Part shown: piece by piece, positions 1 through 64,000 of the stretch
Layout of the letters: every line of letters begins with the position of its first letter
Position numbering within the stretch: the first letter of the stretch is position 1
From: Acidimicrobiales bacterium
Lineage (GTDB): Bacteria > Actinomycetota > Acidimicrobiia > Acidimicrobiales > Aldehydirespiratoraceae
Direction of reading: 5' to 3'
Assembly: GCA_029263175.1 (NCBI GenBank)
Contig: JAJCXZ010000061.1
Location: 1 to 64,000, forward strand
Length of the DNA stretch: 64,000 nt
Notes under the pieces: model-generated
What the model saw: only the letters and a program-made list of their open reading frames with translations
The model's database searches: none
What the model was told of the DNA's origin: nothing
Position numbers and translations under genes: made by a program

Positions 1-59
1 CACACCCGCCCCGACGAGGACACTTTCGTCCTCCCCTCGCCCGCCCTCGACCCCAAAAC

Positions 60-95
60 GAGAAGCGGCGGCCCCGCCGGGCCGCCGCGTTCACG
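60..95 (-). terminator. Hairpin downstream of the Dyp peroxidase gene
   Basis: A GC-rich stem (GCGGCGGCCC pairing with GGGCCGCCGC) lies just past the stop of the peroxidase gene. On the minus strand it is followed by a short T-containing stretch (CTCGTTTT), so it could act as an intrinsic terminator. The rest of bases 1-108 shows no supported gene. Confidence 0.5.
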
Positions 96-108
96 TTCTC
101 AGGCGGAG

Positions 109-1023
109 CTAGCCGAGCGCCGCGGCCAACGCTTCGACGGACGGGGCGAAGTAGTACGAACCCGAAGCGGGCGTCGAGTAGTCGGTGATCGCATCTGTCT
201 CGTGATCGTTGTGGCCGTACATGGCATCCATGCGTTCACGCATGGGAGCCTGCGTCTTGCAGAAGCCCATGAAGTACAGGCCGACAGTGCCGTCGTGAAA
301 GGCGTATGGCGTCGAACGACGAACCATTTCGCCGCGCTTGGGCGTGGACTCGTCAGCGGTGGCGCCTTCATGCAACTCGACGTGGGAGAGGTGCGAACGC
401 GGGACCTGAACATCGAGCTTGGTGGAGTCAGCCTTGGTGCGACCGAAGACGTTCTCTTCCTCCTCGAGGCTGAGCGAAGCCCAATAGTCCATGTCGTGGA
501 CCCAGCGCTGAGCGATGCAGTACGAGCCGCCTTCGCCCGGTACACCGTCGGCGATGATGCCGCGGTCCTGCTGGTCTTCGGGAGCCGGGTTGCCGGTGCC
601 GTCGATGTGGCCGGTGAGATCGAGGCTGTTCTTGTAGATGAAGCACGGGGTTTCACGAGCCACCGACATATGACCGGCGAGTGCGCGACGCATGGTGTGC
701 TGTACTTCCCAGATCAGGTCCTTGTCGGCATGGTGCAGCCAGAGCAGCAGCTCTTCCTGGGTGCCCTTGGCGACCTTGGAACCGTCAGGGGACTCGTAGC
801 CGGGGTAGTTCTGGAAGTCACCACCGGTTTCGATGCCGAGGTCGTCCGCGAGCGACGGACCGAGGAGGAGGCAGAGGTGGACACCCTGCGCTGCGGCATC
901 GGCCTGGCCGGCCCTGAGGGCCGCCTTGATGACGTCGAGATCGGCGCCCTCGGTGCGACTCATGTGGACGTACCACTGGTACTTCTGGAGATCCCCGAGG
1001 ATCGCGGGCTGCGAAGTTGCCAT
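109..1023 (-). CDS. Dyp-type heme peroxidase
   Basis: This 304-residue protein belongs to the dye-decolourising peroxidase family, heme enzymes that use H2O2 to oxidise bulky substrates. The family signature GxxDG is present as GHIDG at residues 138-142, where the Asp is the distal catalytic residue. The C-terminal LYFMGFC block is also typical. I place the start at the ATG at 1023 because an AGGGAA ribosome site lies about 8 bases upstream and the next residues (MATSQPAILGD) begin the conserved domain; 29 further upstream codons look non-coding. There is no signal peptide and no encapsulin gene beside it. It is divergent from the P450 gene across a 137-base gap. Confidence 0.9.
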   Translation of the reverse strand: MATSQPAILGDLQKYQWYVHMSRTEGADLDVIKAALRAGQADAAAQGVHLCLLLGPSLADDLGIETGGDFQNYPGYESPDGSKVAKGTQEELLLWLHHADKDLIWEVQHTMRRALAGHMSVARETPCFIYKNSLDLTGHIDGTGNPAPEDQQDRGIIADGVPGEGGSYCIAQRWVHDMDYWASLSLEEEENVFGRTKADSTKLDVQVPRSHLSHVELHEGATADESTPKRGEMVRRSTPYAFHDGTVGLYFMGFCKTQAPMRERMDAMYGHNDHETDAITDYSTPASGSYYFAPSVEALAAALG

Positions 1024-1160
1024 AAGAATGGTTCCCTGTTCTGTGTCGGGTGGAGAAAGTGTTGGGTGGAGAGACTCGGACCTTAGACGAAGTCCAGGGT
1101 AGAAACACACGCCTCTGGCCGCTTTTTAACGATCCGTCGCTTGAGCCCTAGTCTCAGGAC

Positions 1161-2417
1161 ATGACGACCTCTCCCGCGGCGCTCGACAAAGCCCTCATCA
1201 CTTCAGTGGAATACGGCGCACAGAGCTTCCCCTTCGATGAGTGGCGATGGCTTCGGGCCAACGATCCGATCCACTGGACCGATGTTGACGAGATCGAGAA
1301 CTTCTGGGCGATCACTCGACACCGTCACATCACGGAGATCTCGGCGCGGCCCGACGTCTTCTCCAACGAGAAGGGCAACATCGTGATCTTCCGCGAGGAG
1401 GACGACTTTGATCGCGAAGACAACCCGTTCAATTCCATGCGGGTCATCATCCAGATGGATCCGCCGGATCATCGAGAGTTCCGCAAGGTCGCCAGCGGTT
1501 TTTTCACACCGCGCGGCATCAAGCGCCTCGATGAGATCGTCACCAACACTGCAACGATGGTCATCGACAAGCTCAGCAAGTCCGGCTCGGACCCGGTTGA
1601 TTTCGTGTCCGAGGTGGCCCAGCGGCACCCGCTGCGCGTGCTCTGCACGATCCTGGGCGTCCCACCGGAGGATGAGGACCATCTCCTGACGCTGACGTCA
1701 CAGCTGTTCGCGTTCGATGATCCTGACCTCGGTCCCCCGGGCGACGATCGCCAAGCTGCAGCCGACCTCCTCGGGTTGCAGTTCTACGAGCTGTTCAACG
1801 GCATCATCGAAGACCGCCGGGCCAACCCGCAGGACGATCTGGCATCGCTCCTCGCCAATGCCCACCTGGAGAACGGTGAGCCAATGGGACTGATCGAGAC
1901 GCTTGGCTACTACCTCATCGTCTTCAACGCCGGCCACGACACCACGCGCCACTCGTTGTCCGGGGCTGTAGGTGCGTTTCTCGAGCATCCCGAGGAGTTC
2001 GCGCGGCTGAAGGAAGACCCCTCACTCATGAAGACCGCCGTGGACGAAATCGTGCGCTGGTCGGCACCGGTCAACTACATGAAGCGCACCGCGCTCGAGG
2101 ACTACCAACTCGACGACGTGCTCATCAAGAAGGGCGACCGTGTCTGCATGTTCTACGGAGCGGCCAATCACGATGAGGAGATCTTCGACGACCCCGACCG
2201 ATTCGATGTCGGCCGCGAACACAATCGGCATCTCGGCTTTGGTTGGGCCGAGCACTACTGCCTCGGCGCCCACCTGGCGAAGGCGAGCATCGCCGCGCTC
2301 CTCGAGCAGATGATCGAGCGGATCGACTCGATCGAGCCGGCCGGCGAACCCACCTACACGGCCAGCAGCTTCGTGCATGGCTACAAGACGCTGCCCGTCA
2401 CGGTGAGTTGGGCATGA
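1161..2417 (+). CDS. Cytochrome P450
   Basis: This is a 418-residue soluble bacterial P450. The I-helix motif AGHDTTR lies near residue 257, the K-helix ExxR appears as EIVRW, and the heme-ligand loop reads FGWAEHYCLG with the thiolate Cys at residue 367. The loop departs from the usual FGxGxHxC by having A-E where G-x-H is common. The substrate cannot be read from sequence; relatives in actinomycetes act on lipids, steroids or terpenoids. The stop overlaps the next SDR start (ATGA), so the two are translationally coupled and the dehydrogenase may oxidise the hydroxylated product. No ferredoxin gene is adjacent. Confidence 0.93.
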   Translation: MTTSPAALDKALITSVEYGAQSFPFDEWRWLRANDPIHWTDVDEIENFWAITRHRHITEISARPDVFSNEKGNIVIFREEDDFDREDNPFNSMRVIIQMDPPDHREFRKVASGFFTPRGIKRLDEIVTNTATMVIDKLSKSGSDPVDFVSEVAQRHPLRVLCTILGVPPEDEDHLLTLTSQLFAFDDPDLGPPGDDRQAAADLLGLQFYELFNGIIEDRRANPQDDLASLLANAHLENGEPMGLIETLGYYLIVFNAGHDTTRHSLSGAVGAFLEHPEEFARLKEDPSLMKTAVDEIVRWSAPVNYMKRTALEDYQLDDVLIKKGDRVCMFYGAANHDEEIFDDPDRFDVGREHNRHLGFGWAEHYCLGAHLAKASIAALLEQMIERIDSIEPAGEPTYTASSFVHGYKTLPVTVSWA

Positions 2418-3283
2418 TCGACGACTTCTCCGGGAAGATCGCCGTGGTCACCGGCGGTGGCACCGGCATGGGTCGAGAACTGGTTCGTCAGCTGGCGATC
2501 GCGGGCGCCGACGTCGCGTTCTGCGACATTGCTCCCGACACGATGGAAGAGACGGCAGGCATCGCGGCCGATCAGGCTCCCGGCGTTCGACTGCTCACCC
2601 ACCGCGTCAACGTGTCCCTGGAGGCTGACCTCGAGTCCTTCCGTGATGCCATCGTCGACCGGTTCGACACTGATCATGTTCATGCACTCTTCAACAACGC
2701 AGGAGTCGCCGGCGGCGGCTCGATGTTCACGATCGAGCGCAACGAGTGGGAGAACGTCTTCAATGTCGACTGGGGAGGCGTCTACCTCGGTTGCCGCATC
2801 TTCCTGCCGCTCCTCACCGCGGCACCGATGGGAGCTGTCGTCAACACGAGCAGTGTCAATGGCTTCTACGCGTCGGTCGGCCCCGACCGACCCCACACCG
2901 CCTACTCGGCCGCAAAGTTTGCGGTGAAAGGATTCACCGAGGCGTTGCTCGAGGACTTCAAGGTCAACGCACCCCACCTCTCCGCTCATGTGGTCATGCC
3001 GGGCCACATCGGCACGAAGATCATCTCGAACACGCTGCGGCACCTCGTCAACGAGCCCGAGCCCGAGCTCGCTGAGCTCCTGCTCAGCACGTCCCTCACC
3101 TTCGAGGAGCAGGCGCCGATGACCGCTGAAGAGGCAGCGAGGACGATTCTCGACGCGGTGCTCGCCGGCGAATGGCGCATCCTCGTCGGCGACGACGCCC
3201 ACGAGCTCGACCGCGCCGTTCGCGCTGATGCGGAGGGCGCGTACCGCAACAACCTCTTCTCGCTGCTCGGCAACGTGGAGTAG
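2414..3283 (+). CDS. Short-chain dehydrogenase/reductase
   Basis: This is a classical SDR of 289 residues. The N-terminal cofactor motif TGGGTGMG, the NNAG motif, the catalytic Ser in NTSSVNG and YSAAK (Tyr and Lys of the catalytic tetrad) are all visible. The start at 2414 overlaps the P450 stop by four bases, giving a two-gene unit. It probably acts on an alcohol or ketone made by or fed to the P450, which is inference from context. The C-terminal extension past the fold, about 45 residues rich in acidic residues, is common in the family. Confidence 0.9.
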   Translation: MIDDFSGKIAVVTGGGTGMGRELVRQLAIAGADVAFCDIAPDTMEETAGIAADQAPGVRLLTHRVNVSLEADLESFRDAIVDRFDTDHVHALFNNAGVAGGGSMFTIERNEWENVFNVDWGGVYLGCRIFLPLLTAAPMGAVVNTSSVNGFYASVGPDRPHTAYSAAKFAVKGFTEALLEDFKVNAPHLSAHVVMPGHIGTKIISNTLRHLVNEPEPELAELLLSTSLTFEEQAPMTAEEAARTILDAVLAGEWRILVGDDAHELDRAVRADAEGAYRNNLFSLLGNVE

Positions 3284-3321
3284 AACATTCTCTGACCGCC
3301 ACGAACCGATGGAGACGCCCA

Positions 3322-4689
3322 ATGGCCGCGGACTACAGCAAGATCCTGCTCGAAGAATCTGAGATGCCCACCCAGTGGTACAACGTCATCCCGGATCTCC
3401 CGTCGCCGCCTCCCCCGCCCCTGCATCCGGGCACGCACGAACCGATCGGCCCCGACGACCTCGCACCGCTGTTCCCGATGGCGCTCATCATGCAGGAGGT
3501 GTCGGGCGACTCGTACATCGACATCCCGGGTGGCGTGCTCGATGTGTACAAGCTGTGGCGGCCGAGCCCGCTGTTTCGTGCCCGCCGCCTCGAGCAGCTG
3601 CTCGATACCCCGGCAAAGATCTTCTACAAGTACGAGGGTGTGAGCCCGGCGGGTTCGCACAAGCCGAATACCTCCGTGCCGCAGGCGTACTACAACCACC
3701 AAGAAGGCATCACCAAGCTGACGACCGAGACCGGTGCCGGCCAGTGGGGCAGCGCCCTCGCGTTCGCCACCGCGCAGTACGGCATCGAGTGCGAGGTATG
3801 GCAGGTCGCGGCGTCCTATCGCGCCAAGCCGTATCGCAAAACGATGATGGAGATCTGGGGAGCCACCGTGCACTCGTCCCCCAGCGATGTCACCGAGTTC
3901 GGACGCTCACTGCTCAGCGAAGACCCGAACCACGACGGCAGCCTCGGAATCGCCATCTCCGAAGCGGTGTCGATGGCGGTCGAGGATCCCAACACCCGCT
4001 ATGCCCTCGGCTCGGTGCTCAACCATGTGCTGCTTCACCAGACGATCATCGGCGAAGAGGCGCTGCTCCAGTTGGCGAAGGTCGGCGAGACGCCGGACAT
4101 TCTGGTCGGTTGCACGGGCGGAGGCTCCAACTTCGGTGGGCTGAGCTTCCCGTTCCTACGAGAGAAGCTGGCCGGTCGCATGAACCCCACCATTCGTTGC
4201 GTCGAGCCCGCGGCGTGTCCATCACTGAGCAAGGGCGAGTACCGCTACGACTTCGGCGATACCGCGGGTATGACGCCGTTGGTCAAGATGCACACCCTCG
4301 GTCATGCGTTCGTCCCCGACCCGATCCACGCCGGTGGACTGCGCTACCACGGCATGTCGCCGCTGGTGTCACACCTGTACGAGACCGGTCTCGTCGAGGC
4401 CGAAGCGATCGGTCAGACGGAGTGCTTCACGGCGGCGTTGCAGTTCGCCCGGTCCGAGGGAATCGTTCCCGCGCCGGAGCCGACCCACGCGATCGCTGCG
4501 GCGATTCGTGAGGCGATGGCGTGCAAGGAATCCGGGGAGGAGAAAACGATCCTCACCGCGTTGTGCGGCCACGGCCATCTCGACCTCGCCGCCTACGAGC
4601 ACTTCCTGTCCGGGGAAATGGTCGACTACGACCTCAGCGATGACGCCATCGCCACCGCCATGGCCAAAGTCCCTGTCCTCGGCACCTGA
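3322..4689 (+). CDS. trpB: TrpB2-type tryptophan synthase beta chain
   Basis: This 455-residue PLP enzyme matches the long TrpB2 subfamily, which is common in archaea and actinomycetes and distinct from the TrpB1 that pairs with TrpA. The PLP lysine is K114 in GSHKPNTS, the phosphate-binding glycine loop is GCTGGGSN, and TETGAGQWG follows the lysine. No trpA or other trp gene is near, which fits TrpB2 acting alone to condense indole and serine or in a salvage role. It lies 38 bases after the SDR and is probably in the same transcript. A palindromic repeat follows the stop directly. Confidence 0.9.
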   Translation: MAADYSKILLEESEMPTQWYNVIPDLPSPPPPPLHPGTHEPIGPDDLAPLFPMALIMQEVSGDSYIDIPGGVLDVYKLWRPSPLFRARRLEQLLDTPAKIFYKYEGVSPAGSHKPNTSVPQAYYNHQEGITKLTTETGAGQWGSALAFATAQYGIECEVWQVAASYRAKPYRKTMMEIWGATVHSSPSDVTEFGRSLLSEDPNHDGSLGIAISEAVSMAVEDPNTRYALGSVLNHVLLHQTIIGEEALLQLAKVGETPDILVGCTGGGSNFGGLSFPFLREKLAGRMNPTIRCVEPAACPSLSKGEYRYDFGDTAGMTPLVKMHTLGHAFVPDPIHAGGLRYHGMSPLVSHLYETGLVEAEAIGQTECFTAALQFARSEGIVPAPEPTHAIAAAIREAMACKESGEEKTILTALCGHGHLDLAAYEHFLSGEMVDYDLSDDAIATAMAKVPVLGT

Positions 4690-4734
4690 GTTGAAACGGT
4701 GGGGTCAGACCCCCGTTTCAACTGGGGACCGACC
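4690..4734. repeat. Type A palindromic repeat, copy 1
   Basis: Arms GTTGAAAC and GTTTCAAC flank a core of the form GGGGTCAGACCCC. A tail reading ACTGGGGACCGACC follows, resembling the core of the type B repeat at 41264. It begins one base after the trpB stop and lies between convergent genes (trpB and thrH), so it can act as a two-way terminator. The same unit occurs at 6317, 12411 and 32474. Confidence 0.85.
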
Positions 4735-4743
4735 TACGAATGA

Positions 4744-5367
4744 TCAGCTGCCCGAAGGGCCCGGGTCGGCGCCATCGATCCAGGCCCGAAGGTCGTCATA
4801 GTCGGTGAACGACGGCAGGTCGGGATTCTCGGCGATGACATTGTCGGGGGCCTTGAAGAGCGCGCCCGCGTTGGCTGCCCGCAGCATCGACAAGTCGTTG
4901 TACGAGTCCCCGGCGGCGACGACCTGGTAGTTCAGGGCGCGAAATGCCTGGACGGATCGGCACTTGTGGTCGTCGATCCGCAAGACGTAATCCACGATGT
5001 TGTCGTTGAGGACCCGCAACTGGTGACACAGAATCGTGGGCTGCCCCAACTGACACATCAGCGGGGCGGCGAACTGTTCGAATGTGTCGCTGAGAAGGAC
5101 CACCTGATAGTCCGCCCGAAGCGCGTCGAGGAACTCGCGGGCGCCATCAAGCGGACCCATCTCGGCGAGCACTGCACGGAGATCGCTCATGTTGACGCCG
5201 TGATCGCCGAGGATCGACAAACGGCTCTGCATGAGGCTGTCGTAGTTCGGCTCGTCTCGCGTGGTGGCCATCAACGCGTCAATGCCGGTACGGCGCGCGA
5301 GATTGATCCACACTTCGGGAATGAGGACACCCTCCACGTCGAGGGTCACGAGTTTCTGCGGCCGCAT
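4744..5367 (-). CDS. thrH: ThrH: phosphoserine phosphatase / homoserine phosphotransferase
   Basis: This HAD-superfamily protein of 207 residues has the ThrH layout: LDVEGVLIPEVWI at the N-terminus (nucleophile Asp in motif I), LSDTFEQFAAPLM as motif II and AAGDSYNDLSML as motif IV. ThrH dephosphorylates phosphoserine and can transfer the phosphate to homoserine, linking serine and threonine synthesis. I choose the ATG at 5367 because family members begin directly at motif I; a further in-frame ATG at 5397 would overlap the divergent esterase start. The two divergent start codons are only 24 bases apart. Confidence 0.88.
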   Translation of the reverse strand: MRPQKLVTLDVEGVLIPEVWINLARRTGIDALMATTRDEPNYDSLMQSRLSILGDHGVNMSDLRAVLAEMGPLDGAREFLDALRADYQVVLLSDTFEQFAAPLMCQLGQPTILCHQLRVLNDNIVDYVLRIDDHKCRSVQAFRALNYQVVAAGDSYNDLSMLRAANAGALFKAPDNVIAENPDLPSFTDYDDLRAWIDGADPGPSGS

Positions 5368-5391
5368 CGCCCAAATGGTAATGGTTAGCCC

Positions 5392-6321
5392 ATGCACTCC
5401 CCCGCCGAGTTTCCACGAGCTGGCCTGAGTTCCGAAGCCGTTGCCTGGCTCGACACGAATCCGCCAAGCGCCCGCGAAGTGGTCACGGCAGAGAATGCCG
5501 AGCGGATTCGTGCGGAGACGCGGGCCGGCTACGCCCCGGCGATGACCGCGGCTCGCTCCGAGTTCTCCATCGAGGAACGCGACGTGACCGTCGGCGGCGT
5601 GCCCTGCTCGGAGATCATCGGCGGCGACCGAGCCGATGTCGTCGTGCTGTACTTCTTTGGCGGCGGCTACGTCGTTGGCTCACCCGAAGAGGACATCGTC
5701 GTCACCGCACCGCTTGCCTCGGCACTCGGCGGTCGGGTCGTTGCCCCGCGGTATCCGCTGAGTCCGGAGCACCCGTTTCCGGCAGCCTCGGACGCCGGGC
5801 TGGCTTCATACCGCGCACTCCTCACCGAGTTCGCGCCCCACCAGATCGTTGTCGCCGGCGAGTCCGCGGGTGGAAACCTCGCCCTCGTCACGATGTTGCG
5901 GGCGCGCGATGCCGGGATACCACTGCCTGCTGGTCTGGCCCTACTCTCGCCATGGGGCGATCTCGGTTTCACCGGCGACAGTCATGTCACCAACCGCGAC
6001 CCCAGCCTGCCGCTGAGTGACGGTGCCCTGAAGCAGATGGCCGACGTGCACCGCGGCAACCGGCCTGTCACCGACCCGCTCATCTCCCCCATCTACGCGG
6101 ATTTCACCAGCTTCCCACCGACCTTCATCTCATCGGGCACCCGCGACCTTCTGCTTTCGGATTGTGTGCGCGTCTCAGCAGCCATGCGCCAAGACGGCGT
6201 TGATGTCAGTCTCCGAGTCTGGGAGGGCATGTGGCACGTCTTCGAGTTCTACCGAGAACTCCCCGAGGCCCGTTCGTCCACCGCCGAGATCGCCGCGTTC
6301 ATCGTCGCCCGCCTGAGTTGA
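5392..6321 (+). CDS. Alpha/beta hydrolase, hormone-sensitive-lipase-like esterase
   Basis: This 309-residue esterase of the HSL (family IV) group has the oxyanion-hole segment FFGGGYVVGS, a variant of HGGG, and the nucleophile elbow GESAGGN. A late Asp (RDLLLSD) and His (WHVFEFY) complete a plausible triad. No signal peptide is visible, so it is cytoplasmic. The stop codon TGA at 6319-6321 is made by the first bases of a type A palindromic repeat, so insertion of the repeat may have defined the present C-terminus. Confidence 0.88.
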   Translation: MHSPAEFPRAGLSSEAVAWLDTNPPSAREVVTAENAERIRAETRAGYAPAMTAARSEFSIEERDVTVGGVPCSEIIGGDRADVVVLYFFGGGYVVGSPEEDIVVTAPLASALGGRVVAPRYPLSPEHPFPAASDAGLASYRALLTEFAPHQIVVAGESAGGNLALVTMLRARDAGIPLPAGLALLSPWGDLGFTGDSHVTNRDPSLPLSDGALKQMADVHRGNRPVTDPLISPIYADFTSFPPTFISSGTRDLLLSDCVRVSAAMRQDGVDVSLRVWEGMWHVFEFYRELPEARSSTAEIAAFIVARLS

Positions 6322-6361
6322 AACGGTGGGGTCAGACCCCCGTTTGAACTGGGGACAGACC
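6317..6361. repeat. Type A palindromic repeat, copy 2
   Basis: This copy is almost identical to the one at 4690, including the tail ACTGGGGACAGACC, with one mismatch in the right arm (GTTTGAAC). Its left arm contains the TGA stop codon of the esterase. It lies in the convergent gap between the esterase and the MFS gene. Confidence 0.85.
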
Positions 6362-6457
6362 ATCGATTCTCGGCTGTCACAGGTCGTGCCTAGGTTCTGA
6401 CGATGGCACGAATTCCTCGACGAGATACCGGCGGCGAATGGCACCACTTGTGAACCG

Positions 6458-6494
6458 GGGGTCGCGAAGACTCCCGGTCTTCGGTGACGACCCC
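6458..6494 (-). terminator. Hairpin downstream of the MFS gene
   Basis: A two-part stem (GGGGTCG with CGACCCC, and CGAAGAC with GTCTTCG) closes a five-base loop about 50 bases past the MFS stop. There is no T-run, so it is a possible rather than a certain terminator. I see no gene in the remainder of 6362-6542; a 16-codon ATG frame at 6402 has no support. Confidence 0.4.
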
Positions 6495-6542
6495 GATCGG
6501 CAGCGATTCTTGGTTCAGCAAGCCTCCCGCAGCGCCGCGGGA

Positions 6543-8744
6543 CTAGCTGGCGCCAGTACCCAAGTCAGCGAGGATGTCCTGCAACGAGCGCAGACCTTGG
6601 GCGAGAGACTCGACGAGTGCGGCGAGTTCGGTGTCACCGACCTCTACCGTGATCGGCACATCGAGCTTGATCGGCACGTCGGTGGCCACCGGGACGGTCT
6701 CATCGATCGGAATGTCGACCACGAGGTCGATCGGTACGTCGAGGTTGACTGGCACACTCACATCGACGGGGACGTCGAATCCCAACGGGGTGCCGACCCG
6801 GATGGTGGTATCGATGGTCTCATTGATCGGGATCGATGTCTGGATCGGCACCTCGACCACACGGCGGATCACCACGTCGGTCTCGATGCGCACCGTCTCG
6901 TCGACCGCGACATTGAACTCCAGAGTCGAACCCGCGAACGTATCGAGTCCGGCGATGGCCGATTCGAGCCCACCCGACACGGTGGGCTGGAGGTCGAGCA
7001 GTTGGTCGGTGAAGCCCTGCACCTGCGAAGCGAAGAGCGCCGACCCTGCTTCGACGCGAGCAAGATCATCCTGGGTCGTCACCAGCGCAGTACGGGTCTC
7101 GTCGAGATCCTCTGACAGTCGGCCGATCCACACGAACGCGCCAACTGCGACAACCACCATGGCAACGGCGAGACCGCCGGCCGCGAACACGAGGCGTCGA
7201 TTCAGGGATTGGATCATGGGGTTCTCCTCGGTCGTGGGTGGAAGCGGGGCTCGAGCCGGGCGCATTGCCACGGCGATGGCCAAGCCGACAAGCGTGACCA
7301 CGCCGGTGACGAGAAATGTCTCGCCGATCGCGTCGGTGGTCAGTGACTGCTGAGCGTCGATCAGTGCTGTTTCGAAACCGGGATCGGTGATGGCCGGGAG
7401 ATTGATGCCACCGCGCAGCGAATTGAACCGGGCAAGGGCCCAGGCCGTAAGGGCAGCGAGGCCGACGCTGAGACCGAGGAGGCGAACCACCATGACCGAA
7501 GATGCGGCCGCGCCACGTTTGTCGGGGTCGGCCTCATCGACCACCGCCGAAGTGGTCGGGGCCACCGTGAGCCCGAGGCCGCAGCCCAGCAGTGCCAGCA
7601 TGACAGCGAGCGTCGGCGTGCTCGTGTTCGCGGTCCACGTCAGCCCCATCGCCGCGTACGCAAGCGTCACCGCTCCCATGCCAAGAAGGACCGGCCGACG
7701 GGTACCGGAGTCCTCTGCCAAGCGTCCGCCGGCATACGACATCGCAGCCATTCCGGCGGTCATCGCCGAGAGCAGCCAACCAGCAACCACGGCGGACCGC
7801 TCGAGGTCGATCTCCACCGCGTTGACGAGAATCGGGACGTCGACCATGGCGACGACGAGTGCCGCACCAACGATGAAGTTCACGATGAGCGCTACCTTGA
7901 CCGCCCGACCCTTGAGCAGCCCGCGCTCGATCACCGGGTCCGGGTGGGTGCGCTGATGGGTGACGAATGCCCAGCCGAGTCCGATCGCGATGACGTACAT
8001 CCAGCGGAAATCCGGGCCTCCGCTCGCGCCGGTCAGCTGATCGAGACCGCTGACGCTTTGCACCTCAGCGTTGCCGAGGAGTGCGACATCAAGCGAGATG
8101 AGGGCGCCCGTGAGCAGGCCGGCGCCTGCCCAATCGACCGATCGGGTGCGGTCGGCAACTGCGTGATCGCGCAACGCCCACCGCGCCCAAGCGAGTCCAC
8201 CGAGGGCGAGCGGGATATTGAGCCAGAACTGCAGACGCCAATCGAAGAACCGCACGAGCATCGCGCCGTAGAGCGGACCCCATACCCAGCCGAGCGTCTC
8301 GATCGCGGCGAGCGCACCAAGCGCCCGAGCCCGCCGAGCTTCGGGGTACACGTCGCCGACCACGGCCAGCGCAACCGGCACCATGGCGCCACCGCCAATT
8401 GCCGTGAGCACGCGCCCGACGAGGAACGGGCCCAGGGTGTTCGACAATGGGATGACGATCGTACCAACCAGGAAAATCAGGTACGCCACCGTGAACACCC
8501 GCCGGCGGCCGTAGACGTCGCTGAGTCGGCCGGCGATCGGCATGACGGCGACGAACGCGATCAGATACGCGTTGACCACCCATGACGCTTCGTCCAGTCC
8601 GTCGGGGAGAACGAGGCCGAGGTCGTTGATGATCGGGCGAAGCATCGTGGTGACCACGGTGAGGTCGTCGGCTGCGACGAACACGGCAAACGCCACCGCG
8701 GCGAGGATCGCCTTCGGCGAACGAGACTCGGTTGCGGCAGTCAT
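6543..8744 (-). CDS. MFS exporter (P55/EmrB-like) with C-terminal single-span, VPI-rich extension
   Basis: The protein has 733 residues. Residues 1 to about 500 form a drug:H+ antiporter of the 14-helix type, with the loop motif GRLSDVYGRRR. Around residue 515 a new membrane span (RLVFAAGGLAVAMVVVAVGAFVW) begins, followed by a short coiled-coil-like stretch and then about 90 residues of alternating Val/Pro/Ile segments (for example DVPIDLVVDIPIDETVPVATDVPI) that probably lie outside the membrane. An in-frame ATG at 7217 (residue 510) has a strong GAGGAG site upstream, so the extension may also be made alone. The start overlaps the LprG-like gene (ATGA), matching the mycobacterial lprG-Rv1410c (P55) operon, which exports triacylglycerides and glycolipids. 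Confidence 0.85.
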   Translation of the reverse strand: MTAATESRSPKAILAAVAFAVFVAADDLTVVTTMLRPIINDLGLVLPDGLDEASWVVNAYLIAFVAVMPIAGRLSDVYGRRRVFTVAYLIFLVGTIVIPLSNTLGPFLVGRVLTAIGGGAMVPVALAVVGDVYPEARRARALGALAAIETLGWVWGPLYGAMLVRFFDWRLQFWLNIPLALGGLAWARWALRDHAVADRTRSVDWAGAGLLTGALISLDVALLGNAEVQSVSGLDQLTGASGGPDFRWMYVIAIGLGWAFVTHQRTHPDPVIERGLLKGRAVKVALIVNFIVGAALVVAMVDVPILVNAVEIDLERSAVVAGWLLSAMTAGMAAMSYAGGRLAEDSGTRRPVLLGMGAVTLAYAAMGLTWTANTSTPTLAVMLALLGCGLGLTVAPTTSAVVDEADPDKRGAAASSVMVVRLLGLSVGLAALTAWALARFNSLRGGINLPAITDPGFETALIDAQQSLTTDAIGETFLVTGVVTLVGLAIAVAMRPARAPLPPTTEENPMIQSLNRRLVFAAGGLAVAMVVVAVGAFVWIGRLSEDLDETRTALVTTQDDLARVEAGSALFASQVQGFTDQLLDLQPTVSGGLESAIAGLDTFAGSTLEFNVAVDETVRIETDVVIRRVVEVPIQTSIPINETIDTTIRVGTPLGFDVPVDVSVPVNLDVPIDLVVDIPIDETVPVATDVPIKLDVPITVEVGDTELAALVESLAQGLRSLQDILADLGTGAS

Positions 8745-9481
8745 CGGTCCGCCCCCAACGGCGGCTCGATCCGGACCGGCACGTCGAACTCTGAGAGGCG
8801 CAGGTCCCACGAGGTTCCATCATGGGCCACGACCAGACGCGTGACGTGGGCCGCTGTGGGGTGCAACCACAGGTCGATCTCGTGATCGGTCCCGTCGACG
8901 AGGCCGGCGGTGACGGCACCCAGTTGGTCGCCGGGGGCGGTTGCTCTCAGGTGGTAGCGGTCGCCATCCTGGTCGACGAGTTCTGCATCCGCGAGCGACT
9001 GGAGGAATGGCTTCCAGGCACCCTCGGGGTCAAAGAAGTCGCGCGGGTCTAGGTCATACCCCGTCGGCAGCGGCTCGAATACGCCAGTGATCGGGTTCGA
9101 CAGCCAGATCGTGGCATCGACGGCCACAGCCCCCAACTCGGTCACGAGAGAGCCGTCGACGGTTACGGTGAGCAATGCCTCGGCCGACGTCGGCACCTGC
9201 AACCGTCCCACCGCAGAATCGAGGGAAAGGCTGTTGGCCGGATCAATGTGGACCGGCGCTCCCGAACGCCGGAGCTCGAACCGCACGCTGGTGACTGCAG
9301 CCATGGCATCAGCTGCGTCGTCGATGAGCGTGTCCGGATCTGCCGGCAACCACTCGCCCACGACCGGGGCCTGCCCGTCGGCACCCGCGGCGCTCTCCGC
9401 CGTCGGCAGGCTGGTGATCATGCCGACGACGCCAAGGGCGACGACAAGAGCCGCCCCGAGACGATGCGTCCGGAGGCTCAT
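8741..9481 (-). CDS. LprG/LppX-like secreted lipid-carrier protein without a lipobox
   Basis: This 246-residue protein has an N-terminal signal sequence (hydrophobic GAALVVALGVVGMITSL) followed by the LppX_LprAFG pattern of alternating beta strands. Relatives carry lipids across the periplasm for the partner MFS pump. It lies directly upstream of that pump with a four-base overlap, which supports the assignment. Mycobacterial LprG has a Cys lipobox; none is present here (the cleavage region reads AESAAGADG), so the protein is predicted to be released, or held by an uncleaved signal. The family call rests on gene pairing plus overall fold pattern. Confidence 0.7.
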   Translation of the reverse strand: MSLRTHRLGAALVVALGVVGMITSLPTAESAAGADGQAPVVGEWLPADPDTLIDDAADAMAAVTSVRFELRRSGAPVHIDPANSLSLDSAVGRLQVPTSAEALLTVTVDGSLVTELGAVAVDATIWLSNPITGVFEPLPTGYDLDPRDFFDPEGAWKPFLQSLADAELVDQDGDRYHLRATAPGDQLGAVTAGLVDGTDHEIDLWLHPTAAHVTRLVVAHDGTSWDLRLSEFDVPVRIEPPLGADR

Positions 9482-9547
9482 GTCTCTATGACGCCTGAGA
9501 GACTGTCAAAGTCGCGTAAAGGCGGGAAGCGGCCATGATTGACGCCT

Positions 9548-10099
9548 ATGACACAGACGACACGACCTTCGATCGGAGAACCTGCACCGACGATCGATCT
9601 GGTCGATCAGGATGGCCGACCCTGGTCGCTGGACGATCGGCGTGGCCGGCACGTGGTGGTGATCTTTCACCGCCACATTCATTGACTGCCGTGCGCCGCC
9701 CATGCGGTCGCCGTGCGCGATCGTCTCGATGAACTCGGCCCGGACACCGACGTGGCGCTGATCACGTTCACGAAGCCGGACCGTCTCGACTCCTACCTCA
9801 CCACCAACAACTTGCCGTTCGCGGTGCTTCTGGATCCTGAGCGCAGCAGCTATCGCTCGTATGGCATCGGCCGAACATCGGTGATGCGGGCCTGGGGCGC
9901 TCGCGCCGCGTCGCGCTACGTCCAACTCTTCGCCCAGGGCCGATGGCGGGACCTCCGCCGACCCACCGAGGACACGCTGCAGCTCGGCGGTGACTTCGTC
10001 GTCGCCCCCGACGGCACCCTCGCGTACGGATTCTGGAGCGAGGGCCCCGATGACCGCCCAGGGGTCGATGAACTGATCGCCGCGATCTCGCTCGACTGA
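9548..10099 (+). CDS. AhpC/TSA-type redoxin, candidate selenoprotein (UGA = Sec46)
   Basis: Reading from ATG 9548, the frame stays coding through an in-frame TGA at 9683-9685 and ends at 10099, giving 183 residues. The N-terminal half is IGEPAPTIDLVDQDGRPWSLDD then VVVIFHRHIH-U-LPC, a thioredoxin fold with the redox motif U46-L-P-C49 where peroxiredoxin-like homologues have C-x-x-C. After the TGA the fold continues (DVALITF, LPFAVLLDPERSSYRSYGIGRTS, GGDFVVAPDGTLAYGFWSE). A hairpin with a GGUC loop begins about 14 nt after the TGA. A simple nonsense mutation is the alternative, but UGA at exactly the first redox Cys, the intact downstream frame and the hairpin favour selenocysteine. It is divergent from the LprG-like gene. 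Confidence 0.78.
9697..9719 (+). promoter_or_regulatory. Candidate bacterial SECIS in the redoxin gene
   Basis: Counting the U of UGA as 1, C23-G28 and G22-C29 close a loop GGUC at 24-27. U21 is unpaired opposite C30-G31, then A20-U32 and C19-G33 pair, followed by a C-C mismatch and three more pairs. The E. coli fdhF element has the same GGUC loop at 22-25 and a bulged U below a short upper stem, the features SelB reads. A competing fold with a CCAU loop (CCGC with GCGG) is also possible. Confidence 0.62.
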
Positions 10100-10105
10100 C
10101 CCGGG

Positions 10106-11062
10106 TTACCGACCTCGCGGGATGACCTCGTAGCCGGACTCCTCGGGTTCGTCGTCGACGATCTCGGCGGGGAAGCCGTCAGCGAGAATCGAGAGACCGG
10201 TGGCGTCCTCGAGGCGACGAATGATGTTGGGCGACCACTCACGTTCGCCGTAGCGCTCCATCCCGTCCTTGAAGATGTCGATCAGCACCGGCGAAACCTC
10301 AAGAGGCACACCTGCTCGATCGGCGACCTGCTGAAAGAGGGAGATGTCCTTCACGACGAGATCCATGGTGAAGTTGATGTCTCGACTGCCGTTCAGCGTG
10401 ACCTGGCTCTCGGTCTCGTGCACGAACGAGTTGCCCGACGAGATACGGATCGCTTCGTAGGTGGTGCTGAGATCCATGCCCGCAGCCTTCGAGGTCACCA
10501 TCGCCTCGGCGAGCGTGATCAGATTGGCGGTGGCGAGATAGTTCGTCATCACCTTGAGCACCGACGCCGATCCGAGTTCACCCGTGTGCAGGATGCGGCG
10601 ACCCATGGTGGTGAGGATCGGCAGCATCCGCTCGAAGACGTCGCGATCGCAACCCGCGAAGATTGCGATGTTGCCGGTCGCCGCTCGATGACAGCCGCCC
10701 GAGACCGGACAGTCCACCGGCGACGCGCCAACCGCCCGCACCTTCTCACCGAGGCGCTTGACCTCGGCCTCATCCGTGGTCGACATCTCCGCCCAGATCT
10801 TCCCCGGACCGAACCCGGCGAGTAGACCTTCGTCCGCCTCCATCACCGCAGCCGACGCCGCCGGCGAGGGAAGGCACGTGATGATCAGCTCGCACGCCTC
10901 GGCCATCTCCTTCGGCGAATCGGCCCAGTGCGCCCCTTGATCGAGGAACGGTTGGGCAACGCTTCGGTCGAGGTCCCGCACGGTGAGGTCGAACCCATTG
11001 CGCAGAAGCGATCCCGAGAGCTTTCCGCCGACGTTGCCGAGTCCGATGAATCCGACCTTCAT
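10106..11062 (-). CDS. 3-hydroxyisobutyrate dehydrogenase family NAD(P) oxidoreductase
   Basis: This 318-residue beta-hydroxyacid dehydrogenase begins with the Rossmann motif GFIGLGNVGGKL. The substrate signature DCPVSGG (usually DAPVSGG) and the helix with the catalytic Lys (SASVLKVMTNYL) are present. The family oxidises small beta-hydroxyacids such as 3-hydroxyisobutyrate, tartronate semialdehyde or related compounds; the exact substrate is not clear. Upstream, about 70 bases from the start, lies a TGGACGCTTGTCCA palindrome also found before the 43-48 kb operon, suggesting shared control. It converges with the redoxin gene, leaving six bases between stops. Confidence 0.88.
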   Translation of the reverse strand: MKVGFIGLGNVGGKLSGSLLRNGFDLTVRDLDRSVAQPFLDQGAHWADSPKEMAEACELIITCLPSPAASAAVMEADEGLLAGFGPGKIWAEMSTTDEAEVKRLGEKVRAVGASPVDCPVSGGCHRAATGNIAIFAGCDRDVFERMLPILTTMGRRILHTGELGSASVLKVMTNYLATANLITLAEAMVTSKAAGMDLSTTYEAIRISSGNSFVHETESQVTLNGSRDINFTMDLVVKDISLFQQVADRAGVPLEVSPVLIDIFKDGMERYGEREWSPNIIRRLEDATGLSILADGFPAEIVDDEPEESGYEVIPRGR

Positions 11063-11129
11063 GAGTACCTCCGATCAGGTGGGCCAGGGCCCAGCGAGTG
11101 GCGAGATCGTAGGCGAGTCGGAGCCGACT

Positions 11130-11143
11130 TGGACGCTTGTCCA
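11130..11143. promoter_or_regulatory. Palindrome TGGAC-GCTT-GTCCA, likely repressor site
   Basis: A perfect 5+5 inverted repeat with a GCTT spacer sits between the divergent dehydrogenase and sigma-factor genes. The same sequence with two more matching bases on each arm is found at 48327. Its form fits a dimeric (for example TetR-type) repressor, which is inference; no TetR gene lies in the window. Confidence 0.45.
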
Positions 11144-11191
11144 GCAAAGCCGAGTCCCCCGTCCGCTGGTTGGGAGGTGAGCTCGGCCATC

Positions 11192-11782
11192 ATGATCGGC
11201 GTGGACGAGATGGTGGAGAGATTCCGTGCGGGTGATCCCGACGCGATTCGCGAGGTCTACCGTCGCCACGCGGGCGCGGTTTTCACCGTCGCTCGTTCGA
11301 TCACCAATGATCGTGAACTCGCCGCCGATGTCCTGCAACAGGTCTTCGTCAAGGCGTGGAGGGCCGCCGCCGGGTTCGACGGCTCGCGGGACCTGGCGCC
11401 CTGGCTCTATGCCATCGCCCGTCGAACCGCGATCGATGCAATCCGCAAGGAGCACCGCCCGACTCAGGGAGGCCACGAACCCGAGGTGGAGAGCGTTGTT
11501 CACACCATGTCGTTCGAACGCACGTGGGAGGTCCATGAGGTCCGCCGAGCCATCGACGAGCTTCCCGACACCGAACGCGAGGTCGTTCGCCTCAGCCACC
11601 TCGAGGGCATGACCCATGAGCAGATCGCCGGAAGACTTGATGTGCCCATGGGCACGGTGAAGTCACGTTCGAGCCGCGCCCACAAACGGCTCGCCGCCGC
11701 GCTTCGACACCTGCGCGATGAATCCCCGGATCCCGCGAACCAAACGGAGCTTCGTACCGTAGAGACGGACGAGGACACATGA
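11192..11782 (+). CDS. ECF-family RNA polymerase sigma factor
   Basis: This 196-residue sigma-70 factor has only regions 2 and 4, as ECF sigmas do. Region 2 holds the YRRHAGAVFTVARSI and LAADVLQQVFVKAWR segments, and region 4 the helix-turn-helix YE-type sequence MTHEQIAGRLDVPMGTVKSRSSRAHKRL. The start at ATG 11192 follows a GGGAGGTGA ribosome site. It overlaps the anti-sigma gene by four bases, the usual co-regulated pair. The regulon cannot be read here. Confidence 0.93.
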   Translation: MIGVDEMVERFRAGDPDAIREVYRRHAGAVFTVARSITNDRELAADVLQQVFVKAWRAAAGFDGSRDLAPWLYAIARRTAIDAIRKEHRPTQGGHEPEVESVVHTMSFERTWEVHEVRRAIDELPDTEREVVRLSHLEGMTHEQIAGRLDVPMGTVKSRSSRAHKRLAAALRHLRDESPDPANQTELRTVETDEDT

Positions 11783-12411
11783 GCGGCGACACACCGATCG
11801 ATCCAATCGACTCGCTCGGCGAGCCGACCGAGGCTGAGCTGGCCGCGCTGGCCCAACTGCTCGGAAACGGCGCGCTATGGCACGAGCTCCCCGCAGGGGT
11901 CGAGGACGCCGTCATCGAAACGATCGGTGCCGAGGTCGATCTCTCGGCGCCGGCCTCTACTCGTCAGCGTCCCCGCTGGCTGATCGTTGCCGCAGCCATC
12001 GTGGTGGCATTTGGTCTCGGCACCCTGGTTTCCCTTCTCGGCGCGGACGACCCCGACGGACCCGGCGTCACGGAGTTTGCGCTCGCCTCGACCGACCTCG
12101 CCGCCGACGCCACTGGCACGGTCGAACTCGCCGAGCTCCGCAACGGGCTCCGCATCGTTCTCACCGTCGACTCGCTGCCCCCCGCACCGGAGGGGCAGTT
12201 CTACGAAGCCTGGATGCGCACACCGGACTCCGGCGTCTCCGCCGGCACATTCCACATGCGCGGCGAGAGTGGCTCAATCGAACTCTGGGCGGGCGTCCTC
12301 AGCGACACCTACCCGATCTTCTCGATCACTCTCGAAGATGAGGACGGCGACGCATCGTCCTCGGGCCAAGTCGTCATGAAGGCCGACCTCACCCAACCCC
12401 TCGACGACTAG
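11779..12411 (+). CDS. RskA-like anti-sigma factor
   Basis: This 210-residue membrane protein has one span (WLIVAAAIVVAFGLGTLVSLL, about residues 67-87). The external C-terminal half matches the anti-sigma-K factor domain: ALASTDLAADATGTVELAEL, then LPPAPEGQFYEAWM. The cytoplasmic part is short and lacks the HxxxCxxC zinc motif, as in RskA itself. It should hold the upstream ECF sigma inactive until a periplasmic signal triggers proteolysis. Its TAG stop uses the first G of a type A palindromic repeat. Confidence 0.85.
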   Translation: MSGDTPIDPIDSLGEPTEAELAALAQLLGNGALWHELPAGVEDAVIETIGAEVDLSAPASTRQRPRWLIVAAAIVVAFGLGTLVSLLGADDPDGPGVTEFALASTDLAADATGTVELAELRNGLRIVLTVDSLPPAPEGQFYEAWMRTPDSGVSAGTFHMRGESGSIELWAGVLSDTYPIFSITLEDEDGDASSSGQVVMKADLTQPLDD

Positions 12412-12441
12412 TTGAAACGGGGGTCTGACCCCTGTTTCAAC
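12411..12441. repeat. Type A palindromic repeat, copy 3
   Basis: Arms GTTGAAAC and GTTTCAAC enclose a GGGGTCTGACCCC core, without the tail seen in copies 1 and 2. Its first base completes the TAG stop of the anti-sigma gene. This is the only copy lying between genes in tandem orientation; it would separate the sigma operon from the crotonase operon. Confidence 0.85.
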
Positions 12442-12488
12442 TTTGGCAGCTTCGTCACCGTGGGGTGGCCGCGACTACCGTCGCGGGG

Positions 12489-13271
12489 ATGGCATTCGAA
12501 ACGATTACGTACGACGTCCGTGACCGGGTTGGTCACCTGCATTTGAACCGGCCTGAGGGTGCCAACGCGGTCAACCCCACTCAGGCCCGTGAGCTTCGCC
12601 AGGTGATGCTCGACGTAAAGTACGACGACAGTGTGAACGCAGTCGCCGTCACCGCCGAAGGCAAGGTGTTCTGCGCCGGCGGCGACCTGAAGTTCTTCCA
12701 CCAGCAGGGCGAGAATCTGCCGCAGGTCGCTCACGACATGCTCATGGACTTCCATGCCGCCATCAACTTGATGAACAACATTCCGAAGCCGTTCATCGCC
12801 GGCATCCGCGGTGCGGCTGGCGGCGCCGGGCTGTCGCTCATGAGTGCGTTTGACCTCGTGATCTCCGGCGAGTCGGCGAAATACACCATGGCCTACACCC
12901 GCGCCGGCGTGACCCCCGACGGCACGTCGTCCTACTTCCTCTCCCGCCACATCGGCTTGCGTCGCATGCTCGACCTCACGCTCACCAATCGAGTGCTCTC
13001 CGCCACCGAGGCCGAGCAATGGGGTCTGGTCAATCGTGTCGTGCCCGACGACGAGGTCGACAACGCCACGCGCGAGCTCGCGCAGACGCTTGCCGCCGGC
13101 GCCGCCGGTGCGCTCGGCGAAGCGAAGCGAGTCGTGTACCACGGCGCTGACCACAGCCTGGAGACAGCCGGCGAGTACGAGGCCGAGATGATCACCGCCG
13201 CCATGGGCAGCCCTGACGGCCAAGAAGGCATAGCTGCCTTCGCCGAGAAGCGCTCCCCCGAGTTCGGCTGA
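12489..13271 (+). CDS. Enoyl-CoA hydratase/isomerase family protein
   Basis: This 260-residue crotonase-fold protein carries the two oxyanion-hole segments, FCAGGDLKFF and GAAGGAGLSLM. The first acid-base Glu position of true hydratases is not obvious, so the reaction (hydratase, isomerase or hydrolase) is open. The start at 12489 matches the usual N-terminus; an earlier in-frame ATG at 12465 adds only eight residues. It is followed 9 bases later by the MalY-like gene and heads a four-gene run to 16433. Confidence 0.88.
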   Translation: MAFETITYDVRDRVGHLHLNRPEGANAVNPTQARELRQVMLDVKYDDSVNAVAVTAEGKVFCAGGDLKFFHQQGENLPQVAHDMLMDFHAAINLMNNIPKPFIAGIRGAAGGAGLSLMSAFDLVISGESAKYTMAYTRAGVTPDGTSSYFLSRHIGLRRMLDLTLTNRVLSATEAEQWGLVNRVVPDDEVDNATRELAQTLAAGAAGALGEAKRVVYHGADHSLETAGEYEAEMITAAMGSPDGQEGIAAFAEKRSPEFG

Positions 13272-13280
13272 GGACGACCC

Positions 13281-14423
13281 ATGGATCCCCTCTCTCGTGT
13301 CCACTCTCTCGACGGCGTCAAATGGAAGAAGTACGGCCCGGACGTTCTCGCCTCGTGGGTCGCCGACATGGATTTCGCCCCCGCGCCGCAGATTGGCGAA
13401 GCGATCAGCGACATCGCCCAGCGCGGCGACATGGGCTACAACTTTGCGGCCCTCGACCGCCTGCACCCCGAGTGGGCGGCGTGGGTCAAGCGGTGTCACG
13501 GACTCGATCTCGACACCGAGCGGATGACCACCTTCACCGGTGCCCTCCACGCCATGGAAGCAGCCATGGACGTGACGACCGAGCCCGGGGATGGTGTCGT
13601 CGTCTTCACCCCGATCTACCACGTGTTCATCAACGCGATCCGATCTGGCGGGCGACGGGTCGTGGAGGTGCCCCTCGGCGCCGGCTACACGCTCGATGCC
13701 GATGCCTTCGATCGGGCCTGCGACGAAGGCACCAAGATGGTGTTCTTCAGCCAACCCCACAACCCCACCGGCAGGGTGTACACCCCCGACGAGCTCCAGG
13801 CATTCGGCCGAGTTGCTGCCAAACACGACCTGATCGTCATCAGCGACGAGGTCTGGGCTGACCTGGCTCTTCCGCCGTATGGGCACGTTCCCACAGTGGG
13901 CGGTGACCCGAGTCTGGCCGACCGCACCGTCACGATCGGGAGCGCGTCGAAGGCCTTCAACCTCGCCGCGCTGAGTTGTGCCATCGCCCATGTGGGTGAC
14001 CAGCGGGTCATCGACGCATGGGAGGCCCAGTCAGCCCACGTCCACGGGCGGCCCAGTGCCTTCAGCGCCGCGGGCACCGTGGCGGCGTGGGAGCACGGCG
14101 AACCCTGGCTCAACGAAACAGTGGCCCAACTCATTCGCAATCGGGACCATCTCAGCGCTCGACTCGCAGCCGAGACCCCCGCGGTGAAGTGCATTCCGGC
14201 CGAAGCCGGCTACCTGGCGTGGCTCGACCTTCGGGCGACGTCCCTCGGCGATGACCCTGCAGCAGTGCTACTCGAAAAGGCCGGTCTCGCGTTCAACTCC
14301 GGGCCCGATTTCGGGTCGAATTGCGAAGGCTTCGCCAGGATGAACTTCGCCACCACCCCCGAGATCCTCGACCTGGTGATCGACCGACTCGTTCACGCCA
14401 TCAAGGCCGGAGTCACGCCATGA
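13281..14423 (+). CDS. MalY/PatB-type PLP aminotransferase or C-S lyase
   Basis: This 380-residue fold-type I enzyme has the PatB/MalY opening (VKWKKYGPDVLASWVADMDFAPAP), the motif SQPHNPTGRVY, the cofactor Asp in ISDEVWADL and the PLP lysine in GSASKAFNLA. MalY/PatB members cleave C-S bonds of cystathionine or Cys conjugates, releasing pyruvate and ammonia; some act as transaminases. The stop overlaps the DUF169 start by four bases, so the two products are coupled. Confidence 0.88.
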   Translation: MDPLSRVHSLDGVKWKKYGPDVLASWVADMDFAPAPQIGEAISDIAQRGDMGYNFAALDRLHPEWAAWVKRCHGLDLDTERMTTFTGALHAMEAAMDVTTEPGDGVVVFTPIYHVFINAIRSGGRRVVEVPLGAGYTLDADAFDRACDEGTKMVFFSQPHNPTGRVYTPDELQAFGRVAAKHDLIVISDEVWADLALPPYGHVPTVGGDPSLADRTVTIGSASKAFNLAALSCAIAHVGDQRVIDAWEAQSAHVHGRPSAFSAAGTVAAWEHGEPWLNETVAQLIRNRDHLSARLAAETPAVKCIPAEAGYLAWLDLRATSLGDDPAAVLLEKAGLAFNSGPDFGSNCEGFARMNFATTPEILDLVIDRLVHAIKAGVTP

Positions 14424-15211
14424 GCCAGTCCGTTTCCATCCGTCCGACCGATGGCTCGATCGACTGGGACGCCGCACTCGCCCGACTCGACAAGCTGCTG
14501 CGCATTCGAACCACCCCAATCGGCATGAAGATGTTCGAGACCGAAGAGGAGATGGCCGCGGTCCCGAAGATCCGCCGCCCGAAAGACATCCACACGGCCG
14601 ATCAGATCGTGTCGATGGCCTCGCGGCTCAACTGGACCGTCGGCATCACTGGCGCCGACCTGGTCGGCACGCAATGCCAGGCCGTGCTCGGCCTCGGGGC
14701 GCAGGACGATGAGTGGTACTCCGGTCGCCACATGGCGGGAGTCTGGTTCGAGACCGAAGAGGATTCGGCCGCTCACCAAGCCGCCATGGATGTGGTGCCG
14801 ATCGGCACCTACCAGGCCATGGCGGTGTCGCCACTGGCCACTGGCCGTCTCGATCCGCCCGACATCTGTCTCGTCTACGCCACTCCCGGGCAGATGATCC
14901 TGTTGATCAACGGTCTGCAGTGGGCGGGCTACAAGAAGCTCGAATGGGGCTGCGTCGGCGAATCCTCGTGCGCTGATTCGTGGGGCCGCGCCCTGGCCAC
15001 CGGCGAGCCAAGCCTCTCGATCCCCTGTTTCGCGGAGCGACGCTATGGCGGCGTGCCCGACGACGAGATGCTGATGGCCCTCCGCCCCGGCCATCTGATG
15101 CAGGCCCTCGACGGTCTCGAAGCGCTCAGCCGCAATGGCTTGCGCTATCCGATTCCCCCCTACGGGATCCAAAGCGATGCCCGCGCCGGACTCGGGGCCA
15201 GTTACAGCTGA
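14420..15211 (+). CDS. DUF169 family protein
   Basis: This 263-residue protein matches the DUF169 pattern: RTTPIGMKMFETEEE near residue 35, then CQAVLGLG, YATPGQMILLINGLQWAGYKK and GESSCADSWGRALATGEPSLSIPCFAERRYGGVPDDEMLMALRP. The family has conserved cysteines and no settled function; some members lie beside oxidoreductases or metal proteins. Translational coupling to the MalY-like lyase hints at a role in the same sulfur or amino acid conversion, which is inference. Confidence 0.82.
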   Translation: MSQSVSIRPTDGSIDWDAALARLDKLLRIRTTPIGMKMFETEEEMAAVPKIRRPKDIHTADQIVSMASRLNWTVGITGADLVGTQCQAVLGLGAQDDEWYSGRHMAGVWFETEEDSAAHQAAMDVVPIGTYQAMAVSPLATGRLDPPDICLVYATPGQMILLINGLQWAGYKKLEWGCVGESSCADSWGRALATGEPSLSIPCFAERRYGGVPDDEMLMALRPGHLMQALDGLEALSRNGLRYPIPPYGIQSDARAGLGASYS

Positions 15212-16433
15212 CGCTCCTTATGCTGTGCCGGTGAAGGCCCACAGCGATCGCCACATCATCGCCTACCTGGCGTTCATCAGCTTCCTGTTGGCCTTCGGTA
15301 TCGACACAGTTCTCCCTGCGTTCGACGAGATCCGCGTCGACTTCGATCTTGCCTCAGGCTCCAGCGATGTCTCGAAGATCGTCACGCTCTACCTCGTGGG
15401 CGTCGCCCTCGGCCAGCTGGTCTGGGGTCCGATTTCTGACCGCTTCGGCCGTTCGCCCACCGTGCTGGCGGGCGTGTCTGTCTATGGCGGCGGAGCGCTG
15501 CTGGCGGCGATTGCACCAAGCTTCGGCTGGATCCTGCTCGCGCGCTTCATCTGGGGTCTGGGCGCCGCCTCGACCATGGTGCTCTACACCGCCATCGCTC
15601 GCGACCTCTACGAGGGTGACCAGATGGCCCGGGTGCTGCAGATCGTCACTGCGGTGTTCCTCATCGGACCGATGGTGGCGCCCGGTTTCGGCGAGCTGCT
15701 CCTTCAAACGGGGTACTGGCAGATCATCTTCGCCTCCGCGGCAGTCCTCGCACTGATCGCCATCGCGTGGAGCCGGGTCATCGGCGAGACCCTCGATCCG
15801 AAGAACCGGCGAGAGCTGAACCCCCGCGACACCATCGCCGGGTTTCGTGCCGTCTTCGCCTCACCCGCCGCGCGCGGCTACATGCTGGCGATGACGTTCG
15901 CCAGCGGCGGGTTCTACATCTACCTCGGATCAGGTCAGCCGATCATCGATGAGATCTACGGACACGGTGACCTGTTCGCCATCCTGTTCGCCGTCGGCGC
16001 CATCGTGATGGGCGTGGGGCTGATGCTCTCGAGTCGGCTGACCGCCAGGATCGGCGCTCGACGGGTCGTGAAGATCTCCGCTGTCGCCATGACCGCGACA
16101 TCGGGCCTCGGTGTTCTGCTCGCCCTCAGTTCCGATGGGCTGCCGTCGTTGTGGTTGTGGGGATCCACAACCATCGTCGCGCTCACCCTGATGACGATCA
16201 TGACCCCGACGGGCATGTCGCTCGCACTGCGTCCCCTGGAGCACATGGCGGGCACGGCTGCCGCCGTGATCGGGTTCGCGACCCAAGGCGGTGGCGCAGC
16301 GCTCGCCGCCCTCATCAATCGCGAGATCGATGCCACGGTGACCCCGATGTCGGTGGGCGGCGTGGTCTATGGCGCGGCGACGATGCTGTTCCTCGCCAGC
16401 GCCATCCGGGCCGATCCTCAACCCGTCAGCTGA
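15177..16433 (+). CDS. MFS transporter, Bcr/CflA drug-efflux type
   Basis: This 418-residue protein has 12 predicted spans and the Bcr/CflA features FGIDTVLPAFDEI in helix 1 and GPISDRFGRSPTVL in the first cytoplasmic loop. It would export a small molecule by proton antiport. The start is uncertain: ATG 15177 overlaps the DUF169 gene by 35 bases, and GTG 15231 gives a protein 18 residues shorter with the same helices. It closes the crotonase-MalY-DUF169 run and may export a product or toxic intermediate of it. It converges on the TlpA-like gene with an 8-base overlap. Confidence 0.87.
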   Translation: MPAPDSGPVTADAPYAVPVKAHSDRHIIAYLAFISFLLAFGIDTVLPAFDEIRVDFDLASGSSDVSKIVTLYLVGVALGQLVWGPISDRFGRSPTVLAGVSVYGGGALLAAIAPSFGWILLARFIWGLGAASTMVLYTAIARDLYEGDQMARVLQIVTAVFLIGPMVAPGFGELLLQTGYWQIIFASAAVLALIAIAWSRVIGETLDPKNRRELNPRDTIAGFRAVFASPAARGYMLAMTFASGGFYIYLGSGQPIIDEIYGHGDLFAILFAVGAIVMGVGLMLSSRLTARIGARRVVKISAVAMTATSGLGVLLALSSDGLPSLWLWGSTTIVALTLMTIMTPTGMSLALRPLEHMAGTAAAVIGFATQGGGAALAALINREIDATVTPMSVGGVVYGAATMLFLASAIRADPQPVS

Positions 16434-17031
16434 TCCCGAACTCCGACGCCAGGATCGCCCGGAGGTTGCTCTCGTTCATTGCCCCGTTGTTGACGTTCAC
16501 GAGTCGGCCGGCAGCGTCATAGAACGCGGTGATCGGCATTCCGCGCCCTCCGAGGCTCTGCCACAATCCGGAACCATTGCCGACCGTGCCATTGATGTCG
16601 CGAGCGATCGGCCAGGTGTCAGTGCCGAACTCCTCGACGAGACGCTGCCAGCTTCCCGTCTCCTGCGAGTTGACATGGACGAAGTGAACTCGATCGCCGA
16701 AGGCTGCCGCAGCCGCCGCGAATGCCGGAAGCTCACGTTCACAGGCGATGCACCAGTCGGCATAGAAGTTCAAGACCACGGGTTGGCCCTCGAACTCGGC
16801 GAGCGTGATACGACCATCGCCGTCAGGATCGTTGGCGAGAGCCGGAAGGTCCCATGTTCGCGAGCCGACGTCGCCGTCCTTGGGAATGGCCTCGAGCACC
16901 GAGAAGAGAATCAGGCCACCGATGATCGCCACCGGCACGCCGATCACCAACGCCCATTGGAGTTTGGCCTTCCGCGCCGCGCGTTGCGCGGCGAGTCGCT
17001 TGGCTTCCTTGCGTGAGGCGTTCTTGTTCAT
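16426..17031 (-). CDS. TlpA/ResA-like membrane-anchored thioredoxin
   Basis: This 201-residue protein has a basic N-terminus and one membrane anchor (WALVIGVPVAIIGGLILFSVL), then a thioredoxin domain with the redox motif WCIAC after VVLNFYAD, and a cis-Pro segment GMPITAF. It faces outside the membrane and would reduce disulfides, for example in cytochrome c maturation. It lies 16 bases downstream of ccdA, the membrane protein that supplies it with electrons. Confidence 0.9.
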   Translation of the reverse strand: MNKNASRKEAKRLAAQRAARKAKLQWALVIGVPVAIIGGLILFSVLEAIPKDGDVGSRTWDLPALANDPDGDGRITLAEFEGQPVVLNFYADWCIACERELPAFAAAAAAFGDRVHFVHVNSQETGSWQRLVEEFGTDTWPIARDINGTVGNGSGLWQSLGGRGMPITAFYDAAGRLVNVNNGAMNESNLRAILASEFGIS

Positions 17032-17047
17032 CAGATCTCCGGTCAGG

Positions 17048-17800
17048 TCAGCCGAGCTCGACGAGGAAGTCGAGGCCCACGGCTCGCGCGAGGCGTTGGA
17101 TTTGGATGGTGAGCCAGCTCAGACGGTCAACGGCGAGCAGCGCACCGAAGAACGCGAGGGACAGGGCGGACACGAATGTGACACCGCGCAAATGCCGCTT
17201 CATCGCACCGATGGCCCGAGTCGCTCGCCCGAATGCGAGGCCCGTCAGCAGGAAGGGGATACCGAGACCGGCCGAGTAGATGGCCAGGAGGAGCGCTCCC
17301 CGCCCCGCTCGACCGTCGGCGGCTGCCACCGCGAGCACCGACGTGAGCACAGGACCGATGCACGGCGTCCACCCGAATCCGAATGCCACCCCGGCAACCG
17401 GCGCGGCAAAGGGCCCGAATCGGGCGAACTCCGGATGGAACCGGGCTTCCCTATACAGCCAGGGCGCCTGAAGGTAGAGACTGCCGAGCACGAACATCGC
17501 CATCGCCAGGACCAGGATCCCAGACGCTCGGGTGAGAAGTCCCTGGTTCTGGACCAGGGTGTCACCGATTGCCGTGGCCCCGAGGCCGAGAGCGATGAAC
17601 ACCGCCGAGAACCCCGCGATGAAGAGAGCGGTCAGGCCGGCGATGCGGCCGAGGTGGGCCCGTTCATCAGATTCGAGGTCGCTGACTTCAAGACCGGTGA
17701 CCAGCGACAAGTAGCCGGGAACGATCGGGAGCACACACGGTGAGAGAAACGAGATGAGCCCGGCGCCGAACGCGGCAACGAGCGTGACGTTGTCCGTCAC
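17048..17800 (-). CDS. ccdA: CcdA-type transmembrane thiol-disulfide reductant transporter
   Basis: This 250-residue protein has six predicted spans and the two CcdA cysteines, in SFLSPCVLPIVPGYLS and GFGWTPCIGPVLTS. CcdA moves reducing power from cytoplasmic thioredoxin to extracytoplasmic thioredoxins such as the TlpA-like protein encoded next. The start codon is GTG at 17800 with a GGTGA site upstream. That GTG is buried in a perfect 13-bp hairpin. Confidence 0.9.
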   Translation of the reverse strand: MTDNVTLVAAFGAGLISFLSPCVLPIVPGYLSLVTGLEVSDLESDERAHLGRIAGLTALFIAGFSAVFIALGLGATAIGDTLVQNQGLLTRASGILVLAMAMFVLGSLYLQAPWLYREARFHPEFARFGPFAAPVAGVAFGFGWTPCIGPVLTSVLAVAAADGRAGRGALLLAIYSAGLGIPFLLTGLAFGRATRAIGAMKRHLRGVTFVSALSLAFFGALLAVDRLSWLTIQIQRLARAVGLDFLVELG

Positions 17801-17807
17801 GCTCGTT
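17777..17807 (-). promoter_or_regulatory. Perfect hairpin covering the ccdA start codon
   Basis: AACGAGCGTGACG and CGTCACGCTCGTT form a perfect 13-bp inverted repeat around a 5-base loop. In the mRNA the GTG start codon lies in the stem, so initiation should be blocked unless the stem is opened. The right arm also codes for the first residues (VTDNVTLV), so chance from codon use is possible, but 13 of 13 matches is unusual. Confidence 0.55.
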
Positions 17808-17879
17808 CACCAGAGAATTTCTCCCCAAGGGAGACCCGGCCCATGCCGGCAGAACCCGCAGGAACGGGCGGTCATTCCC

Positions 17880-18323
17880 CTAGTCCTTGGAGTCGTTGTC
17901 CCTGAGGTCGACATAGTCGTCGAGATCAGCGACATCACCGGCGAGCTTTGAGCGGGCCATGCCCAGCGCGTGCGCGAGATCGCCGTCGTCGGCGGCGATT
18001 GCCTTCTCGATCTCCTCGAGGAGTGCAAGATCGACCTGCAGGGCCCTGTCTGCTCGTTCCTCGCGAACAACGGCCGGCGTGAGCGTGATCACACCGTCTT
18101 CGTTGACCGAAGCGATGTAGATCTCGCGCACATCATCGGTCACTCGAGCCATGGGGATGCGGCCTCGGGTATCGGGCTGAACCAGGAGTCGAGTGTCTTG
18201 GGTCGGCGACACTTCATTGGGTGCTGGACGTCTGGTTCGGGCGACGTCAGCCGCCTTCTCCGGCAAGGACCCACTCCCGGGCCGCTTCACGTCCACGCCA
18301 TACGGATTCGACACGCTTCCCAA
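17880..18323 (-). CDS. Small protein of unknown function, possibly AbrB-like
   Basis: I do not recognise a family with confidence. The central segment LLVQPDTRGRIPMARVTDDVREIYIASVNEDGVITLTPA looks like the swapped-hairpin beta region of AbrB/antitoxin-like proteins, and the C-terminal half is helical and acidic (LALLEEIEKAIAADDGDLAHALGMARSKLA). There is no adjacent toxin gene. The start is unclear: this frame opens with TTG, and GTG codons at 18314, 18296 and 18290 are alternatives. It is divergent from a small membrane protein across an AT-rich control region. Confidence 0.5.
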   Translation of the reverse strand: MGSVSNPYGVDVKRPGSGSLPEKAADVARTRRPAPNEVSPTQDTRLLVQPDTRGRIPMARVTDDVREIYIASVNEDGVITLTPAVVREERADRALQVDLALLEEIEKAIAADDGDLAHALGMARSKLAGDVADLDDYVDLRDNDSKD

Positions 18324-18547
18324 ACCCCCGCTGATTGCACCTACTCTCCGTGGTATACACGACAGCGGGCGGTGACGACGTCTGAAATGTCAGAAAGTTG
18401 TGAATTCGGAGAATCGTCAGATCCAAGATGTACCAAAGATCCAAGATGTAACAGTTCGTGTCCCTGAGAGTCAGATTTCCGACACATGATCGGCCATTGG
18501 GACCGATTCGTCTACGGGCCCGATGCGGCTCAAAGGGGGAAGTAACC
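18324..18547. promoter_or_regulatory. AT-richer control region with direct and inverted repeats
   Basis: This 224-base gap is clearly less GC-rich than its surroundings. The 14-mer AGATCCAAGATGTA occurs twice (18419-18432 and 18437-18450), an 18-base period. Upstream are the inverted repeat TCTGA-AATG-TCAGA (18381-18394) and a GTATAC core near 18351 that could be part of a promoter. This looks like a regulated bidirectional promoter; no gene is evident in it. Confidence 0.5.
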
Positions 18548-18853
18548 ATGTACACCGTCGCGGCTCTGATCGTGATGGCGATTGCGCTTGGGGGCGTAGT
18601 GGCCATTCTCGACTCAGTGTTCGAAACGACCGGGCTCAGCGCTCTGCGCGATATCCCGGTCATCGGGGGACATCTGGATATCGGCGTCGCCATCTTGATG
18701 GTTTGGCTGCTCGACATTCATCTTGTCGCTCAGTTCACGGGTGGAATGCGCGAGGAATGGCTCAGTTGGGTCGTTGACGGCATCGTCATCTTCGGCATGA
18801 TCCCGGTCAAGGATGCGATCGTGGGGGCGATCGAGAAGGGCCTTCGGGCCTAG
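18548..18853 (+). CDS. Small integral membrane protein of unknown function
   Basis: The 101-residue product has two or three predicted spans (MYTVAALIVMAIALGGVVAIL, HLDIGVAILMVWLLDIHLV and WVVDGIVIFGMIPV). The ATG at 18548 follows a strong GGGGGAAG ribosome site. I recognise no family; size and topology resemble holin-like proteins, but nothing phage-related surrounds it. It is preceded by the repeat-containing control region and followed by a hairpin, so it is probably its own transcription unit. Confidence 0.65.
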   Translation: MYTVAALIVMAIALGGVVAILDSVFETTGLSALRDIPVIGGHLDIGVAILMVWLLDIHLVAQFTGGMREEWLSWVVDGIVIFGMIPVKDAIVGAIEKGLRA

Positions 18854-18876
18854 ATCCGTCCCACCGGTTCAGCAGC

Positions 18877-18899
18877 GACCCCCGGCTCTGGCTGGGGGC
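18877..18899 (+). terminator. Hairpin after the small membrane protein
   Basis: ACCCCCGGC and GGCTGGGGG form a GC-rich stem (one G-U pair) around a short loop 24 bases past the stop. There is no long T-run, so the termination role is tentative. Confidence 0.4.
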
Positions 18900-18952
18900 C
18901 GTTGCGCGTCCACTCCCCGCCCGACCGGAGTGTGCGGGTGGCAGACTGCGGC

Positions 18953-19726
18953 GTGACCGACGCACGCTCCCTTCCGACTCGCACACCTCCCCCGCCGTTT
19001 CGCACGGTCGAGGTCGTGAGCCGCGAGGAACTCTCGCCCCGAATGTTGCGACTCGTCCTCGGCGGCAAGGCATTGCACGGCCTCCCGTCCGCGGGTCCGG
19101 CAGCCAGCGTTCGCCTCGTTGTGCCATGGGCCGGAGAGGGGTTCGAGGTCCCAACGTGGACCGGCAACGAGTTCCTGCTGAGCGACGGCCGGCGGCCGGC
19201 ACTTCGCACCTTCACGCCCGTCGAGTTCGATGCCGACGCGAACCAATTGACCCTCGACATTGTTCGTCACGGCGGTGGCGCGATCTCCGATTGGGCAGAG
19301 GCCGTCGATGTCGGCGACGCCGCTGCCATATCCGGTCCGGGGCGAGGCGAGGTGATCGACCCCGATGCGCGCCGCTACATCCTGTTGGGTGACGAGACTG
19401 CGATTCCCGCCATCCGTCAGATGATCAAAGCAATCCCGGCCCCGATCCAGATCGATACCCATGTCGAGACGGTCTCACCTGACGCCCGGCTCGAGTTGCC
19501 GGTTCGTGCCGGACTGTCCGTCACGTGGCACGACGCCGATCCCACTGCGCCACCCTGTAGCCGGATCCGCGACGTTGTCGCCACGCTGGATGTCGACGCC
19601 TCAACCCGTGTATGGGCAGCCGGAGAGGCAGCAGCCGTCCAGGCGATCCGGAAGTACCTCTTCACCGAACGCTCCGTGCCGCGGCACCACACATCGATTC
19701 GGGGCTACTGGAAAGTGCCTCGTTAG
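18953..19726 (+). CDS. Siderophore-interacting protein / ferric-siderophore reductase
   Basis: This 257-residue flavoprotein matches the FAD_binding_9/SIP family: the FAD-binding RTFTPVEFD (family RxYT), LVRHGGGAISDWA-like glycine segment (DIVRHGGGAISDWAE), GDETAIPAIRQMI and the C-terminal YWKVP. It should reduce ferric siderophores with NAD(P)H in the cytoplasm to release iron. I choose GTG 18953, which gives a normal N-terminus; earlier codons look non-coding. No siderophore transport genes are adjacent. Confidence 0.87.
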   Translation: MTDARSLPTRTPPPPFRTVEVVSREELSPRMLRLVLGGKALHGLPSAGPAASVRLVVPWAGEGFEVPTWTGNEFLLSDGRRPALRTFTPVEFDADANQLTLDIVRHGGGAISDWAEAVDVGDAAAISGPGRGEVIDPDARRYILLGDETAIPAIRQMIKAIPAPIQIDTHVETVSPDARLELPVRAGLSVTWHDADPTAPPCSRIRDVVATLDVDASTRVWAAGEAAAVQAIRKYLFTERSVPRHHTSIRGYWKVPR

Positions 19727-19736
19727 TCGGCCGCCA

Positions 19737-20942
19737 TCAGGCCGAGGCGGACTCCAGGATGTGGACGCCGCAGGCCGAACCCAAGCCGATCACGTGGGCG
19801 AGACCCATTCGTGCACCGTCGATCTGACGATCGCCGGCTTCCCCGCGGAGGTGATGGCAGACCTCCCAGACGTTGGCGATGCCAGTGGCGGCAATCGGGT
19901 GACCCTTCGACTCCAGACCGCCCGACACGTTGACCGGCATGTTGCCGTTGCGGTTGGTGGCGCCCGACTCGAACAGGTCGACCGCACCACCCGGCGCACA
20001 GAGCCCGAGGTTGTCGTAGTGGACGAGCTCGGCGGTGGCGAAGCAGTCATGTAACTCGACGAGGTCGAGATCTTCGGGGCCGACGCCGGCAGCCTCGTAG
20101 GCCTGTTTGGCCGCGGCGCGGGTGAGTGTGTTCACGTCGGGCAGCACCTGGCATGCCTCCTGCCATGGATCACTGGTGAGCACGGACGCGCGGATCTTGA
20201 TGGCCCGCGCCTGTTGCCGGGCACTCAGTGTGCGCAGCTTCTGATCAGACACCAGCACCGCCGCGGCCGCACCGTCGCAGTTCGCCGAGCACATCGATCG
20301 GGTGTTCGGGTAGGCGATCATCACGTCGCCCATGATCTGCTCCAGCGACATTTCCTTGGTGTACGCGGCCAAGGGGTTGAGCGTCGAATGAGCGTGGTTC
20401 TTCTGGGAGATACGAGCGAACAGCTCGAACTCGGCCCCGGTGTAGTCGTGGTTGTAGAGGTACTCCATGCCGACCTGGGCGAACACGCCCGGCATGGTGA
20501 CCGTGCCGATTCGGCCATCGAGAGGGGCCACTTCACCCACACGCCCGCTCGGCTCATAGACATTGACGTCGGACTGAGCGGCGTTGCCGGACAGGAGTCC
20601 GGCTCCGGCGAGCTTCTCCACACCGACCGCCAATCCCATCTCGCACTCGCCTGCCTTGATGGCCATGATCGCGGTGCGCAGGGCAGTGGCGCCCGTGGCG
20701 CACGCGTTGGCGACATTGAAGACCGGAATGCCGGTCTGGCCGATCTGCTTCTGCAGCATCTGGCCGGTCGACGGACCACGCAGATTGCCGAATGCGAGGA
20801 TGCCGATGTCGGCCATCGTGACGCCACCATCGGCGAGCGCGGCCATGCTCGCCTCGGCAGCCAGGTCGATCGTGTCGCGATCGGGATGCTTGCCGAACTT
20901 GGTCATGCGGATTCCGAGGATCCAGATGTCGTCCGCGGCCAT
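19737..20942 (-). CDS. SCP2/Ltp-type thiolase
   Basis: This 401-residue thiolase-fold protein has the nucleophile region VANACATGATAL, the HDCFATAELV segment and GGLESKGHPIAATG. It belongs to the nondecarboxylating thiolases that pair with DUF35 OB-fold proteins, including actinobacterial acetyl-CoA acetyltransferases and the steroid side-chain aldolases (Ltp2 with a DUF35 partner). The start at 20942 has an AAGGAG site. The DUF35 gene lies immediately upstream (stop and start overlap), so the products probably form one complex acting on an acyl-CoA. Confidence 0.88.
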   Translation of the reverse strand: MAADDIWILGIRMTKFGKHPDRDTIDLAAEASMAALADGGVTMADIGILAFGNLRGPSTGQMLQKQIGQTGIPVFNVANACATGATALRTAIMAIKAGECEMGLAVGVEKLAGAGLLSGNAAQSDVNVYEPSGRVGEVAPLDGRIGTVTMPGVFAQVGMEYLYNHDYTGAEFELFARISQKNHAHSTLNPLAAYTKEMSLEQIMGDVMIAYPNTRSMCSANCDGAAAAVLVSDQKLRTLSARQQARAIKIRASVLTSDPWQEACQVLPDVNTLTRAAAKQAYEAAGVGPEDLDLVELHDCFATAELVHYDNLGLCAPGGAVDLFESGATNRNGNMPVNVSGGLESKGHPIAATGIANVWEVCHHLRGEAGDRQIDGARMGLAHVIGLGSACGVHILESASA

Positions 20943-20943
20943 G

Positions 20944-21345
20944 TCAGTCTCCTTCAGCGGGTTCGAAACCGAACCCGATCGCATCGGTTCCTGCATCGTC
21001 AGTGCCGACCACGAGCGTGGCCAGACGAACCTTCATCCCGAGGCGTACATGCTCAGGATCCGGTGGAATATTGATGATGTTGCTCTTGACACTCGTGCCG
21101 TCGACATCGACGACGCCCGCCACGAACGGCGTGGCGACTCCGGGAGCGGCGTGAGCCACGATCGTGAACGATCGCAGCGTGCCTTCGGTGCCGACCGGGA
21201 CGCTACGAAACTCCGTGCCGAAGCATCCCGCGCAGGCGTTGCGGCGGTCGAAGTAGCGGGCACCACACGCCGTGCACTCTTGGGCGACGAGGTGTGGGGC
21301 GTCGCCCAGCTCGAGATAGTCGACCAATGGAATCTGTGTTGGCAC
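20944..21345 (-). CDS. DUF35 zinc-ribbon/OB-fold partner of the thiolase
   Basis: This 133-residue protein has a zinc ribbon (CTACGARYFDRRNACAGC, four cysteines) followed by an OB-fold (GTLRSFTIVAHAAPGVATPFVAGVVDVDG). DUF35 proteins bind CoA and bridge thiolases to partner enzymes. I choose the GTG at 21345, with a GGAG site seven bases upstream; a GTG at 21360 and a TTG at 21372 are in frame. It is directly followed by the thiolase gene. Confidence 0.87.
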   Translation of the reverse strand: MPTQIPLVDYLELGDAPHLVAQECTACGARYFDRRNACAGCFGTEFRSVPVGTEGTLRSFTIVAHAAPGVATPFVAGVVDVDGTSVKSNIINIPPDPEHVRLGMKVRLATLVVGTDDAGTDAIGFGFEPAEGD

Positions 21346-21405
21346 GGTTGCTCCATTCACCTGATGGCCCAAGAGGCCCGAGCGGAGAGTACCAACCCGG
21401 TGGAC

Positions 21406-22397
21406 TCAGGACCGAAAAGAACGCAGCTCGTCTTCGAGGTGACGGGCGGTCGGCCACGCTCCACTCGAGGTGTTCGCCAGGATCGTGTAGCCCCGCCCGT
21501 CGGTCGGGTCGAACGACACGCAGGCGCTGACCCCGGCATCCATTCCTTCGAGAACAACGGCCGACCCCTCGAGCGCGAGCCAGAAACCGCGGCCGTATCT
21601 CATCTTCTGCTTGGGTGCATCGCTCACCGGTTCGATCATCAACGCCACGGTTTCCATGGAGACGAGTCGACCGTCGAAGAGTGCCAGCCAGAAGGCCGCC
21701 ATGTCTGCCGCGGTGATGTAGGCGCCGCCGTCGCCGCCGCCGATCACAGGCAGATGAAACACATTGGTGCGGCCGTTCTCGAGGTAGCCGAGAGCAGCGT
21801 TGGCCGGGAGGTCATCAGATCGGAAGAACCCGGCCCCGGTCATGTTCGCCGGTTCGAGGACGTTCTCGCGTACGAGGTCGTGGAACCGGAGACCGGTCGC
21901 TCGCTCGATTGCGATCGACAACATGATGAAGCCACCGTTGTTGTACGCGAAACGTTGGCCGGGAGGACTGACCTGGGGATGCGGAGAGACCAGAGGTAGG
22001 TAATCGTCGGGCGTCTCGAGCGTGTGGGCCGACACATCGAACACGAAGTCGTCGATGTCGCCGAGTTGTTCCTCGTCGAGATAGTCGCCGACCCCCGATC
22101 GATGCGACAGCAGATGTTCGATTGTCGCGTCAGGGTGGACCAACGGCAGGTCATCACCGACAAGAGCGCGAAGTCGGGTGTCGAGGGCCAGGGCACCCGA
22201 CTCGACCAACGCCATCACGGTCACGGCGGTGAACGCCTTGGTCATGCTGGCCGTGGCGAAGGCCGTGTTGAGCTCGTTCGGCCGCTTCTCGGCTCGGTTG
22301 GCGAAGCCTGCGGCGACGTCGGAGTCCGACCAGCCGGGGCCCGTCAGCGTGACAACCCCTGAGAACTCGCTGTCCTCGATGACCTCGGAGAGTCGGC

Positions 22398-22401
<4 letters not shown>
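21406..22401 (-). CDS. Serine beta-lactamase-like hydrolase (class C / esterase)
   Basis: The 331-residue protein has the beta-lactamase-superfamily motifs SMTK (SxxK nucleophile, near residue 52) and YNN (YxN, near residue 153). It lacks a signal peptide, so it is more likely a cytoplasmic esterase or transesterase than a true beta-lactamase. The start overlaps the stop of the acyl-CoA ligase gene by four bases, linking it to lipid or acyl-CoA metabolism. Confidence 0.85.
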
Positions 22402-24038
<1,637 letters not shown>

Positions 24039-24071
24039 GGGTGCGATGGTAGACCTCGGCTGGTCGCAGGA

Positions 24072-24851
24072 CTAGCGGGGCGCCTGCCCGTCGTCGATGC
24101 GGATGACGGTGCCGGTGACGGCGTCGGATGCCGGCGAGCATAGGTAGAGCAACGTCGAGTCCATTTGGGCAGGATCGCCGAGCCGCTTGCGCGGCGTCCC
24201 CGCCGCAATGTCGCCCATGCGGGAAACCATCCCGTCCATCATCTCCGAGTGGAACGCGCCGGGGGCGATGGCGTTCACGTTGATGCCGTAGCGAACCCAC
24301 TCCACCGCCAGCACCTCACTCATTCGTGCAATCGCTGCCTTCGTCACCGAATAGAGCGCCGCGCCACCGCCTGAGTAGTTGAAGGCCGCGCTGCTGCTGA
24401 TGTTGACCATGCGCCCCGGGAGCTCAGCCGCGATGAGGCGACGCGCCACCTCGCAGCTGAGGATGTAAGGACCACGCAGGTTGATGCCGAGCACCGAGTC
24501 GATCAGCTCGGTCGACATCTTGTGGGCCCGCTGCGCGTCCGGCACGCCTGCGTTGTTGATCAGAATCGTGACCGTCTTGCCGGTTGCGGCTTCGGCGGCG
24601 TCAACCACGGCCACGATGCTGTCGTCGTCCGTCATGTCGAGATGGATCGGGTACGCGCGACCCCCGTTGGCGACGATCTGAGCCGCGAGATCCTCCAGCC
24701 GATCCACCCGACGGGCCGCGATCACCACCTCTGCGCCACATGCGGCCAACACCTGCGCGAACCGATGGCCCAGGCCCGAGCTCGCGCCGGTCACAAGGGC
24801 CACTTGGCCGGTCAGGTCGGTGGATGCGTTCGGAAGCGGGTAGTCAGTCAT
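24072..24851 (-). CDS. Short-chain dehydrogenase/reductase
   Basis: This classical SDR of 259 residues shows TGASSGLG, INNAG, the Ser of NISSSAAF, YSVTK and the C-terminal TVIRIDDGQ strand. FabG-like members reduce 3-oxoacyl or steroid ketones. It precedes the acyl-CoA ligase by 33 bases on the same strand and is probably in the same transcript. Confidence 0.9.
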   Translation of the reverse strand: MTDYPLPNASTDLTGQVALVTGASSGLGHRFAQVLAACGAEVVIAARRVDRLEDLAAQIVANGGRAYPIHLDMTDDDSIVAVVDAAEAATGKTVTILINNAGVPDAQRAHKMSTELIDSVLGINLRGPYILSCEVARRLIAAELPGRMVNISSSAAFNYSGGGAALYSVTKAAIARMSEVLAVEWVRYGINVNAIAPGAFHSEMMDGMVSRMGDIAAGTPRKRLGDPAQMDSTLLYLCSPASDAVTGTVIRIDDGQAPR

Positions 24852-24893
24852 GACCGGATCGTAGATCCGGCCATGCCTCCATCGCGATTCGAA

Positions 24894-25313
24894 CTACGCC
24901 CGAACGAGGCGAAATACGGGGATCACACGTCCGGCTTCGCCGGCGCTCTTCTCGTAGTCCTTGAACTGCGGCATTCCGGCAGCCTGGGCCTCAAAGAGGC
25001 GTGTGCGCTCGTCTTCTTCGGTCAGCACCGCGGATGCGTCCCACTTGTCGGTACCGATCTCCACGGTGACCGACGGGTTGGCCACGAGATTGTGGTACCA
25101 GTTCGGGTGCTCCGGGGCACCACCCTTCGAAGCAATGACGACGACGTCGTCACCGTCGCGGGTGTAGACCAACGGCGAGGTGAGTTCGCGACCGCTCTTC
25201 GCACCGGTCATGGTGACAAGAACCACAGGGGCGCCTTCGAGCCAACCGAAACACTTTCCGTCGTTCGCACGGAACTCGTCGATCGCAATGCGGTTCATTT
25301 CAAGGATGTCCAT
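24894..25313 (-). CDS. Deazaflavin (F420)-dependent nitroreductase family protein
   Basis: This 139-residue split-barrel protein matches the Ddn/nitroreductase family: TMTGAKSGRELTSPLVY, VVIASKGGAPEHPNWYHNLVANPSVTVEIG, then FKDYEKSAGEAGRVIPVFRL. These actinobacterial enzymes use coenzyme F420H2 to reduce quinones or nitro compounds, often protecting against oxidative stress. It implies that the host makes F420. Confidence 0.9.
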   Translation of the reverse strand: MDILEMNRIAIDEFRANDGKCFGWLEGAPVVLVTMTGAKSGRELTSPLVYTRDGDDVVVIASKGGAPEHPNWYHNLVANPSVTVEIGTDKWDASAVLTEEDERTRLFEAQAAGMPQFKDYEKSAGEAGRVIPVFRLVRA

Positions 25314-25337
25314 CGGTTGAGCCTAAGGTCGACGTCC

Positions 25338-26072
25338 ATGATCGAGCGCAACATCCACATCGATACCGGCGAAGGCTCCATGGCGACGTTCATCGTCCAC
25401 CCCGGATCTGACACTCCGCTTCCCGTCGTGATCTTCCTCATGGATGCGCCCGGCAAACGCCCGCTGCTCCACGACATGGCCCGCCGGATTGCCGAGAACG
25501 GCTACTACGTCATGTTGCCGCAGCTCTTCTACCGAGCCATCGACGGGTTCGCCCTCGACTTCGACAGCGATGAATCGCGCAAACAGATGTTCGAGCTGAT
25601 GAGCAATGTCAGCAACGCAATGGTCGGCCGCGACGTGGCCGCGCTCTTCGCCCGCGCCGAAGACGACCCAGCGGCAGATCCTTCGCACGTGGGCACTGTC
25701 GGGTACTGCATGAGCGGGCCGTTCGCCCTGTGGGTTGCGGCCGAGCACAGTGATCGGATTCGTGCGGCGGCTTCGTGGTACGGCGTGAGGCTGCATGTCG
25801 ACGCCCCCGATTCGCCCCACCTCCGGCTCGGTGAGATCATCGGGGAGATCTATGTGGGCGCCGCCGAACACGACGACTACGTGCCCCTCGACATGGTCGA
25901 TCGCTTCGAGACGGCCATGACCGAGTCCGGCGTCAACGGCATGCTCGAGCGCTACTGGGGCAACCACCACGGCTTCGCCTTCAACGACCGGCCGGCCTAC
26001 GACGCCGACGCGGATGCTCGTCACTGGGACATCACACTCGCCCTCTTCGAACGCAACCTGAGATCGAGCTAG
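25338..26072 (+). CDS. Dienelactone hydrolase family protein
   Basis: This 244-residue alpha/beta hydrolase has the Cys nucleophile elbow GYCMSG (DLH family GYCxGG), the Asp in EHDDYV and the His in NHHGF, giving a Cys-Asp-His triad. True dienelactone hydrolases act in chloroaromatic degradation; many relatives hydrolyse other lactones or esters. It is divergent from the F420 nitroreductase-like gene and overlaps the MFS gene by four bases at convergent stops. Confidence 0.88.
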   Translation: MIERNIHIDTGEGSMATFIVHPGSDTPLPVVIFLMDAPGKRPLLHDMARRIAENGYYVMLPQLFYRAIDGFALDFDSDESRKQMFELMSNVSNAMVGRDVAALFARAEDDPAADPSHVGTVGYCMSGPFALWVAAEHSDRIRAAASWYGVRLHVDAPDSPHLRLGEIIGEIYVGAAEHDDYVPLDMVDRFETAMTESGVNGMLERYWGNHHGFAFNDRPAYDADADARHWDITLALFERNLRSS

Positions 26073-27598
26073 TCGTCTTCGGCGGCAGCCCCTTCGAGGG
26101 CGGTGGTCGTCCGCAGCTCCAGCTCGGGCAGGAACCATGTCGCCACGACCATCAACGCAAGGATCGGTACCGCCGCAACGAAGATTGCGTTCGTGCCGAT
26201 GGCGACCGCAGTCTCGACTGCAGTCCGGAGGGCGGGCTCGAGTTCCTTGATGTCCTCGGGTGTCGATAGAAGATCGGCGGTGTCGATCGATGCGTCGAGC
26301 CCTGCGAGTTCACGGCTGATCCGTCCGGTGAGAATCGCTCCGAACGCGCCGACGCCCACCGTCTGGCCCAAGGTCCGAAAGAAGTTGAGCGCCGCCGTTC
26401 CTGCGCCGAGGTCGGGTAGGGCCAAGCTGTTTTGTGTCGCCGTCGTCATCGTTGGGAACACAGATCCCATCGAGAAACCGAGAATGGCAAGCCACGGCAC
26501 CGCAGCCATCGGACTCGAATCGCTGTCCAGGAACGTGAACGCGACCATCGAGACGAGCGACAGCAGCGGGGCGACCTGCACGATGCGGCGGTAGCGGCCG
26601 GTGCCGGTGGTGATTTTGCCCGCCAGCCATGCACCCACCACCACAGCGATGCTCATCGAGGACAGGATCAGCCCGGCACGAGTCGGCGACTCTCCGAGAG
26701 ACACCTGGAAGAACAACGGGAAGAAGGCGAGAGCGCCCATGCCGGCCATCCCGTAGACGGCGTTGCCGAAGATCAGAATTCGAAATGTCGGATTCTTGAA
26801 CAGCCGCATCGGAAGGATCGGCTCGGGGCTTCGGAGCTCCCACAGCACGAACGCAACCGACCCGAGCGCTGCTGCGGCCAGGAGTCCGATGACGATGCCT
26901 GACGACCAGGGTTGAGCGTCGCCACCGAGCGCCAAGCCGACCACGAGCGCGGTCACTCCTGCGATGAGGATCGCGGCGCCGGGGATGTCGAGATGGTGAT
27001 CTCGGGGAGGGAGCCGGAAGTTGAGGTTTCTGTGGATGGCCACCGCGGCGACCGCGCCGAGTGGGATGTTGATGAGGAAGATCCATCGCCACGACGCGAT
27101 GTCGAGGAAGACGCCACCGATCACCGGTCCCACGATTGCCGAGAACGTGAAGTTCATCGTGTAGTACGCCATGTAGCGACCACGCTCGCGGGGCGAGAAG
27201 ATGTCGCCGATCACGATGAATCCCATCGCCATCAGCCCGCCCGCGCCCACCCCTTGAATGCCTCGGGAAATGACGAGCTGGCCCATTGTCTGGGAGACAG
27301 CGGCGCCGAGCGACGCGGCCACGAAGATCACGAGCGCGGCCTGAGTGAGGGCTCGCCGCCCGTAGAGGTCGCTTAGCTTTCCGTAGAGCGGGGTGGCGGC
27401 CACCGAGCCGAGAAGGAAGGCGGTCAGGACCCATGGCAGCTGATCGAGCCCGCCGAGATCGCCGGCGATCGTGGGCAGGGCGGTGGACACCGCAGTGCCA
27501 TCGAGAGCGGCCAAGAACGTCGACAACAACATGCCACCGAAGATCAGATGGGTCTGGCGACGGGTCAGCCCTGTCCCCGGCGCGGTCTCAGTGGTCAT
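26069..27598 (-). CDS. MFS multidrug exporter, DHA2/EmrB-QacA type
   Basis: This 509-residue protein has 14 predicted spans with motif A (GKLSDLYGRRALT), motif B-like RGIQGVGAGG and motif C (GPVIGGVFLD), together with the motif LDGTAVSTALPTI in helix 1. It should export lipophilic compounds using the proton gradient. There is no local TetR repressor. Confidence 0.92.
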   Translation of the reverse strand: MTTETAPGTGLTRRQTHLIFGGMLLSTFLAALDGTAVSTALPTIAGDLGGLDQLPWVLTAFLLGSVAATPLYGKLSDLYGRRALTQAALVIFVAASLGAAVSQTMGQLVISRGIQGVGAGGLMAMGFIVIGDIFSPRERGRYMAYYTMNFTFSAIVGPVIGGVFLDIASWRWIFLINIPLGAVAAVAIHRNLNFRLPPRDHHLDIPGAAILIAGVTALVVGLALGGDAQPWSSGIVIGLLAAAALGSVAFVLWELRSPEPILPMRLFKNPTFRILIFGNAVYGMAGMGALAFFPLFFQVSLGESPTRAGLILSSMSIAVVVGAWLAGKITTGTGRYRRIVQVAPLLSLVSMVAFTFLDSDSSPMAAVPWLAILGFSMGSVFPTMTTATQNSLALPDLGAGTAALNFFRTLGQTVGVGAFGAILTGRISRELAGLDASIDTADLLSTPEDIKELEPALRTAVETAVAIGTNAIFVAAVPILALMVVATWFLPELELRTTTALEGAAAEDD

Positions 27599-27668
27599 CG
27601 TGCTTCAAGCTAGAGGTCGCGCAGCCTCGGGACTGAACTCGGACGCTGCGCCTGTGCCATGCTCGGGC

Positions 27669-29036
27669 ATGGCATCGACTGACACGCTGACCGGAGAAAC
27701 CGTCGAACTGCTCCAGCAGATGATCCGGAATCAATGCGTCAATGAAGGAACCCCCGAGTCCGGGCACGAGGAGCGCAGCGCTCGATTGATCCGGGACGAG
27801 CTCGACGGTCTCGGGCTCGACATCGAGACGATCGAAACAGAACCGGGTCGCACATCGCTGATCGCTCGCTACGAGGGCACCGACCCGGACGCTCCCGATC
27901 TGTGTCTCATGGGGCACACCGATGTCGTTCCCGTGAGTCCCGAAGGCTGGGTCAACGACCCGTTCGGCGGTGAGCTGATCACCTCCGGCGACGGCATTCA
28001 AGAGGTCTGGGGTCGGGGCGCGGTCGACATGCTCAATCTCACGTCGTCGATGCTGGTCGCGTTCCGTGACGTGGTGAAGCGCGGCGTTCGCTATCCCGGT
28101 GACATCGTCTACTTCGCGGTCGCCGACGAAGAGGGTGGCGGCATTCTCGGTGCCGATCCGTTGATCGAGAAGCACTGGGACAAGCTCCACTGCGACTACG
28201 TCCTCACCGAGTACGGCGGCACACCGTCGATGACCTCGGAAGGCACCACCGTTCTGCTGACAGCGGGCGAGAAGACGGGCGCCGCCCGTCGCATCATCGT
28301 GCACGGCACGCCCGGCCACGGATCCATGCCCTATGCCACCGACAACGCGATGGTGAAAGCGGCCGAGATCGTGCGGCGGCTCTACGAGGGCGACGTGGCA
28401 CCACGGATCGACGAGATGTTCACCGACCGGGTCAAAGCGCTCGGACTCTCGGCCGACATCGAATCCCGGCTCCTCGACCCGGTCCAGGTGAAGGATGCGC
28501 TCGCCGAACTCCCCGAGGGCTTGGCCCGCAACACGCATTCGTGCTGTCACATGACCTTCAGCCCCAACATCATGAGCTCGGGCAACAAACTCAACACCGT
28601 GCCCGATCGTGCCGTGATCGAGGTCGACATTCGAGCCCTGCCGGGCGACACACTTGCCGACGTCGATCGCACACTGCGCGAGGTGATCGGCGAAGACATG
28701 CTTCCTCACGTCGACATCGAGCCGTGGCGCGAGGGCATGCCCGAGGGGGCGCCGATCTCGTCGACCGACACACCGTTGTGGGACGCGTTGGCGGACTCGA
28801 TCCGCATCGCCTACCCCGATGCTCGCGTGATCCCCAGCATCGTCACCGGTGGGACCGACGCCCGCTTCTTCCGCCGACGCGGCGTACCCGGCTACGGAGC
28901 CGGTTTGCTCAGCAACAAGGTGCCTTTGGCCGAATTCCTGAACCGGTTCCACGGGCACAACGAACGCATCGACATCGAATCCCTCGAACTCACCACCCAG
29001 CTGTGGGGCAACGTCCTCGACAGGATGTGGGCCTAG
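27669..29036 (+). CDS. M20 family metallopeptidase (ArgE/DapE-like)
   Basis: This 455-residue zinc hydrolase has LMGHTDVVPV (first metal His and Asp), GRGAVDM (bridging Asp), the catalytic Glu pair in DEEGGG and a dimerisation domain before the C-terminal His (FHGHNERI). The family removes acyl groups from amino acids or cleaves dipeptides. The ATG at 27669 begins the domain. The stop overlaps the convergent PEP-swivel gene by four bases. Confidence 0.9.
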   Translation: MASTDTLTGETVELLQQMIRNQCVNEGTPESGHEERSARLIRDELDGLGLDIETIETEPGRTSLIARYEGTDPDAPDLCLMGHTDVVPVSPEGWVNDPFGGELITSGDGIQEVWGRGAVDMLNLTSSMLVAFRDVVKRGVRYPGDIVYFAVADEEGGGILGADPLIEKHWDKLHCDYVLTEYGGTPSMTSEGTTVLLTAGEKTGAARRIIVHGTPGHGSMPYATDNAMVKAAEIVRRLYEGDVAPRIDEMFTDRVKALGLSADIESRLLDPVQVKDALAELPEGLARNTHSCCHMTFSPNIMSSGNKLNTVPDRAVIEVDIRALPGDTLADVDRTLREVIGEDMLPHVDIEPWREGMPEGAPISSTDTPLWDALADSIRIAYPDARVIPSIVTGGTDARFFRRRGVPGYGAGLLSNKVPLAEFLNRFHGHNERIDIESLELTTQLWGNVLDRMWA

Positions 29037-30787
29037 GGAAGCGAAATGATGGTGACGGCGCCGGTGCCGCCGTCGACTTCGATGATCGCACCATCGGGGA
29101 TTCGGCGAGTGGCGTCGAGCACTGAGACGGCGCACGGGATCCCGAGCTCGCGGCTCACGATGATGGCGTGGCTGAGCGCCGCGCCGACGTCGACCACAAC
29201 GGCACCCGCGGGCACGAAGAGCGGCGTCCACGCCGGGTCGGTATAGGGCGCTACCAGGATCTCGCCCGGGCCGAGCACGGTCGGGTCGGATGGATCGAGA
29301 ACGACACGAGCGATCCCTCGAGCGATACCCGGGCACCCGGGCATGCCTTGGAGGCTGTCGTCGACGGCAACGGCCTCCACCGCCCGCGATCCGGTCTTGG
29401 CCCATGTGTCCAGAGGCGGCACAACCTCGTTGATGATGAACGGGGGCTCGGTGGCGTTGATCGCATCGAGCGTGGCCTGACGAGCGAGGGCGACCTCCCG
29501 CCATCCGGTCGGATCATCAAGTGCCGCTTCGACCTCATCGGCGAAGAGCAGGCAGATGTCGCGTGGAGTCGGCACGATCCCCCGTGACACGAAGCGCTGC
29601 CCCAACTCCCAGACCGCCATGCGGGACTCGTTGATGACCCGGATGACATTCGTCTTGGTGCGCTCGCGACTCGGCACCATCACTTTGGCCGACTGGGCCG
29701 CGGCGAGGAATGTGCCCTGAGCCTCCGGATCACCCGCGAGCATCGGGCTGATTTCCGCGACGAGGGCTTCGCGCTGAGCAGCACGGCCGGCCTGGCTCAT
29801 CTCCGGCGCCGAAGCGTCGTCGGCCAGCCGCATCCGATCCACAGCAGCCCATACAAGATCGGGGTCGAGTTCCCATGTCGGTGCATGGATGTCCCATTCG
29901 TTGGGGCCGCGCGAGCCGAACTCATGGAGGAACCCGTCCAGAGCACCGAGCAGCTCGGACGCACCCGGGGATGTCGACGACCGCAGCCGAGCTGTAAGCC
30001 CGACCGGACCGCTGTCGAACAGCGCATTCATCTCGTCAGAATCCCGTACGGCCCTCGATATCGTCCACATCGCGAAGGAGGGCGCCGCTGAGTCGACACC
30101 TCCGAGACCAGCGATCAGGTCCATGGCCGCTTCGGGCCGACCGACCGCGGCACAGATCTGGCCGAGAGCACCCGGACCGATGGATGCCGCGGCGGACATG
30201 TAGATGTGCCAGTCGAAAAACAGTCGGATGGTGGGAAGCAGCGAACGGGAGTAGGCAAGGAGTTCGGTGTCGCTGAGCGCTCGGAGGTCTGGTCGATTGT
30301 TACGGAGGCTGCGCCCGTAGGCCGCGTGCTCCAGTAACTCCGGGACCTCGGTCGCGGTCATCACCCAACCCAGCCAACTGGTCAGGGTCTCGGTGGTCTC
30401 GGCCCGTTCGTGCCACGGCTCGGGCACGAACGGCGGCACGTCGGGGTGGTCACCGAAGTACGCCAGGTCCATCGCCGCCGCGGACATGCCCGGCGTTCGC
30501 TCACCGAAGATACGGATGAAGTCCGCCCCGAGGAACGCATAGCCGCCGAACACACCGAGAACCTCAGGTCGGTGTTCGCTCAGTTCGTCCTCCCCGAACC
30601 CCAACCGGTTCACTGCACAGTCGCGCCACCCCAGCATCGTTCCCAGCTCCCACACCAGATCCCAGGCCAGCGGCGACGGTGGTTCGGGGAGCACTTCGCC
30701 GACGTTCGCTCGGGTCCAGAATTTTGCCCGATCTGTGATGACGCTGTCCTCGATCCACGTCGGTGCGGTCGGTGGCGTGACGCTCAT
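29033..30787 (-). CDS. PEP-utilising-enzyme swivel (phosphohistidine) protein without ATP-grasp domain
   Basis: This 584-residue protein ends in a mobile-domain signature: GEILVAPYTDPAWTPLF, then VVDVGAALSHAIIVSRELGIPCAV with the phosphorylatable His, as in PEP synthase and rifampin phosphotransferase. The middle region resembles the rifampin-binding part of that enzyme (RGPNEWD-like, RERTK). The N-terminal ATP-grasp module is missing: the protein begins at MSVTPPTAPTWIEDSVITDRAKFW, and no ATP-grasp gene is nearby. It may work with a distant partner or bind rather than phosphorylate. Start 30787 is the first plausible ATG; 64 earlier codons look non-coding. Confidence 0.75.
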   Translation of the reverse strand: MSVTPPTAPTWIEDSVITDRAKFWTRANVGEVLPEPPSPLAWDLVWELGTMLGWRDCAVNRLGFGEDELSEHRPEVLGVFGGYAFLGADFIRIFGERTPGMSAAAMDLAYFGDHPDVPPFVPEPWHERAETTETLTSWLGWVMTATEVPELLEHAAYGRSLRNNRPDLRALSDTELLAYSRSLLPTIRLFFDWHIYMSAAASIGPGALGQICAAVGRPEAAMDLIAGLGGVDSAAPSFAMWTISRAVRDSDEMNALFDSGPVGLTARLRSSTSPGASELLGALDGFLHEFGSRGPNEWDIHAPTWELDPDLVWAAVDRMRLADDASAPEMSQAGRAAQREALVAEISPMLAGDPEAQGTFLAAAQSAKVMVPSRERTKTNVIRVINESRMAVWELGQRFVSRGIVPTPRDICLLFADEVEAALDDPTGWREVALARQATLDAINATEPPFIINEVVPPLDTWAKTGSRAVEAVAVDDSLQGMPGCPGIARGIARVVLDPSDPTVLGPGEILVAPYTDPAWTPLFVPAGAVVVDVGAALSHAIIVSRELGIPCAVSVLDATRRIPDGAIIEVDGGTGAVTIISLP

Positions 30788-30917
30788 AGCAGCCCTCCTG
30801 GCGGGTGTGGTGGCCAGACATTGGTAGCAGTTCGCGTGGCGGCACGCCGGTCGAAGTGTGACGGTAGGCACATCGGCGCTAGCTTCCCGACTGTCCACCA
30901 CGACGGGAGCAACCACG

Positions 30918-32477
30918 ATGTACCCCGGCAAGTACGCCACCCAGCATCCGGATCGAGCCGCGTTCATCATGGCGAGCAACGGGGAGACGGTGACGTATCG
31001 CGAGCTCGAGGAGCGGGCAAACCGCTGCGCCCACCTTCTGCGTAACGCTGGCGTCGGAGTCGCGGGCCACTACTCGATCTTCATGGAGAACAACTCCCGC
31101 TACATAGAGATGTGCAGTGCCGGCGATCGCACCGGCACGTACTACACGTGCGTGAACTCGTATCTGACCGCCTCAGAGCTGGCCTACATCATCAACAACT
31201 CCGAGTCGACGGTCTTGTTCACCTCGAAGGCACGGGAGGCCGTGGCGAGGGAAGCGGCGCGAGAGTGCCGCAACCTGGTCCAGATCTATGTCGTCGACGG
31301 TGACATCGGGGGCTGGGACGATGCCCGCGCCGTGGACTACCTCACTGCGGTGGCGGCCTGCCCGTCCACACCGATCGCCGACGAAGAATCCGGTATGGCG
31401 ATGCTCTACTCGTCAGGCACCACCGGTCGCCCCAAGGGAATCATCCGTCCGCTGCTTCACACCGCGCCCGATGAACTCCATCCGCTGTTCGCCTTCCTGA
31501 GCGACCTCTGGCAGTACCGCGAGGACATGATCTATCTGTCGCCGGCGCCGCTCTATCACTCGGCTCCCCAGGCCGCGGTCAACCTGACCATCCGCAAGGG
31601 CGGCACCGTGATCATCATGGAGCGGTTCGACCCCGTCGAGTACCTGAGGCTCATCGAGAAGTACTCCGTCTCGCATACCCAGCTCGTTCCGACCATGTTC
31701 AGCCGGATGCTGAAGATGCCCGAGGAGGAACGCGAGCGCTACGACCGATCATCGCTCGAGATTGCCGTCCATGCCGCCGCGCCCTGTCCGGTGCAGGTCA
31801 AGAAGGACATGATCGAGTGGTGGGGTCCGATCATCCACGAGTACTACGGCGCCACTGAGGGTTTGGGCTTCTCGGCGTGCAACTCCGAGGAGTGGCTCGC
31901 TCACCCCGGCACCGTCGGCAAGATCATCTTGGGCGACCTCCATGTGCTTGATGACGACATGAAACCGCTGCCGATGGGTGAGCCCGGGACGCTGTGGTTC
32001 GGCGGCGGAGCGGAGTCGGAGTACCACAACGATCCGGACAAGACCGCCGAGTCCAAGTCGCCCGACGGCACGCTCACGACGGTCGGCGACGTCGGCTATG
32101 TCGATGAGGACGGCTTCCTCTATCTGACCGATCGCAAGACGTTCATGATCATCTCCGGCGGCGTCAACATCTATCCGCAGGAGACCGAGGATCTCCTCAT
32201 CACCCACCCGAAAGTCGCCGATGCCGCAGTGATCGGTGTGCCCAACGTCGATCTCGGAGAAGAGGTCAAAGCGGTCGTCCAGGTGATGCCCGGGGTTCAC
32301 GCCGACGAAAATCTCACGGCCGAACTCATCGCCTTCTGTAGCGAGCAGCTCTCCCGCCAGAAGGTCCCGCGTTCCATCGATTACGAAGCCGAACTCCCTC
32401 GCCTCCCCACCGGCAAGCTCTACAAGAAAGGCCTGCGCGACCGCTACTGGGCCGACGGCGTCAACAAGATCGTCTGA
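30918..32477 (+). CDS. Acyl-CoA synthetase (AMP-forming, FadD4-like)
   Basis: This 519-residue ANL ligase has YSSGTTGRPKGIIRP (P-loop), YYGATEGLG, the hinge TDRKTFMIISGGVNIYPQETE and the C-terminal Lys in RLPTGKLYKKGLRDRYW. It is of the actinobacterial FadD4 type, with unknown acid substrate. ATG 30918 follows a GGGAG site; 20 earlier codons from GTG 30858 are less likely. Its stop lies within a palindromic repeat. The position next to the lig cluster might suggest activation of an aromatic acid, but the repeat separates the two. Confidence 0.9.
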   Translation: MYPGKYATQHPDRAAFIMASNGETVTYRELEERANRCAHLLRNAGVGVAGHYSIFMENNSRYIEMCSAGDRTGTYYTCVNSYLTASELAYIINNSESTVLFTSKAREAVAREAARECRNLVQIYVVDGDIGGWDDARAVDYLTAVAACPSTPIADEESGMAMLYSSGTTGRPKGIIRPLLHTAPDELHPLFAFLSDLWQYREDMIYLSPAPLYHSAPQAAVNLTIRKGGTVIIMERFDPVEYLRLIEKYSVSHTQLVPTMFSRMLKMPEEERERYDRSSLEIAVHAAAPCPVQVKKDMIEWWGPIIHEYYGATEGLGFSACNSEEWLAHPGTVGKIILGDLHVLDDDMKPLPMGEPGTLWFGGGAESEYHNDPDKTAESKSPDGTLTTVGDVGYVDEDGFLYLTDRKTFMIISGGVNIYPQETEDLLITHPKVADAAVIGVPNVDLGEEVKAVVQVMPGVHADENLTAELIAFCSEQLSRQKVPRSIDYEAELPRLPTGKLYKKGLRDRYWADGVNKIV

Positions 32478-32512
32478 GTTGAAACAGGGGTCTGACCCCC
32501 GTTTCAACTCAG
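32474..32512. repeat. Type A palindromic repeat, copy 4, holding both stop codons
   Basis: The palindrome extends outwards to CTGAGTTGAAAC on the left and GTTTCAACTCAG on the right, with a core GGGGTCTGACCCC. The TGA of the acyl-CoA synthetase (32475-32477) and the TGA of ligC on the other strand (32509-32511) are both inside it at mirror positions. It should terminate transcription in both directions. Confidence 0.9.
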
Positions 32513-33453
32513 CCCTGGAGCTGCTGTTCGAGGTCGTGGAGCGTTTGGTAACAGCCGAGCACCTGGTGCACCGAGCTGTTGGGTTCACGACCGTCACGGA
32601 TGGCGCCGATGAACTCACGGTCCTGCAGCTCGATGCCGTTCATGGAGACGTCGACCTGGGAGACGTCGATGACCTCGTCACGGCCGGTGATCAGGTCGTC
32701 GTAGCGAGCGATATAGGTACCGGTGTCGCCGATGTAGCGAAAGAACGTGCCGAGCGGGCCGTCGTTGTTGAACGACAGCGACAGGGTCAGGATCGCTCCA
32801 CGGGAGGTCTTCAGCTGGATCGACATGTCCATGGCGATCCCGAGATCGCGATGATGCGGTCCCTCGAGCACGTTGGCGGCCACGACTGATTCGCCGGTCT
32901 GGTAGGCGAAGAGATCCACCGTGTGGGCGGCGTGGTGCCACAGCAGATGATCGGTCCAGGAGCGGGGCTCGCCGAGGGCATTTGTGTTGGTGCGACGAAA
33001 GAAATAGGTCTGCACGTCCATCTGTTGGATGTTGAACTCGCCGGCCGTGATCTGGTTGTGTACCCACTGATGGGAGGGGTTGAAGCGGCGGGTGTGACCG
33101 ACCATCGCCACCAACCCGCTGCGCTCCTGAGCGGCGACCACGGCTTGGGCATCGGCCAGATTGTCGGCCAGCGGTATCTCGACCTCGACGTGCTTGCCGG
33201 CGTTGAGGCAGGCGATCGACTGGCCGGCGTGCATCTGGGTGGGGGTGGCGAGGATGACGGCGTCGACCTCGTCGATCGCCAGCGCCTCGTCGAGGTCTGT
33301 GCCCCAGTGGTGGATCCCGTAGTCCTCGGCGACCTTCCGGGTTGCGTCTGGTGTCCGGCCAATCACCGAAATGACTTCGGCGCCGTCGATCAGTGCGATG
33401 GCGTCGAGGTGCTTGCGCCCGAAAGCACCGGCGCCAGCGAGGGCGAGCTTCAT
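32509..33453 (-). CDS. ligC: LigC: 4-carboxy-2-hydroxymuconate-6-semialdehyde dehydrogenase
   Basis: This 314-residue Gfo/Idh/MocA protein oxidises the ring-cleavage product of protocatechuate (as its hemiacetal) with NADP+ to 2-pyrone-4,6-dicarboxylate. It shows the Rossmann motif GAGAFGRKH, the family EVEIPLAD in place of EKP, and stretches very close to known LigC (GHTRRFNPSHQWVHN, QQMDVQTYFFRRTN, GEPRSWTDHLLWHHAAHTVDLFAYQ, SMNGIELQDREFIGAIRDGREPNSS). It is divergent from ligU with an operator between them. Confidence 0.95.
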   Translation of the reverse strand: MKLALAGAGAFGRKHLDAIALIDGAEVISVIGRTPDATRKVAEDYGIHHWGTDLDEALAIDEVDAVILATPTQMHAGQSIACLNAGKHVEVEIPLADNLADAQAVVAAQERSGLVAMVGHTRRFNPSHQWVHNQITAGEFNIQQMDVQTYFFRRTNTNALGEPRSWTDHLLWHHAAHTVDLFAYQTGESVVAANVLEGPHHRDLGIAMDMSIQLKTSRGAILTLSLSFNNDGPLGTFFRYIGDTGTYIARYDDLITGRDEVIDVSQVDVSMNGIELQDREFIGAIRDGREPNSSVHQVLGCYQTLHDLEQQLQG

Positions 33454-33477
33454 GATGAGTCCTTCCCGACCCGGCAG

Positions 33478-33499
33478 ATGTCGACAATCTTGTCAACAT
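33478..33499. promoter_or_regulatory. Operator-like palindrome between ligC and ligU
   Basis: ATGTCGACAA and TTGTCAACAT face each other across TC, matching at 20 of 22 positions. The core TTGTCRACA is shared with the site at 38747 before pobA. The form fits a GntR/FCD regulator, and such a gene (35539) is in this cluster. An ATG at 33478 is in frame with ligU but lies inside the palindrome, which argues for a later ligU start. Confidence 0.6.
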
Positions 33500-33516
33500 T
33501 TGAGAGACTTCGCTTC

Positions 33517-34593
33517 GTGGGCACCGGTATACCTTGCATGATTCTTCGCGGCGGTTCGTCGAAGGGGGCCTATTTCCTTCTCGGCGATCTCCCCGCCGAC
33601 GTTGCCGAGCGAGATTCTCTCCTTCGGCGGATCATGGGGTCGCCCGACGCTCGCCAGATTGACGGCATCGGTGGCGCTCACCCTCTGACGTCGAAGGTGG
33701 CGGTCGTTTCCACAGCCGACGATGCCGATGCCGACATCGACTACCTCTTTCTCCAGATCGGGGTCGGTGACGAGGTGGTTTCTGACCGCCAGAACTGCGG
33801 CAACCTCCTTGCCGGGGTCGGTCCCTTTGCACTCGAGCGTGAGCTCTTGTCGAACCCCGGCGATGGCGAGATCGCCGTTCGGGTTCGCATGATCAACACT
33901 GACTCGATTGCCACCGCCACGTTCGCGGTGCGAGACGGGGAGCCCGTCTACGACGGCTCCACTGCGATCTCCGGTGTTCCCGCAACCGCGGCCCCGATCG
34001 CGCTGGCGTTCGAAGACATCGCCGGCGGATCAGCGGGAGCCTTGCTCCCCACTGGCAATGTGGTCGATGCCGTTCACGGCACCCCGTGCACGCTGATCGA
34101 CAATGGCATGCCGGTTGTGGTCATGGCTGCGACCGACCTCGGCGTGACCGGCTACGAGTCGTGCGCCGAACTCGAAGCCAACGAGGCGCTCCGAGAGCGG
34201 CTCGAAGCGATCCGAATCGATGCCGGCCAACTGATGGGGCTCGGCGATGTCAGCGATACGACGGTGCCGAAGCTCACCTTCGTTGCGCCGCCCCAGGACG
34301 GCGGCCACCTCTGCACCCGCACCTTCATCCCCCACCGTTGTCATGAGGCAATCGGCGTGCTCGGCGCCGTATCCGTCGCCACGGCCGCCCTGCTTCCGGG
34401 GTCCGCGGCGACCTCGGCCCTCGCTGCCCCTGCGGGTGCTGTTGTGCGGCTCGAACATCCCACTGGCTTCTTCGACGCCGTGATCGATATCGAGCACCTC
34501 GACGATGGATCGATCGAGGTCCCGCGGGCCGGCATCATCCGCACGGCGCGCAAGCTCATGGATGGCATCGTCTTCCCCCGACCCGCCGAATAG
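33517..34593 (+). CDS. ligU: LigU/GalD: 4-oxalomesaconate tautomerase (PrpF family)
   Basis: This 358-residue diaminopimelate-epimerase-fold protein of the PrpF group has the N-terminal IPCMILRGGSSKGAYFL, GGAHPLTSKVAVV and DRQNCGNLLAGVG blocks. LigU isomerises 4-oxalomesaconate in the protocatechuate 4,5-cleavage pathway. I favour GTG 33517 since it matches family N-termini and leaves the operator outside; ATG 33478 is the alternative. The ligI gene follows after 13 bases. Confidence 0.88.
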   Translation: MGTGIPCMILRGGSSKGAYFLLGDLPADVAERDSLLRRIMGSPDARQIDGIGGAHPLTSKVAVVSTADDADADIDYLFLQIGVGDEVVSDRQNCGNLLAGVGPFALERELLSNPGDGEIAVRVRMINTDSIATATFAVRDGEPVYDGSTAISGVPATAAPIALAFEDIAGGSAGALLPTGNVVDAVHGTPCTLIDNGMPVVVMAATDLGVTGYESCAELEANEALRERLEAIRIDAGQLMGLGDVSDTTVPKLTFVAPPQDGGHLCTRTFIPHRCHEAIGVLGAVSVATAALLPGSAATSALAAPAGAVVRLEHPTGFFDAVIDIEHLDDGSIEVPRAGIIRTARKLMDGIVFPRPAE

Positions 34594-34606
34594 ATCTGCT
34601 CCGCGA

Positions 34607-35515
34607 ATGGCCACCAGGAACCCCGCTCACGACTTCCCGCTCGAACGCACCGTGCCCGGTCCGCGCCCAAGCGCGACCACTCCCCTCGTCACCAAGGCCC
34701 CACCCCTCGCCTGTGACGCCCACTGTCATCTCTTCGGGCCGGCCAAGCACTTCCCGTTCTCGCCTGGTCGCAGCTATACCCCTCCCGACTCGGGGCTCGA
34801 AGAGTTCTACGCCCTGCAATCGCAGCTGGGCCTCGAGCGTGCGGTGTTCGTGCAGGCGAGCTGCCACGGCGTGGACAACTCGGCCATGGTCGACGGAATC
34901 CAGCGCGGTGGTGGCCGCTTCGCCGGGGTGGCCATGATCGACAGCTCGTTCACGGATGCCGATCTCGCCGAACTCGACGACAACCAGGTGCGCGGCATAC
35001 GGTTCAACTTCGTGGCCCATCTCGGCGGCGCACCGGACCTCGACGAGTTCTGGCCCCTCGTGCACCGGGCGGCGGCGCTCGACTGGCACATCGTTTTGCA
35101 CTTCGACGCCAAGGACTTCGCCACCTACTCGCCTGTCCTCGATGCCATGCCGGTCGCCTACATCATCGATCACATGGCCCGAGTCGCCGCGGCTGACGGG
35201 ACCGAGCAGGAGCCATTCCAGCGACTCCTCGAGCGCTATGCCGCCGATGAGCGCTGCTGGGTGAAGATCTCCTGCGCCGAGCGGCTCACCGAGGGCAAGA
35301 CCTACCCGTTCAACGATGTCGTACCGTTCGCTCAGGCCCTGATCGCCGCGTCGCCCGATCGCCTGCTTTGGGGGACGGACTGGCCGCACCCAAACCTGGC
35401 AGACATGCCCGACGAAGGCGAGCTCCTCGACCTGCTGACCGACTTCGCGCCCGACGAAACGACCCGCAACAAGATCCTCGTCGACAACCCACAGGTGTTG
35501 TATGACTTCTCCTGA
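34607..35515 (+). CDS. ligI: LigI: 2-pyrone-4,6-dicarboxylate hydrolase
   Basis: This 302-residue amidohydrolase-superfamily protein has ACDAHCHLFGP near residue 33, the Asp-His segment IIDHMAR and the C-terminal WGTDWPHPN with the catalytic Asp. LigI opens the 2-pyrone-4,6-dicarboxylate lactone made by LigC, without a metal. Its place between ligU and the regulator fits. Start 34607 is the ATG closest to the conserved domain in a good context. Confidence 0.93.
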   Translation: MATRNPAHDFPLERTVPGPRPSATTPLVTKAPPLACDAHCHLFGPAKHFPFSPGRSYTPPDSGLEEFYALQSQLGLERAVFVQASCHGVDNSAMVDGIQRGGGRFAGVAMIDSSFTDADLAELDDNQVRGIRFNFVAHLGGAPDLDEFWPLVHRAAALDWHIVLHFDAKDFATYSPVLDAMPVAYIIDHMARVAAADGTEQEPFQRLLERYAADERCWVKISCAERLTEGKTYPFNDVVPFAQALIAASPDRLLWGTDWPHPNLADMPDEGELLDLLTDFAPDETTRNKILVDNPQVLYDFS

Positions 35516-35538
35516 ACCGAGCTGCGACGAGAGCCCGT

Positions 35539-36171
35539 ATGTCACGAACTGAAGTCGTCACCGACGAGCTGCGCCAGGACATCCTCAAGGGACGTTTTGA
35601 ACCCGGCGATCGCCTACTGGAGATCCAGTTGGCCGAGGACTATTCCTGCGGCCGCGCCGCCATTCGCTCAGCGCTGGTCGAACTGACCGCCGAAGGCTTG
35701 GTCGAGCGAGAAGCCAACCGGGGGGCCACGGTGCGCCGGATCACGATCACCGAAGCGATCCAGATCACCGAAGCCCGCTCCGCCCTCGAGAGCCTGATCG
35801 CCGCGCAGGCCGCCCTCCACGCGACCAGCGATGACCACGCCGAACTCCTTGCCATCATCGCAGACATGCACGATGCCGCCGATGAGTCGCTAGGTCGCGC
35901 CTACTCGGAGCTCAATGCGCTCCTACACCGGCGCCTGCGCGAGATGAGTGGTCACACGATTGCCGCCCAGCTCGTGGCCAACCTGCGCGACCGGGCCGCT
36001 CATCACCAGTACCGACTCGCCCTCATGCCAGGGCGATCGCTTGAGTCACTCGGGCAGCACAAGGCCATCGTGGAGGCCGTCGTGGCCGGCGACGAGGATG
36101 CCGCAGCCCAGGCGATGACCGACCATCTGCACTCGGTGATCGACGTGCTCAATCGCTGGGGCGACGCCTAG
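35539..36171 (+). CDS. GntR-family (FCD) transcriptional regulator, likely of the lig cluster
   Basis: This 210-residue regulator has an N-terminal winged helix (TDELRQDILKGRFEPGDRLLEIQLAEDYSCGRAAIRSALVELTAEGLVEREANRGATVRRI) and a helical FCD effector domain with conserved His residues (LLHRRLREMSGH, LGQHKAIVEAVVAGD). Such proteins repress catabolic operons and are released by pathway acids. It sits third in the ligU-ligI operon, and TTGTCGACA-type palindromes lie in both divergent promoter regions of the cluster. Confidence 0.9.
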   Translation: MSRTEVVTDELRQDILKGRFEPGDRLLEIQLAEDYSCGRAAIRSALVELTAEGLVEREANRGATVRRITITEAIQITEARSALESLIAAQAALHATSDDHAELLAIIADMHDAADESLGRAYSELNALLHRRLREMSGHTIAAQLVANLRDRAAHHQYRLALMPGRSLESLGQHKAIVEAVVAGDEDAAAQAMTDHLHSVIDVLNRWGDA

Positions 36172-37004
36172 ACCAAAGCCTCGGCCAGCGGCGCCAATCG
36201 GGACACCTCGACCGGTCCGCGAAATGACCACACGACGATGTCGACGCCGGCCTCGAAGAACTCCGCGGCCTGATCTGCGCAGGCGGCCGGCGATGAATCG
36301 ACGTCGTAGCCCAGGTGGACCGATCGGGCGATCTCGTTGCTGCTGCGGCCCACCTTCTCGCAGTGGTCCCGCAGGACTTCGTCGAGCTCTGCCCACGCGG
36401 CCGGATTCTCGGGGAACGTCATGTCCCACTGGTCGGCGAAGCGGGCCACGGTGCGCAAGGTGCGGGTGCGCCCCTTGCCCCCGATAACGATCGGAACGTG
36501 GTCCTGTACCGGCTTGGGCTCGCACCAGGCGTCGGTCAGCTCGAAGAACCGACCCTTGTGATTGGTAGTGGTGTTTCTCAGCAACGAAACGATGACCTCC
36601 ATCCCCTCTTCGAGTCGGTCGGAGCGATCCCGGAGTTCGCCGAGCGGGATGCCGTAGGCCTCGGACTCCATGAAGTTCCAGCCTGCGCCCATCCCGAGTT
36701 CGAAGCGACCGTTGGAGATGTGGTCCAGCGTGGCCGCCATGTTGGCGGTGACCGCCGGGTGGCGATGATGCATGCCGTTGACCATCGCGCCGATGCGGAT
36801 TCGGGTGGTTGCCTGGGCCAGCGCGCCGAGCATCGTCCACCCCTCGAGGTTGGGGCCGTCGTAAGGCGGGGCCAGCGGATAGAAGTGGTCCCAGTTCCAA
36901 GCCGACTCGAAGACATCGATCTGGTCGGCCTCGCGCCACACGTCGAGGAACTCACCCCAGGTGGCGTGATGCGGCGGGGTCTTGATGGCGTGGCGGCCGT
37001 TCAT
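36168..37004 (-). CDS. LLM-class flavin/F420-dependent oxidoreductase
   Basis: This 278-residue luciferase-like protein has the LLM pattern ESAWNWDHFYPL, RIGAMVNGMHHRHPAVTANMAATLDHISNGRFELGMGAGW and PIVIGGKGRTRTLRTVARFADQWD. The group usually uses F420 in actinomycetes. It lies 15 bases downstream of ligK in the ligJ-ligK operon, so it may act on an aromatic substrate feeding protocatechuate, but this is inference. Its 3' end overlaps the regulator gene by four bases. Confidence 0.88.
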   Translation of the reverse strand: MNGRHAIKTPPHHATWGEFLDVWREADQIDVFESAWNWDHFYPLAPPYDGPNLEGWTMLGALAQATTRIRIGAMVNGMHHRHPAVTANMAATLDHISNGRFELGMGAGWNFMESEAYGIPLGELRDRSDRLEEGMEVIVSLLRNTTTNHKGRFFELTDAWCEPKPVQDHVPIVIGGKGRTRTLRTVARFADQWDMTFPENPAAWAELDEVLRDHCEKVGRSSNEIARSVHLGYDVDSSPAACADQAAEFFEAGVDIVVWSFRGPVEVSRLAPLAEALV

Positions 37005-37019
37005 GGTCGTACTCCTGGA

Positions 37020-37730
37020 TCAGGGCTGGTCGAGAGATTCGACCCATTCGACACCCATGCCCGCGAGCTTGTCACGGAGACCGTAGAAGTCGAGGCCAAG
37101 CTCCCCGGCTTCGAGTCGCGCCCGAGTAGCAGTCTCCTTGTCGAGTCGGGCATTGGACTGCTGGAGCGCCCAGGCTGCTTCCGAGCGGGCGACGACGACG
37201 ACACCGTCGTCGTCGGCGCAGATCACGTCGCCGGGATTGACGATCTGGCCACCGATGCGGATCATCACGTTCACCGAGCCGGGCGTGTTCTTCACGGTGC
37301 CCTGGCACGACACATGCTGCGCCCAGACCGGGAACCGCATCTCGCGGAGATCGGCGGTGTCGCGCACTGCTGCGTCGATCACGAGGCCCCGCACCCCCCG
37401 TTGCATCAGGGAGGTGGCAAGCAGGTCACCGAACATGCCATGGGTGGACGGCGCGGTGTTGGCCACGACCAGGATGTCACCGGGTCGGCACTGCTCGACG
37501 GCAGCATGGATCATGCCGTTGTCGCCAGGGTGACTGAGCACGGTCACGGCGTTGCCCGCGACCTTCCTGCCCTGCTGGATGGGACGGATCTCGGGGCCGA
37601 CGTAGCCCCTGCGTCCGATCGCCTCATGGACGGTGGCGGTGCCGATCGGTGCCAACTGGTCGACGAGGTCGAGCTCAGTGCGGTCGATCGACGTGACCAC
37701 GACGTGGCGGGGTCCGTGGTTGGTGGTCAT
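37020..37730 (-). CDS. ligK: LigK: 4-carboxy-4-hydroxy-2-oxoadipate aldolase (RraA fold)
   Basis: This 236-residue RraA-like class II aldolase carries TATVHEAIGRRG, VEQCRPGDILVVAN, GMFGDLLATSLMQRGVRGLVIDAAVRD and ADDDGVVVV, typical of LigK/ProA. It splits 4-carboxy-4-hydroxy-2-oxoadipate into pyruvate and oxaloacetate, the last step of protocatechuate 4,5-cleavage. The Arg and Asp of VIDAAVRD match the metal and substrate site. The start overlaps the ligJ stop (ATGA). Confidence 0.93.
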   Translation of the reverse strand: MTTNHGPRHVVVTSIDRTELDLVDQLAPIGTATVHEAIGRRGYVGPEIRPIQQGRKVAGNAVTVLSHPGDNGMIHAAVEQCRPGDILVVANTAPSTHGMFGDLLATSLMQRGVRGLVIDAAVRDTADLREMRFPVWAQHVSCQGTVKNTPGSVNVMIRIGGQIVNPGDVICADDDGVVVVARSEAAWALQQSNARLDKETATRARLEAGELGLDFYGLRDKLAGMGVEWVESLDQP

Positions 37731-38734
37731 ACCGGTGCTCCCAAGCGCGGGAAGACCCGCCTGATGTTGTGCTCGTAGATCTCGGCACGGTCGTCGGCGG
37801 AGATGGATGCCCCGTCGAGATAGATCTTCGTGTCGTCGTAGTAGTTGCCAGTGTCGGGGTCGATACCGCGCACGGCGCCGACCATCTCCGAAGCAAACAG
37901 GACATTGTCGACAGGCACGACGTCGACGAGAAGGTCGATGCCCGGCTGGTGGTACACGCAGGTGTCGAACCAGATGTGGTCGAGCAAACCGTCGAAGTCC
38001 CACCCCTTGTCCTGGGCCATGCCCTTGAACCGCCCCCAGTGATACGGAACCGCTCCCCCGCCGTGCGGAATGATCCAACGCAGACCCGGGAAGTCCTTCA
38101 TGAATCCTGACGTGAGCGCCTGCACGAAGGCGGTCGTGTCGGCGCCGAGGTAGTGCGATCCCGTGGTGAAGAAGTGGTCGTTGCAGGAGGTGGAGACGTG
38201 GATCATCCCTGGCACGTCGAGTTCCTGCATCTTCTCCCAGAGCGGCCACCAGTACTGGTCCCAGAGCGGCGGGCCGGTCCAGAACCCGCCGGACGGATCG
38301 GGGTTGACGTTGCACCCGATGAACCCCATTTCCTCGACACAGCGTTCGAGTTCGCGAACCGATGAGTCGATCGCCACTCCCGGTGACTGGGGAAGCTGGC
38401 AAACCGGGGTGAAATTAGCGGGGTAGAGATCACAGACCCGGCGAACGAGTTCATTCTGATGCTCGGTCCAGAACCGGGAGGTGTGCTCGTTGCCCACGTG
38501 GTGACCCATCCAACTGGCCCGGGGCGAGAAGATCGTGAGATCGGTTCCGCGTTCGCGTTGGAGTCTCAGCTGGGCGCCTTCGAGGCTCTCGCGGATGGCG
38601 TCATCACCGACATCCATGATCCCCTTCTCCCCGACGTGCGAGGGATCGGATTCCACTGCTGCCCGTTGTGCGTCGCGCCACTCGCCGACCGGTGGCGGGG
38701 TTGTGGTGTAGTGGCCATGGCAATCGATGATCAT
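37727..38734 (-). CDS. ligJ: LigJ: 4-oxalomesaconate hydratase
   Basis: This 335-residue amidohydrolase-fold protein begins MIIDCHGHYTT (metal HxH) and has FSPRASWMGHHVG, NPDPSGGFWTGPPL, MIHVSTSCNDHFFTTGSHYL, PHGGGAVPYHWGRF and DTCVYHQPGIDLL, all characteristic of LigJ. It hydrates 4-oxalomesaconate to 4-carboxy-4-hydroxy-2-oxoadipate. The start at 38734 has a GGGAG site; the earlier ATG at 38800 would cross the operator. It heads a three-gene operon with ligK and the LLM gene. Confidence 0.94.
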   Translation of the reverse strand: MIIDCHGHYTTTPPPVGEWRDAQRAAVESDPSHVGEKGIMDVGDDAIRESLEGAQLRLQRERGTDLTIFSPRASWMGHHVGNEHTSRFWTEHQNELVRRVCDLYPANFTPVCQLPQSPGVAIDSSVRELERCVEEMGFIGCNVNPDPSGGFWTGPPLWDQYWWPLWEKMQELDVPGMIHVSTSCNDHFFTTGSHYLGADTTAFVQALTSGFMKDFPGLRWIIPHGGGAVPYHWGRFKGMAQDKGWDFDGLLDHIWFDTCVYHQPGIDLLVDVVPVDNVLFASEMVGAVRGIDPDTGNYYDDTKIYLDGASISADDRAEIYEHNIRRVFPRLGAPV

Positions 38735-38746
38735 CGAGTGCTCCCA

Positions 38747-38780
38747 GATTGTCGACAATCGTGTGGACAGTCTGACATAC
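38747..38780. promoter_or_regulatory. Operator and promoter between ligJ and pobA
   Basis: GATTGTCGACAATC (38747-38760) is a perfect 14-bp palindrome sharing TTGTCGACA with the ligC/ligU site. It overlaps a likely plus-strand promoter: TCGACA (38752-38757), a 17-base spacer and CATACT (38775-38780). A protein bound here would block pobA and also lie close to the ligJ start, explaining joint repression. Confidence 0.62.
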
Positions 38781-38820
38781 TCGGGCGGGACACTGCACAC
38801 AAGAACGTCTCAGGGGAGAG

Positions 38821-40011
38821 ATGCGCACGAAGGTCGTGATCGTAGGAGGCGGCCCGGCAGGAATGTTGCTGTCCCAGATCCTGCACCGCGCCGAGATCGA
38901 CCACGTCGTTCTCGAGCGGCAGACTCGCAATTATGTGCTCGGGCGCATCCGCGCGGGCATTCTGGAGTGGAGCTCGGTCGAGGTCATCCGCGCCGCCGGT
39001 GTCAGCACTCGCATGGATGCCGAAGGCGAAGCCCACGACCTCGTCAACCTGGCCTGGGGCGGTGAGCATGTGCTTCCGATCCGGGTGAAGGAGCTCACCG
39101 GTCGTCAGATGATGGCTTACGGCCAAACAGAGTTGCAGCAGGATCTCTACAACGCGGCCGACGACAATGGCACCTCGCTGCTCTTCTCCGCCGACGATGT
39201 CGCCGTAAACGACGTCACAACCGAGTCGCCCCACGTGACCTTCCGCCACAACGGCGCCGACGAGCGGATCGACTGCGACTACGTCGCCGGCTGCGACGGT
39301 TTCCATGGCGTCAGCCGAGCAGCAATCCCCGAGGCAGAACGCACCGAGTATGAACGCACGTACCCGTTTGGCTGGCTCGGCATTCTCTCGGAGACTCCAC
39401 CACTCCCCCATCTCGTCTACACCAATCATGAGCGGGGCTTCGGTCTGTGCAGCACCCGTAACCCGATGCTCAGCCGGTATTACGTGCAGTGCCCGATCGA
39501 GGACCATGTCGACGACTGGAGCGACGATCGCTTCTGGTCCGAGCTCAGTGCTCGTCTCCCCGGCGAGGTGGCCGACCGGGTCGTCACCGGTCCGAGCATC
39601 GAGAAGTCGATCGCGCCGCTGCGGAGCTTCGTTGCCGAGCCCATGCGCTACGGCAACCTCTTCCTGGCCGGCGATTCCGCCCACATCGTTCCGCCCACGG
39701 GCGCCAAGGGCCTCAACCTCGCGGTCTCCGATGTGCACCTTCTGTCTCGAGCGCTCATCGCCCACTACCGAGACGGCGACACGGCACACCTCGACGGTTA
39801 TTCCGGCGAGGCGCTCGAGCGGGTGTGGGGTTCGGTGCGGTTCAGTTGGTGGATGACCACGCTGTTGCACCGCTTCCCCGACATGACCGACTTCGATCAA
39901 CGTCTGCAGGAACGGGAGCTGAGCTATCTCGCCTCATCCACCGCTGCCCAGGCGTCGATGGCCGAGCAATACGTCGGCATCCCGTTCGCCAACCCACCGG
40001 AAGAGGAGTAG
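38821..40011 (+). CDS. pobA: PobA: 4-hydroxybenzoate 3-monooxygenase
   Basis: This 396-residue FAD monooxygenase has the GGGPAGMLL dinucleotide motif, RIRAGILEW (family RVRAGVLE), YGQTELQQDL, GCDGFHG, YPFGWLGILSETPP and SIAPLRSFVAEPMRYGNLFLAGDSAHIVPPTGAKGLNLA. These match p-hydroxybenzoate hydroxylase over the whole length. It hydroxylates 4-hydroxybenzoate to protocatechuate, the substrate of the LigAB enzyme encoded next, three bases after its stop. Confidence 0.95.
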   Translation: MRTKVVIVGGGPAGMLLSQILHRAEIDHVVLERQTRNYVLGRIRAGILEWSSVEVIRAAGVSTRMDAEGEAHDLVNLAWGGEHVLPIRVKELTGRQMMAYGQTELQQDLYNAADDNGTSLLFSADDVAVNDVTTESPHVTFRHNGADERIDCDYVAGCDGFHGVSRAAIPEAERTEYERTYPFGWLGILSETPPLPHLVYTNHERGFGLCSTRNPMLSRYYVQCPIEDHVDDWSDDRFWSELSARLPGEVADRVVTGPSIEKSIAPLRSFVAEPMRYGNLFLAGDSAHIVPPTGAKGLNLAVSDVHLLSRALIAHYRDGDTAHLDGYSGEALERVWGSVRFSWWMTTLLHRFPDMTDFDQRLQERELSYLASSTAAQASMAEQYVGIPFANPPEEE

Positions 40012-40014
40012 GCC

Positions 40015-41296
<1,282 letters not shown>

Positions 41297-41300
<4 letters not shown>

Positions 41301-42145
41301 AGATCGACTGAATCCAGGTCCTTGCAGACGAGGACGTTTCCGCGGTAGCCGCCTTCGCGGACTTCGTCGATGAAGGCCTGCTCGTCTTGTTGGGTGACAG
41401 GAATCGGAATCAGGTGGGTCAGCATGACGGTCGGGATGGCCAGCTCTTGCGCCAGCGCGCCGATCAACCTGGTGTCGGAGTGGTAGTCGGCGATGAACCG
41501 GAGGTGCGGCGGCCGCTCGTTGATCACATCCATCCGCATCGCCTCCTGAACGATCACATCAGCGCCTTCGTAGAGCGGCCGCAGTTCATCACACACGAGT
41601 GTGTCGCCGGAGATCGCCACGATCCCATCGGGCGTCTCGATGCGAAACCCGACCGCGCCCTCCACCGGTTCATGACGGACTTGCCCGGCGATCACCCGCA
41701 CGTCGCCACTCCGCCAAACTTCAATCGGCTCAGGCGGCGTGTCGAAGCCGATGATCTCCAGCCTCGGCTCAGGGGCTCGCTGGTTGTGGGCGGAGCGCAC
41801 GGCGAGGTCGTCCTGCCAGTGGTCGAGCATGTGTTCGCAGAATCGAACGGTCGGTCCGTTGGGGGCGATGACCGGTAGCTGCTTTGCCGAGTCCTCACTA
41901 TCGAGAACCCAACGCGTCAGGATCAGCTCCTCCAGACCCAGCACATGATCTGAGTGGTAGTGCGTGAGGAAGACCGCACTGAGGTGTGCGGGTTCCACAC
42001 CCGCGGCGGCGAGACGCATGACCGTCCCGCGGCCAACATCGAACTGCAGGCGGACATCGCCGCATTCGACGAGGGCACCAGGGCCGGCGCGATCGGGGGT
42101 CAGCTGCGGGGTGCCGGTTCCGGTGATCGTGACGGTTGTTGCCAT
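41297..42145 (-). CDS. Metallo-beta-lactamase-fold hydrolase, RNase Z/arylsulfatase-like group
   Basis: This 282-residue protein has the MBL metal motif HYHSDH in LTHYHSDHVLGLEELILTR, GDTLVCDEL for the bridging Asp, and a late His (MLTHLIP). The opening TITGTGTPQLTPDRAGPGALVE is like the RNase Z/atsA group. Small-molecule hydrolase is more likely than tRNA processing because the RNase Z exosite arm is absent, but this is not certain. It is convergent with ligB and not part of that operon. Confidence 0.85.
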
Positions 42146-42223
42146 CCGCCCAGTCAAGCACCGTCTGGCCTCGGGCGAGGCGCACATCTATCGTCACCGA
42201 CGAAGGAGAGAGGTGACAGTCAG

Positions 42224-42934
42224 ATGACACGACCGATCGTGATGGTGCATGGCGCGTGGGGTGGCTCCTACGGGTTCCGCAAGGTCCGACCAATCCTGAG
42301 CCGAGCTGGATTCGAGGTATTCACGCCGAGCCTCACCGGCATCGGTGAACGTTCGCATCTCGCCCACCCCGGCATCGATCTGCGCACCCATGTGACCGAC
42401 GTCGTCAATGCTGTGCTGTACGAGGACCTCGATGACATTGTGCTGCTCGGGTTCTCCTACGGCGGCATGGTGGCGACGGGGGCGCTCGACCACATCGGAG
42501 ACCGTGTGCACGACCTCGTGTTCCTCGATGCATTCGTCCCTGTCGACGGCGACAGCGCCAATAGTCTTGTCGGCACTCCCACCACCGCCGCGATCGAACT
42601 CGGGCAAGGGTCGTTCGTCCCTCCACGGCCGAGAGTGCTCGATGATCCGGACGAGACTGCATGGTCCGATGCTCGCCGGTCACCGCAACCCGTGAAGACG
42701 CTCACGGACACGGTTGCGCTCTCGAAACCACTGGAGGCGTGGGACTTCTCGCTGACCTACGTGAAGGCCACTGCCGACCCGAACGAGAGCGTCGATTCGG
42801 CCTTCTGGCGCGCCGCTCGGGCCGCCGAGGCGTCGCCGGCGTGGACCTATCACGAGATCGCCACCAACCACCTCATCCCCTTCACCCATCCCGCGGCCCT
42901 GGCAACGATCCTTGTCGACCTTGCGTCTTCGTAG
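42224..42934 (+). CDS. Alpha/beta hydrolase
   Basis: This 236-residue hydrolase of the esterase/hydroxynitrile-lyase-like group opens with PIVMVHGAWGGSYGF (oxyanion loop) and has the nucleophile elbow GFSYGG. A late His (ATNHLIPFTHP) fits the triad. ATG 42224 follows a strong AGGAGAGAGG site. It is a single gene divergent from the MBL gene and convergent with the CMD-like operon. Confidence 0.87.
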   Translation: MTRPIVMVHGAWGGSYGFRKVRPILSRAGFEVFTPSLTGIGERSHLAHPGIDLRTHVTDVVNAVLYEDLDDIVLLGFSYGGMVATGALDHIGDRVHDLVFLDAFVPVDGDSANSLVGTPTTAAIELGQGSFVPPRPRVLDDPDETAWSDARRSPQPVKTLTDTVALSKPLEAWDFSLTYVKATADPNESVDSAFWRAARAAEASPAWTYHEIATNHLIPFTHPAALATILVDLASS

Positions 42935-42943
42935 AAGACGTGG

Positions 42944-42995
42944 CCCTAACGCACACTGGGGTCTGTCCCCAGTGTGCGTTAGGGCTGTGCGTTAG
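42944..42995. repeat. Type B palindromic repeat, copy 2, plus a half-copy
   Basis: CCCTAACGCACACTGGGG and its exact complement flank TCTGT (42944-42984), giving an 18-bp perfect stem. A further partial unit TGTGCGTTAG follows (42986-42995) and supplies the TAA stop of the convergent CMD-like gene (42992-42994 on the other strand). This resembles stepwise gain or decay of repeat units. Confidence 0.88.
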
Positions 42996-43549
42996 AAGGG
43001 CGATGTCTCGCCTTCGGGGACGTCGATCTGGTGGGTGTTGAGGAGCATCGAGATCATCGTGTAGTACCCCGATGTGGCGATGAGTTCGACGACCCCGACC
43101 TCGTCGAAGTGGGCGACCGCCGCTGCATACGTGGCGTCGTCGACCTGATGGTCCACGTGAAGGGCGCGGCAGAGCCGGTAGCAGGCTTCGTCGCGAGCAT
43201 CAGCGAAAACCGGCTCGGAGCCGATCTTGATGGCCGCGATCACATCGTCGGGCACACCAGCTTCTCTCGCCATCGGCTCGTGGGCCCACCACTCGAACGG
43301 AGCCTGCCAGAACTGCCCGGCGACCAGGATGGCGAGTTCGACGAATCGACGGTCCACGACTGTCTTGCTTCGCACCGACATCCCGACCCGGGCGAGGTTT
43401 CGCCCCAGTCCCCCGGCGAGGACCATGGCGTCGAACGGCCCGCCGAGGCGACCGTCATCTCCCAGCCCACGGAGACCGACGACATTGTCGAAATGGCGCC
43501 GCTGGCCCTCATCGAGCGATTCGTGGTCGAGCGGGTTCAGCCGGCTCAC
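42992..43549 (-). CDS. Carboxymuconolactone decarboxylase (AhpD-like) family protein
   Basis: This 185-residue helical protein has the CMD pattern FVELAILVAGQFWQAPFEWWAHEPMAREAGVPDDVIAAIK and a C-terminal VELIATSGYYTMISMLLNTHQIDVP. No CxxC redox pair is present, so it is not an AhpD thiol enzyme; a decarboxylase or isomerase role is possible. GTG 43549 overlaps the MerB-like stop (GTGA), so I prefer it to the GTG at 43627. It is the last gene of the seven-gene operon. Confidence 0.82.
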   Translation of the reverse strand: MSRLNPLDHESLDEGQRRHFDNVVGLRGLGDDGRLGGPFDAMVLAGGLGRNLARVGMSVRSKTVVDRRFVELAILVAGQFWQAPFEWWAHEPMAREAGVPDDVIAAIKIGSEPVFADARDEACYRLCRALHVDHQVDDATYAAAVAHFDEVGVVELIATSGYYTMISMLLNTHQIDVPEGETSPF

Positions 43550-44244
43550 GAATCGGTCTCGACTGGTCGAGGCAAACGGGAACGCAGCTCCTTGAAGGCC
43601 GCGCCACCTTCCTCCGAACGGGTCCACGAGATGTAGTCGGATCGACCCCGTTGACGAAAGAAGGGATTGGAGAAGATGTCAGCCCATTCGGCGACAGGCT
43701 TGAGGGCGGCCGACATGGAGTCGTCGTAGCCAACCCAGTTGCGAGCGTGTTCTTCCGACCGGAAGAGGTTCATGTTCGCTCATCTGAAGGGTCGGCTATC
43801 GGCCGAACCTCCGATTTCGGCACTCGTATAGCCAACCATCGGCTCCGGCTCGACCGTCACGATTTCCTCGTCACACATCTCCAGGACCATGGCTTCGCCG
43901 CAACACAAACACGGCGCCTCGATCGTCACTGTCTTGCCCGGCACGAGCCAGCGAATGGCCGTGGCCTCCAGACCACACTGCGCGTACCAGCCGCCCTGAC
44001 CGTCGATTGTGACCTGGTACTGGGTGGGCTGCATGTTGAGAGGGGGAAACGATGCGAGAAGATCCGTGCCCGGATGCACCCACCCTGGCGTCATGCCCAC
44101 GAGCTCGTGCACGAGCTCTCGTGCCGCTTCGATCTCGATCTCGAGCTCAGCCGCAAGCTCGGTGAAGTGCGGGGCCCGCCCGGAGTCGATCACCGCGGAC
44201 ATGATCGCCGAGTAGCCACGGTCGAGTAGTTCAAGCTCTGCCAT
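43546..44244 (-). CDS. MerB-like alkylmercury-lyase family protein, candidate selenoprotein (UGA = Sec155)
   Basis: Two open segments lie in one frame, split only by a TGA at 43780-43782; read through, they give 232 residues. The first part has an N-terminal helical DNA-binding-like fold and WYAQC90GLE93AT, aligning with WCALD of MerB (catalytic C96, D99). The second part, PFR-U155-ANMNLFRSEEHARNW, aligns with SFCCHVHFF, so the UGA falls on MerB Cys159. A 6-bp stem with a GGUC loop lies 17-32 nt from the UGA. It could be an inactivated gene, but codon use stays typical after the stop and the C-terminal MNLFRSEEH block is conserved in the family. There is no merA, merR or merT. It is coupled to aconitase X and CMD-like genes, so a C-S or C-C lyase role other than mercury detoxification is possible. 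Confidence 0.76.
43751..43766 (-). promoter_or_regulatory. Candidate bacterial SECIS in the MerB-like gene
   Basis: With the U of UGA as 1, TCTTCC (17-22) pairs fully with GGAAGA (27-32) around the loop GGUC (23-26). The E. coli fdhF SECIS has the identical loop at 22-25. This is the same loop sequence and spacing as in the redoxin gene at 9697, in unrelated coding context. Confidence 0.72.
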
Positions 44245-44253
44245 CACACAGTT

Positions 44254-44673
44254 CTAGTCGTCGGCCGTCGGCCCATCATCATGCGCGGCGTCGACCTCAC
44301 AGAGATCAGTGGTGCCGGGCGACGGCATCTCATCGGCACCGACCTGCACGATCGGGCAGGTCACGCCATACAGCGCCTCCGCCACGATGACGCCGGCAAT
44401 GAGGTTGACGTCCGCTTTGGTGACGACGAGCGCGGCGGGTCCGACACCAAGCCGAAGCGCCTCACCCAGGACGCCGGGAGTTCCCGAAGAGCCTCGCGAG
44501 CCGGGCATGGCGACGATCCGGCCGGTCATTGTCTGACCGACCTCGGGGTGGCTTCGATCGATGATCAGACCAGTCTTCGGGTCGAGACCGCCCCAGAAGC
44601 TGAGTGGCTCGCTCAGGACAAGCAACCGGCCGGTCGCCTGACCGGCGTGCAATGTGCGACCATCGATCTTCAC
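44254..44673 (-). CDS. Aconitase X small (swivel) subunit
   Basis: This 139-residue protein matches the aconitase X swivel domain (DUF126): GRLLVLSEPLSFWGGLDPKTGLIIDRSHPEVGQTMTGRIVAMPGSRGSSGTPGVLGEAL. GTG 44673 overlaps the large-subunit stop (GTGA). Two-subunit AcnX enzymes dehydrate small hydroxyacids; characterised members act on cis-3-hydroxy-L-proline or mevalonate 5-phosphate. It is the partner of the preceding gene. Confidence 0.9.
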   Translation of the reverse strand: MKIDGRTLHAGQATGRLLVLSEPLSFWGGLDPKTGLIIDRSHPEVGQTMTGRIVAMPGSRGSSGTPGVLGEALRLGVGPAALVVTKADVNLIAGVIVAEALYGVTCPIVQVGADEMPSPGTTDLCEVDAAHDDGPTADD

Positions 44674-45929
44674 GCGCCCGCTCTTCGGCCCAGCCGGACT
44701 TCGCCGGCGATCGCTGAGGCCACACAGTCGGTAAGACTGGAGAAGACGACGTCGACTTCGAGGATCCCCGGGGCGTAGTACGCCCACTTGGCCGAGTTGG
44801 TCATCACCGTGCCGGTCACACCCGTCGCACGGGGCAGGTAGTAGGTGCAGGTGTCGAGCACCACGGCAAATCCCGCGGCCTCGAGAGTCGAGTCCCATCC
44901 GCGCAACTGAACCTCGGCCCACACCGATCGACTGGTGGTGACAATGGCGGTCACACTCGGATGCACCGTTGCCTCGCCCAGCACCGCGATCACCTCACCG
45001 AACTCGGCAACCGAGAAGTGCGGCGTGCCGAGGCACACGGCATTGACCGGCCCCGTAGTGACAGTCGATAGCCCCCCGAGCGTCGAACGAACCAGCGCCG
45101 CATCGACCACGGTCGTTCGCCGCGGTGCCCGGCCACCGGTTGCGTCCGACAGTGTCGGCGCTTCCGGAGTGACCCCGACGACATGAAACATCTCGACGGC
45201 GCCGGCGGTGGCTGCAGCGGCGGCGATGGCCTTGAGATCGTCCTCGCCGGCCTCCCGAAGTCCGACGATCGCGGGAACGGCAGCACCCGCCTGCCGACCG
45301 AGGATCAGGCCGAGAACGTGCGGCAGCCTCGGATCTTTCAGCTCCTCGTCGGAGAGGCGAAGCTCCAAAAGATGTGTGGCCAATCGGCCCTCGTCAGTGT
45401 GAAGGCCCACCAACGGCACCCGTCCGACGATGGCGGCGCTGATGTCGAGCAGGTCGCCGTACTTGTTGGTACGAGCACCGAGGACCGAGTTGAAGAACCC
45501 GACCGCGTTCGACTCCGATCCGACGATCTGCTGGCCCAGACCGGGACGCCCTTCGGCCTGCTGGTACGGAGCACAGCTCCACATGGGCGTGCATCCGAGC
45601 TGTCGGTAGATCTCCATCAGCCGTTCTGCGCCGGAGACCTCCTCCGGAAAGGACGCCGCCGGGCGCAGTGCCGGCGACGAGCGAGCGATCAGGCTGGCAT
45701 TCGTGTGAGTTGGCACCGACAGCTGCGCCCCCTCGGCCAGCAGGAACTCGGCGAAGTCGAGCGACAACTTCCCCGAGTAGTGGCACGAGTTGATGTGAGC
45801 GAACTCGATCGGAACCAACGCGGTGGCACCGCTCGCCTCGGCCGCGGCGACGATGAGCTGCATGGCGAGCTGCTGTGCCCTGCCATCGTCGCCGGCCAGC
45901 CAGTGCTCCTCGGCGCCGGTGAGCTTCAT
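44670..45929 (-). CDS. Aconitase X large (catalytic) subunit
   Basis: This 419-residue protein matches DUF521: MKLTGAEEHWLAGDDGRAQQLAMQLIVAAAEASGA, then VPIEFAHINSCHYSG, CTPMWSCAPYQQ, GSESNAVGFFNSVLGARTNKYGD and TCTYYLP with TNSAKWAYYAPG. The cysteines match the iron-sulfur ligands of the family. The substrate here is unknown; SDR, sulfotransferase-like and racemase-like neighbours do not match the known proline or mevalonate pathways. The start at 45929 lies 13 bases after the SDR stop. Confidence 0.92.
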   Translation of the reverse strand: MKLTGAEEHWLAGDDGRAQQLAMQLIVAAAEASGATALVPIEFAHINSCHYSGKLSLDFAEFLLAEGAQLSVPTHTNASLIARSSPALRPAASFPEEVSGAERLMEIYRQLGCTPMWSCAPYQQAEGRPGLGQQIVGSESNAVGFFNSVLGARTNKYGDLLDISAAIVGRVPLVGLHTDEGRLATHLLELRLSDEELKDPRLPHVLGLILGRQAGAAVPAIVGLREAGEDDLKAIAAAAATAGAVEMFHVVGVTPEAPTLSDATGGRAPRRTTVVDAALVRSTLGGLSTVTTGPVNAVCLGTPHFSVAEFGEVIAVLGEATVHPSVTAIVTTSRSVWAEVQLRGWDSTLEAAGFAVVLDTCTYYLPRATGVTGTVMTNSAKWAYYAPGILEVDVVFSSLTDCVASAIAGEVRLGRRAGA

Positions 45930-45942
45930 CACGACGAGTGCG

Positions 45943-46713
45943 CTAGGACCGCGGGTAGAGCGTCTCGGTGTTGCCGTCGACACCGATGATCTGCCCGGAG
46001 ATGTGCCGTGCGTAGTCGCTGCACAGGTACACGATCAGATCCGCGATCTCTTCGGGATCGACGTAGCACTGCATCGATGTGCCGATTGCATACATGCGTC
46101 GCACGACATCGGGATCGAGGTCCTCGTTGGCGGCGTGGTCCCTGATTACACCCTCCATGCGGTCGCCGTTGACGTTGCCGGGCACGATTCCGTTGACCCG
46201 GATGTTGTCGGGGCCGAGCTCCATGGCCAGCGACTCGGTGAACCCGCTGACCGCCCACTTCGCCGCGACATACGGCGAGCGGTTCGGGAAGCCGAGGATT
46301 CCGGCGGCCGACACCATGTTGATGATGGTGCCGTGCCGCTGGGCCTTGAATACCGGGGCGACCCGCCGGGCGCAATAGAACTGGGCATCGATACACACGG
46401 CCATCGTGAGCCGCCACTCTTCGTCGGTGACGTCTTCGACCGGCTTTGTCGGGCCACCGATGCCGGCGTTGTTCACCATGATGTCGAGCCCGCCCGGAAG
46501 GATCTCGTCGAAGATCGTGTCGAGCTCCGCTGACTTGGTGACGTCGCACTGCCAAGTCGCGATGGAGTCGGGAAGCGTCGCCAGACCGTTCGGGTCGATA
46601 TCGCAGGTGAAGACTTCCGCGCCGAGCCGGTCCATCGCCAGCGCCGTCGCACGCCCCATGCCGGCACCACCGGCGGTGATGAAGGCTCGCTTGCCTTCGA
46701 GTGAGATCTGCAC
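45943..46713 (-). CDS. Short-chain dehydrogenase/reductase
   Basis: This 256-residue SDR has TAGGAGMG, VNNAG, the Ser of NMVSAAG, YVAAK and the C-terminal QIIGVDGNTE. It probably interconverts a hydroxyl and a keto group in the aconitase X pathway. The gene sits between the sulfotransferase-like gene (3 bases) and aconitase X (13 bases), so they are one transcript. Confidence 0.9.
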   Translation of the reverse strand: MQISLEGKRAFITAGGAGMGRATALAMDRLGAEVFTCDIDPNGLATLPDSIATWQCDVTKSAELDTIFDEILPGGLDIMVNNAGIGGPTKPVEDVTDEEWRLTMAVCIDAQFYCARRVAPVFKAQRHGTIINMVSAAGILGFPNRSPYVAAKWAVSGFTESLAMELGPDNIRVNGIVPGNVNGDRMEGVIRDHAANEDLDPDVVRRMYAIGTSMQCYVDPEEIADLIVYLCSDYARHISGQIIGVDGNTETLYPRS

Positions 46714-46716
46714 TGG

Positions 46717-47478
46717 CTACTCCTGTGGGGTCGGGTTTGGGGTCGGCGTGAACCGGTGGCGATACAGCTCTTCGAAAAGCGGGAGGCTGCGTTCATAGAA
46801 CTCGAACAAGCGCTGGTTGTCCTCGAGCGGCGCGTACTCGGTGGTCGACTTCTGGATCCCGGTGCTCGCCCTGAGATTGTCGTGCCATGGCCCGGTGCCC
46901 TCGCCGTACCAGCTGACTTCGTTGCGGTCGCCCGCCTCCCACTCGAGCGCCTCGGGCTTGTGGACGATTCCGACAGCGTCGCAGTAGGCGCTCGCGGTGC
47001 CCGCGGGATCATCCAGCAGGTCACCGGAGTACATCACCGGGGGTGGCGTGCCATCGCGGTCGGCGAGGCGAACGAACAGCCGGTGCAAAGACTCGAACCC
47101 GACCTCCTCAAATGTGCAATCGGGCCAGTGCTTGGCGAGACCCTGCACGACCCGCTTCGGGTCACGGATGAGGAAGCTGTGGGTCATGTTCGCAAGTCGC
47201 TCCTCGGTGAAGGAGTGCTCGGCCGAATAGGCGAAGTCCTTGACGAAGACGTTCGCGCCGTCGGCACCGTGGGCAGCGTTCAGCGCTGCCCAGGTCGACG
47301 CGAAGTTGTGGCCGGGCTTGGCTTCCACGTCGGCGTCACGATCGCTCTGGCGATCCTCGCCGTAGTAGTAGGTCTCGTTCCACGGCTCGTGGAAGCACGT
47401 GAAATCGCCGCGCTGGCGCATCATCCATTCGAACGCGGTCGATGTCGATCGTGGCGTTGCCCAGAGTGTGAGGAACAT
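46717..47478 (-). CDS. Sulfotransferase-like P-loop protein
   Basis: This 253-residue protein opens with LWATPRSTSTAFEWMM, a 5'-phosphosulfate-binding-like loop, and has LIRDPKRVVQGLAKHW, which resembles the 3'-phosphate-binding RDPR segment. Family members move sulfate from PAPS to hydroxyls, but many bacterial relatives are uncharacterised. It starts exactly after the racemase-like stop. In an otherwise catabolic operon a sulfotransferase is unexpected. Confidence 0.75.
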   Translation of the reverse strand: MFLTLWATPRSTSTAFEWMMRQRGDFTCFHEPWNETYYYGEDRQSDRDADVEAKPGHNFASTWAALNAAHGADGANVFVKDFAYSAEHSFTEERLANMTHSFLIRDPKRVVQGLAKHWPDCTFEEVGFESLHRLFVRLADRDGTPPPVMYSGDLLDDPAGTASAYCDAVGIVHKPEALEWEAGDRNEVSWYGEGTGPWHDNLRASTGIQKSTTEYAPLEDNQRLFEFYERSLPLFEELYRHRFTPTPNPTPQE

Positions 47479-48309
47479 CTACATCGATCCTTGAAGTGAG
47501 GTCAGCAACGAGCCGTGTCGGCCAAGCGGCGCTACGCCGAGCGTGCGGAAGATCTGCCAATAGAGCGTGATGTCGGCAGCCAGCACCGGCTTCTCGATGT
47601 CGGCCTCGATGTCGGCGGCCAGGGAGACGAGACGTTGCGGCAGGCCGACGGCGTCGCGGTAGTTCGACATGCCGTTGACCAGCACCGCATCGACATCCGG
47701 CGCCTGTTCGATTGTGTGGCGCATCGAATCCAGCGCGAGTTCGGCGGGGAAGATCCAGGTGTGGTCGTTCACCTCTTGCTGGGTCTCGTACCAGCCCTGG
47801 TCAACGAAGTTGCCATACCAGACCACATCGATGTCGGCGCTGCGCAGGAACCGTACGACGCCATCTCGCCAGTCCGGCCAGAAGTAGACGGAGTTCAGCG
47901 CCACCCGTTCGTAACCGTGCGCTTCACATGCTTCGACCAGGGTGAGGCCGGCCATGTGGAACGGGGTCTCGTACCGCTCGCTGACCTCTGCCACAAACGC
48001 ACGAATGTCGTGCACGTCGGTGCCGTTGGCGTGAACCCAGTTGGTGCCGACCTGCCCGACCACATCGGCCCCGCTGTTGCTCATCGTGTGGACGACTTCT
48101 TCCAGGAGATGGAAGTTGTCGGCCCGTTGCCCGAGCTCATGGGCGTATCCAGGGACATGAAGGAGGCGCCCGTGCACGCCGACCGTCTCGGGAGCGATCC
48201 GCAGAAAGTCGCTCGGCGCCCCATCGAAATCCATCGGCGGCGCCGTGAACCCAACCTGATGGGGGAAGAGCTTGTGGGCCGGATCCGACCACTTCTCAGG
48301 CTTGGTCAT
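47479..48309 (-). CDS. Asp/Glu racemase / maleate isomerase superfamily protein lacking both Cys
   Basis: This 276-residue protein has the fold pattern of maleate isomerase and arylmalonate decarboxylase: HELGQRADNFHLLEEVVHTMSNSGADVVGQVGTN, AGLTLVEACEAHGYERVALNSVYF and DVDAVLVNGMSNYRD. Where the family has its two catalytic cysteines (first in the ACTSG-like loop, second in SCTNLR) this protein has GTN and MSN. It is therefore either inactive, or uses a different chemistry. ATG 48309 has an AAGGA site; the ATG at 48321 is less well placed. It heads the operon. Confidence 0.72.
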   Translation of the reverse strand: MTKPEKWSDPAHKLFPHQVGFTAPPMDFDGAPSDFLRIAPETVGVHGRLLHVPGYAHELGQRADNFHLLEEVVHTMSNSGADVVGQVGTNWVHANGTDVHDIRAFVAEVSERYETPFHMAGLTLVEACEAHGYERVALNSVYFWPDWRDGVVRFLRSADIDVVWYGNFVDQGWYETQQEVNDHTWIFPAELALDSMRHTIEQAPDVDAVLVNGMSNYRDAVGLPQRLVSLAADIEADIEKPVLAADITLYWQIFRTLGVAPLGRHGSLLTSLQGSM

Positions 48310-48326
48310 CGGGTCCTTCATCGAGA

Positions 48327-48344
48327 ACTGGACGCTTGTCCAGT
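48327..48344. promoter_or_regulatory. Palindrome ACTGGAC-GCTT-GTCCAGT before the seven-gene operon
   Basis: A perfect 7+7 inverted repeat lies 18 bases upstream of the first start codon of the operon, a position that would block transcription or initiation. Its inner 14 bases are identical to 11130-11143. Confidence 0.52.
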
Positions 48345-48377
48345 GCGCAAACCTAGATGGAAGCCAGGATGCTGTCC

Positions 48378-48442
48378 ACGTTCTTGAACTCGTGTACTCA
48401 CGTATCTCTATGGACAACGTCCGTACACGAGTTCAAGAACGT
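48378..48442 (-). terminator. Long 20-bp inverted repeat after the 48442 gene
   Basis: ACGTTCTTGAACTCGTGTAC (48378-48397) and its exact complement (48423-48442) enclose 25 bases. The right arm begins within the TGA stop of the upstream gene, as in the type A and B repeats, although the sequence is unrelated. It probably ends that transcript before the seven-gene operon promoter. Confidence 0.6.
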
Positions 48443-48831
48443 CAGAGTCCCAGGAACGCCGAGACCTGCTCCATCCGCAGCTCGACGCCGGATTCTTCGC
48501 CGGCTTCGGTCATCGCCGGGCGGGTCGACGTGTCGAGTTCCCACACCCACGCTTCGATCTCGTCGAGCCACTCCCCGTAGGCCAGTGCCTCGTTGATCCG
48601 CTTCAAGACGAATCGAGCTGCATCGACCGTCGCCATCGGAATATCGATGACACGCTCACTGGAGATGCGGTTGGGTGAATCGGCGACTTCAGGTGCGAGC
48701 TCCAACGCACGCTCGACGGCAACGTCGGCGAGAGCGTTGAGTTGCAGTGCCCCAGCTTCTTCCGCCGCCTTCTTCTTGCGGCGGCGCGCCTTCTTCCGTT
48801 CGGATTTAGAAAGCGCCTGGGGCTCGTCCAT
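48442..48831 (-). CDS. Small protein of unknown function with a very basic N-terminus
   Basis: The 129-residue product opens with SKSERKKARRRKKKAAEEAGALQ, a strongly basic stretch, followed by a helical acidic domain (ISSERVIDIPMATVDAARFVLKRINEALAYGEWLDEIEAWVWELD). I recognise no family. The basic tail suggests nucleic acid or ribosome binding, which is inference. It is divergent from the PNP gene. Confidence 0.6.
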   Translation of the reverse strand: MDEPQALSKSERKKARRRKKKAAEEAGALQLNALADVAVERALELAPEVADSPNRISSERVIDIPMATVDAARFVLKRINEALAYGEWLDEIEAWVWELDTSTRPAMTEAGEESGVELRMEQVSAFLGL

Positions 48832-48924
48832 GGACGAACGCTACCGGCCTCGACCACGGACCTTGGGCCCTTCTCGCCCTACGGTGCACTGAGAGACAGT
48901 GTCGATGACGCAAGGAGAAGCCGC

Positions 48925-49758
48925 ATGACCATCGAAGACCCCTACGAGCTTGCCGCACAAGCTGCCGCCGCGATCCGTTCGGCAACAGGCATCGACCGGC
49001 ACGATGTCGCGCTCGTCCTCGGCTCGGGCTGGGCCGGCGCCGCTGATCGCCTCGGCGACGTGGCCGCCGACGTCGAGCTGTCCTCGATTCCCGGATTCCC
49101 GCCTCCGGCCGTGGCCGGCCACCGCAACCTGCTTCGCTCGATCGACGCCGGTGGCCAGAAGCTCCTGGTGTTCGGCGGCAGATCACATCTCTACGAGGGC
49201 CACGACGCGGCGACGGTCGTGCACGGTGTGCGAACCGCAGCTGCGGCCGGCTGCGGCGCCGTGATCCTGACGAACGCTGCCGGTGGACTCAACCCCGCAT
49301 GGCCGGTGGGTCAGCTGGTCTTGATTCAGGATCAGATCAACCTGTCCGGTCACTCCCCGATGGTCGGACCGCCGCCGCCCGAGGACCAACCCGGACGCTT
49401 CTGTGATCTGACCGAGGCGTACAGCAGCCGTTTGCGCCGGCTCGCCCACTCGGTGGATAGCCGCCTCGCCGACGGTGTCTATGCCGGCCTGATCGGCGGG
49501 AACTACGAGACGCCGGCCGAGATTCGGATGCTGGCGACCATGGGCGCCGACCTCGTCGGAATGTCCACGGTTCTGGAAGCAGTCGCTGCCCGTCATCTCG
49601 GCCTTGAGGTGCTGGGCATCTCGCTTGTCACCAATCTCGCGGCGGGGCTCTCCCCGGCACCACTCGCTCACACCGAGGTCCTGGAAGCGGCGAAGGAAGC
49701 CGAGACCCGGGTCGTCGACCTCATCCGCGGTGTGCTCGCCGGTTTGGCGCCCGAGTGA
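48925..49758 (+). CDS. Purine nucleoside phosphorylase (trimeric type)
   Basis: This 277-residue PNP has the phosphate motifs LGSGWAGAAD and GGRSHLYEGHD, the purine-site Glu and Met region GLIGGNYETPAEIRML and GMSTVLEAVAARHLG. It converts purine (deoxy)nucleosides and phosphate to base plus (deoxy)ribose 1-phosphate. ATG 48925 follows AAGGAG. The GTGA overlap with the next gene places the sugar-phosphate enzymes directly downstream. Confidence 0.92.
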   Translation: MTIEDPYELAAQAAAAIRSATGIDRHDVALVLGSGWAGAADRLGDVAADVELSSIPGFPPPAVAGHRNLLRSIDAGGQKLLVFGGRSHLYEGHDAATVVHGVRTAAAAGCGAVILTNAAGGLNPAWPVGQLVLIQDQINLSGHSPMVGPPPPEDQPGRFCDLTEAYSSRLRRLAHSVDSRLADGVYAGLIGGNYETPAEIRMLATMGADLVGMSTVLEAVAARHLGLEVLGISLVTNLAAGLSPAPLAHTEVLEAAKEAETRVVDLIRGVLAGLAPE

Positions 49759-52274
49759 CCACGCTCGACTACTCCGATCCGAGGGCCATCGCCGAAGCAT
49801 GGCTCGACGCCGATCCGGATCCACGCACACGCGCCGAGATCGCCGAGATGCTCGACGGCGACGCCCAGGTGCTCTCCGACCGGTTCGCGCGCCATCTCGA
49901 CTTCGGCACCGCGGGGCTCCGCGGCCGCCTTGGTGCCGGCCCCAACCGAATGAACCGTGTCCTTGTCCGTCTTGTCGCTTCGGCCATCGCCGAGGAGCTC
50001 TCGGGCGAGACCGACCCGCACGTGGTCATCGGCTACGACGCCCGCCACGGCAGCCACCTGTTTGCGGTCGACACTGCGCGAGTCCTTCTTGCGCGCGGTG
50101 TCCGTTGCACGACACTCCCCTACGCCTTGCCGACGCCAGTGCTGTCGTTTGCCGTTCGCTCTCTCGACGCGTCGGCCGGGGTGATGGTCACCGCGAGCCA
50201 CAACCCCCGCGACGACAACGGCTACAAGGTCTATTGGCGTGGCGGTGCCCTCCTCACCTCCCCGCTCGATCAGTCGATCGCGGCCGCCATTCGGCGAACA
50301 CCGTTCCTCCACGACTCGGATCTCGCCCCCGAGTCTGATCCGCGCCTCACTCCTGTCCCCGAGCAACTCGTCGCCGACTACCTCGCCGCGATTGGGCGGG
50401 GACTCGACCCTTCCGGCAGCCGATCAGCCCGTGCCGTTCACACCGCCCTGCACGGTGTCGGCACCGAGATGGCCACGCGAGCATTCGCCGATGCCGGATT
50501 CCCCGCGCTGATCACAGTCGAGGACCAGGCCGAGCCCGATCCCGACTTCCCGACGACACCGTTCCCCAACCCTGAGGAGCCGGGCACCCTCGACCTGTTG
50601 CTCGCCCTCGGCGACTCCGTCGGCGCGGACGTCGCCCTCGCCAACGACCCCGATGCCGACCGGCTTGCTGTGGCAATCCCCACGGCGATGGGTTGGCAGA
50701 ACCTCACCGGCGACGACGTCGGCTGCCTGCTCGCTGATCATCTTCTGCGCCGACCCGCTGAGGATGACCGGACTCCGCTGGTGATCTCGACCACCGTGTC
50801 GTCTCGTCTCCTCGCGCGGATCGCCGCGTCGTATGGCGCCGACCACGCCGAAACCCTGACGGGCTTCAAGTGGATCATGGCTGCCCGCGCCGCACACCCC
50901 GAGCACCGGTTTGTCTGCGGCTACGAGGAAGCGCTGGGCTACGCCGTCAACGATGTCGTGCCCGACAAGGACGGAGTCAGCGCCGCCTTGGTGATCGGCG
51001 AACTGGTCAGCGGTCTCAAAGACCAGGGTCTCACGCTTCTCGACCGACTCGATGAACTCCACGGCACGCACGGCGTTCACGCGACCGGACAGCGGGCGAT
51101 TCGATTCGAGACGTCGACGGTGAGGGCCTCATCGCAGCGCCAAACCATGGATTGGCTGCGGGCGCATCCGCCGATCACACTGGCCGGCGCCGACGTCCAG
51201 GCGGTGCGTGATCTCGCTGCCGGCGAGACCGGGCTTCCGCCGACCAATGGCCTGGTGCTCGAACTGGCCGATGCCAGGCTCGTGATCCGTCCGAGCGGGA
51301 CCGAACCCAAGATGAAGATCTACGGCGAGGTGATCAGCGCCCCGACGACCGACGTTGCGACCGTGCGTGCTGAGGCCCGCGCAACACTTCGCCGGCTCCT
51401 GGATGCGGCAGTGAAACTCGTGACGTCCTTCGATCTCCCACCGACCGATCTCGACGAGGGGCCCGACCCTCGCCTCGGGGAAGTGTTCGCCCGACGATCG
51501 ACGGGACGAGCGCGAGTCGATGATCTCTCCCTCATCGTTCGCTGTATCGACCTCACCACACTCGAAGGCAACGACACGGCGGCGAAGGTACGGGCGTTGT
51601 GTGCCCAGGCCCGCCGACCCGACGTCTCCAACCCCACCGTCGGCCCTGTCGCTGCCGTGTGCGTCTACCCGGAGCTCATCTCACTCGTGGCCGAGCTGAC
51701 CAGCGGCACCACGATCGCCGCGGCCAGCGTGGCCGGCGCCTTCCCCACCGGGCTCTCCGCGTTGGACGTGCGACTCGCCGATATCGAGAGTGCAGTCCTC
51801 AGCGGCGCCGACGAGGTCGACATCGTGCTGAACCGGTCGGCCATGTTGCAGGGCCACGTCGAGCAGGTCGCTCACGAGCTCGAAGCGTCGCGGGCTGCGG
51901 CGGGCGACGCTCATCTCAAGGTGATCCTCGAGGTCGGCGAGCTCGACGGTGCGCAGATCAGCGCGGCGGCTCGGCTCGCCATGGATGCCGGCGCCGATTT
52001 CATCAAGACGTCGACCGGCAAGTCAGCGGTGAGTGCAACTCCGGACGCTGTGTGGCTGATGGCCGAGGCCATCAGGAGCTACGCCGACGAGACGGGCCGC
52101 AAGGTCGGACTCAAGATCGCCGGCGGAGTTCGTAGCGCCGACGATGCACTTGCGTACCTCAGCATCGTTCGCGAGATCCTCGGCGACGCATGGTTGACGC
52201 CGGACCTCTTCCGCTTCGGTGCATCCAGCCTGCTCGACGCGGTTGTTGCCGAGCTCGACACCGCGCGGACCTGA
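49755..52274 (+). CDS. Fused phosphosugar mutase (phosphopentomutase-like) and deoxyribose-phosphate aldolase
   Basis: This 839-residue protein joins two enzymes. Residues 1 to about 565 are an alpha-D-phosphohexomutase of the PGM2/phosphopentomutase group, with the phosphoserine loop TASHNPRDDNGYKVYW (Ser near 148), metal loop NDPDADR, sugar loop GYEEALGYAV and phosphate loop RPSGTEPKMKIYGE. Residues about 570-835 are DeoC: EVDIVLNRSAML, KVILEVGEL and DFIKTSTGKSAVSATPDAVWLM with the Schiff-base Lys, then GLKIAGGVR. Together with PNP this gives deoxynucleoside to deoxyribose 1-phosphate to 5-phosphate to glyceraldehyde 3-phosphate and acetaldehyde. The GTG start overlaps the PNP stop. Confidence 0.9.
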   Translation: MTTLDYSDPRAIAEAWLDADPDPRTRAEIAEMLDGDAQVLSDRFARHLDFGTAGLRGRLGAGPNRMNRVLVRLVASAIAEELSGETDPHVVIGYDARHGSHLFAVDTARVLLARGVRCTTLPYALPTPVLSFAVRSLDASAGVMVTASHNPRDDNGYKVYWRGGALLTSPLDQSIAAAIRRTPFLHDSDLAPESDPRLTPVPEQLVADYLAAIGRGLDPSGSRSARAVHTALHGVGTEMATRAFADAGFPALITVEDQAEPDPDFPTTPFPNPEEPGTLDLLLALGDSVGADVALANDPDADRLAVAIPTAMGWQNLTGDDVGCLLADHLLRRPAEDDRTPLVISTTVSSRLLARIAASYGADHAETLTGFKWIMAARAAHPEHRFVCGYEEALGYAVNDVVPDKDGVSAALVIGELVSGLKDQGLTLLDRLDELHGTHGVHATGQRAIRFETSTVRASSQRQTMDWLRAHPPITLAGADVQAVRDLAAGETGLPPTNGLVLELADARLVIRPSGTEPKMKIYGEVISAPTTDVATVRAEARATLRRLLDAAVKLVTSFDLPPTDLDEGPDPRLGEVFARRSTGRARVDDLSLIVRCIDLTTLEGNDTAAKVRALCAQARRPDVSNPTVGPVAAVCVYPELISLVAELTSGTTIAAASVAGAFPTGLSALDVRLADIESAVLSGADEVDIVLNRSAMLQGHVEQVAHELEASRAAAGDAHLKVILEVGELDGAQISAAARLAMDAGADFIKTSTGKSAVSATPDAVWLMAEAIRSYADETGRKVGLKIAGGVRSADDALAYLSIVREILGDAWLTPDLFRFGASSLLDAVVAELDTART

Positions 52275-52292
52275 CCGCCCGGCACCGTCCGC

Positions 52293-52778
52293 TCAGGCCT
52301 TCAGCCGGGCGACCTCGCCGAGAACGTGTTTACGGTGGTGCTCGAACACCATCATCGTCTGCTCGTCGACCACCCCGTCGAACCCCGCGATGTGATCGAG
52401 TACGAGCGTCCGCAACTCAGCAATCCCCGGCACGCTCACGTGGACGAGCAGGTCGTAGGGGCCGGTGAGCAACGTGACGGCTACGACCGGTTCGAGCTCC
52501 CACAAGCTCTCGACGAAGTTCCCCACGAGGTCTCCCGTCTTTGGCGACAGGCGCACCGAAATCAACGCCTCGATGTCTCGACCGAGCGCCGCTGGGTCCA
52601 CTTCGGCGTGATAGCCGCGGATCGCGCCACTCGCCTCGAGTTCGCGAACCCGGGCCAAGGTGGTGGACGGCGCGAGACCGACGGCCGCAGCCAACGCCTT
52701 GTTCGAACGCCGCGCATCTGACTGAAGTTCAGCCAACAAACGTCGATCAACCTCGTCGATATTCGTCATCTCGCTCAT
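52293..52778 (-). CDS. Lrp/AsnC-family transcriptional regulator
   Basis: This 161-residue regulator has an N-terminal helix-turn-helix (IDEVDRRLLAELQSDARRSNKALAAAVGLAPSTTLARVRELEASGAI) and a C-terminal RAM ligand domain (AVTLLTGPYDLLVHVSV). It is divergent from the indolepyruvate oxidoreductase gene and probably controls it in response to an aromatic or branched amino acid. ATG 52778 is the first start that gives a normal length. Confidence 0.9.
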   Translation of the reverse strand: MSEMTNIDEVDRRLLAELQSDARRSNKALAAAVGLAPSTTLARVRELEASGAIRGYHAEVDPAALGRDIEALISVRLSPKTGDLVGNFVESLWELEPVVAVTLLTGPYDLLVHVSVPGIAELRTLVLDHIAGFDGVVDEQTMMVFEHHRKHVLGEVARLKA

Positions 52779-52838
52779 TTCCGCATCATATCTTCGGAGT
52801 GGTTGCTGATCGAACGTATCTTCAGCCAATATCGATGA
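52779..52838. promoter_or_regulatory. Divergent promoter between the Lrp regulator and indolepyruvate oxidoreductase
   Basis: The 60-base gap holds TATCTTC twice (52789-52795 and 52817-52823, 28 bases apart), with AT-rich segments beside each. Lrp-type regulators often bind phased repeats in such gaps, so these are candidate binding sites. The oxidoreductase has no clear ribosome site before its ATG. Confidence 0.4.
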
Positions 52839-55800
52839 ATGACCGACATCACCGACTACCGCCTCGAGGATCGCTACGACGCTGACACCGGGCGTGTCCT
52901 TCTCACCGGAATCCAAGCGCTGACTCGCATTCCCGTCGATCAGCTTCGAAACGACCGTCGCCACGGGCTCAACACCGCGGCCCTCCTCTCCGGCTATCCC
53001 GGCTCACCGCTCGGCGGACTCGACCTCGAGATCGCCCGAGCGGTACGACAGGTCAAGGACCTTCCGATCGTTCACCAGCCCGCCGTCAACGAAGAACTCG
53101 CCGCGAGCGCGGTGATGGGATCGCAGCTCGCCTCCACCCGACCCGACGCACGCTACGACGGCGTCGTCGGCATCTGGTACGGCAAAGCCCCGGGACTCGA
53201 CCGCGCCACCGATGCCCTCCGCCATGGCGTGTTCGCCGGTTCCTCCCCGAAGGGCGGCGCCCTCGCCGTGGTGGGCGACGACCCGATGGCGAAGTCATCG
53301 ACCATGCCGTCATCGTCGGATGCGGCACTCGTCGACCTCCACATGCCGATCCTCTATCCCGGCACCTCCGCTGAGTGCCTCGAGCTCGGACTTCACGGTG
53401 TCGCCATGAGCCGAGCATCTGGCCTGTGGTCGTCACTCAAGGTCGTCACTCCGGTGGCTGACGGTTCGGGCACCGTCGACCTTCCCGTCTTGGAGCGGCA
53501 GCCCGTGATGCCCACGATTGAGATCAACGGCACCCAGTGGGCGAGTCGACCCAACGCCGTCTTCCTGGGCCCTCGCATGGTGGAGGTCGAGCGAGAGTTC
53601 CGCGAGGTCCGGCTCGAACTTGCGCATCAGTACGGCGTGCAGAACAACCTGAATCGTGTGACCGTCGACTCGCCGGACGCGTGGATTGGCCTGGTCGCCA
53701 CCGGCTTCACATACCACCAGCTCCTGGAGGCACTGCGGCGGCTCGGCCTGCCGGATGAGGCGTCCATCGGGGAAGCCGGCATTCGTCTTCTCCATCTTCG
53801 GATGCCCGTCCCGTTCGACCGAGACCGCATCCGAGACTTCGCTCGTGGTCTCGATCAGGTGCTGGTGATCGAGGAGAAGAACCCGACCCTGGAATGGCTC
53901 ATCAAGGATGCGCTCTATGCGATGTCAGAGCGCCCCGTGGTCCTCGGCAAGACCAACGAGGACGACTCGGCGTTGATGCCGAGCTTCGGTCGACTCGACG
54001 CCGACACGATTGTGACCCCTCTGCGATCTCGCCTCTCGACCCGGCTCGAAACCCGCCTCAAGCCGCTGGAGCAGGCTGCACCGAAGGCCCCACGCGAACG
54101 GATTCCGCTCACCGTGAATCGCACTCCGTTCTTCTGTTCCGGGTGCCCTCACAACTGGGGGACGAAGGTTCCCGAGGGCATGCTGGTCGGTGCCGGCACG
54201 GGCTGTCATGGCATGTCCCTGCTGATGGACGCGGAGCGAGTGGGCGAAACCATCGGCATCACCGCGATGGGCAACGAAGGCGCGCACTGGATCGGGATGA
54301 GTCCTTTTGTCGACACACCCCACATCGTGCAGAACTTCGGCGACGGCACGTACTTCCACTCCGGCCAGCTTGCGGTGCAGGCGGCGATCGGAGCCGGGGC
54401 GAACATCACGTTCAAGATTCTCTACAACGACACGGTTGCCATGACGGGCGGGCAGGAGGCCTCCTTCCGAGTCGGCGTTCCCGAACTCGTGCGCATCCTC
54501 GACGCCCAGGGCGTCGCTCGAGTGCTGATCACCACCGACGAGCTCGACGGCTACGAGCGCAACGGGCTGCCCCCGGGCTGCGAAGTCTGGGATCGGACTC
54601 GCATCCTGGAGGCCCAGGAGGTGCTCAGCACCGTTCCTGGAGTCACCGTACTCATCAACCACCAGCCCTGTGCCGCGGAGCTGCGGCGAGACCGCAAGCG
54701 GGGCCGAATCGAACGACCCCGCACCCGAATCGTGATCAACCATCGCATCTGTGAGGGGTGCGGTGACTGCGGAGACAAGAGCAACTGCCTGTCGGTCCAG
54801 CCGACCCAGACCGCACTCGGCCGCAAGACACAAATCGATCAGGCGACATGCAACTTCGACTACTCGTGTGTGGAGGGTGACTGCCCCGCGTTCATGAAGG
54901 TGGTCGTCAGCGACACGCACGCCGGGAGCGCAGAGCCGCCGCCGCTCGACGAGCTACCTCAGCCGACGCCGCGCACGGATCTCGGCGATCGCGTGGCCAT
55001 TCGACTGGCCGGGATCGGAGGTACCGGCGTGGTCACCGTGGCCCAGGTGCTGTCGACCGCCGCCATGTTCGATGGTTGGGATGTGAACGGGCTCGACCAG
55101 ACAGGTCTCTCCCAGAAGGCGGGGCCGGTCGTCTCCGATGTCGTCCTGACTCGCGCCGGCATCCCCACTTCCAATCTCGTGGGCGCCGGTGAAGCGGACA
55201 CTGTTCTCGCCTTCGATGCCCTGGTCGCTGCCGGCGACGGAGCTGTCGCCGCGGTGGGCGAACGAACCCGGCTGATCGGCTCGTCGGCTGAGGTTCCCAC
55301 CGGAGCGATGATCAGCTCCCCCGAGATCGGCTACCCCGAACTCGATCAGGTGCTCGGGCGGATGCCCTCGTCCGAACCAGGGCTCTGGATGGATGCCGTC
55401 GGTCTCACCGAGGCTCTCCTCGGCGACGCAGCCCCGGCAAACATCTTGATGCTCGGCGTCGCCGTGCAATCCGGTGCCATCCCCGTCTCTCCAGCAGCAA
55501 TCGAGCGAGCCATCGATCTGAACGGCGTGGCCGTCGCCGCAAACCTTGCCGCGTTTGGCTGGGGACGCCGCTGGGCAGTCGATCCGGACGGAGTCTCCGC
55601 CGCGCTCGTCGAACGCAACGATGCCGGCCTACGCGTTGTGGTTCCGGCATTGCCTGAGGCGCTGGCCCGACGCGTCGAGGCATTGGGCGACGACGACCTT
55701 CGAGCCGACGTCGCGCTACGGGCTGCGGATCTCGTCGGCTACCAAGGCTCCGCCTACGCGGAGCGCTACCTCGACGTGGTCGAACCAGTCGCTCGAACGA

Positions 55801-56297
55801 AGGGCGCCGACGGCCTTGCTGCCGCGGTTGCTCGATCCCTCCACAAGCTGATGGCGTACAAGGACGAATATGAAGTGGCCCGGTTGATCGTCGGACCCGA
55901 GGCGAAGGAGGCGGCCGAGTCCGTCGGCGGTTCTGGCGCCAAGCCAGTCGCCATGTTGCACCCCCCTGCGCTTCGCCGATTCCGAAGCAAGAAGATGGCG
56001 TTCGGTCCCGCAACACGACCAGTCCTTCGAGCTCTCGCCGCGAGTCGGGGCCTGCGCGGTACGAGGTTCGACCCGTTCGGCCGGTCGACGCTTCGTCGGC
56101 TCGAGCGCGAGCTGATCACCGAATACATCTCCACAGTCGAGACATTGCTGTCGAATCTCCGGCCGCACAATCTGGACGACGCGGTGGCGATCGCCGAGCT
56201 ACCGGATCAGATCCGGGGCTACGAAGACCTCAAACTGCGCCGGATCGACGACTACCGGGCAAGTTTGGCCAGCGCGATGGCGAATCGCTCGACCTGA
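52839..56297 (+). CDS. Indolepyruvate ferredoxin oxidoreductase, fused alpha-beta form
   Basis: This 1152-residue enzyme fuses the thiamine-diphosphate subunit (N-terminal pyrimidine-binding domain starting near GYPGSPLGGLD, CSGCPHNWGT and GAGTGCHGM cofactor region), a cysteine-rich iron-sulfur stretch (ICEGCGDCGDKSNCLSV, CNFDYSCVEGDCPAF) and the gamma-type domain (RLAGIGGTGVVTVAQVL). It oxidatively decarboxylates arylpyruvates from aromatic amino acids to aryl-CoA, reducing ferredoxin. The divergent Lrp regulator supports an amino acid link. Confidence 0.93.
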   Translation: MTDITDYRLEDRYDADTGRVLLTGIQALTRIPVDQLRNDRRHGLNTAALLSGYPGSPLGGLDLEIARAVRQVKDLPIVHQPAVNEELAASAVMGSQLASTRPDARYDGVVGIWYGKAPGLDRATDALRHGVFAGSSPKGGALAVVGDDPMAKSSTMPSSSDAALVDLHMPILYPGTSAECLELGLHGVAMSRASGLWSSLKVVTPVADGSGTVDLPVLERQPVMPTIEINGTQWASRPNAVFLGPRMVEVEREFREVRLELAHQYGVQNNLNRVTVDSPDAWIGLVATGFTYHQLLEALRRLGLPDEASIGEAGIRLLHLRMPVPFDRDRIRDFARGLDQVLVIEEKNPTLEWLIKDALYAMSERPVVLGKTNEDDSALMPSFGRLDADTIVTPLRSRLSTRLETRLKPLEQAAPKAPRERIPLTVNRTPFFCSGCPHNWGTKVPEGMLVGAGTGCHGMSLLMDAERVGETIGITAMGNEGAHWIGMSPFVDTPHIVQNFGDGTYFHSGQLAVQAAIGAGANITFKILYNDTVAMTGGQEASFRVGVPELVRILDAQGVARVLITTDELDGYERNGLPPGCEVWDRTRILEAQEVLSTVPGVTVLINHQPCAAELRRDRKRGRIERPRTRIVINHRICEGCGDCGDKSNCLSVQPTQTALGRKTQIDQATCNFDYSCVEGDCPAFMKVVVSDTHAGSAEPPPLDELPQPTPRTDLGDRVAIRLAGIGGTGVVTVAQVLSTAAMFDGWDVNGLDQTGLSQKAGPVVSDVVLTRAGIPTSNLVGAGEADTVLAFDALVAAGDGAVAAVGERTRLIGSSAEVPTGAMISSPEIGYPELDQVLGRMPSSEPGLWMDAVGLTEALLGDAAPANILMLGVAVQSGAIPVSPAAIERAIDLNGVAVAANLAAFGWGRRWAVDPDGVSAALVERNDAGLRVVVPALPEALARRVEALGDDDLRADVALRAADLVGYQGSAYAERYLDVVEPVARTKGADGLAAAVARSLHKLMAYKDEYEVARLIVGPEAKEAAESVGGSGAKPVAMLHPPALRRFRSKKMAFGPATRPVLRALAASRGLRGTRFDPFGRSTLRRLERELITEYISTVETLLSNLRPHNLDDAVAIAELPDQIRGYEDLKLRRIDDYRASLASAMANRST

Positions 56298-57292
56298 CCC
56301 GGGTCCGTTGCCCATGAGGTGACCAGCCGGATGACGGACTGGTCACCGGGCCGTGGCTCCCACACATAGAAGGCGAACTGCTCCTGCAATGCTTCGATGA
56401 CCGGGTTGGGTAGCAACGCGAAGACCTGGTTGCTCTCGGTCTTGGCGGCCAGCTCGAAACCGGCGGCGGTAACTCCGGCGGCAAGGGCGCCCGCCGCCCC
56501 GTTGGCCTCGTTCGAAGCCCGCTCGAATAGCCCGTCGGTGAACAGCGTTTTGAACTGCAAACCGAGTGCTCGACCCTTCGCGAGTAGCGCTCCCCGCTGC
56601 TTGATGTGGAAGTCGAAGTCGTCAGCGAGGCTCTCGTTCGGCAGCACGATCGCTTCGCCAAAGAGGGTCCCGGCCTTTGTGCCGCCGATCCAGAACACAT
56701 CGGCCAGAGCGCTCAGGTCGGCAAGAGTCAGCCCGCCGGCGCGATCTGACGCAAGGGCCACGCCGAGCCGGGCACCATCGACCAGCAACAACAGGTCGTG
56801 GGTTCGACACACATCCCGTAGAGCCACCATCTCGTCGCGGGTGTAGACGGTGCCGAACTCGGTCGCGTTCGAGACATAGACGAGGCGGGGTCGGGCCATG
56901 TGCGGGAACTGTCCGTTGGCCGCGACAGCGGCATCGACGTCGGCAGGAGTCAGCTTCCCATCGGCCGACGGCATGGTGATGATCTTGTGCCCCGTGGCTT
57001 CGATGGCTCCGGTCTCTCGCATGACCATGTGGCCGGAGGCGGCCGAGATGACCGCTTCGTGCGAACGCAGGACAGCTGAGCAGATGATGAGGTTCGCCAG
57101 GGTTCCCCCACCGACGAAGTAGACCGGCACCTCCGGGCGACCGCATTCGTGGGCGATGAGCCTGCGAGCCTCCATCGAGTACTCGTCGTTGCCGTATGCC
57201 GTCTGCTGAGACAGGTTGGTCTCGCTGAGTGCGGCCAGGATCTCCGGGTGACAGCCTTCGCTGTAGTCGTCGAGGAAGCTGTAGATCGTCAT
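56252..57292 (-). CDS. Low-specificity threonine aldolase (beta-eliminating lyase family)
   Basis: This 346-residue PLP enzyme has LDDYSEGCHPEILAAL, GGGTLANLI, LLLLVDGARLGVAL and the PLP lysine in FWIGGTKAGTLFGEA. The family splits L-threonine or L-allo-threonine to glycine and acetaldehyde. The 3' end overlaps the convergent oxidoreductase gene by 46 bases. Confidence 0.9.
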   Translation of the reverse strand: MTIYSFLDDYSEGCHPEILAALSETNLSQQTAYGNDEYSMEARRLIAHECGRPEVPVYFVGGGTLANLIICSAVLRSHEAVISAASGHMVMRETGAIEATGHKIITMPSADGKLTPADVDAAVAANGQFPHMARPRLVYVSNATEFGTVYTRDEMVALRDVCRTHDLLLLVDGARLGVALASDRAGGLTLADLSALADVFWIGGTKAGTLFGEAIVLPNESLADDFDFHIKQRGALLAKGRALGLQFKTLFTDGLFERASNEANGAAGALAAGVTAAGFELAAKTESNQVFALLPNPVIEALQEQFAFYVWEPRPGDQSVIRLVTSWATDPGQVERFAIALAKLAR

Positions 57293-57349
57293 GATTCGAG
57301 AAACCTACGTGCTCGACTACGAGCGCTCAATGTGGCCTTGATTTCGCCC

Positions 57350-59893
57350 CTACTTGATCTCCCAGATGTGTTGGCCGTTCGAGCCGGCGTTGGTCGCAGT
57401 GGCCGAAAGGGAATGCGACCCGCCATTGACCAGTGCGCGGCTGGTCAGCGATCCGGGGAGTTGAAACGAGCCTTCGGCGCTACCCGTGCCGTTCGACCAG
57501 CCGGCGACGGCCGGTGTTCCCCCGAACCCACCCTCGCCGTCGCTGGCGTCGCCTGTCTCCCACTCGATGAAGTCGTAGAGGAACACGATGTCGAAGGCGC
57601 CCGGTCGTACATCGTCACGTTCGATGAGATACAGCGAGAACGAGTTGAGCAGCTCGGTGTGCTCGTCGTAGTAGCCGACGGAGTCCCACGAGACGCAGAA
57701 GGCATCGGCGTCGCCGACCTTCGCCGGGCCGTACCGCACTGTTCCTGCGCCACGCGTGTCGACGTCGGCGAAGAAGGGCGCAATGATCGCCTGCTCACTT
57801 CCGGCGAGCGCAAATGGCGTGAAGGTCGAGAGGCCCTCGTCGAATGTGACGTTGCCATTGTTGTTGACCCACATCGTCGAGAACTTCTGTCCATAGAAGT
57901 CGAGCTCGAAGGGAAGCTCCACCTCGGGGCTGAACCCGTCATCGTTGGGCGCAACCTGCCCAGCGGAGCAGTCAAGGGCCTGCGGGGCCGGTTCCTCCAC
58001 TTCCGGGTCGCAGACATCGCCGAGCTTGTCGTTGTCGACATCCTCCTGGTCGGCATTCGCAACTCCCGGACAGTTGTCGAGCGGGACTGTCGCGTCGGGC
58101 CACGGCGCGTAGTCGGGCCATCCGTCTTCGTCGGGGTCATTGGCGTAGACCACCGTCACGTCGCGAATGATCCGGTCGAGATCGGTGTCGGCCTCGAACA
58201 AAATCCTTGTGGCCCAGTGGAGACGATCGACCCCCGCCACATCGGCCAGCCCACCCGAAGGACGAGCAAAGGGCGTCACTTCGAGCCGACTCAACGCGAG
58301 GGTGGCGAGCTGTTCGTCGATCAACTTGTCGGGGTTGTCCTCCCCGGGGTTGCCGTAGCCCTTGGGGCAGAAATCGATGGCATCAGTAACTCTCAGGTGG
58401 AGGTCTGCGACCATCGAGACCTTTGTGATGACGCCGCGCTCGTTCGCCTCGGGCACGATCTCCACGGTGCCGGTGAATAGGCGTTCGTCGGGGACATCTC
58501 GGCCCAGGATGAATGCCTTTCCCGGGCCGCCGGCCAGATTCCCGGGTGTGCTGTAGATCTCGCCGAAGTTGATTGCTCGGAATCCACGCTCGGGATCCTG
58601 GTCCTGCACCCTGAATGTCGCCGGCGACGCCGGAGCTTGCAGCTCGGGGAGGCCGACTTCGAGCAGGCTATCCAGCAAGACATTTGCGAAGGCGAGAGTC
58701 TCAGGGGCCTTTCGGAACTCGTCGGCGGCCGAGTTGGCCGACTTTCGTTCGTCGCTCTCCGGCGCAGCGGTCAAATAGGTTGCGTACATCAAGCTCGAGG
58801 TACCGCTGATCTTCACCGCAAGGAATGGGATCAGGAAGTTCTTGAGGAACTGGTCGGCCCCAAACGCCGTGACTTGGTTGAATTCGGTGCACAAGGCCGC
58901 CTGCCCGCCCCACTTGTTCCAAGGACCGTCAGGCAGAAGGCGGAGTTCGAGCCCATGAAGGGTGGTGATCTCGGTGGACACCAGTTCGCCGTCGACTCGT
59001 TCGTCGAGGTCGTGCAGCTCAAGGGTGTCAGGGTCGAGCCCAACGAGGTCGATGTCGGCCGGCTCGAGGCCGTAGCCGGCCGGGTCGTAGGAGACCGAGA
59101 TCGGTCGCTCGAACGTCAACCCGGTCGGCGACAGATCGACGATCGGGAATCCGATCGTGTCCTTCATACCGGTGGGCCGCAGCGTCGTGGCATGGATGAG
59201 CGTGGGTTCGATGACAGCACCGGCAGGGATTTCAACGCGCCAACCGTCGCCCTCGATCGTCTCACCCTCGGGTCCGACCTCGACTGGCTCGGCCAATCGT
59301 GTCAACGGAGTGACCCCTGCATCGCCGAGTCCCTCCCGAACGTGTGCCTCGCCGATCCCGGCGAGATGACCGTCGGCAAAGACCTGGAACAACAGCCAGC
59401 CGTCAGGCACGTCGCGGAGCCGGAACGATCCGTCGCTTCGGCTGGTAGCGGTGATGGACCCGTAGGAGATTCGGGCTCCCGCGATCGGTTCGCCGTCATC
59501 GCTCGATCTGACCGTCCCGACGACGACGCCCCTTGCCTGATCGATCTGTTGGTCGACGACAGCGGTAGCGCTCAGGTCGCTCGAGCCATGCATCCGGACC
59601 TCGAGAGTGTTGCTGGTATCCGGTCGGAGGCCGACCTCCATCTCGAACGTGCCGTCGAGGCCGATGGCCGTGGACAGCGGCATCATCCCCCCGGTGACCA
59701 TGATCAATTCATCGGGAGGGCCGGTGCCGGTCACCGTCACGCTCGCCGACACCGATTCTTCCGGTACGTCGATGACGACGTCGGTTCCGGACCCGCGCCA
59801 CCAGAGCACCGTGATGGCCGTCGCCACCAGCACAACGCCGGTGGCAACCACCACCTTCCATCGAACGGGCCCACTGACTGACCGCTGCGTCAC
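57350..59893 (-). CDS. Large surface or secreted protein with carboxypeptidase-like, TSP3 and NIDO domains
   Basis: This 847-residue protein has an N-terminal membrane anchor (WKVVVATGVVLVATAITVLWW), beta-rich domains with a carboxypeptidase-regulatory-like repeat (GVVVGTVRSSDDGEPIAGARISYGSITATSRSDGSFRL), a thrombospondin type 3 calcium-binding stretch (DPDEDGWPDYAPW to DVDNDKLGDVCDPE), and a C-terminal nidogen-like (NIDO) domain (FSTMWVNNNGNVTFDEGLSTFTPF, IIAPFFADVDTRGAGTVRYG). Such proteins are adhesion or cell-surface factors. GTG 59893 starts just before the anchor; the frame runs on upstream through unrelated DNA. Confidence 0.8.
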   Translation of the reverse strand: MTQRSVSGPVRWKVVVATGVVLVATAITVLWWRGSGTDVVIDVPEESVSASVTVTGTGPPDELIMVTGGMMPLSTAIGLDGTFEMEVGLRPDTSNTLEVRMHGSSDLSATAVVDQQIDQARGVVVGTVRSSDDGEPIAGARISYGSITATSRSDGSFRLRDVPDGWLLFQVFADGHLAGIGEAHVREGLGDAGVTPLTRLAEPVEVGPEGETIEGDGWRVEIPAGAVIEPTLIHATTLRPTGMKDTIGFPIVDLSPTGLTFERPISVSYDPAGYGLEPADIDLVGLDPDTLELHDLDERVDGELVSTEITTLHGLELRLLPDGPWNKWGGQAALCTEFNQVTAFGADQFLKNFLIPFLAVKISGTSSLMYATYLTAAPESDERKSANSAADEFRKAPETLAFANVLLDSLLEVGLPELQAPASPATFRVQDQDPERGFRAINFGEIYSTPGNLAGGPGKAFILGRDVPDERLFTGTVEIVPEANERGVITKVSMVADLHLRVTDAIDFCPKGYGNPGEDNPDKLIDEQLATLALSRLEVTPFARPSGGLADVAGVDRLHWATRILFEADTDLDRIIRDVTVVYANDPDEDGWPDYAPWPDATVPLDNCPGVANADQEDVDNDKLGDVCDPEVEEPAPQALDCSAGQVAPNDDGFSPEVELPFELDFYGQKFSTMWVNNNGNVTFDEGLSTFTPFALAGSEQAIIAPFFADVDTRGAGTVRYGPAKVGDADAFCVSWDSVGYYDEHTELLNSFSLYLIERDDVRPGAFDIVFLYDFIEWETGDASDGEGGFGGTPAVAGWSNGTGSAEGSFQLPGSLTSRALVNGGSHSLSATATNAGSNGQHIWEIK

Positions 59894-59946
59894 ACCACGA
59901 AACCTAGTGCGTCCACTTGTGCGATGGCCGAGAGGTCGTATTGGGT

Positions 59947-59963
59947 GACGCCCCGTTGGCGTC
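59947..59963 (-). terminator. Hairpin after the peroxiredoxin gene
   Basis: GACGCC and GGCGTC form a perfect 6-bp stem with a 5-base loop 8 bases past the stop of the peroxiredoxin gene. No T-run follows on the minus strand, so it is a weak candidate. Confidence 0.35.
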
Positions 59964-59970
59964 GCGCTGG

Positions 59971-60636
59971 TCAGGCGTGCACGGGTTCGGCGACGTATCG
60001 CAGGTAGGGCAGCGGCGCGTCCCAGCCGTCGGGGTAGCGGTCTGCGGCGGCGTCGTCGGTGACCGAGGGCACGATGATCACGGCGTCGCCGTGCTGCCAG
60101 TTGGCCGGGGTGGCGACCTGCTGTTGAGAAGTGAGTTGGCAGGAGTCGAGCAATCGGAGGATCTCGAGGAAGTTGCGTCCTGTCGTCATCGGGTAGGTCA
60201 GCGTGGCCTTGATCCTCTTGTCGGGTCCGATGATGAACACTGAACGGGCGGTGGCGTTGTCCATCGCAGTCCGGCCCTGGGCGGAGTTCCCGGTGTCGCC
60301 GGGCAGCATGTCGTACAACTTCACGACCTCGAGGTCGGGGTCGCCGATCAGCGGATAGTTCACCGCACATCCGGTCGCGAGTTCGATGTCGGCTGACCAA
60401 GCGACGTGGTCGGAGACACCGTCGACGCTGATACCGATGATCTTGCAGTTCCGGGCATCGAATTCCTCCTTGAGGCGGGCGACGGCACCCAGTTCGGTGG
60501 TGCACACCGGTGTGAAATCCTTGGGATGCGAGAAGAGCAGTGCCCAGCTGTCGCCGAGCCAGTCGTGGAACTGGATCTTGCCGTCGGTTGTGTCGGCCAG
60601 GAAGTCGGGGGCCTCGTCGTTGATTCGAAGAGTCAT
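59971..60636 (-). CDS. 1-Cys peroxiredoxin (Prx6-type)
   Basis: This 221-residue peroxiredoxin has the peroxidatic Cys in HPKDFTPVCTTELGAV and the long C-terminal domain typical of Prx6 (FIIGPDKRIKATLTYPMTTGRNFLEILRLLDS, then TPANWQHGDAVIIVPSVTDD). It reduces peroxides. The start at 60636 gives the usual N-terminus MTLRINDEAPDF. It is divergent from the SARP regulator across about 300 bases. Confidence 0.92.
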   Translation of the reverse strand: MTLRINDEAPDFLADTTDGKIQFHDWLGDSWALLFSHPKDFTPVCTTELGAVARLKEEFDARNCKIIGISVDGVSDHVAWSADIELATGCAVNYPLIGDPDLEVVKLYDMLPGDTGNSAQGRTAMDNATARSVFIIGPDKRIKATLTYPMTTGRNFLEILRLLDSCQLTSQQQVATPANWQHGDAVIIVPSVTDDAAADRYPDGWDAPLPYLRYVAEPVHA

Positions 60637-60940
60637 GATTTCGGTTCTTTCTCGTGTTGTGCGATATCGCTCGACGCGGTGCCGAACGAATGGAGACCAC
60701 GAGGTTCGGTTCGCGATCACCGAGTACAGGTATCGCACCAACAGGTTCCGATTCGGTAGACAACCGGTAGACGAGTGAGTACAGGCGGTCGAGGCGCCGT
60801 CCACTGCAGATTGGCCCTCCGGCTGGCGCTCCGTGTCCCCAGCCACCCCGCCGCGGCCTCGGCCATCTGTCGGGCGGCCATATCACTTCGAGCCGATGTC
60901 GCATACGGTGGTTCCGGCACCGTGGGGAGCCGGTAGACAC
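60637..60940. promoter_or_regulatory. Divergent control region with 11-bp-spaced direct repeats
   Basis: This 304-base gap between the peroxiredoxin and the SARP regulator contains no gene that I can support. CGGTAGAC occurs at 60754-60761 and 60765-60772, an exact 11-base period, with a weaker unit AGGTTCCG one period before (60743), and once more at 60931-60938. SARP proteins bind direct heptamer repeats with 11-base spacing, so these are candidate sites for the adjacent regulator. Confidence 0.5.
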
Positions 60941-63900
60941 GTGGTTGACGGCCTGAGTAGCGAATCTGTTTTGGACACCTCTCATCCGATCGAGGTGTCG
61001 ATCCTTGGACCTCTCGAGGTTCGTCGTGCTGGCGCGGCCATTGAATTGCCCGGCCGTCGCCACCTTCAGCTGCTGGTGAGCCTCGTCCTCGACCGAGGTC
61101 GGCCGGTTGCCACCGAAACGCTCGTCGACCGTCTTTGGGGCGAGTCACCGCCGTCGTCGGCAACCAAGACCGTGCAGAAGTACGTATGGGAACTGCGACG
61201 GGTACTCGGCTCGGAGGTGGGTGGATTCCTGGCCACCGAAGGTCGGGGCTACGTGCTCCGCCTCGATTCCGAAGCGGTCGACGCGCAGCGGTTCGAGTCG
61301 CTGGTCGCCGCGGCGCGGCAACTTCCCGCCGCCGAGGCCGTGGAGGTCCTCCAGGAAGCGGAGGACCTCTGGAGGGGTTCAGCGCTCGAAGGCTTCGCTC
61401 ACCTCGATGAGGCGAGGCCAACCGCGATGGGGCTGGAGGAACTCCGCCTCTCTGCGACACAGCGGCGCTTGGGTCTTCTCCTCGAACTGGAGCGCCATCT
61501 CGACGCTCTCGCCGAGTTGGAGCAGTTGACGATCGAACATCCACTCCGCGAAGAGCTGTGGGCTCACTTGATGGTGGCACGTGCTCGCAGTGGGCGACGG
61601 AACGACGCTCTTGCGGCGTTCCAGCAGATCCGTCACCAGCTCGCCCACGAGCTGGGCATGGAACCGTCATCGCGGCTTCGCGAGCTCGAGGCCAAGATCC
61701 TCGACGGCAGCCTGGCGCTCTCCGAACCAGATTCGGGAGGCGGAGTCGGCCGAGCGGCCAGGCTCCCCTACGCAGTCAGCACATTCGTCGGCCGAGCCCA
61801 GCTTCTCGCCCAGCTCGAAGATGAACTCGCGGTCGCCCGACTCGTCACCCTGACTGGGCCGGGGGGCTCGGGAAAGACCCGTCTCGCGATCGAACTCGCA
61901 CGCTCCCTTCTGCCTGCTTACGGCGAGCGGTGGTTCGTCGATCTGTCCGCCATCGAGACGCCTGACCACGTCCTGACCGCGACCGCCGATGCTCTGCGTC
62001 TCCCCAAGCAGCCGGGAACCGATGTCGCCGTTCTCGTGGAGGAGGCCATCGGCGATCGGAAGGTGGTCTTGATCCTCGACAACTGCGAGCACGTGCTCGA
62101 CGCGACCGCTGCGGTCGTCGGGAACCTGTTGGCGAGTTGCTCCAATCTCCGCGTGCTGGCCACCAGCCGGGAATCCCTGGGGCTTGCCGGCGAGCACAGC
62201 TGGCCTGTCCCTCCGCTCGACGTGCCGTCGGGGCCTGACGCGGCCGCCGATGTCCGACACTTCGAAGCAGTCGAGCTCTTCGTGGCCCGGGCCCGGGAAG
62301 CCGACCCGTCCTTCGAGCTCGACGACCGGAACAAGACGGCGGTCATCGACATCTGCACACGGCTCGATGGCCTGCCACTCGCGCTCGAATTGGCAGCCGC
62401 TCAGTTGCGGGCCATGAGCGCGATGGACATGGCCGATCGGATCGACGACCGCATGCGCGTCCTTGGTTCGAGTACCCGCCGCCCAACACGCCATGCGACA
62501 CTGCAGGCGGCAATCGACTGGAGCCACGCGCTGTTGACCTCCGCTGAGCAGCGGGTGTTCGAAGGCATCTCGGTCTTCCCCGGTTCCTTCGATCTCGCCG
62601 CCGCTACCGCGGTCGTCGCCGACGAAGACATCGGGCATGCGGCGGTTGTCGGCCTTCTGGGTCGCCTGGTGCAGCAGTCGATGGTGGTCAAAGCCGACGA
62701 CATCACGGGCCGCGGGAGGTATCGCGTCCTCGAGACGCTGCGAACGTACGGACGGGAAATTCTTGCCGACGGCGAAGAAGTCGGCCACCGCCGGGCCGCC
62801 CATGCCCGCCACTTCGCGCAGATCGCGGAGCGCATCGCCAATCCAAAGCCGAGCGACGGTGACTCCTGGCACGCCGGCCTACTCGCCGACTACCACAACC
62901 TGATGGCGGCACTGGAGTTTGCCGTCGAGCACGATATCGAGCTCGGGGCCCAGCTCGTGTACGCGCTCTCCAACCTCTGGAGTCGCACGGATCAGGTCGT
63001 CGATGGTCTTCGGTACGTGGACCCGCTACTGAACCGGCCGGACCTCTCACCTCCGATGCGGGCCCGCGTCCAGTGCTGTGCCGCCGAGCTCCGCTCCGAA
63101 CACGGTGAGGCCGTCATCGCAGAGAGGGAGGCGACCGAGGCGCTCGCCACCTTCGAGAGCATCCGGGACGAAGAAGGCAAAACGCGGGCGCAGTTTGCGC
63201 TGGGCCGGGCCCTCGCGAACAGTGGCCACTACGAGCAGGGCGAGGCCCTGATGAAGCGGGCACAGGGCTCCTTCGCCGCAACGGGAAGCACCCGTTGGGC
63301 GAGCAGCACCCACGCACTCGGCTCCATCAGGCTTAGCCAGGGTGAGTATGAGGAGGCGGAGCGAGAATTCAAGGAGGTGCTGATCTGGGCCCGGCGCCAT
63401 GGTCTCGCGTACACGAGAGCGAAGGCCGAGTGGCTGCTCGGCGTGGTGGCGCTGCGCCGGGGTCGATTCACCGAGGCACGCAGTCTCTGCGACCGCGCTC
63501 ATGCGGCCTTCGTTGACCTCGACGACCGCTCGGCGGTGGCGCACGTGGGGGTGACACTCGGCGACATCGCCCGGCTCGCCGGTGATCGAGAGGCCGCTCG
63601 CAAATTCTACGACGCCGCGTATCCGGCCCTCACCGATATCGGCGACCGGCGGTGCACGGCATCAGCCATGAAGAACCTGGCCGACCTGGAGCGTCACCGC
63701 GACGCCCGCCGCGCCGCGGAGCTCTACATGGAGTGTCTCGAACGTCGTCATCTTCTGGGTGACCGCGCCGGCGCTGCTGAAGCTCTCGAGGGGCTCGCCT
63801 GTGCGTTCTGCGACGCCGCCGACCTCACTGGGGCGGCCACCATGCTCGGGCAGGCCGAGACGATTCGTCGAGCGACGGGCTCCATCGTGCCCGACGCGGA

Positions 63901-64000
63901 GCAGGCGGTGATTGCGCAGGTCCGCGTCGAGGTTGCCGCCGGACTATCGCCGGCCGAAATGGCCGCGGCCGGGTCCGCCGGCGCTGGATTGCCGCTCGAT
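60941..64000 (+). CDS. SARP/AfsR-type regulator with NB-ARC and TPR domains (3' end beyond the window)
   Basis: At least 1020 residues are visible and the frame is open at the window end. It begins with an OmpR-like winged helix (EVSILGPLEVRRAGAAIELPGRRHLQLLVSLVLDRGRPVATETLVDRLWG) and a BTAD domain (DEARPTAMGLEELRLSATQRRLGLLLEL to RQLAHELGMEPSSRLREL). An NB-ARC ATPase follows with Walker A GPGGSGKT (near residue 305) and Walker B VVLILDNCEHVLD, then TPR-like helical repeats. Such STAND proteins control secondary metabolism or stress genes. GTG 60941 has a GGGGAG site; TTG 60971 is possible. Confidence 0.88.
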   Translation, partial: MVDGLSSESVLDTSHPIEVSILGPLEVRRAGAAIELPGRRHLQLLVSLVLDRGRPVATETLVDRLWGESPPSSATKTVQKYVWELRRVLGSEVGGFLATEGRGYVLRLDSEAVDAQRFESLVAAARQLPAAEAVEVLQEAEDLWRGSALEGFAHLDEARPTAMGLEELRLSATQRRLGLLLELERHLDALAELEQLTIEHPLREELWAHLMVARARSGRRNDALAAFQQIRHQLAHELGMEPSSRLRELEAKILDGSLALSEPDSGGGVGRAARLPYAVSTFVGRAQLLAQLEDELAVARLVTLTGPGGSGKTRLAIELARSLLPAYGERWFVDLSAIETPDHVLTATADALRLPKQPGTDVAVLVEEAIGDRKVVLILDNCEHVLDATAAVVGNLLASCSNLRVLATSRESLGLAGEHSWPVPPLDVPSGPDAAADVRHFEAVELFVARAREADPSFELDDRNKTAVIDICTRLDGLPLALELAAAQLRAMSAMDMADRIDDRMRVLGSSTRRPTRHATLQAAIDWSHALLTSAEQRVFEGISVFPGSFDLAAATAVVADEDIGHAAVVGLLGRLVQQSMVVKADDITGRGRYRVLETLRTYGREILADGEEVGHRRAAHARHFAQIAERIANPKPSDGDSWHAGLLADYHNLMAALEFAVEHDIELGAQLVYALSNLWSRTDQVVDGLRYVDPLLNRPDLSPPMRARVQCCAAELRSEHGEAVIAEREATEALATFESIRDEEGKTRAQFALGRALANSGHYEQGEALMKRAQGSFAATGSTRWASSTHALGSIRLSQGEYEEAEREFKEVLIWARRHGLAYTRAKAEWLLGVVALRRGRFTEARSLCDRAHAAFVDLDDRSAVAHVGVTLGDIARLAGDREAARKFYDAAYPALTDIGDRRCTASAMKNLADLERHRDARRAAELYMECLERRHLLGDRAGAAEALEGLACAFCDAADLTGAATMLGQAETIRRATGSIVPDAEQAVIAQVRVEVAAGLSPAEMAAAGSAGAGLPLD

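Follow-up and report, generated by a model that had tools for sequence, protein, structure and literature searches.

Peroxiredoxins carry the active-site motif PxxxT/SxxC, in which the peroxidatic Cys is the last residue. In the selenocysteine (Sec) peroxiredoxins, Sec comes last in a TxxU motif and takes the peroxidatic place. SelL has a UxxU motif whose two Sec residues form a diselenide. The name SelL occurs in the consulted portion of PMC2398784, which also lists 225 marine sequences as 'Prx-like 1, UxxC'. The Prx-like thiol:disulfide oxidoreductases, with a PF00578 domain and a UxxC or UxxU motif, are described as an established selenoprotein group in the consulted portions of PMC13188914 and PMC9312934.

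The window analyzed here is a stretch of 64,000 nucleotides from an Acidimicrobiales bacterium. It contains a redoxin gene that can be compared with these systems through the following features.

9548 to 10099, plus strand: redoxin gene with an ATG start and a TGA terminator, very probably a selenoprotein gene (183 aa)
9683 to 9685, plus strand: predicted Sec codon UGA, residue 46 of HRHIH-U-LPC
9692 to 9694, plus strand: codon (TGC) of Cys49, the partner of Sec46 in the U-x-x-C pair

Translated, this frame has 183 residues; a single TGA interrupts it, at residue 46 (FHRHIH-U-LPC), and another TGA ends it. Both sides of the UGA fall within one AhpC-TSA domain (PF00578, 62.7 bits, residues 9-159; gathering score 26). 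The domain score and the UxxC active site are both those of the Prx-like thiol:disulfide oxidoreductase selenoproteins, with which the redoxin shares its Pfam domain and motif as far as the consulted portions of PMC13188914, PMC9312934 and PMC2398784 describe them. The HRHxx-U-LPC signature and the spread in Acidimicrobiia are not among the descriptions in those portions, the comparison being one of description and not residue by residue. The redoxin is also a near full-length match to NF040769, SelL-related redox protein (117.5 bits, E 4.9e-34), just below the curated cut-off of 120, and all 51 aligned redoxin members match this model at E ≤ 0.001 (best E 8.3e-47). The consulted text of PMC13188914 makes no mention of NF040769, a full-text literature search found the name 'SelL-related redox protein' in no paper, and a PHROGs search returned only a weak match, of unknown function. 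A related family name and the active-site place are common to SelL and the redoxin. However, whereas SelL has two Sec residues, the redoxin has one internal TGA and its second active-site residue is Cys49, which sets it apart from SelL proper. With the Sec peroxiredoxins it shares the thioredoxin/peroxiredoxin fold, but its Sec replaces the Thr three residues before the peroxidatic place. The HRHxx-U-LPC redoxins are therefore best described as a new subfamily of a known bacterial selenoprotein kind (Prx-like, UxxC), an assignment that is well supported. The finding adds a Sec-rich subfamily from Acidimicrobiia, an actinobacterial class for which the full-text literature search yielded no paper that mentions it together with both selenoproteins and selenocysteine. 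Standard annotation halts at the UGA, so that such a gene would be missed or truncated.

A lone in-frame TGA in one genome would look the same if it were a nonsense mutation or a sequencing error in an ordinary redoxin gene, and the question is how relatives read at this place. In the same family, 18 of 51 genomes (the window's own counted) match the redoxin at E ≤ 1e-10; all 18 have exactly one internal TGA, which the tblastn alignments put at the identical place. Of 397 genomes sampled from the order, 40 have a match at E ≤ 1e-20, each of the 40 with one TGA; ten of these matches had no assigned locus, of which two were read earlier (L045 and L046) and eight were counted from the stop column alone. 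Ten of 296 genomes of the class match at E ≤ 1e-15. Nine have one TGA, and the tenth, L044, is a Cys form with a continuous frame, in which TGC occupies the place of Sec46 (HRHLA-C-LPC). The family, order and class samplings overlap. The order and class samples suggest that the redoxin occurs in many Acidimicrobiia genomes. The first-pass annotation had proposed looking in homologues for Cys at position 46 and for the fate of the downstream frame; the former is found in L044, and the frame is retained past the UGA in the family and order matches. An in-frame UGA, coding conserved on either side of it and Cys or Sec in homologues are thus all present, as expected of a bacterial selenoprotein.

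The phylum sample gave 41 matches in 39 of 396 genomes, 25 with one TGA and 16 with none. Seven of the TGA-free matches were read, namely the Cys forms L066, L068 and L074 and four PrxQ-like proteins. Besides Cys forms and PrxQ-type proteins, the phylum matches include two further groups, LRHAG-U-LIC and LRHYG-U-xFC, whose TGA has the same position. Excluded from the Sec counts were L037 (Kiritimatiellales, PrxQ-like) and L070, L071, L076 and L077 (TxxC, PrxQ-like); in L075 the tblastn alignment had misplaced Sec, and its position was manually moved back by three codons. A 75-row tree groups the HRHxx-U-LPC sequences in a clade of 50 rows (the HRH clade; support 99/96) with one Cys member. L034 was omitted from the tree and from the protein alignment, A5, which comprises 51 of the 76 prepared Cys/Sec rows. 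With L034 counted, the HRH-clade loci read have TGA in 50 of 51 and TGC in one. The redoxin TGA also occurs in two MAGs, L035 (Acidimicrobiia) and L036 (Miltoncostaea); L035 and L078, the latter from a genome in the same order as the window, encode identical proteins. Similarity among the HRH-clade genes runs past the internal UGA to about the same end, where the terminators are TGA (42/50), TAG (5/50) and TAA (3/50). L034, one of the 18 family homologues and from the same genus, does end early: similarity is lost after about residue 109 and the frame ends 78 codons past the UGA, with the TGA region intact, perhaps owing to a frameshift or an assembly error. Given the same TGA in every family and order match and the conservation beyond it to a common end, the probability that the TGA is a nonsense mutation or an error is negligible.

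The structural model bears on a second alternative. Without read-through, the frame from 9548 would yield a stub of 45 residues, and an ORF of 128 aa starting at GTG 9713 (9713-10099) is available downstream, so that the locus could be taken for two genes, a leader peptide and a restarting ORF, possibly regulatory. An AlphaFold2 model based on 51 window and locus sequences (mean pLDDT 94.7, pTM 0.90) has a peroxiredoxin-like fold, in which the UGA site falls between strand 35-40 and helix 47-58 of a continuous thioredoxin fold. A two-gene arrangement would split this fold at the UGA, and the Cys homologue L044 has one continuous frame; we consider it very improbable. The first-pass annotation had described the frame from 9548 as coding on both sides of TGA 9683-9685, which the single AhpC-TSA domain and the conserved downstream frame bear out; its reading of a selenoprotein with a thioredoxin fold and a U-x-x-C motif is likewise upheld.

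The host genome was searched for the means to insert Sec. It has a tRNA-Sec at 64 bits (cut-off 47), which ARAGORN reports as SeC with anticodon tca. On contig C75, selA (SelA, PF03841, 312.8 bits) adjoins selB, whose product combines a GTP-binding domain with a winged helix (PF09107, 56.8 bits). The selD product scores 355 bits and reads HGAG-U-GCK through an in-frame TGA. SelA, SelB, SelD and tRNA-Sec are thus all present, as a bacterial selenoprotein would require. Of 14 control genomes, five exceed the cut-off for tRNA-Sec and two that for SelB, and since the controls are mostly below threshold the cut-offs discriminate. SelB is above cut-off in 48 of 51 family genomes, as against 18 of 51 for the redoxin, so other selenoproteins should keep Sec decoding in the remaining family genomes. 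The selD gene itself (G000 contig C3:15979-16917, L048) is a candidate selenoprotein gene, and a hairpin with a GGTCG loop follows its own TGA.

A UGA followed by C is a leaky read-through context, and C follows the UGA in 50 of 50 clade members, which would suit insertion of another amino acid, e.g. Trp, by near-cognate read-through or under a reassigned code. Yet TGA also serves as terminator, both of the gene itself and of 42 of the 50 clade genes, L044 has Cys at the aligned position, and the Sec machinery of the genome is complete. Reading of the UGA as an amino acid other than Sec is accordingly highly improbable. Taken with the conserved frame and UGA, the Cys counterpart, the confident fold model and the RNA-level constraint described below, the machinery leads us to infer that gene 9548-10099 very probably encodes a selenoprotein with Sec46 read from the in-frame UGA. 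The ribosome would insert Sec at UGA 9683-9685 guided by a stem-loop about 20-30 nt downstream, with SelA, SelB, SelD and tRNA-Sec of the same genome supplying the insertion, and the product would be a thioredoxin-fold 'SelL-related' redoxin.

What reaction would such a protein carry out? The top Foldseek matches include the peroxiredoxins Bcp4, Bcp1 and AhpE, the best PDB match being Bcp4. A profile search of solved structures also matched 9us9, a prostamide/prostaglandin F synthase, at E 3.5e-12 over profile positions 17-178. When the redoxin is aligned with a Bcp protein, Arg42 falls at the Pro of PxxxT/SxxC, Sec46 at its Ser/Thr and Cys49 at the peroxidatic Cys. The aligned motif in the redoxin is RxxxUxxC, which departs from the classical peroxiredoxin pattern with its peroxidatic Cys or Sec last. 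G23, R42, residue 46 and D142 are invariant in the 51 alignment rows and Cys49 is kept in 50 of 51; the redoxin alignment has no conserved Cys besides the active site. The first-pass annotation had placed the UGA at the first redox Cys of an AhpC/TSA-type protein. This stands for the first position of U-x-x-C but not for the peroxidatic Cys, three residues before which the Sec lies. With its PF00578 domain, its closest solved folds among peroxiredoxins and C49 on the peroxidatic Cys of Bcp, the same selenoprotein might act as a peroxiredoxin-type peroxidase, either with Sec46 attacking peroxide or with a peroxidatic Cys49 and a resolving Sec46. This is rather unlikely given RxxxUxxC in place of PxxxTxxC and the invariant Arg42. 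Since Sec takes the Thr position of PxxxTxxC instead of the peroxidatic one, the redoxin is likelier to be a UxxC thiol-disulfide oxidoreductase than a classical peroxiredoxin, and judged from the sequence this assignment is probably correct. As such an oxidoreductase, the redoxin would use Sec46 to attack an oxidized substrate (disulfide or peroxide), Cys49 would resolve the intermediate as a Sec46-Cys49 selenenyl-sulfide, and a cellular thiol donor would then reduce it.

Synonymous codon choice was analyzed in the 50 HRH-clade genes. Two sites stand out.

9707 to 9718, plus strand: codons 54-57 (GTC GCC GTG CGC), synonymous constraint z of -7.2, -8.1, -8.2 and -8.2
9680 to 9682, plus strand: codon 45, directly 5' of the UGA, CAT in 36 of 37 His codons, z -9.9

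Codon 47 is constrained as well (z -4.2). Codons 142 and 167, far from the UGA, are also past z -6, so codon freezing is not exclusive to the SECIS region. An RNA-level signal 3' of the UGA is nevertheless well supported by these alignments. At codon 45 CAT dominates, although the three remaining conserved His positions are more often CAC; the context of the UGA may affect its recoding.

Every 4-bp stem in the 60 nt from the UGA was scanned and scored against synonymous recodings of the same proteins. There are two overlapping candidates for the pairing.

9701 to 9715, plus strand: candidate SECIS hairpin H1, with GGTC at its apex (9706-9709) and further outer pairs that can form out to 9698/9718
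9708 to 9720, plus strand: stem core of alternative candidate SECIS hairpin H2, overlapping H1 and extending to 9704-9724 in the window

The H1 stem pairs columns 19-22 with 30-33 (9701-9704 with 9712-9715). It can form in 41 of 50 HRH sequences, ranking first in that clade (82% vs 23% expected), and in 16 of 22 other Sec sequences, where it is joint first (73% vs 25% expected). In the latter the stem continues beyond its outermost pair, where columns 17-35 and 18-34 show double changes, and the whole helix has 15 cells with both sides changed, a value reached in 0 of 500 shuffles. Inside the HRH clade, H1 shows zero double compensations. On the 72-sequence alignment, a long window fold (columns 5-35) likewise beats every column shuffle, both in covariation score and in the number of paired cells; column shuffles therefore partly reflect relatedness, and we relied on the synonymous recodings instead. 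H2 pairs columns 26-29 with 35-38. It is present in 33 of 50 HRH members but in 0 of 22 other Sec sequences, and three of its pairs show one double change each. Of the 50 HRH members, 44 can form H1 or a bulge-shifted H1, and 48 can form one of these or H2; among the Cys forms H1 can form in one of four. The pairing probability of H1 exceeds 0.5 in 9 of 50 HRH sequences and is near 0 in the window itself; against synonymous recodings the contrast is weak, with a mean of 0.18 vs 0.10 and 7 of 50 sequences at ≤5%.

Within the HRH clade energy does not set H1 apart, and in the window H2 is the more stable (-11.4 kcal/mol from column 13, vs -3.9 kcal/mol for H1 over 9698-9718). The bacterial SECIS model in the consulted portion of PMC13188914 has an apical loop of 3-9 nt with G in its first two positions, a spacing of 16-37 nt, an upper stem of 4-16 bp and an MFE ≤ -7.5 kcal/mol. 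By that portion, H1 fits in spacing and loop but falls short in energy, and H2 fits in the window but is confined to its 33 clade members. The 40-58 nt after the UGA folded no more favorably than their dinucleotide-shuffled counterparts (z -0.59 to 0.93), so energy by itself gives no support for a SECIS. Rfam at gathering threshold gave zero matches in the window, and a lax search of 9600-9800 gave sub-threshold matches only. The first-pass annotation had described a GGUC-loop hairpin with an unpaired U. GGTC at 9706-9709 can indeed form an apical loop, with C-G as the closing pair, but the loop is not conserved, the four columns reading GGTC in 12 and CGTC in 12 of 50 relatives and otherwise in the remainder. 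The unpaired U was not found; the bulged base of the consensus fold is C. The predicted SECIS may pair as H1 or as H2. One speculative reading is that the HRH clade is nearly Sec-obligate in Acidimicrobiia and has a two-register mRNA signal, in which either overlapping hairpin (9701-9715 or 9708-9720) might serve SelB. If so, such an element would account for the freezing of codons 54-57 better than a single hairpin does. The HRH clade offers a large gap-free aligned set for testing SECIS pairing in high-GC bacteria.

The neighborhood of the redoxin was compared across loci. Three other loci, which belong to the same genus, retain a flanking dehydrogenase, and one of them retains a lipoprotein/MFS pair as well; neither context was seen in the other loci compared. 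In the window this pair lies at 6543-9481 on the minus strand, divergent from the redoxin, and consists of a gene for an LppX/LprAFG-type lipoprotein and, after it, one for an MFS transporter, an arrangement that we take to resemble the mycobacterial lprG-p55 pair. Downstream of the redoxin region, at 10928-12411 on the plus strand, lies a pair of genes for an ECF sigma factor and an RskA-type anti-sigma factor.

Follow-up and report, generated by a model that had tools for sequence, protein, structure and literature searches.

A conserved AcnX operon with a predicted MerB-like selenoprotein in Acidimicrobiales suggests an uncharacterised small-hydroxy-acid pathway

To our knowledge, only two functions of AcnX are known, namely the dehydration of cis-3-hydroxy-L-proline (C3LHyp) by type IIa enzymes and of mevalonate 5-phosphate by type IIb enzymes. 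In the type IIa enzyme AtAcnX, the nitrogen of cis-3-hydroxyproline is bound by Asp203 and Thr72; the study that solved the AcnX structures asks for characterisation of the subclasses that do not carry the landmark residues (PMC8184944). Among relatives of the organomercurial lyase MerB (1S6L, 5C17), whose catalytic positions are 96, 99 and 159, a 2026 review gives SaoL of the SAO system (NF040728), with its CU motif, as the sole selenoprotein (PMC13188914). The operon described here combines a divergent AcnX pair with a MerB-like gene read through an in-frame TGA.

The window analysed is a stretch of 64,000 nucleotides from an Acidimicrobiales bacterium (contig JAJCXZ010000061.1, positions 1 to 64,000). 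ORF analysis confirmed the seven-gene operon of the preliminary description: seven open reading frames run head to tail on the minus strand from 48321 to 42992, separated by gaps of 0, 3, 13 and 6 bases and joined by two 4-base overlaps. The first gene, RAC (47479..48321, with start candidates at 48321 or 48309), encodes a protein of the arylmalonate decarboxylase/maleate isomerase fold. It is followed directly (gap 0) by SULFO, a PF19798 sulfotransferase (46717..47478), then after 3 bases by an SDR oxidoreductase (45943..46713; Pfam adh_short_C2, 164.5 bits) and after 13 bases by the AcnX large subunit (44670..45929; Pfam AcnX, PF04412, 375.1 bits against a cut-off of 31.5), which overlaps the small, or swivel, subunit by 4 bases (44254..44673; Pfam AcnX_swivel, PF01989, 81.4 bits against 27). 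Pfam scores back each of these last four labels as originally given. Six bases further lies the gene of a 233-residue MerB-like selenoprotein (43546..44247), which in turn overlaps the last gene, CMD-like, by 4 bases (42992..43549). The latter is present as described but its assignment is weak, since it scores 20.4 bits against a Pfam CMD cut-off of 23. It has many relatives in the order (best identity 52-53%); no CMD relative was found in the other RAC operons, and the gene stands at this place only in the window, apparently as a local addition. A 20-bp inverted repeat ahead of RAC was considered as an operator and rejected as a dispersed repeat, and Rfam scans of the window and of the operon returned no match.

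The core gene order is not confined to this strain but recurs in other genomes. Scanning 84,980 species genomes with RAC confirmed 127 relatives, of which the best 80 were retained; neighbouring genes were called with a codon-model caller, which replaced one that favoured antisense ORFs. These best 80 of 127 relatives come mostly from Acidimicrobiia, alpha- and gammaproteobacteria, at identities of about 58% or more. Within the same 80 loci, a SULFO relative lies at most 300 bases from RAC on the same strand in 64, and RAC occurs without SULFO in 16; an SDR is nearby in 14, AcnX large is nearby on the same strand in 13, and a MerB gene is also found at two. About 14 Acidimicrobiia of this retained set carry RAC-SULFO-SDR, mostly together with both AcnX subunits, and the order RAC-SULFO-SDR-AcnXL-AcnXS is found again in L077, L078, L079, L081 and L084. 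The SDR is 75-86% identical to those of other operons. In other loci AcnX is located upstream of RAC; the proteobacterial RAC-SULFO loci that were examined have no AcnX. The RAC-bearing proteobacteria among the best 80 of 127 include Candidatus Thioglobus and Pelagibius. Parts of the set also occur separately: SDR and AcnX stand together without RAC-SULFO in L157, in genome G271 a single contig carries SDR-AcnXL-AcnXS and a second one RAC, and genome G314 has RAC-SULFO-SDR-DddP-like on a different contig from AcnX. Within the class, RAC is present in 6 of 395 genomes and AcnX of the operon clade in 3 of 395, all three within those six (p about 2e-6, a value that treats genomes as independent and ignores phylogeny). 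RAC and SULFO form a highly conserved, unassigned enzyme pair across marine phyla, with RAC identity of about 58% or more in the loci kept. Literature searches on the pair found no description of the system, although an earlier mention elsewhere is possible.

The AcnX proteins of these operons form a single clade (support 100/100) to which 28 other AcnX proteins from the class do not belong. When residues are numbered by AtAcnX and mapped with its published structure (PMC8184944), the clade keeps Cys273, Glu292, Ser293, Asn294, Lys530 and Tyr534, the small subunit keeps the equivalents of Trp35 and Ser70, and one Cys is found at the 508/510 site. The operon enzyme thus resembles AtAcnX in its large and small domains, its Fe-S Cys and these active-site residues. 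In contrast to AtAcnX, it belongs to a separate clade with different neighbours, in which Asp203 is replaced by Asn or, in some members, Gly, Ile206 by His or Phe, and Thr72 by Gly; the window protein itself carries Asn203 and His206, with SSG in its small subunit in place of Ser70-Cys71-Thr72. Canonical AcnX copies in the class keep Asp203, with Ser at the Thr72 position. The type IIb mevalonate-5-phosphate dehydratase (7CNR/7CNS) likewise shares two subunits and the residues that handle carboxylate and hydroxyl, but the operon AcnX is bacterial, has other neighbours and differs in specificity residues, with Asn, His, Trp and Gly at the TkAcnX positions Ala47(L), Ser50(L), Leu27(S) and Val64(S). 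The preliminary description found no fit to either known AcnX substrate, and the substrate-binding residues agree: the operon AcnX appears to be neither of the two characterised enzymes, and their functions are unlikely here. Because both nitrogen-binding residues are lost and the dehydration residues kept, we infer a hydroxy-acid dehydratase with a substrate other than C3LHyp. With so sharp a residue signature and conserved neighbours, the substrate of this subclass can be sought directly.

We propose that the operon is part of an uncharacterised small-hydroxy-acid pathway, probably sugar-acid-like, that occurs mainly in marine bacteria. A conserved hydroxy-acid and sulfation module is likely, and our best guess at its substrate is a small acid of the hydroxy or sugar type; to the explanation as a whole, whose reactions are deduced from sequence and predicted structure, we give about an even chance. 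The AcnX pair, acting as an Fe-S Lewis acid, would eliminate water from a beta-hydroxy acid that has no proline nitrogen, the SDR would oxidise or reduce a hydroxyl of the substrate or product, and SULFO would move sulfate from PAPS onto a hydroxyl. RAC, a cysteine-free enzyme of the AMDase fold, would then act on the sulfated or keto acid as a lyase or an isomerase. Elsewhere, in other species, these genes are accompanied by those of an Fe/2OG oxygenase of the HxD kind, an MR/MLE dehydratase, a class II aldolase, a reductase of the 3-hydroxyisobutyrate/tartronate-semialdehyde type and a DddP-like M24 enzyme, a companion set that could oxygenate, dehydrate, split and reduce. The MerB-like selenoprotein would have entered the transcript only recently. 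Speaking against a single pathway, the companion genes differ strongly between lineages, RAC lacks SULFO in the 16 loci noted above, and MerB joins the operon in three species only.

The best-supported new point is that the MerB-like protein is a genuine selenoprotein, for which sequence evidence is strong. Its reading frame stays open through a single in-frame TGA (43780..43782, minus strand), read as Sec156 at the position of MerB Cys159. This TGA is found in 16 of 16 relatives; in the alignment it occupies the Cys159 site in all but L046, which has Cys at both sites, and in one group, whose members share about 40% identity with the window protein, TGA is also found at the Cys96 site. Relatives occur in 15 of 395 genomes of the class. 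A predicted SECIS hairpin, UCUUCC-GGUC-GGAAGA (43751..43766, minus strand), judged by folding and codon invariance, has a loop that starts 19 nt after the UGA. Its codons CTC TTC CGG TCG GAA do not vary among the sequences that carry those residues; the other conserved columns of the alignment, not counting Met, Trp and the Sec codon, each use at least two codons. Additional actinobacterial families whose proteins have Cys-x-x-Asp and Sec share this hairpin, which in a few contains a G-U pair. Besides the UGA and downstream hairpin expected of a bacterial selenoprotein, the genome encodes SelA-SelB, SelD (with its own UGA) and a tRNA-Sec with anticodon UCA, and the selenocysteine first suspected from the frame is borne out. 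Co-occurrence with SelA was tried as a test and was uninformative, SelA being present in 34 of 37 of the class. Like SaoL, the protein is a MerB-related selenoprotein; unlike SaoL, it scores 31.2 bits against the NF040728 cut-off of 140, lacks the CU motif and has Arg rather than Cys before Sec, and no SAO genes were seen beside it. No NCBIfam model claims this family, and literature searches on Acidimicrobiia selenoproteins and SAO terms found no description of the system, with an earlier mention possible. Standard gene calling would end these proteins at the UGA, and surveys of methylmercury-degradation genes may miss or misread the family in marine actinobacteria. Sec at one or both catalytic sites also offers a natural experiment on the MerB mechanism.

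The fold is that of MerB: the predicted model (pLDDT 90.3) matches MerB2 (5c17) with Z 17.7 and 3f2f with Z 16.5, against 4.6 for the next unrelated structure, and the protein scores 60.1 bits with Pfam MerB (cut-off 27) and 35.4 with NCBIfam MerB (cut-off 193). Cys91, Glu94 and Sec156 align with the catalytic MerB positions Cys96, Asp99 and Cys159 and may act in their place; identity is about 20%, Glu stands in for Asp99, and Sec is at 159 (at 96 and 159 in relatives). The protein probably cleaves a carbon-metal or carbon-heteroatom bond by protonolysis. The MerB gene follows AcnX only in the window, L077 and L078 (85-87% identity), which are three species. Close relatives, at 68-71%, lie beside a luciferase-like monooxygenase, an FAA hydrolase and an NMT1-type transporter in L034 and L035, beside a TRAP transporter in L035, and beside an M24 peptidase in L033. 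No neighbour conserved across the whole family was found, and three of five close-group genomes (G392, G030, G204) have no RAC; the gene was probably recruited late into the operon and serves a separate function. The earlier idea that MerB and CMD are steps of one conserved pathway is thus weak, with MerB in three species and CMD only in the window.

A related reading, which leaves the explanation preferred for the other genes intact, is that an ordinary methylmercury organomercurial lyase has merely landed downstream of the AcnX operon. The MerB fold, the catalytic positions kept as Cys/Glu/Sec, the Cys-x-x-Asp and Sec of relatives from other actinobacterial families, and the lack of conserved neighbours around the MerB-like genes all fit such an enzyme; Glu at the Asp99 position in this group, the lack of any merA, merT or merR seen next to the gene, and its place in the same transcript in three species do not, and we put its chances a little below even.

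The companion genes of related operons encode a HalD-Pfam-family Fe/2OG enzyme, a reductase of the 3-hydroxyisobutyrate-dehydrogenase type, GBBH-like dioxygenases, MR/MLE dehydratases, a class II aldolase and a DddP-like M24 enzyme. We read them as a pathway that is split up and handles a small oxygenated acid. The HalD-like neighbour carries HFD, an HxD motif, and is therefore read as a hydroxylase and not as a halogenase. DddP-like, reductase, aldolase, MR/MLE and DAO genes stand together on one contig (G271:C97), DddP-like and DAO genes stand together on contig C49 of the window genome, and in L079 and L081 a DddP-like gene takes the operon position after AcnX. The DddP-like enzymes, M24 relatives of the DMSP lyase DddP (4RZY, 4B28), keep the metal ligands and HGVG-x-DE region, but they are not in the window operon and fall below the equivalog cut-off. 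In gammaproteobacteria, a DMSP_lyase-family cupin lies nearby. Together with GBBH/TmpA-like dioxygenases and DAO-type amine oxidases in RAC clusters, these enzymes could point to an onium osmolyte (DMSP-, carnitine- or betaine-like) instead of a plain hydroxy acid. We consider this unlikely, since those scored against NCBIfam fall below equivalog cut-offs, the M24, cupin and DAO families are broad, and each occurs in only a subset of loci.

RAC and SULFO would supply the sulfation branch of the proposed hydroxy-acid pathway. RAC scores 27.4 bits with Pfam Amdase (cut-off 25.9), and its AlphaFold model (pLDDT 91.9) is nearest to 4ix1, a structure of unknown function (Z 29.6), with arylmalonate decarboxylase and maleate isomerase at Z about 25. 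It shares their fold but only 17-18% identity, and the catalytic Cys is missing at both sites: Gly92 and Gly217, in GTN and NGM, align with CTS and SCT of the Cys-bearing relatives, and no conserved Cys was found at either site in 78 RAC relatives. RAC is therefore not a two-cysteine Asp/Glu racemase or maleate isomerase, and the possible isomerase of the preliminary description cannot be of this two-cysteine kind. SULFO scores 52.2 bits with Pfam Sulfotransfer_5 (cut-off 23.2) and has the PAPS loop, its PRSTST sequence and R105 being conserved in 67 relatives; a PDB sequence search with it gave no match. Because PAPS-synthesis genes adjoin RAC-SULFO in five genomes (cysD and cysN-cysC in L120, cysN-like and cysC in L100, a cysD relative in L122, cysC in L126 and L150), the sequence context supports true sulfation by SULFO. 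In the window genome, two matches to APS kinase exceed the cut-off. Of the sulfated or sulfur-containing acid first suggested, sulfation is backed by the PAPS genes elsewhere, but any named substrate is still a guess.

A further possibility resembles the sulfotransferase-thioesterase step known from curacin and olefin synthases: SULFO would add sulfate to a beta-hydroxy acid, and RAC would expel that sulfate together with CO2 to leave an alkene. This would suit the decarboxylase fold of RAC, its coupling to SULFO in 64 of the best 80 of 127 loci and the PAPS genes alongside. We regard it as distinctly doubtful, given that RAC has no AMDase catalytic Cys and also occurs without SULFO, and that no residue evidence for sulfate elimination was found.

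Still less probable is that the Sec-MerB protein is a carbon-heteroatom lyase of the pathway, taking the place in the operon that in sister species belongs to a DddP-like relative of C-S lyases. If so, a new AcnX dehydratase and PAPS sulfation would feed a pathway whose last step is the Sec-driven breaking of an organo-sulfur, -arsenic or -metal bond, an ending for which we know of no counterpart.

Finally, that the operon degrades C3LHyp with an ordinary type IIa AcnX pair is scarcely credible, even though AtAcnX is the nearest characterised enzyme by sequence (E 1.5e-58) and the NCBIfam C3LHyp model is the sole match of AcnX large, because that match scores 327 against a cut-off of 700, both nitrogen-binding residues have disappeared throughout the clade while canonical copies keep Asp203 with Ser at the Thr72 position, the operon contains no proline genes, and the window genome holds a second AcnX, 47% identical, at G000:C1:11378-12607.

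In loci collected for comparison, the PAPS-synthesis genes that would supply the sulfate donor, either CysD with CysN-CysC or CysC, directly adjoin the pair formed by RAC, the arylmalonate-decarboxylase-fold protein encoded first in the operon, and SULFO, the sulfotransferase encoded second (L120:9623-12420, L100:2-2216, L126:10382-11059, and L150:2446-2985). One RAC is accompanied by two or three SULFO paralogues in L126, L137, L146, and L147, which suggests several sulfation substrates. In a group of Acidimicrobiia (L086-L099 and L148), RAC occurs without SULFO, and a GBBH-like dioxygenase, MR/MLE, and SDRs lie alongside it in fixed order.

MerB-like selenoproteins are also encoded by relatives. 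In those of L036-L042 and L171-L173, selenocysteine occupies the Cys96 as well as the Cys159 catalytic position, and a hairpin is predicted behind most of the UGAs. Proteins from other actinobacterial families (L174-L182 and L185) retain Cys-x-x-Asp and feature Sec at Cys159; their genes share the hairpin of the window's MerB-like gene. SelD of the window genome (L211; G000:C3:15979-16917) is itself encoded by a selenoprotein gene, with a UGCK motif.

Elsewhere in this genome, a DddP-like M24 gene (L205; G000:C49:202409-203575) is accompanied by a TetR-like gene as well as one for a DAO-type oxidase; together they possibly make up a second locus of the operon's proposed hydroxy-acid pathway. 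The operon's neighbour at 35539-41267 looks like a protocatechuate 4,5-cleavage cluster, comprised of genes for a PobA-like FAD hydroxylase, LigA, LigB, an amidohydrolase, RraA/aldolase, a luciferase-like monooxygenase, and a GntR regulator. Just upstream of the seven-gene operon, at 48378-48442, the perfectly matching 20-bp arms of an inverted repeat enclose a loop of 25 nt; because additional copies, with arms 40 bp apart, are present at other places in the window genome, the repeat is a REP-like dispersed palindrome.

Follow-up and report, generated by a model that had tools for sequence, protein, structure and literature searches.

On the minus strand of the window, the whole 64,000-nucleotide stretch of an Acidimicrobiales genome analysed here, a gene resembling that of MerB, the methylmercury-degrading enzyme of bacteria, is interrupted by an in-frame TGA codon. 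Is this gene broken, or is the UGA read as selenocysteine (Sec), and what would such a selenoprotein do? From 44244 to 43546 the gene runs in a single frame, with the TGA at 43780-43782 as the sole interruption. The features of the gene to which we refer below are, with residues numbered from the ATG start:

43546..44244, minus strand: predicted Sec-containing MerB-family gene (start ATG 44244 or GTG 44247; final stop TGA 43546-43548; 232 aa)
43975..43977, minus strand: C90, at the MerB Cys96 position by alignment (UGA, predicted Sec, in a double-Sec subgroup)
43966..43968, minus strand: E93, at the MerB Asp99 position (Glu in the clade of the window protein, Asp in the sister clade)
43900..43911, minus strand: C112-L-C-C115 (C112 corresponds to MerB Cys117; C115 is an extra Cys, present in 46/56 Sec members)
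43780..43782, minus strand: UGA codon, predicted to be read as selenocysteine, U155, at the MerB Cys159 position (TGA in 56 homologues, Cys in 24)

The read-through protein, 232 aa from the ATG and 233 aa from the GTG at 44247, matches the Pfam family MerB (PF03243) with 60.1 bits (E 2.8e-16), above the curated cut-off of 27. Across the whole genome (4.4 Mb in 111 contigs, 97% complete), a Pfam search gave a single MerB match, which spans this TGA and has one TGA inside. Both the sequence and this match agree with the first-pass annotation, in which two same-frame pieces separated by one TGA were joined to a MerB-like protein, and the alignment to MerB confirms its assignment of the UGA to the Cys159 position and of C90 and E93 to those of Cys96 and Asp99, with C112 at Cys117. 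The final stop is overlapped by the GTG start of the downstream gene (GTGA, 4 nt), as is expected if ribosomes get to the second stop and not the first.

Homologues were collected from named metagenome-assembled genomes, a class-wide census, and searches of the phylum of the window and that of its relative L014. After removal of duplicates, the column of the UGA holds TGA in 56 homologues and Cys in 24, so that the question of whether Cys aligns with U is answered positively; these counts, like those for the hairpin below, do not represent independent events, as the sequences share ancestry. The TGA homologues come from Actinomycetota and Chloroflexota, and this conservation contradicts a natural stop or a base error at the TGA. 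The closest relatives with TGA are actinobacterial or acidimicrobial (L010-L013, 66-87% identical) and Chloroflexi (L014, 47%), and all five of these genomes contain selA. Mapped on the tree, the U/C state requires 4 changes, compared with at least 16 for shuffled labels. The class-wide census found a relative in 20 of 395 genomes, with TGA copies in 18. Of these 18, 17 contain selA, compared with 260 of the 395 overall (hypergeometric p 0.005), and the one TGA-copy genome without selA is 56% complete.

Between the window gene and L010 or L011, dN/dS is 0.05-0.07 before the UGA and 0.06 after it; against the more distant L012, the value past the UGA is about 0.25-0.32, still below 1. By this measure, purifying selection on the protein extends past the UGA. 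In one genome (G521) a copy from the sister clade, clade B (L061/L073), carries a frameshift just before the Sec site while its hairpin sequence is intact, which may reflect recent decay or an assembly error.

Past the UGA, the transcript is predicted to fold into a hairpin of the bacterial SECIS (bSECIS) type:

43751..43766, minus strand: putative bacterial SECIS hairpin UCUUCC-GGUC-GGAAGA with a 6-bp stem (at a constant position, with compensatory changes; Cys homologues lack it)
43757..43760, minus strand: GGUC apical loop, presumably recognised by SelB (the selD and fdhA hairpins of the genome carry it too)

The stem, which had been correctly described as 6 bp closed by a GGUC loop, starts 14 nt past the UGA, or 17 nt counted from the U. 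The published bSECIS model (PMC13188914) specifies a loop of 3-9 nt with a G in the first two positions, a stem of 4-16 bp, a UGA-loop spacing of 16-37 nt and a minimum free energy (MFE) of at most -7.5 kcal/mol. With its 4-nt loop, 6-bp stem and spacing of 19 nt the window hairpin fits this model, its MFE being borderline for the hairpin alone (-7.5 kcal/mol) and -14.1 for 60 nt. Taken by itself the hairpin proves little, because the codons of the downstream peptide are prone to base-pairing in any case. Synonymous recoding of this peptide gave a stem of 6 bp or more in 70% of trials, so the hairpin of the single sequence is not above chance, and its significance was dropped as evidence.

It is the comparison of Sec with Cys homologues, together with codon bias, that raises the hairpin above chance. 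A stem of at least 5 bp at one fixed distance past the TGA is present in 55 of the 56 Sec homologues but in none of the 24 Cys homologues, and the loop is GGUC in 54 of the Sec homologues, GUUC in one and AGUC in one. Of the 336 cells for inner pairs 1-6, 333 are paired, and two-sided, compensatory changes occur at pairs 1, 2, 4 and 6; these include C-G to A-U in L014, C-G to U-A in L063 and U-A to G-C in L065, and changes of U-A to C-G and to U-G are also seen. Within the hairpin, Arg is encoded by CGG in 41/42 cases and Ser by TCG in 41/42, whereas the rest of these genes uses the two codons at 26% and 40%. Between the window gene and L010/L011, dS is only 0.36 over the hairpin segment (15 codons), down from about 1.3. 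The highly conserved peptide FRSEEH, which most Cys homologues have lost or changed (e.g. CSTIRLACDRE in L058), is thus probably a shadow of the RNA.

The genome was found to encode all four components of the Sec machinery that the first-pass annotation had suggested looking for: selA directly followed by selB, the tRNA-Sec gene selC (64 bits) and selD (355 bits). Two of its other genes are themselves Sec genes, namely selD (L133), with the TGA in HGAG-U-GCK, and the formate dehydrogenase alpha gene fdhA (L135), with the TGA in CNRT-U-HAPSVVGL. TGA sites in SelD and formate dehydrogenase are textbook places for Sec, and the hairpins that follow them in this genome carry GGUC in the loop, as in the window gene. 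The core proposal, that the gene encodes a MerB-fold selenoprotein whose Sec takes the place of Cys159, has therefore come through every sequence test suggested for it. It is highly improbable that the UGA acts as a normal stop or stems from a sequencing error, with the locus being a pseudogene or a natural truncation. In favour of this reading, a standard annotation would terminate the gene there, and two separate open reading frames are listed; against it, 56 homologues from two phyla share the TGA at this one codon together with a conserved hairpin, dN/dS stays low after it, and the genome contains the Sec machinery. Judged from the sequences, the apparently broken gene is almost certainly an intact selenium-containing relative of MerB in which UGA is read as Sec.

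A profile built from 24 relatives matched MerB2 of Bacillus megaterium (PDB 5c17) with an E-value of 4.8e-21 and MerB with about 1e-10 to 1e-9. We also built an AlphaFold2 model from six sequences; its confidence is middling, with a mean pLDDT of 76 and with residues 56-74 and 145-154, the latter adjoining U155, below 50. Its best structure matches are mercury-bound MerB2 and MerB (Z 13.5 to 13.1), while unrelated chains stay below Z 5; the superposition on 5c17 has a Z of 13.5 and an rmsd of 3.8 over 179 residues. As modelled, the window protein has the MerB fold.

With MerB2 (5c17) and classical MerB (3f0o, 3f2f) the protein shares this fold (Z about 13), Cys or Sec at the positions of Cys96, Cys117 and Cys159, and the TCxxxxxF context at position 159. 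It differs from both in having Sec in place of Cys159, the additional Cys115, an identity of only about 15-22% and no mer operon. C, E and U take the places of the canonical Cys96, Asp99, Cys159 triad and resemble it chemically; where the window protein has Glu at the Asp99 position, MerB2 has Ser. Scores against the canonical alkylmercury lyase models NF009710 and NF033555 (35.4 and 29.8 bits) lie below the cut-offs of 193 and 200. The family splits into two clades: clade A, which contains the window protein, has Glu at the Asp99 place, and clade B carries Asp99 and, in most members, a WWDDI motif. Most Sec members have the C112/C115 CxxC, which is less common among the Cys members.

In 11 clade A sequences of the final set, from both phyla, a second TGA occupies the Cys96 codon (L014, L027-L032, L042, L046, L047 and L104), and both catalytic residues would therefore be Sec. 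One genome from the phylum of L014, Chloroflexi (G805), contains three such double-TGA MerB-like genes. In most of ten double-Sec members the Cys96-position UGA is followed by GCURGC...GCUGGC; because the fold is not uniform, a second hairpin at this place is only likely. Two double-Sec MerB domains are the N-terminal parts of larger proteins, joined to a nucleotide cyclase domain in L028 (1498-2679) and to an AAA domain in L029 (577-2133), which suggests an organometal-sensing or regulated form.

The window gene lies within a run of genes of catabolic appearance:

47479..48417, minus strand: arylmalonate decarboxylase / maleate isomerase-like protein, whose gene opens the run (PF17645, 26.9 bits)
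46717..47478, minus strand: sulfotransferase-like protein (PF19798)
45943..46713, minus strand: short-chain dehydrogenase (Pfam search)
44670..45983, minus strand: aconitase X large subunit (PF04412, 374.9 bits)
44254..44730, minus strand: aconitase X small (swivel) subunit (PF01989, 85.6 bits)
42992..43549, minus strand: downstream gene with weak similarity to carboxymuconolactone decarboxylase (CMD), below the Pfam cut-off; its GTG start overlaps the MerB stop

The aconitase X large subunit resembles cis-3-hydroxy-L-proline dehydratase, far under the model cut-off (329 of 700 bits). Adjoining the operon, at 37020-41267, genes that by eye are ligJ-, pobA-, ligA- and ligB-like resemble a protocatechuate 4,5-cleavage pathway, and similar genes also flank the Sec-MerB gene in L012. 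The operon is only partly kept in the closest relatives and not beyond them, and across 26 clustered loci no neighbour family is shared except common types such as dehydrogenases. Since the neighbours change even among the closest relatives, we dropped gene neighbourhood as a guide to function. The Sec-MerB gene thus travels independently of its neighbours, much as one would expect of a detoxification gene, and the operon says little in favour of a different function.

The remark that the operon holds no other mercury genes was borne out: none were recognised beside the window gene or its relatives, and no merA scored above the curated cut-off in the window genome, nor was a plasmid match found. 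The merA candidates were sub-threshold FAD oxidoreductases only, and the TGA that was flagged within one such gene is simply where that gene ends. The absence of merA at the cut-off therefore leaves room for a non-mercury substrate, and because no mercury genes were recognised nearby either, it is the residues and the fold that have to carry the argument for a mercury role.

With the operon a poor guide and the gene travelling alone, we favour a selenol-based variant of the MerB reaction as the most likely function. The whole explanation, a Sec-based MerB-type selenoprotein that is recoded through SelB and the hairpin and performs a MerB-like reaction on organometals, has in our estimate a probability of roughly 0.65. 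SelB, bound to the GGUC-loop hairpin 14-29 nt past the UGA, would bring Sec-tRNA to this codon, and the full 232-aa protein would be made with Sec replacing the catalytic Cys159. The Sec159 selenolate and the Cys96 thiolate would then bind the metal of an organometal, R-Hg+ being the likeliest, while Glu93, at the Asp99 position, would hand a proton to the leaving carbon and R-H would depart. Hg(II) may be held on the Se/S pair until it is taken by cellular thiols or by the extra CxxC (C112/C115). Sec should speed the attack and tighten the hold on Hg. Residues and model together make an organomercurial or related organometal lyase activity a reasonably probable assignment. Points against a MerB-like role are the Glu in place of Asp99 in the window's clade and the extra CxxC, which lies outside the known MerB mechanism; the cyclase and AAA fusions could mean sensing rather than catalysis in those double-Sec relatives.

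Two other functions have to be weighed against this one. The first-pass annotation had considered another lyase or demethylase function on account of the catabolic operon, and a MerB-fold selenoprotein acting in that pathway, for example as a C-C, C-S or C-Se lyase, would fit the tight packing of the gene between aconitase X and the CMD-like gene with its 4-nt stop/start overlap, the five upstream genes kept in L010 and L011, the CMD gene and nearby ligAB kept in L012, and the lack of merA in the genome. Against it, L010 and L011 have no CMD gene, L012 has no aconitase X run, and L013, L014 and more distant members have other neighbours without a shared set; moreover, all three MerB catalytic positions (C, E and U) are kept and the nearest solved relative is a mercury-bound MerB2. 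We therefore consider a non-mercury role unlikely. Less likely still is a sensor or trap for metals or electrophiles, whose Sec and Cys would bind Hg(II) or another soft metal without cleaving a carbon-metal bond. The N-terminal position of the double-Sec domains in L028 and L029 is in keeping with such a role, as is the metal-binding NosL among the matches of the model (Z 4.3 to 4.7), but the window protein has just one domain, with an acidic residue retained at the proton-relay position, and the sister clade B keeps Asp99.

MerB-family selenoproteins as such are already known. One of them is SaoL, for which the primary paper is Haft & Gwadz 2023. A 2026 review (PMC13188914) describes it as a MerB-like selenoprotein with a CU motif. 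Like SaoL, the window protein belongs to the MerB family and has one Sec, for which organometal chemistry is proposed; unlike SaoL, it has R-U with no Cys before the U, and no SAO genes were recognised beside its gene. Against the SaoL model NF040728 (cut-off 140 bits) it scores 31.2 and other members 39-55, and no curated model covers this branch. 'Organic mercuric lyase MerB2' is listed as a predicted selenoprotein in a 2020 review (PMC7435645); going by the name in its table alone, this is probably the same idea of a MerB-type selenoprotein. MerB is absent from the main texts of the deep-Sep, ISME J 2016 and GOS papers. No report of the window branch or of a double-Sec MerB was found in the literature searched; priority is uncertain, with the primary papers on SaoL and on the neighbourhood lying outside this search.

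For the family, we tentatively propose, at slightly less than even odds, that a large MerB branch in Actinomycetota and Chloroflexota, with Sec at Cys159 and in one subgroup at both catalytic positions, degrades methylmercury or other organometals without merA. Annotation that terminates at UGA, and surveys demanding Cys159, would miss this branch. Selenols bind mercury far more strongly than thiols, and a Sec MerB would therefore be a natural test of what led evolution to bring selenium into C-Hg chemistry; the double-Sec members would present an unusual two-selenol active site. If the proteins are active, the number of possible demethylators would increase in two phyla, via a route that is currently uncounted.
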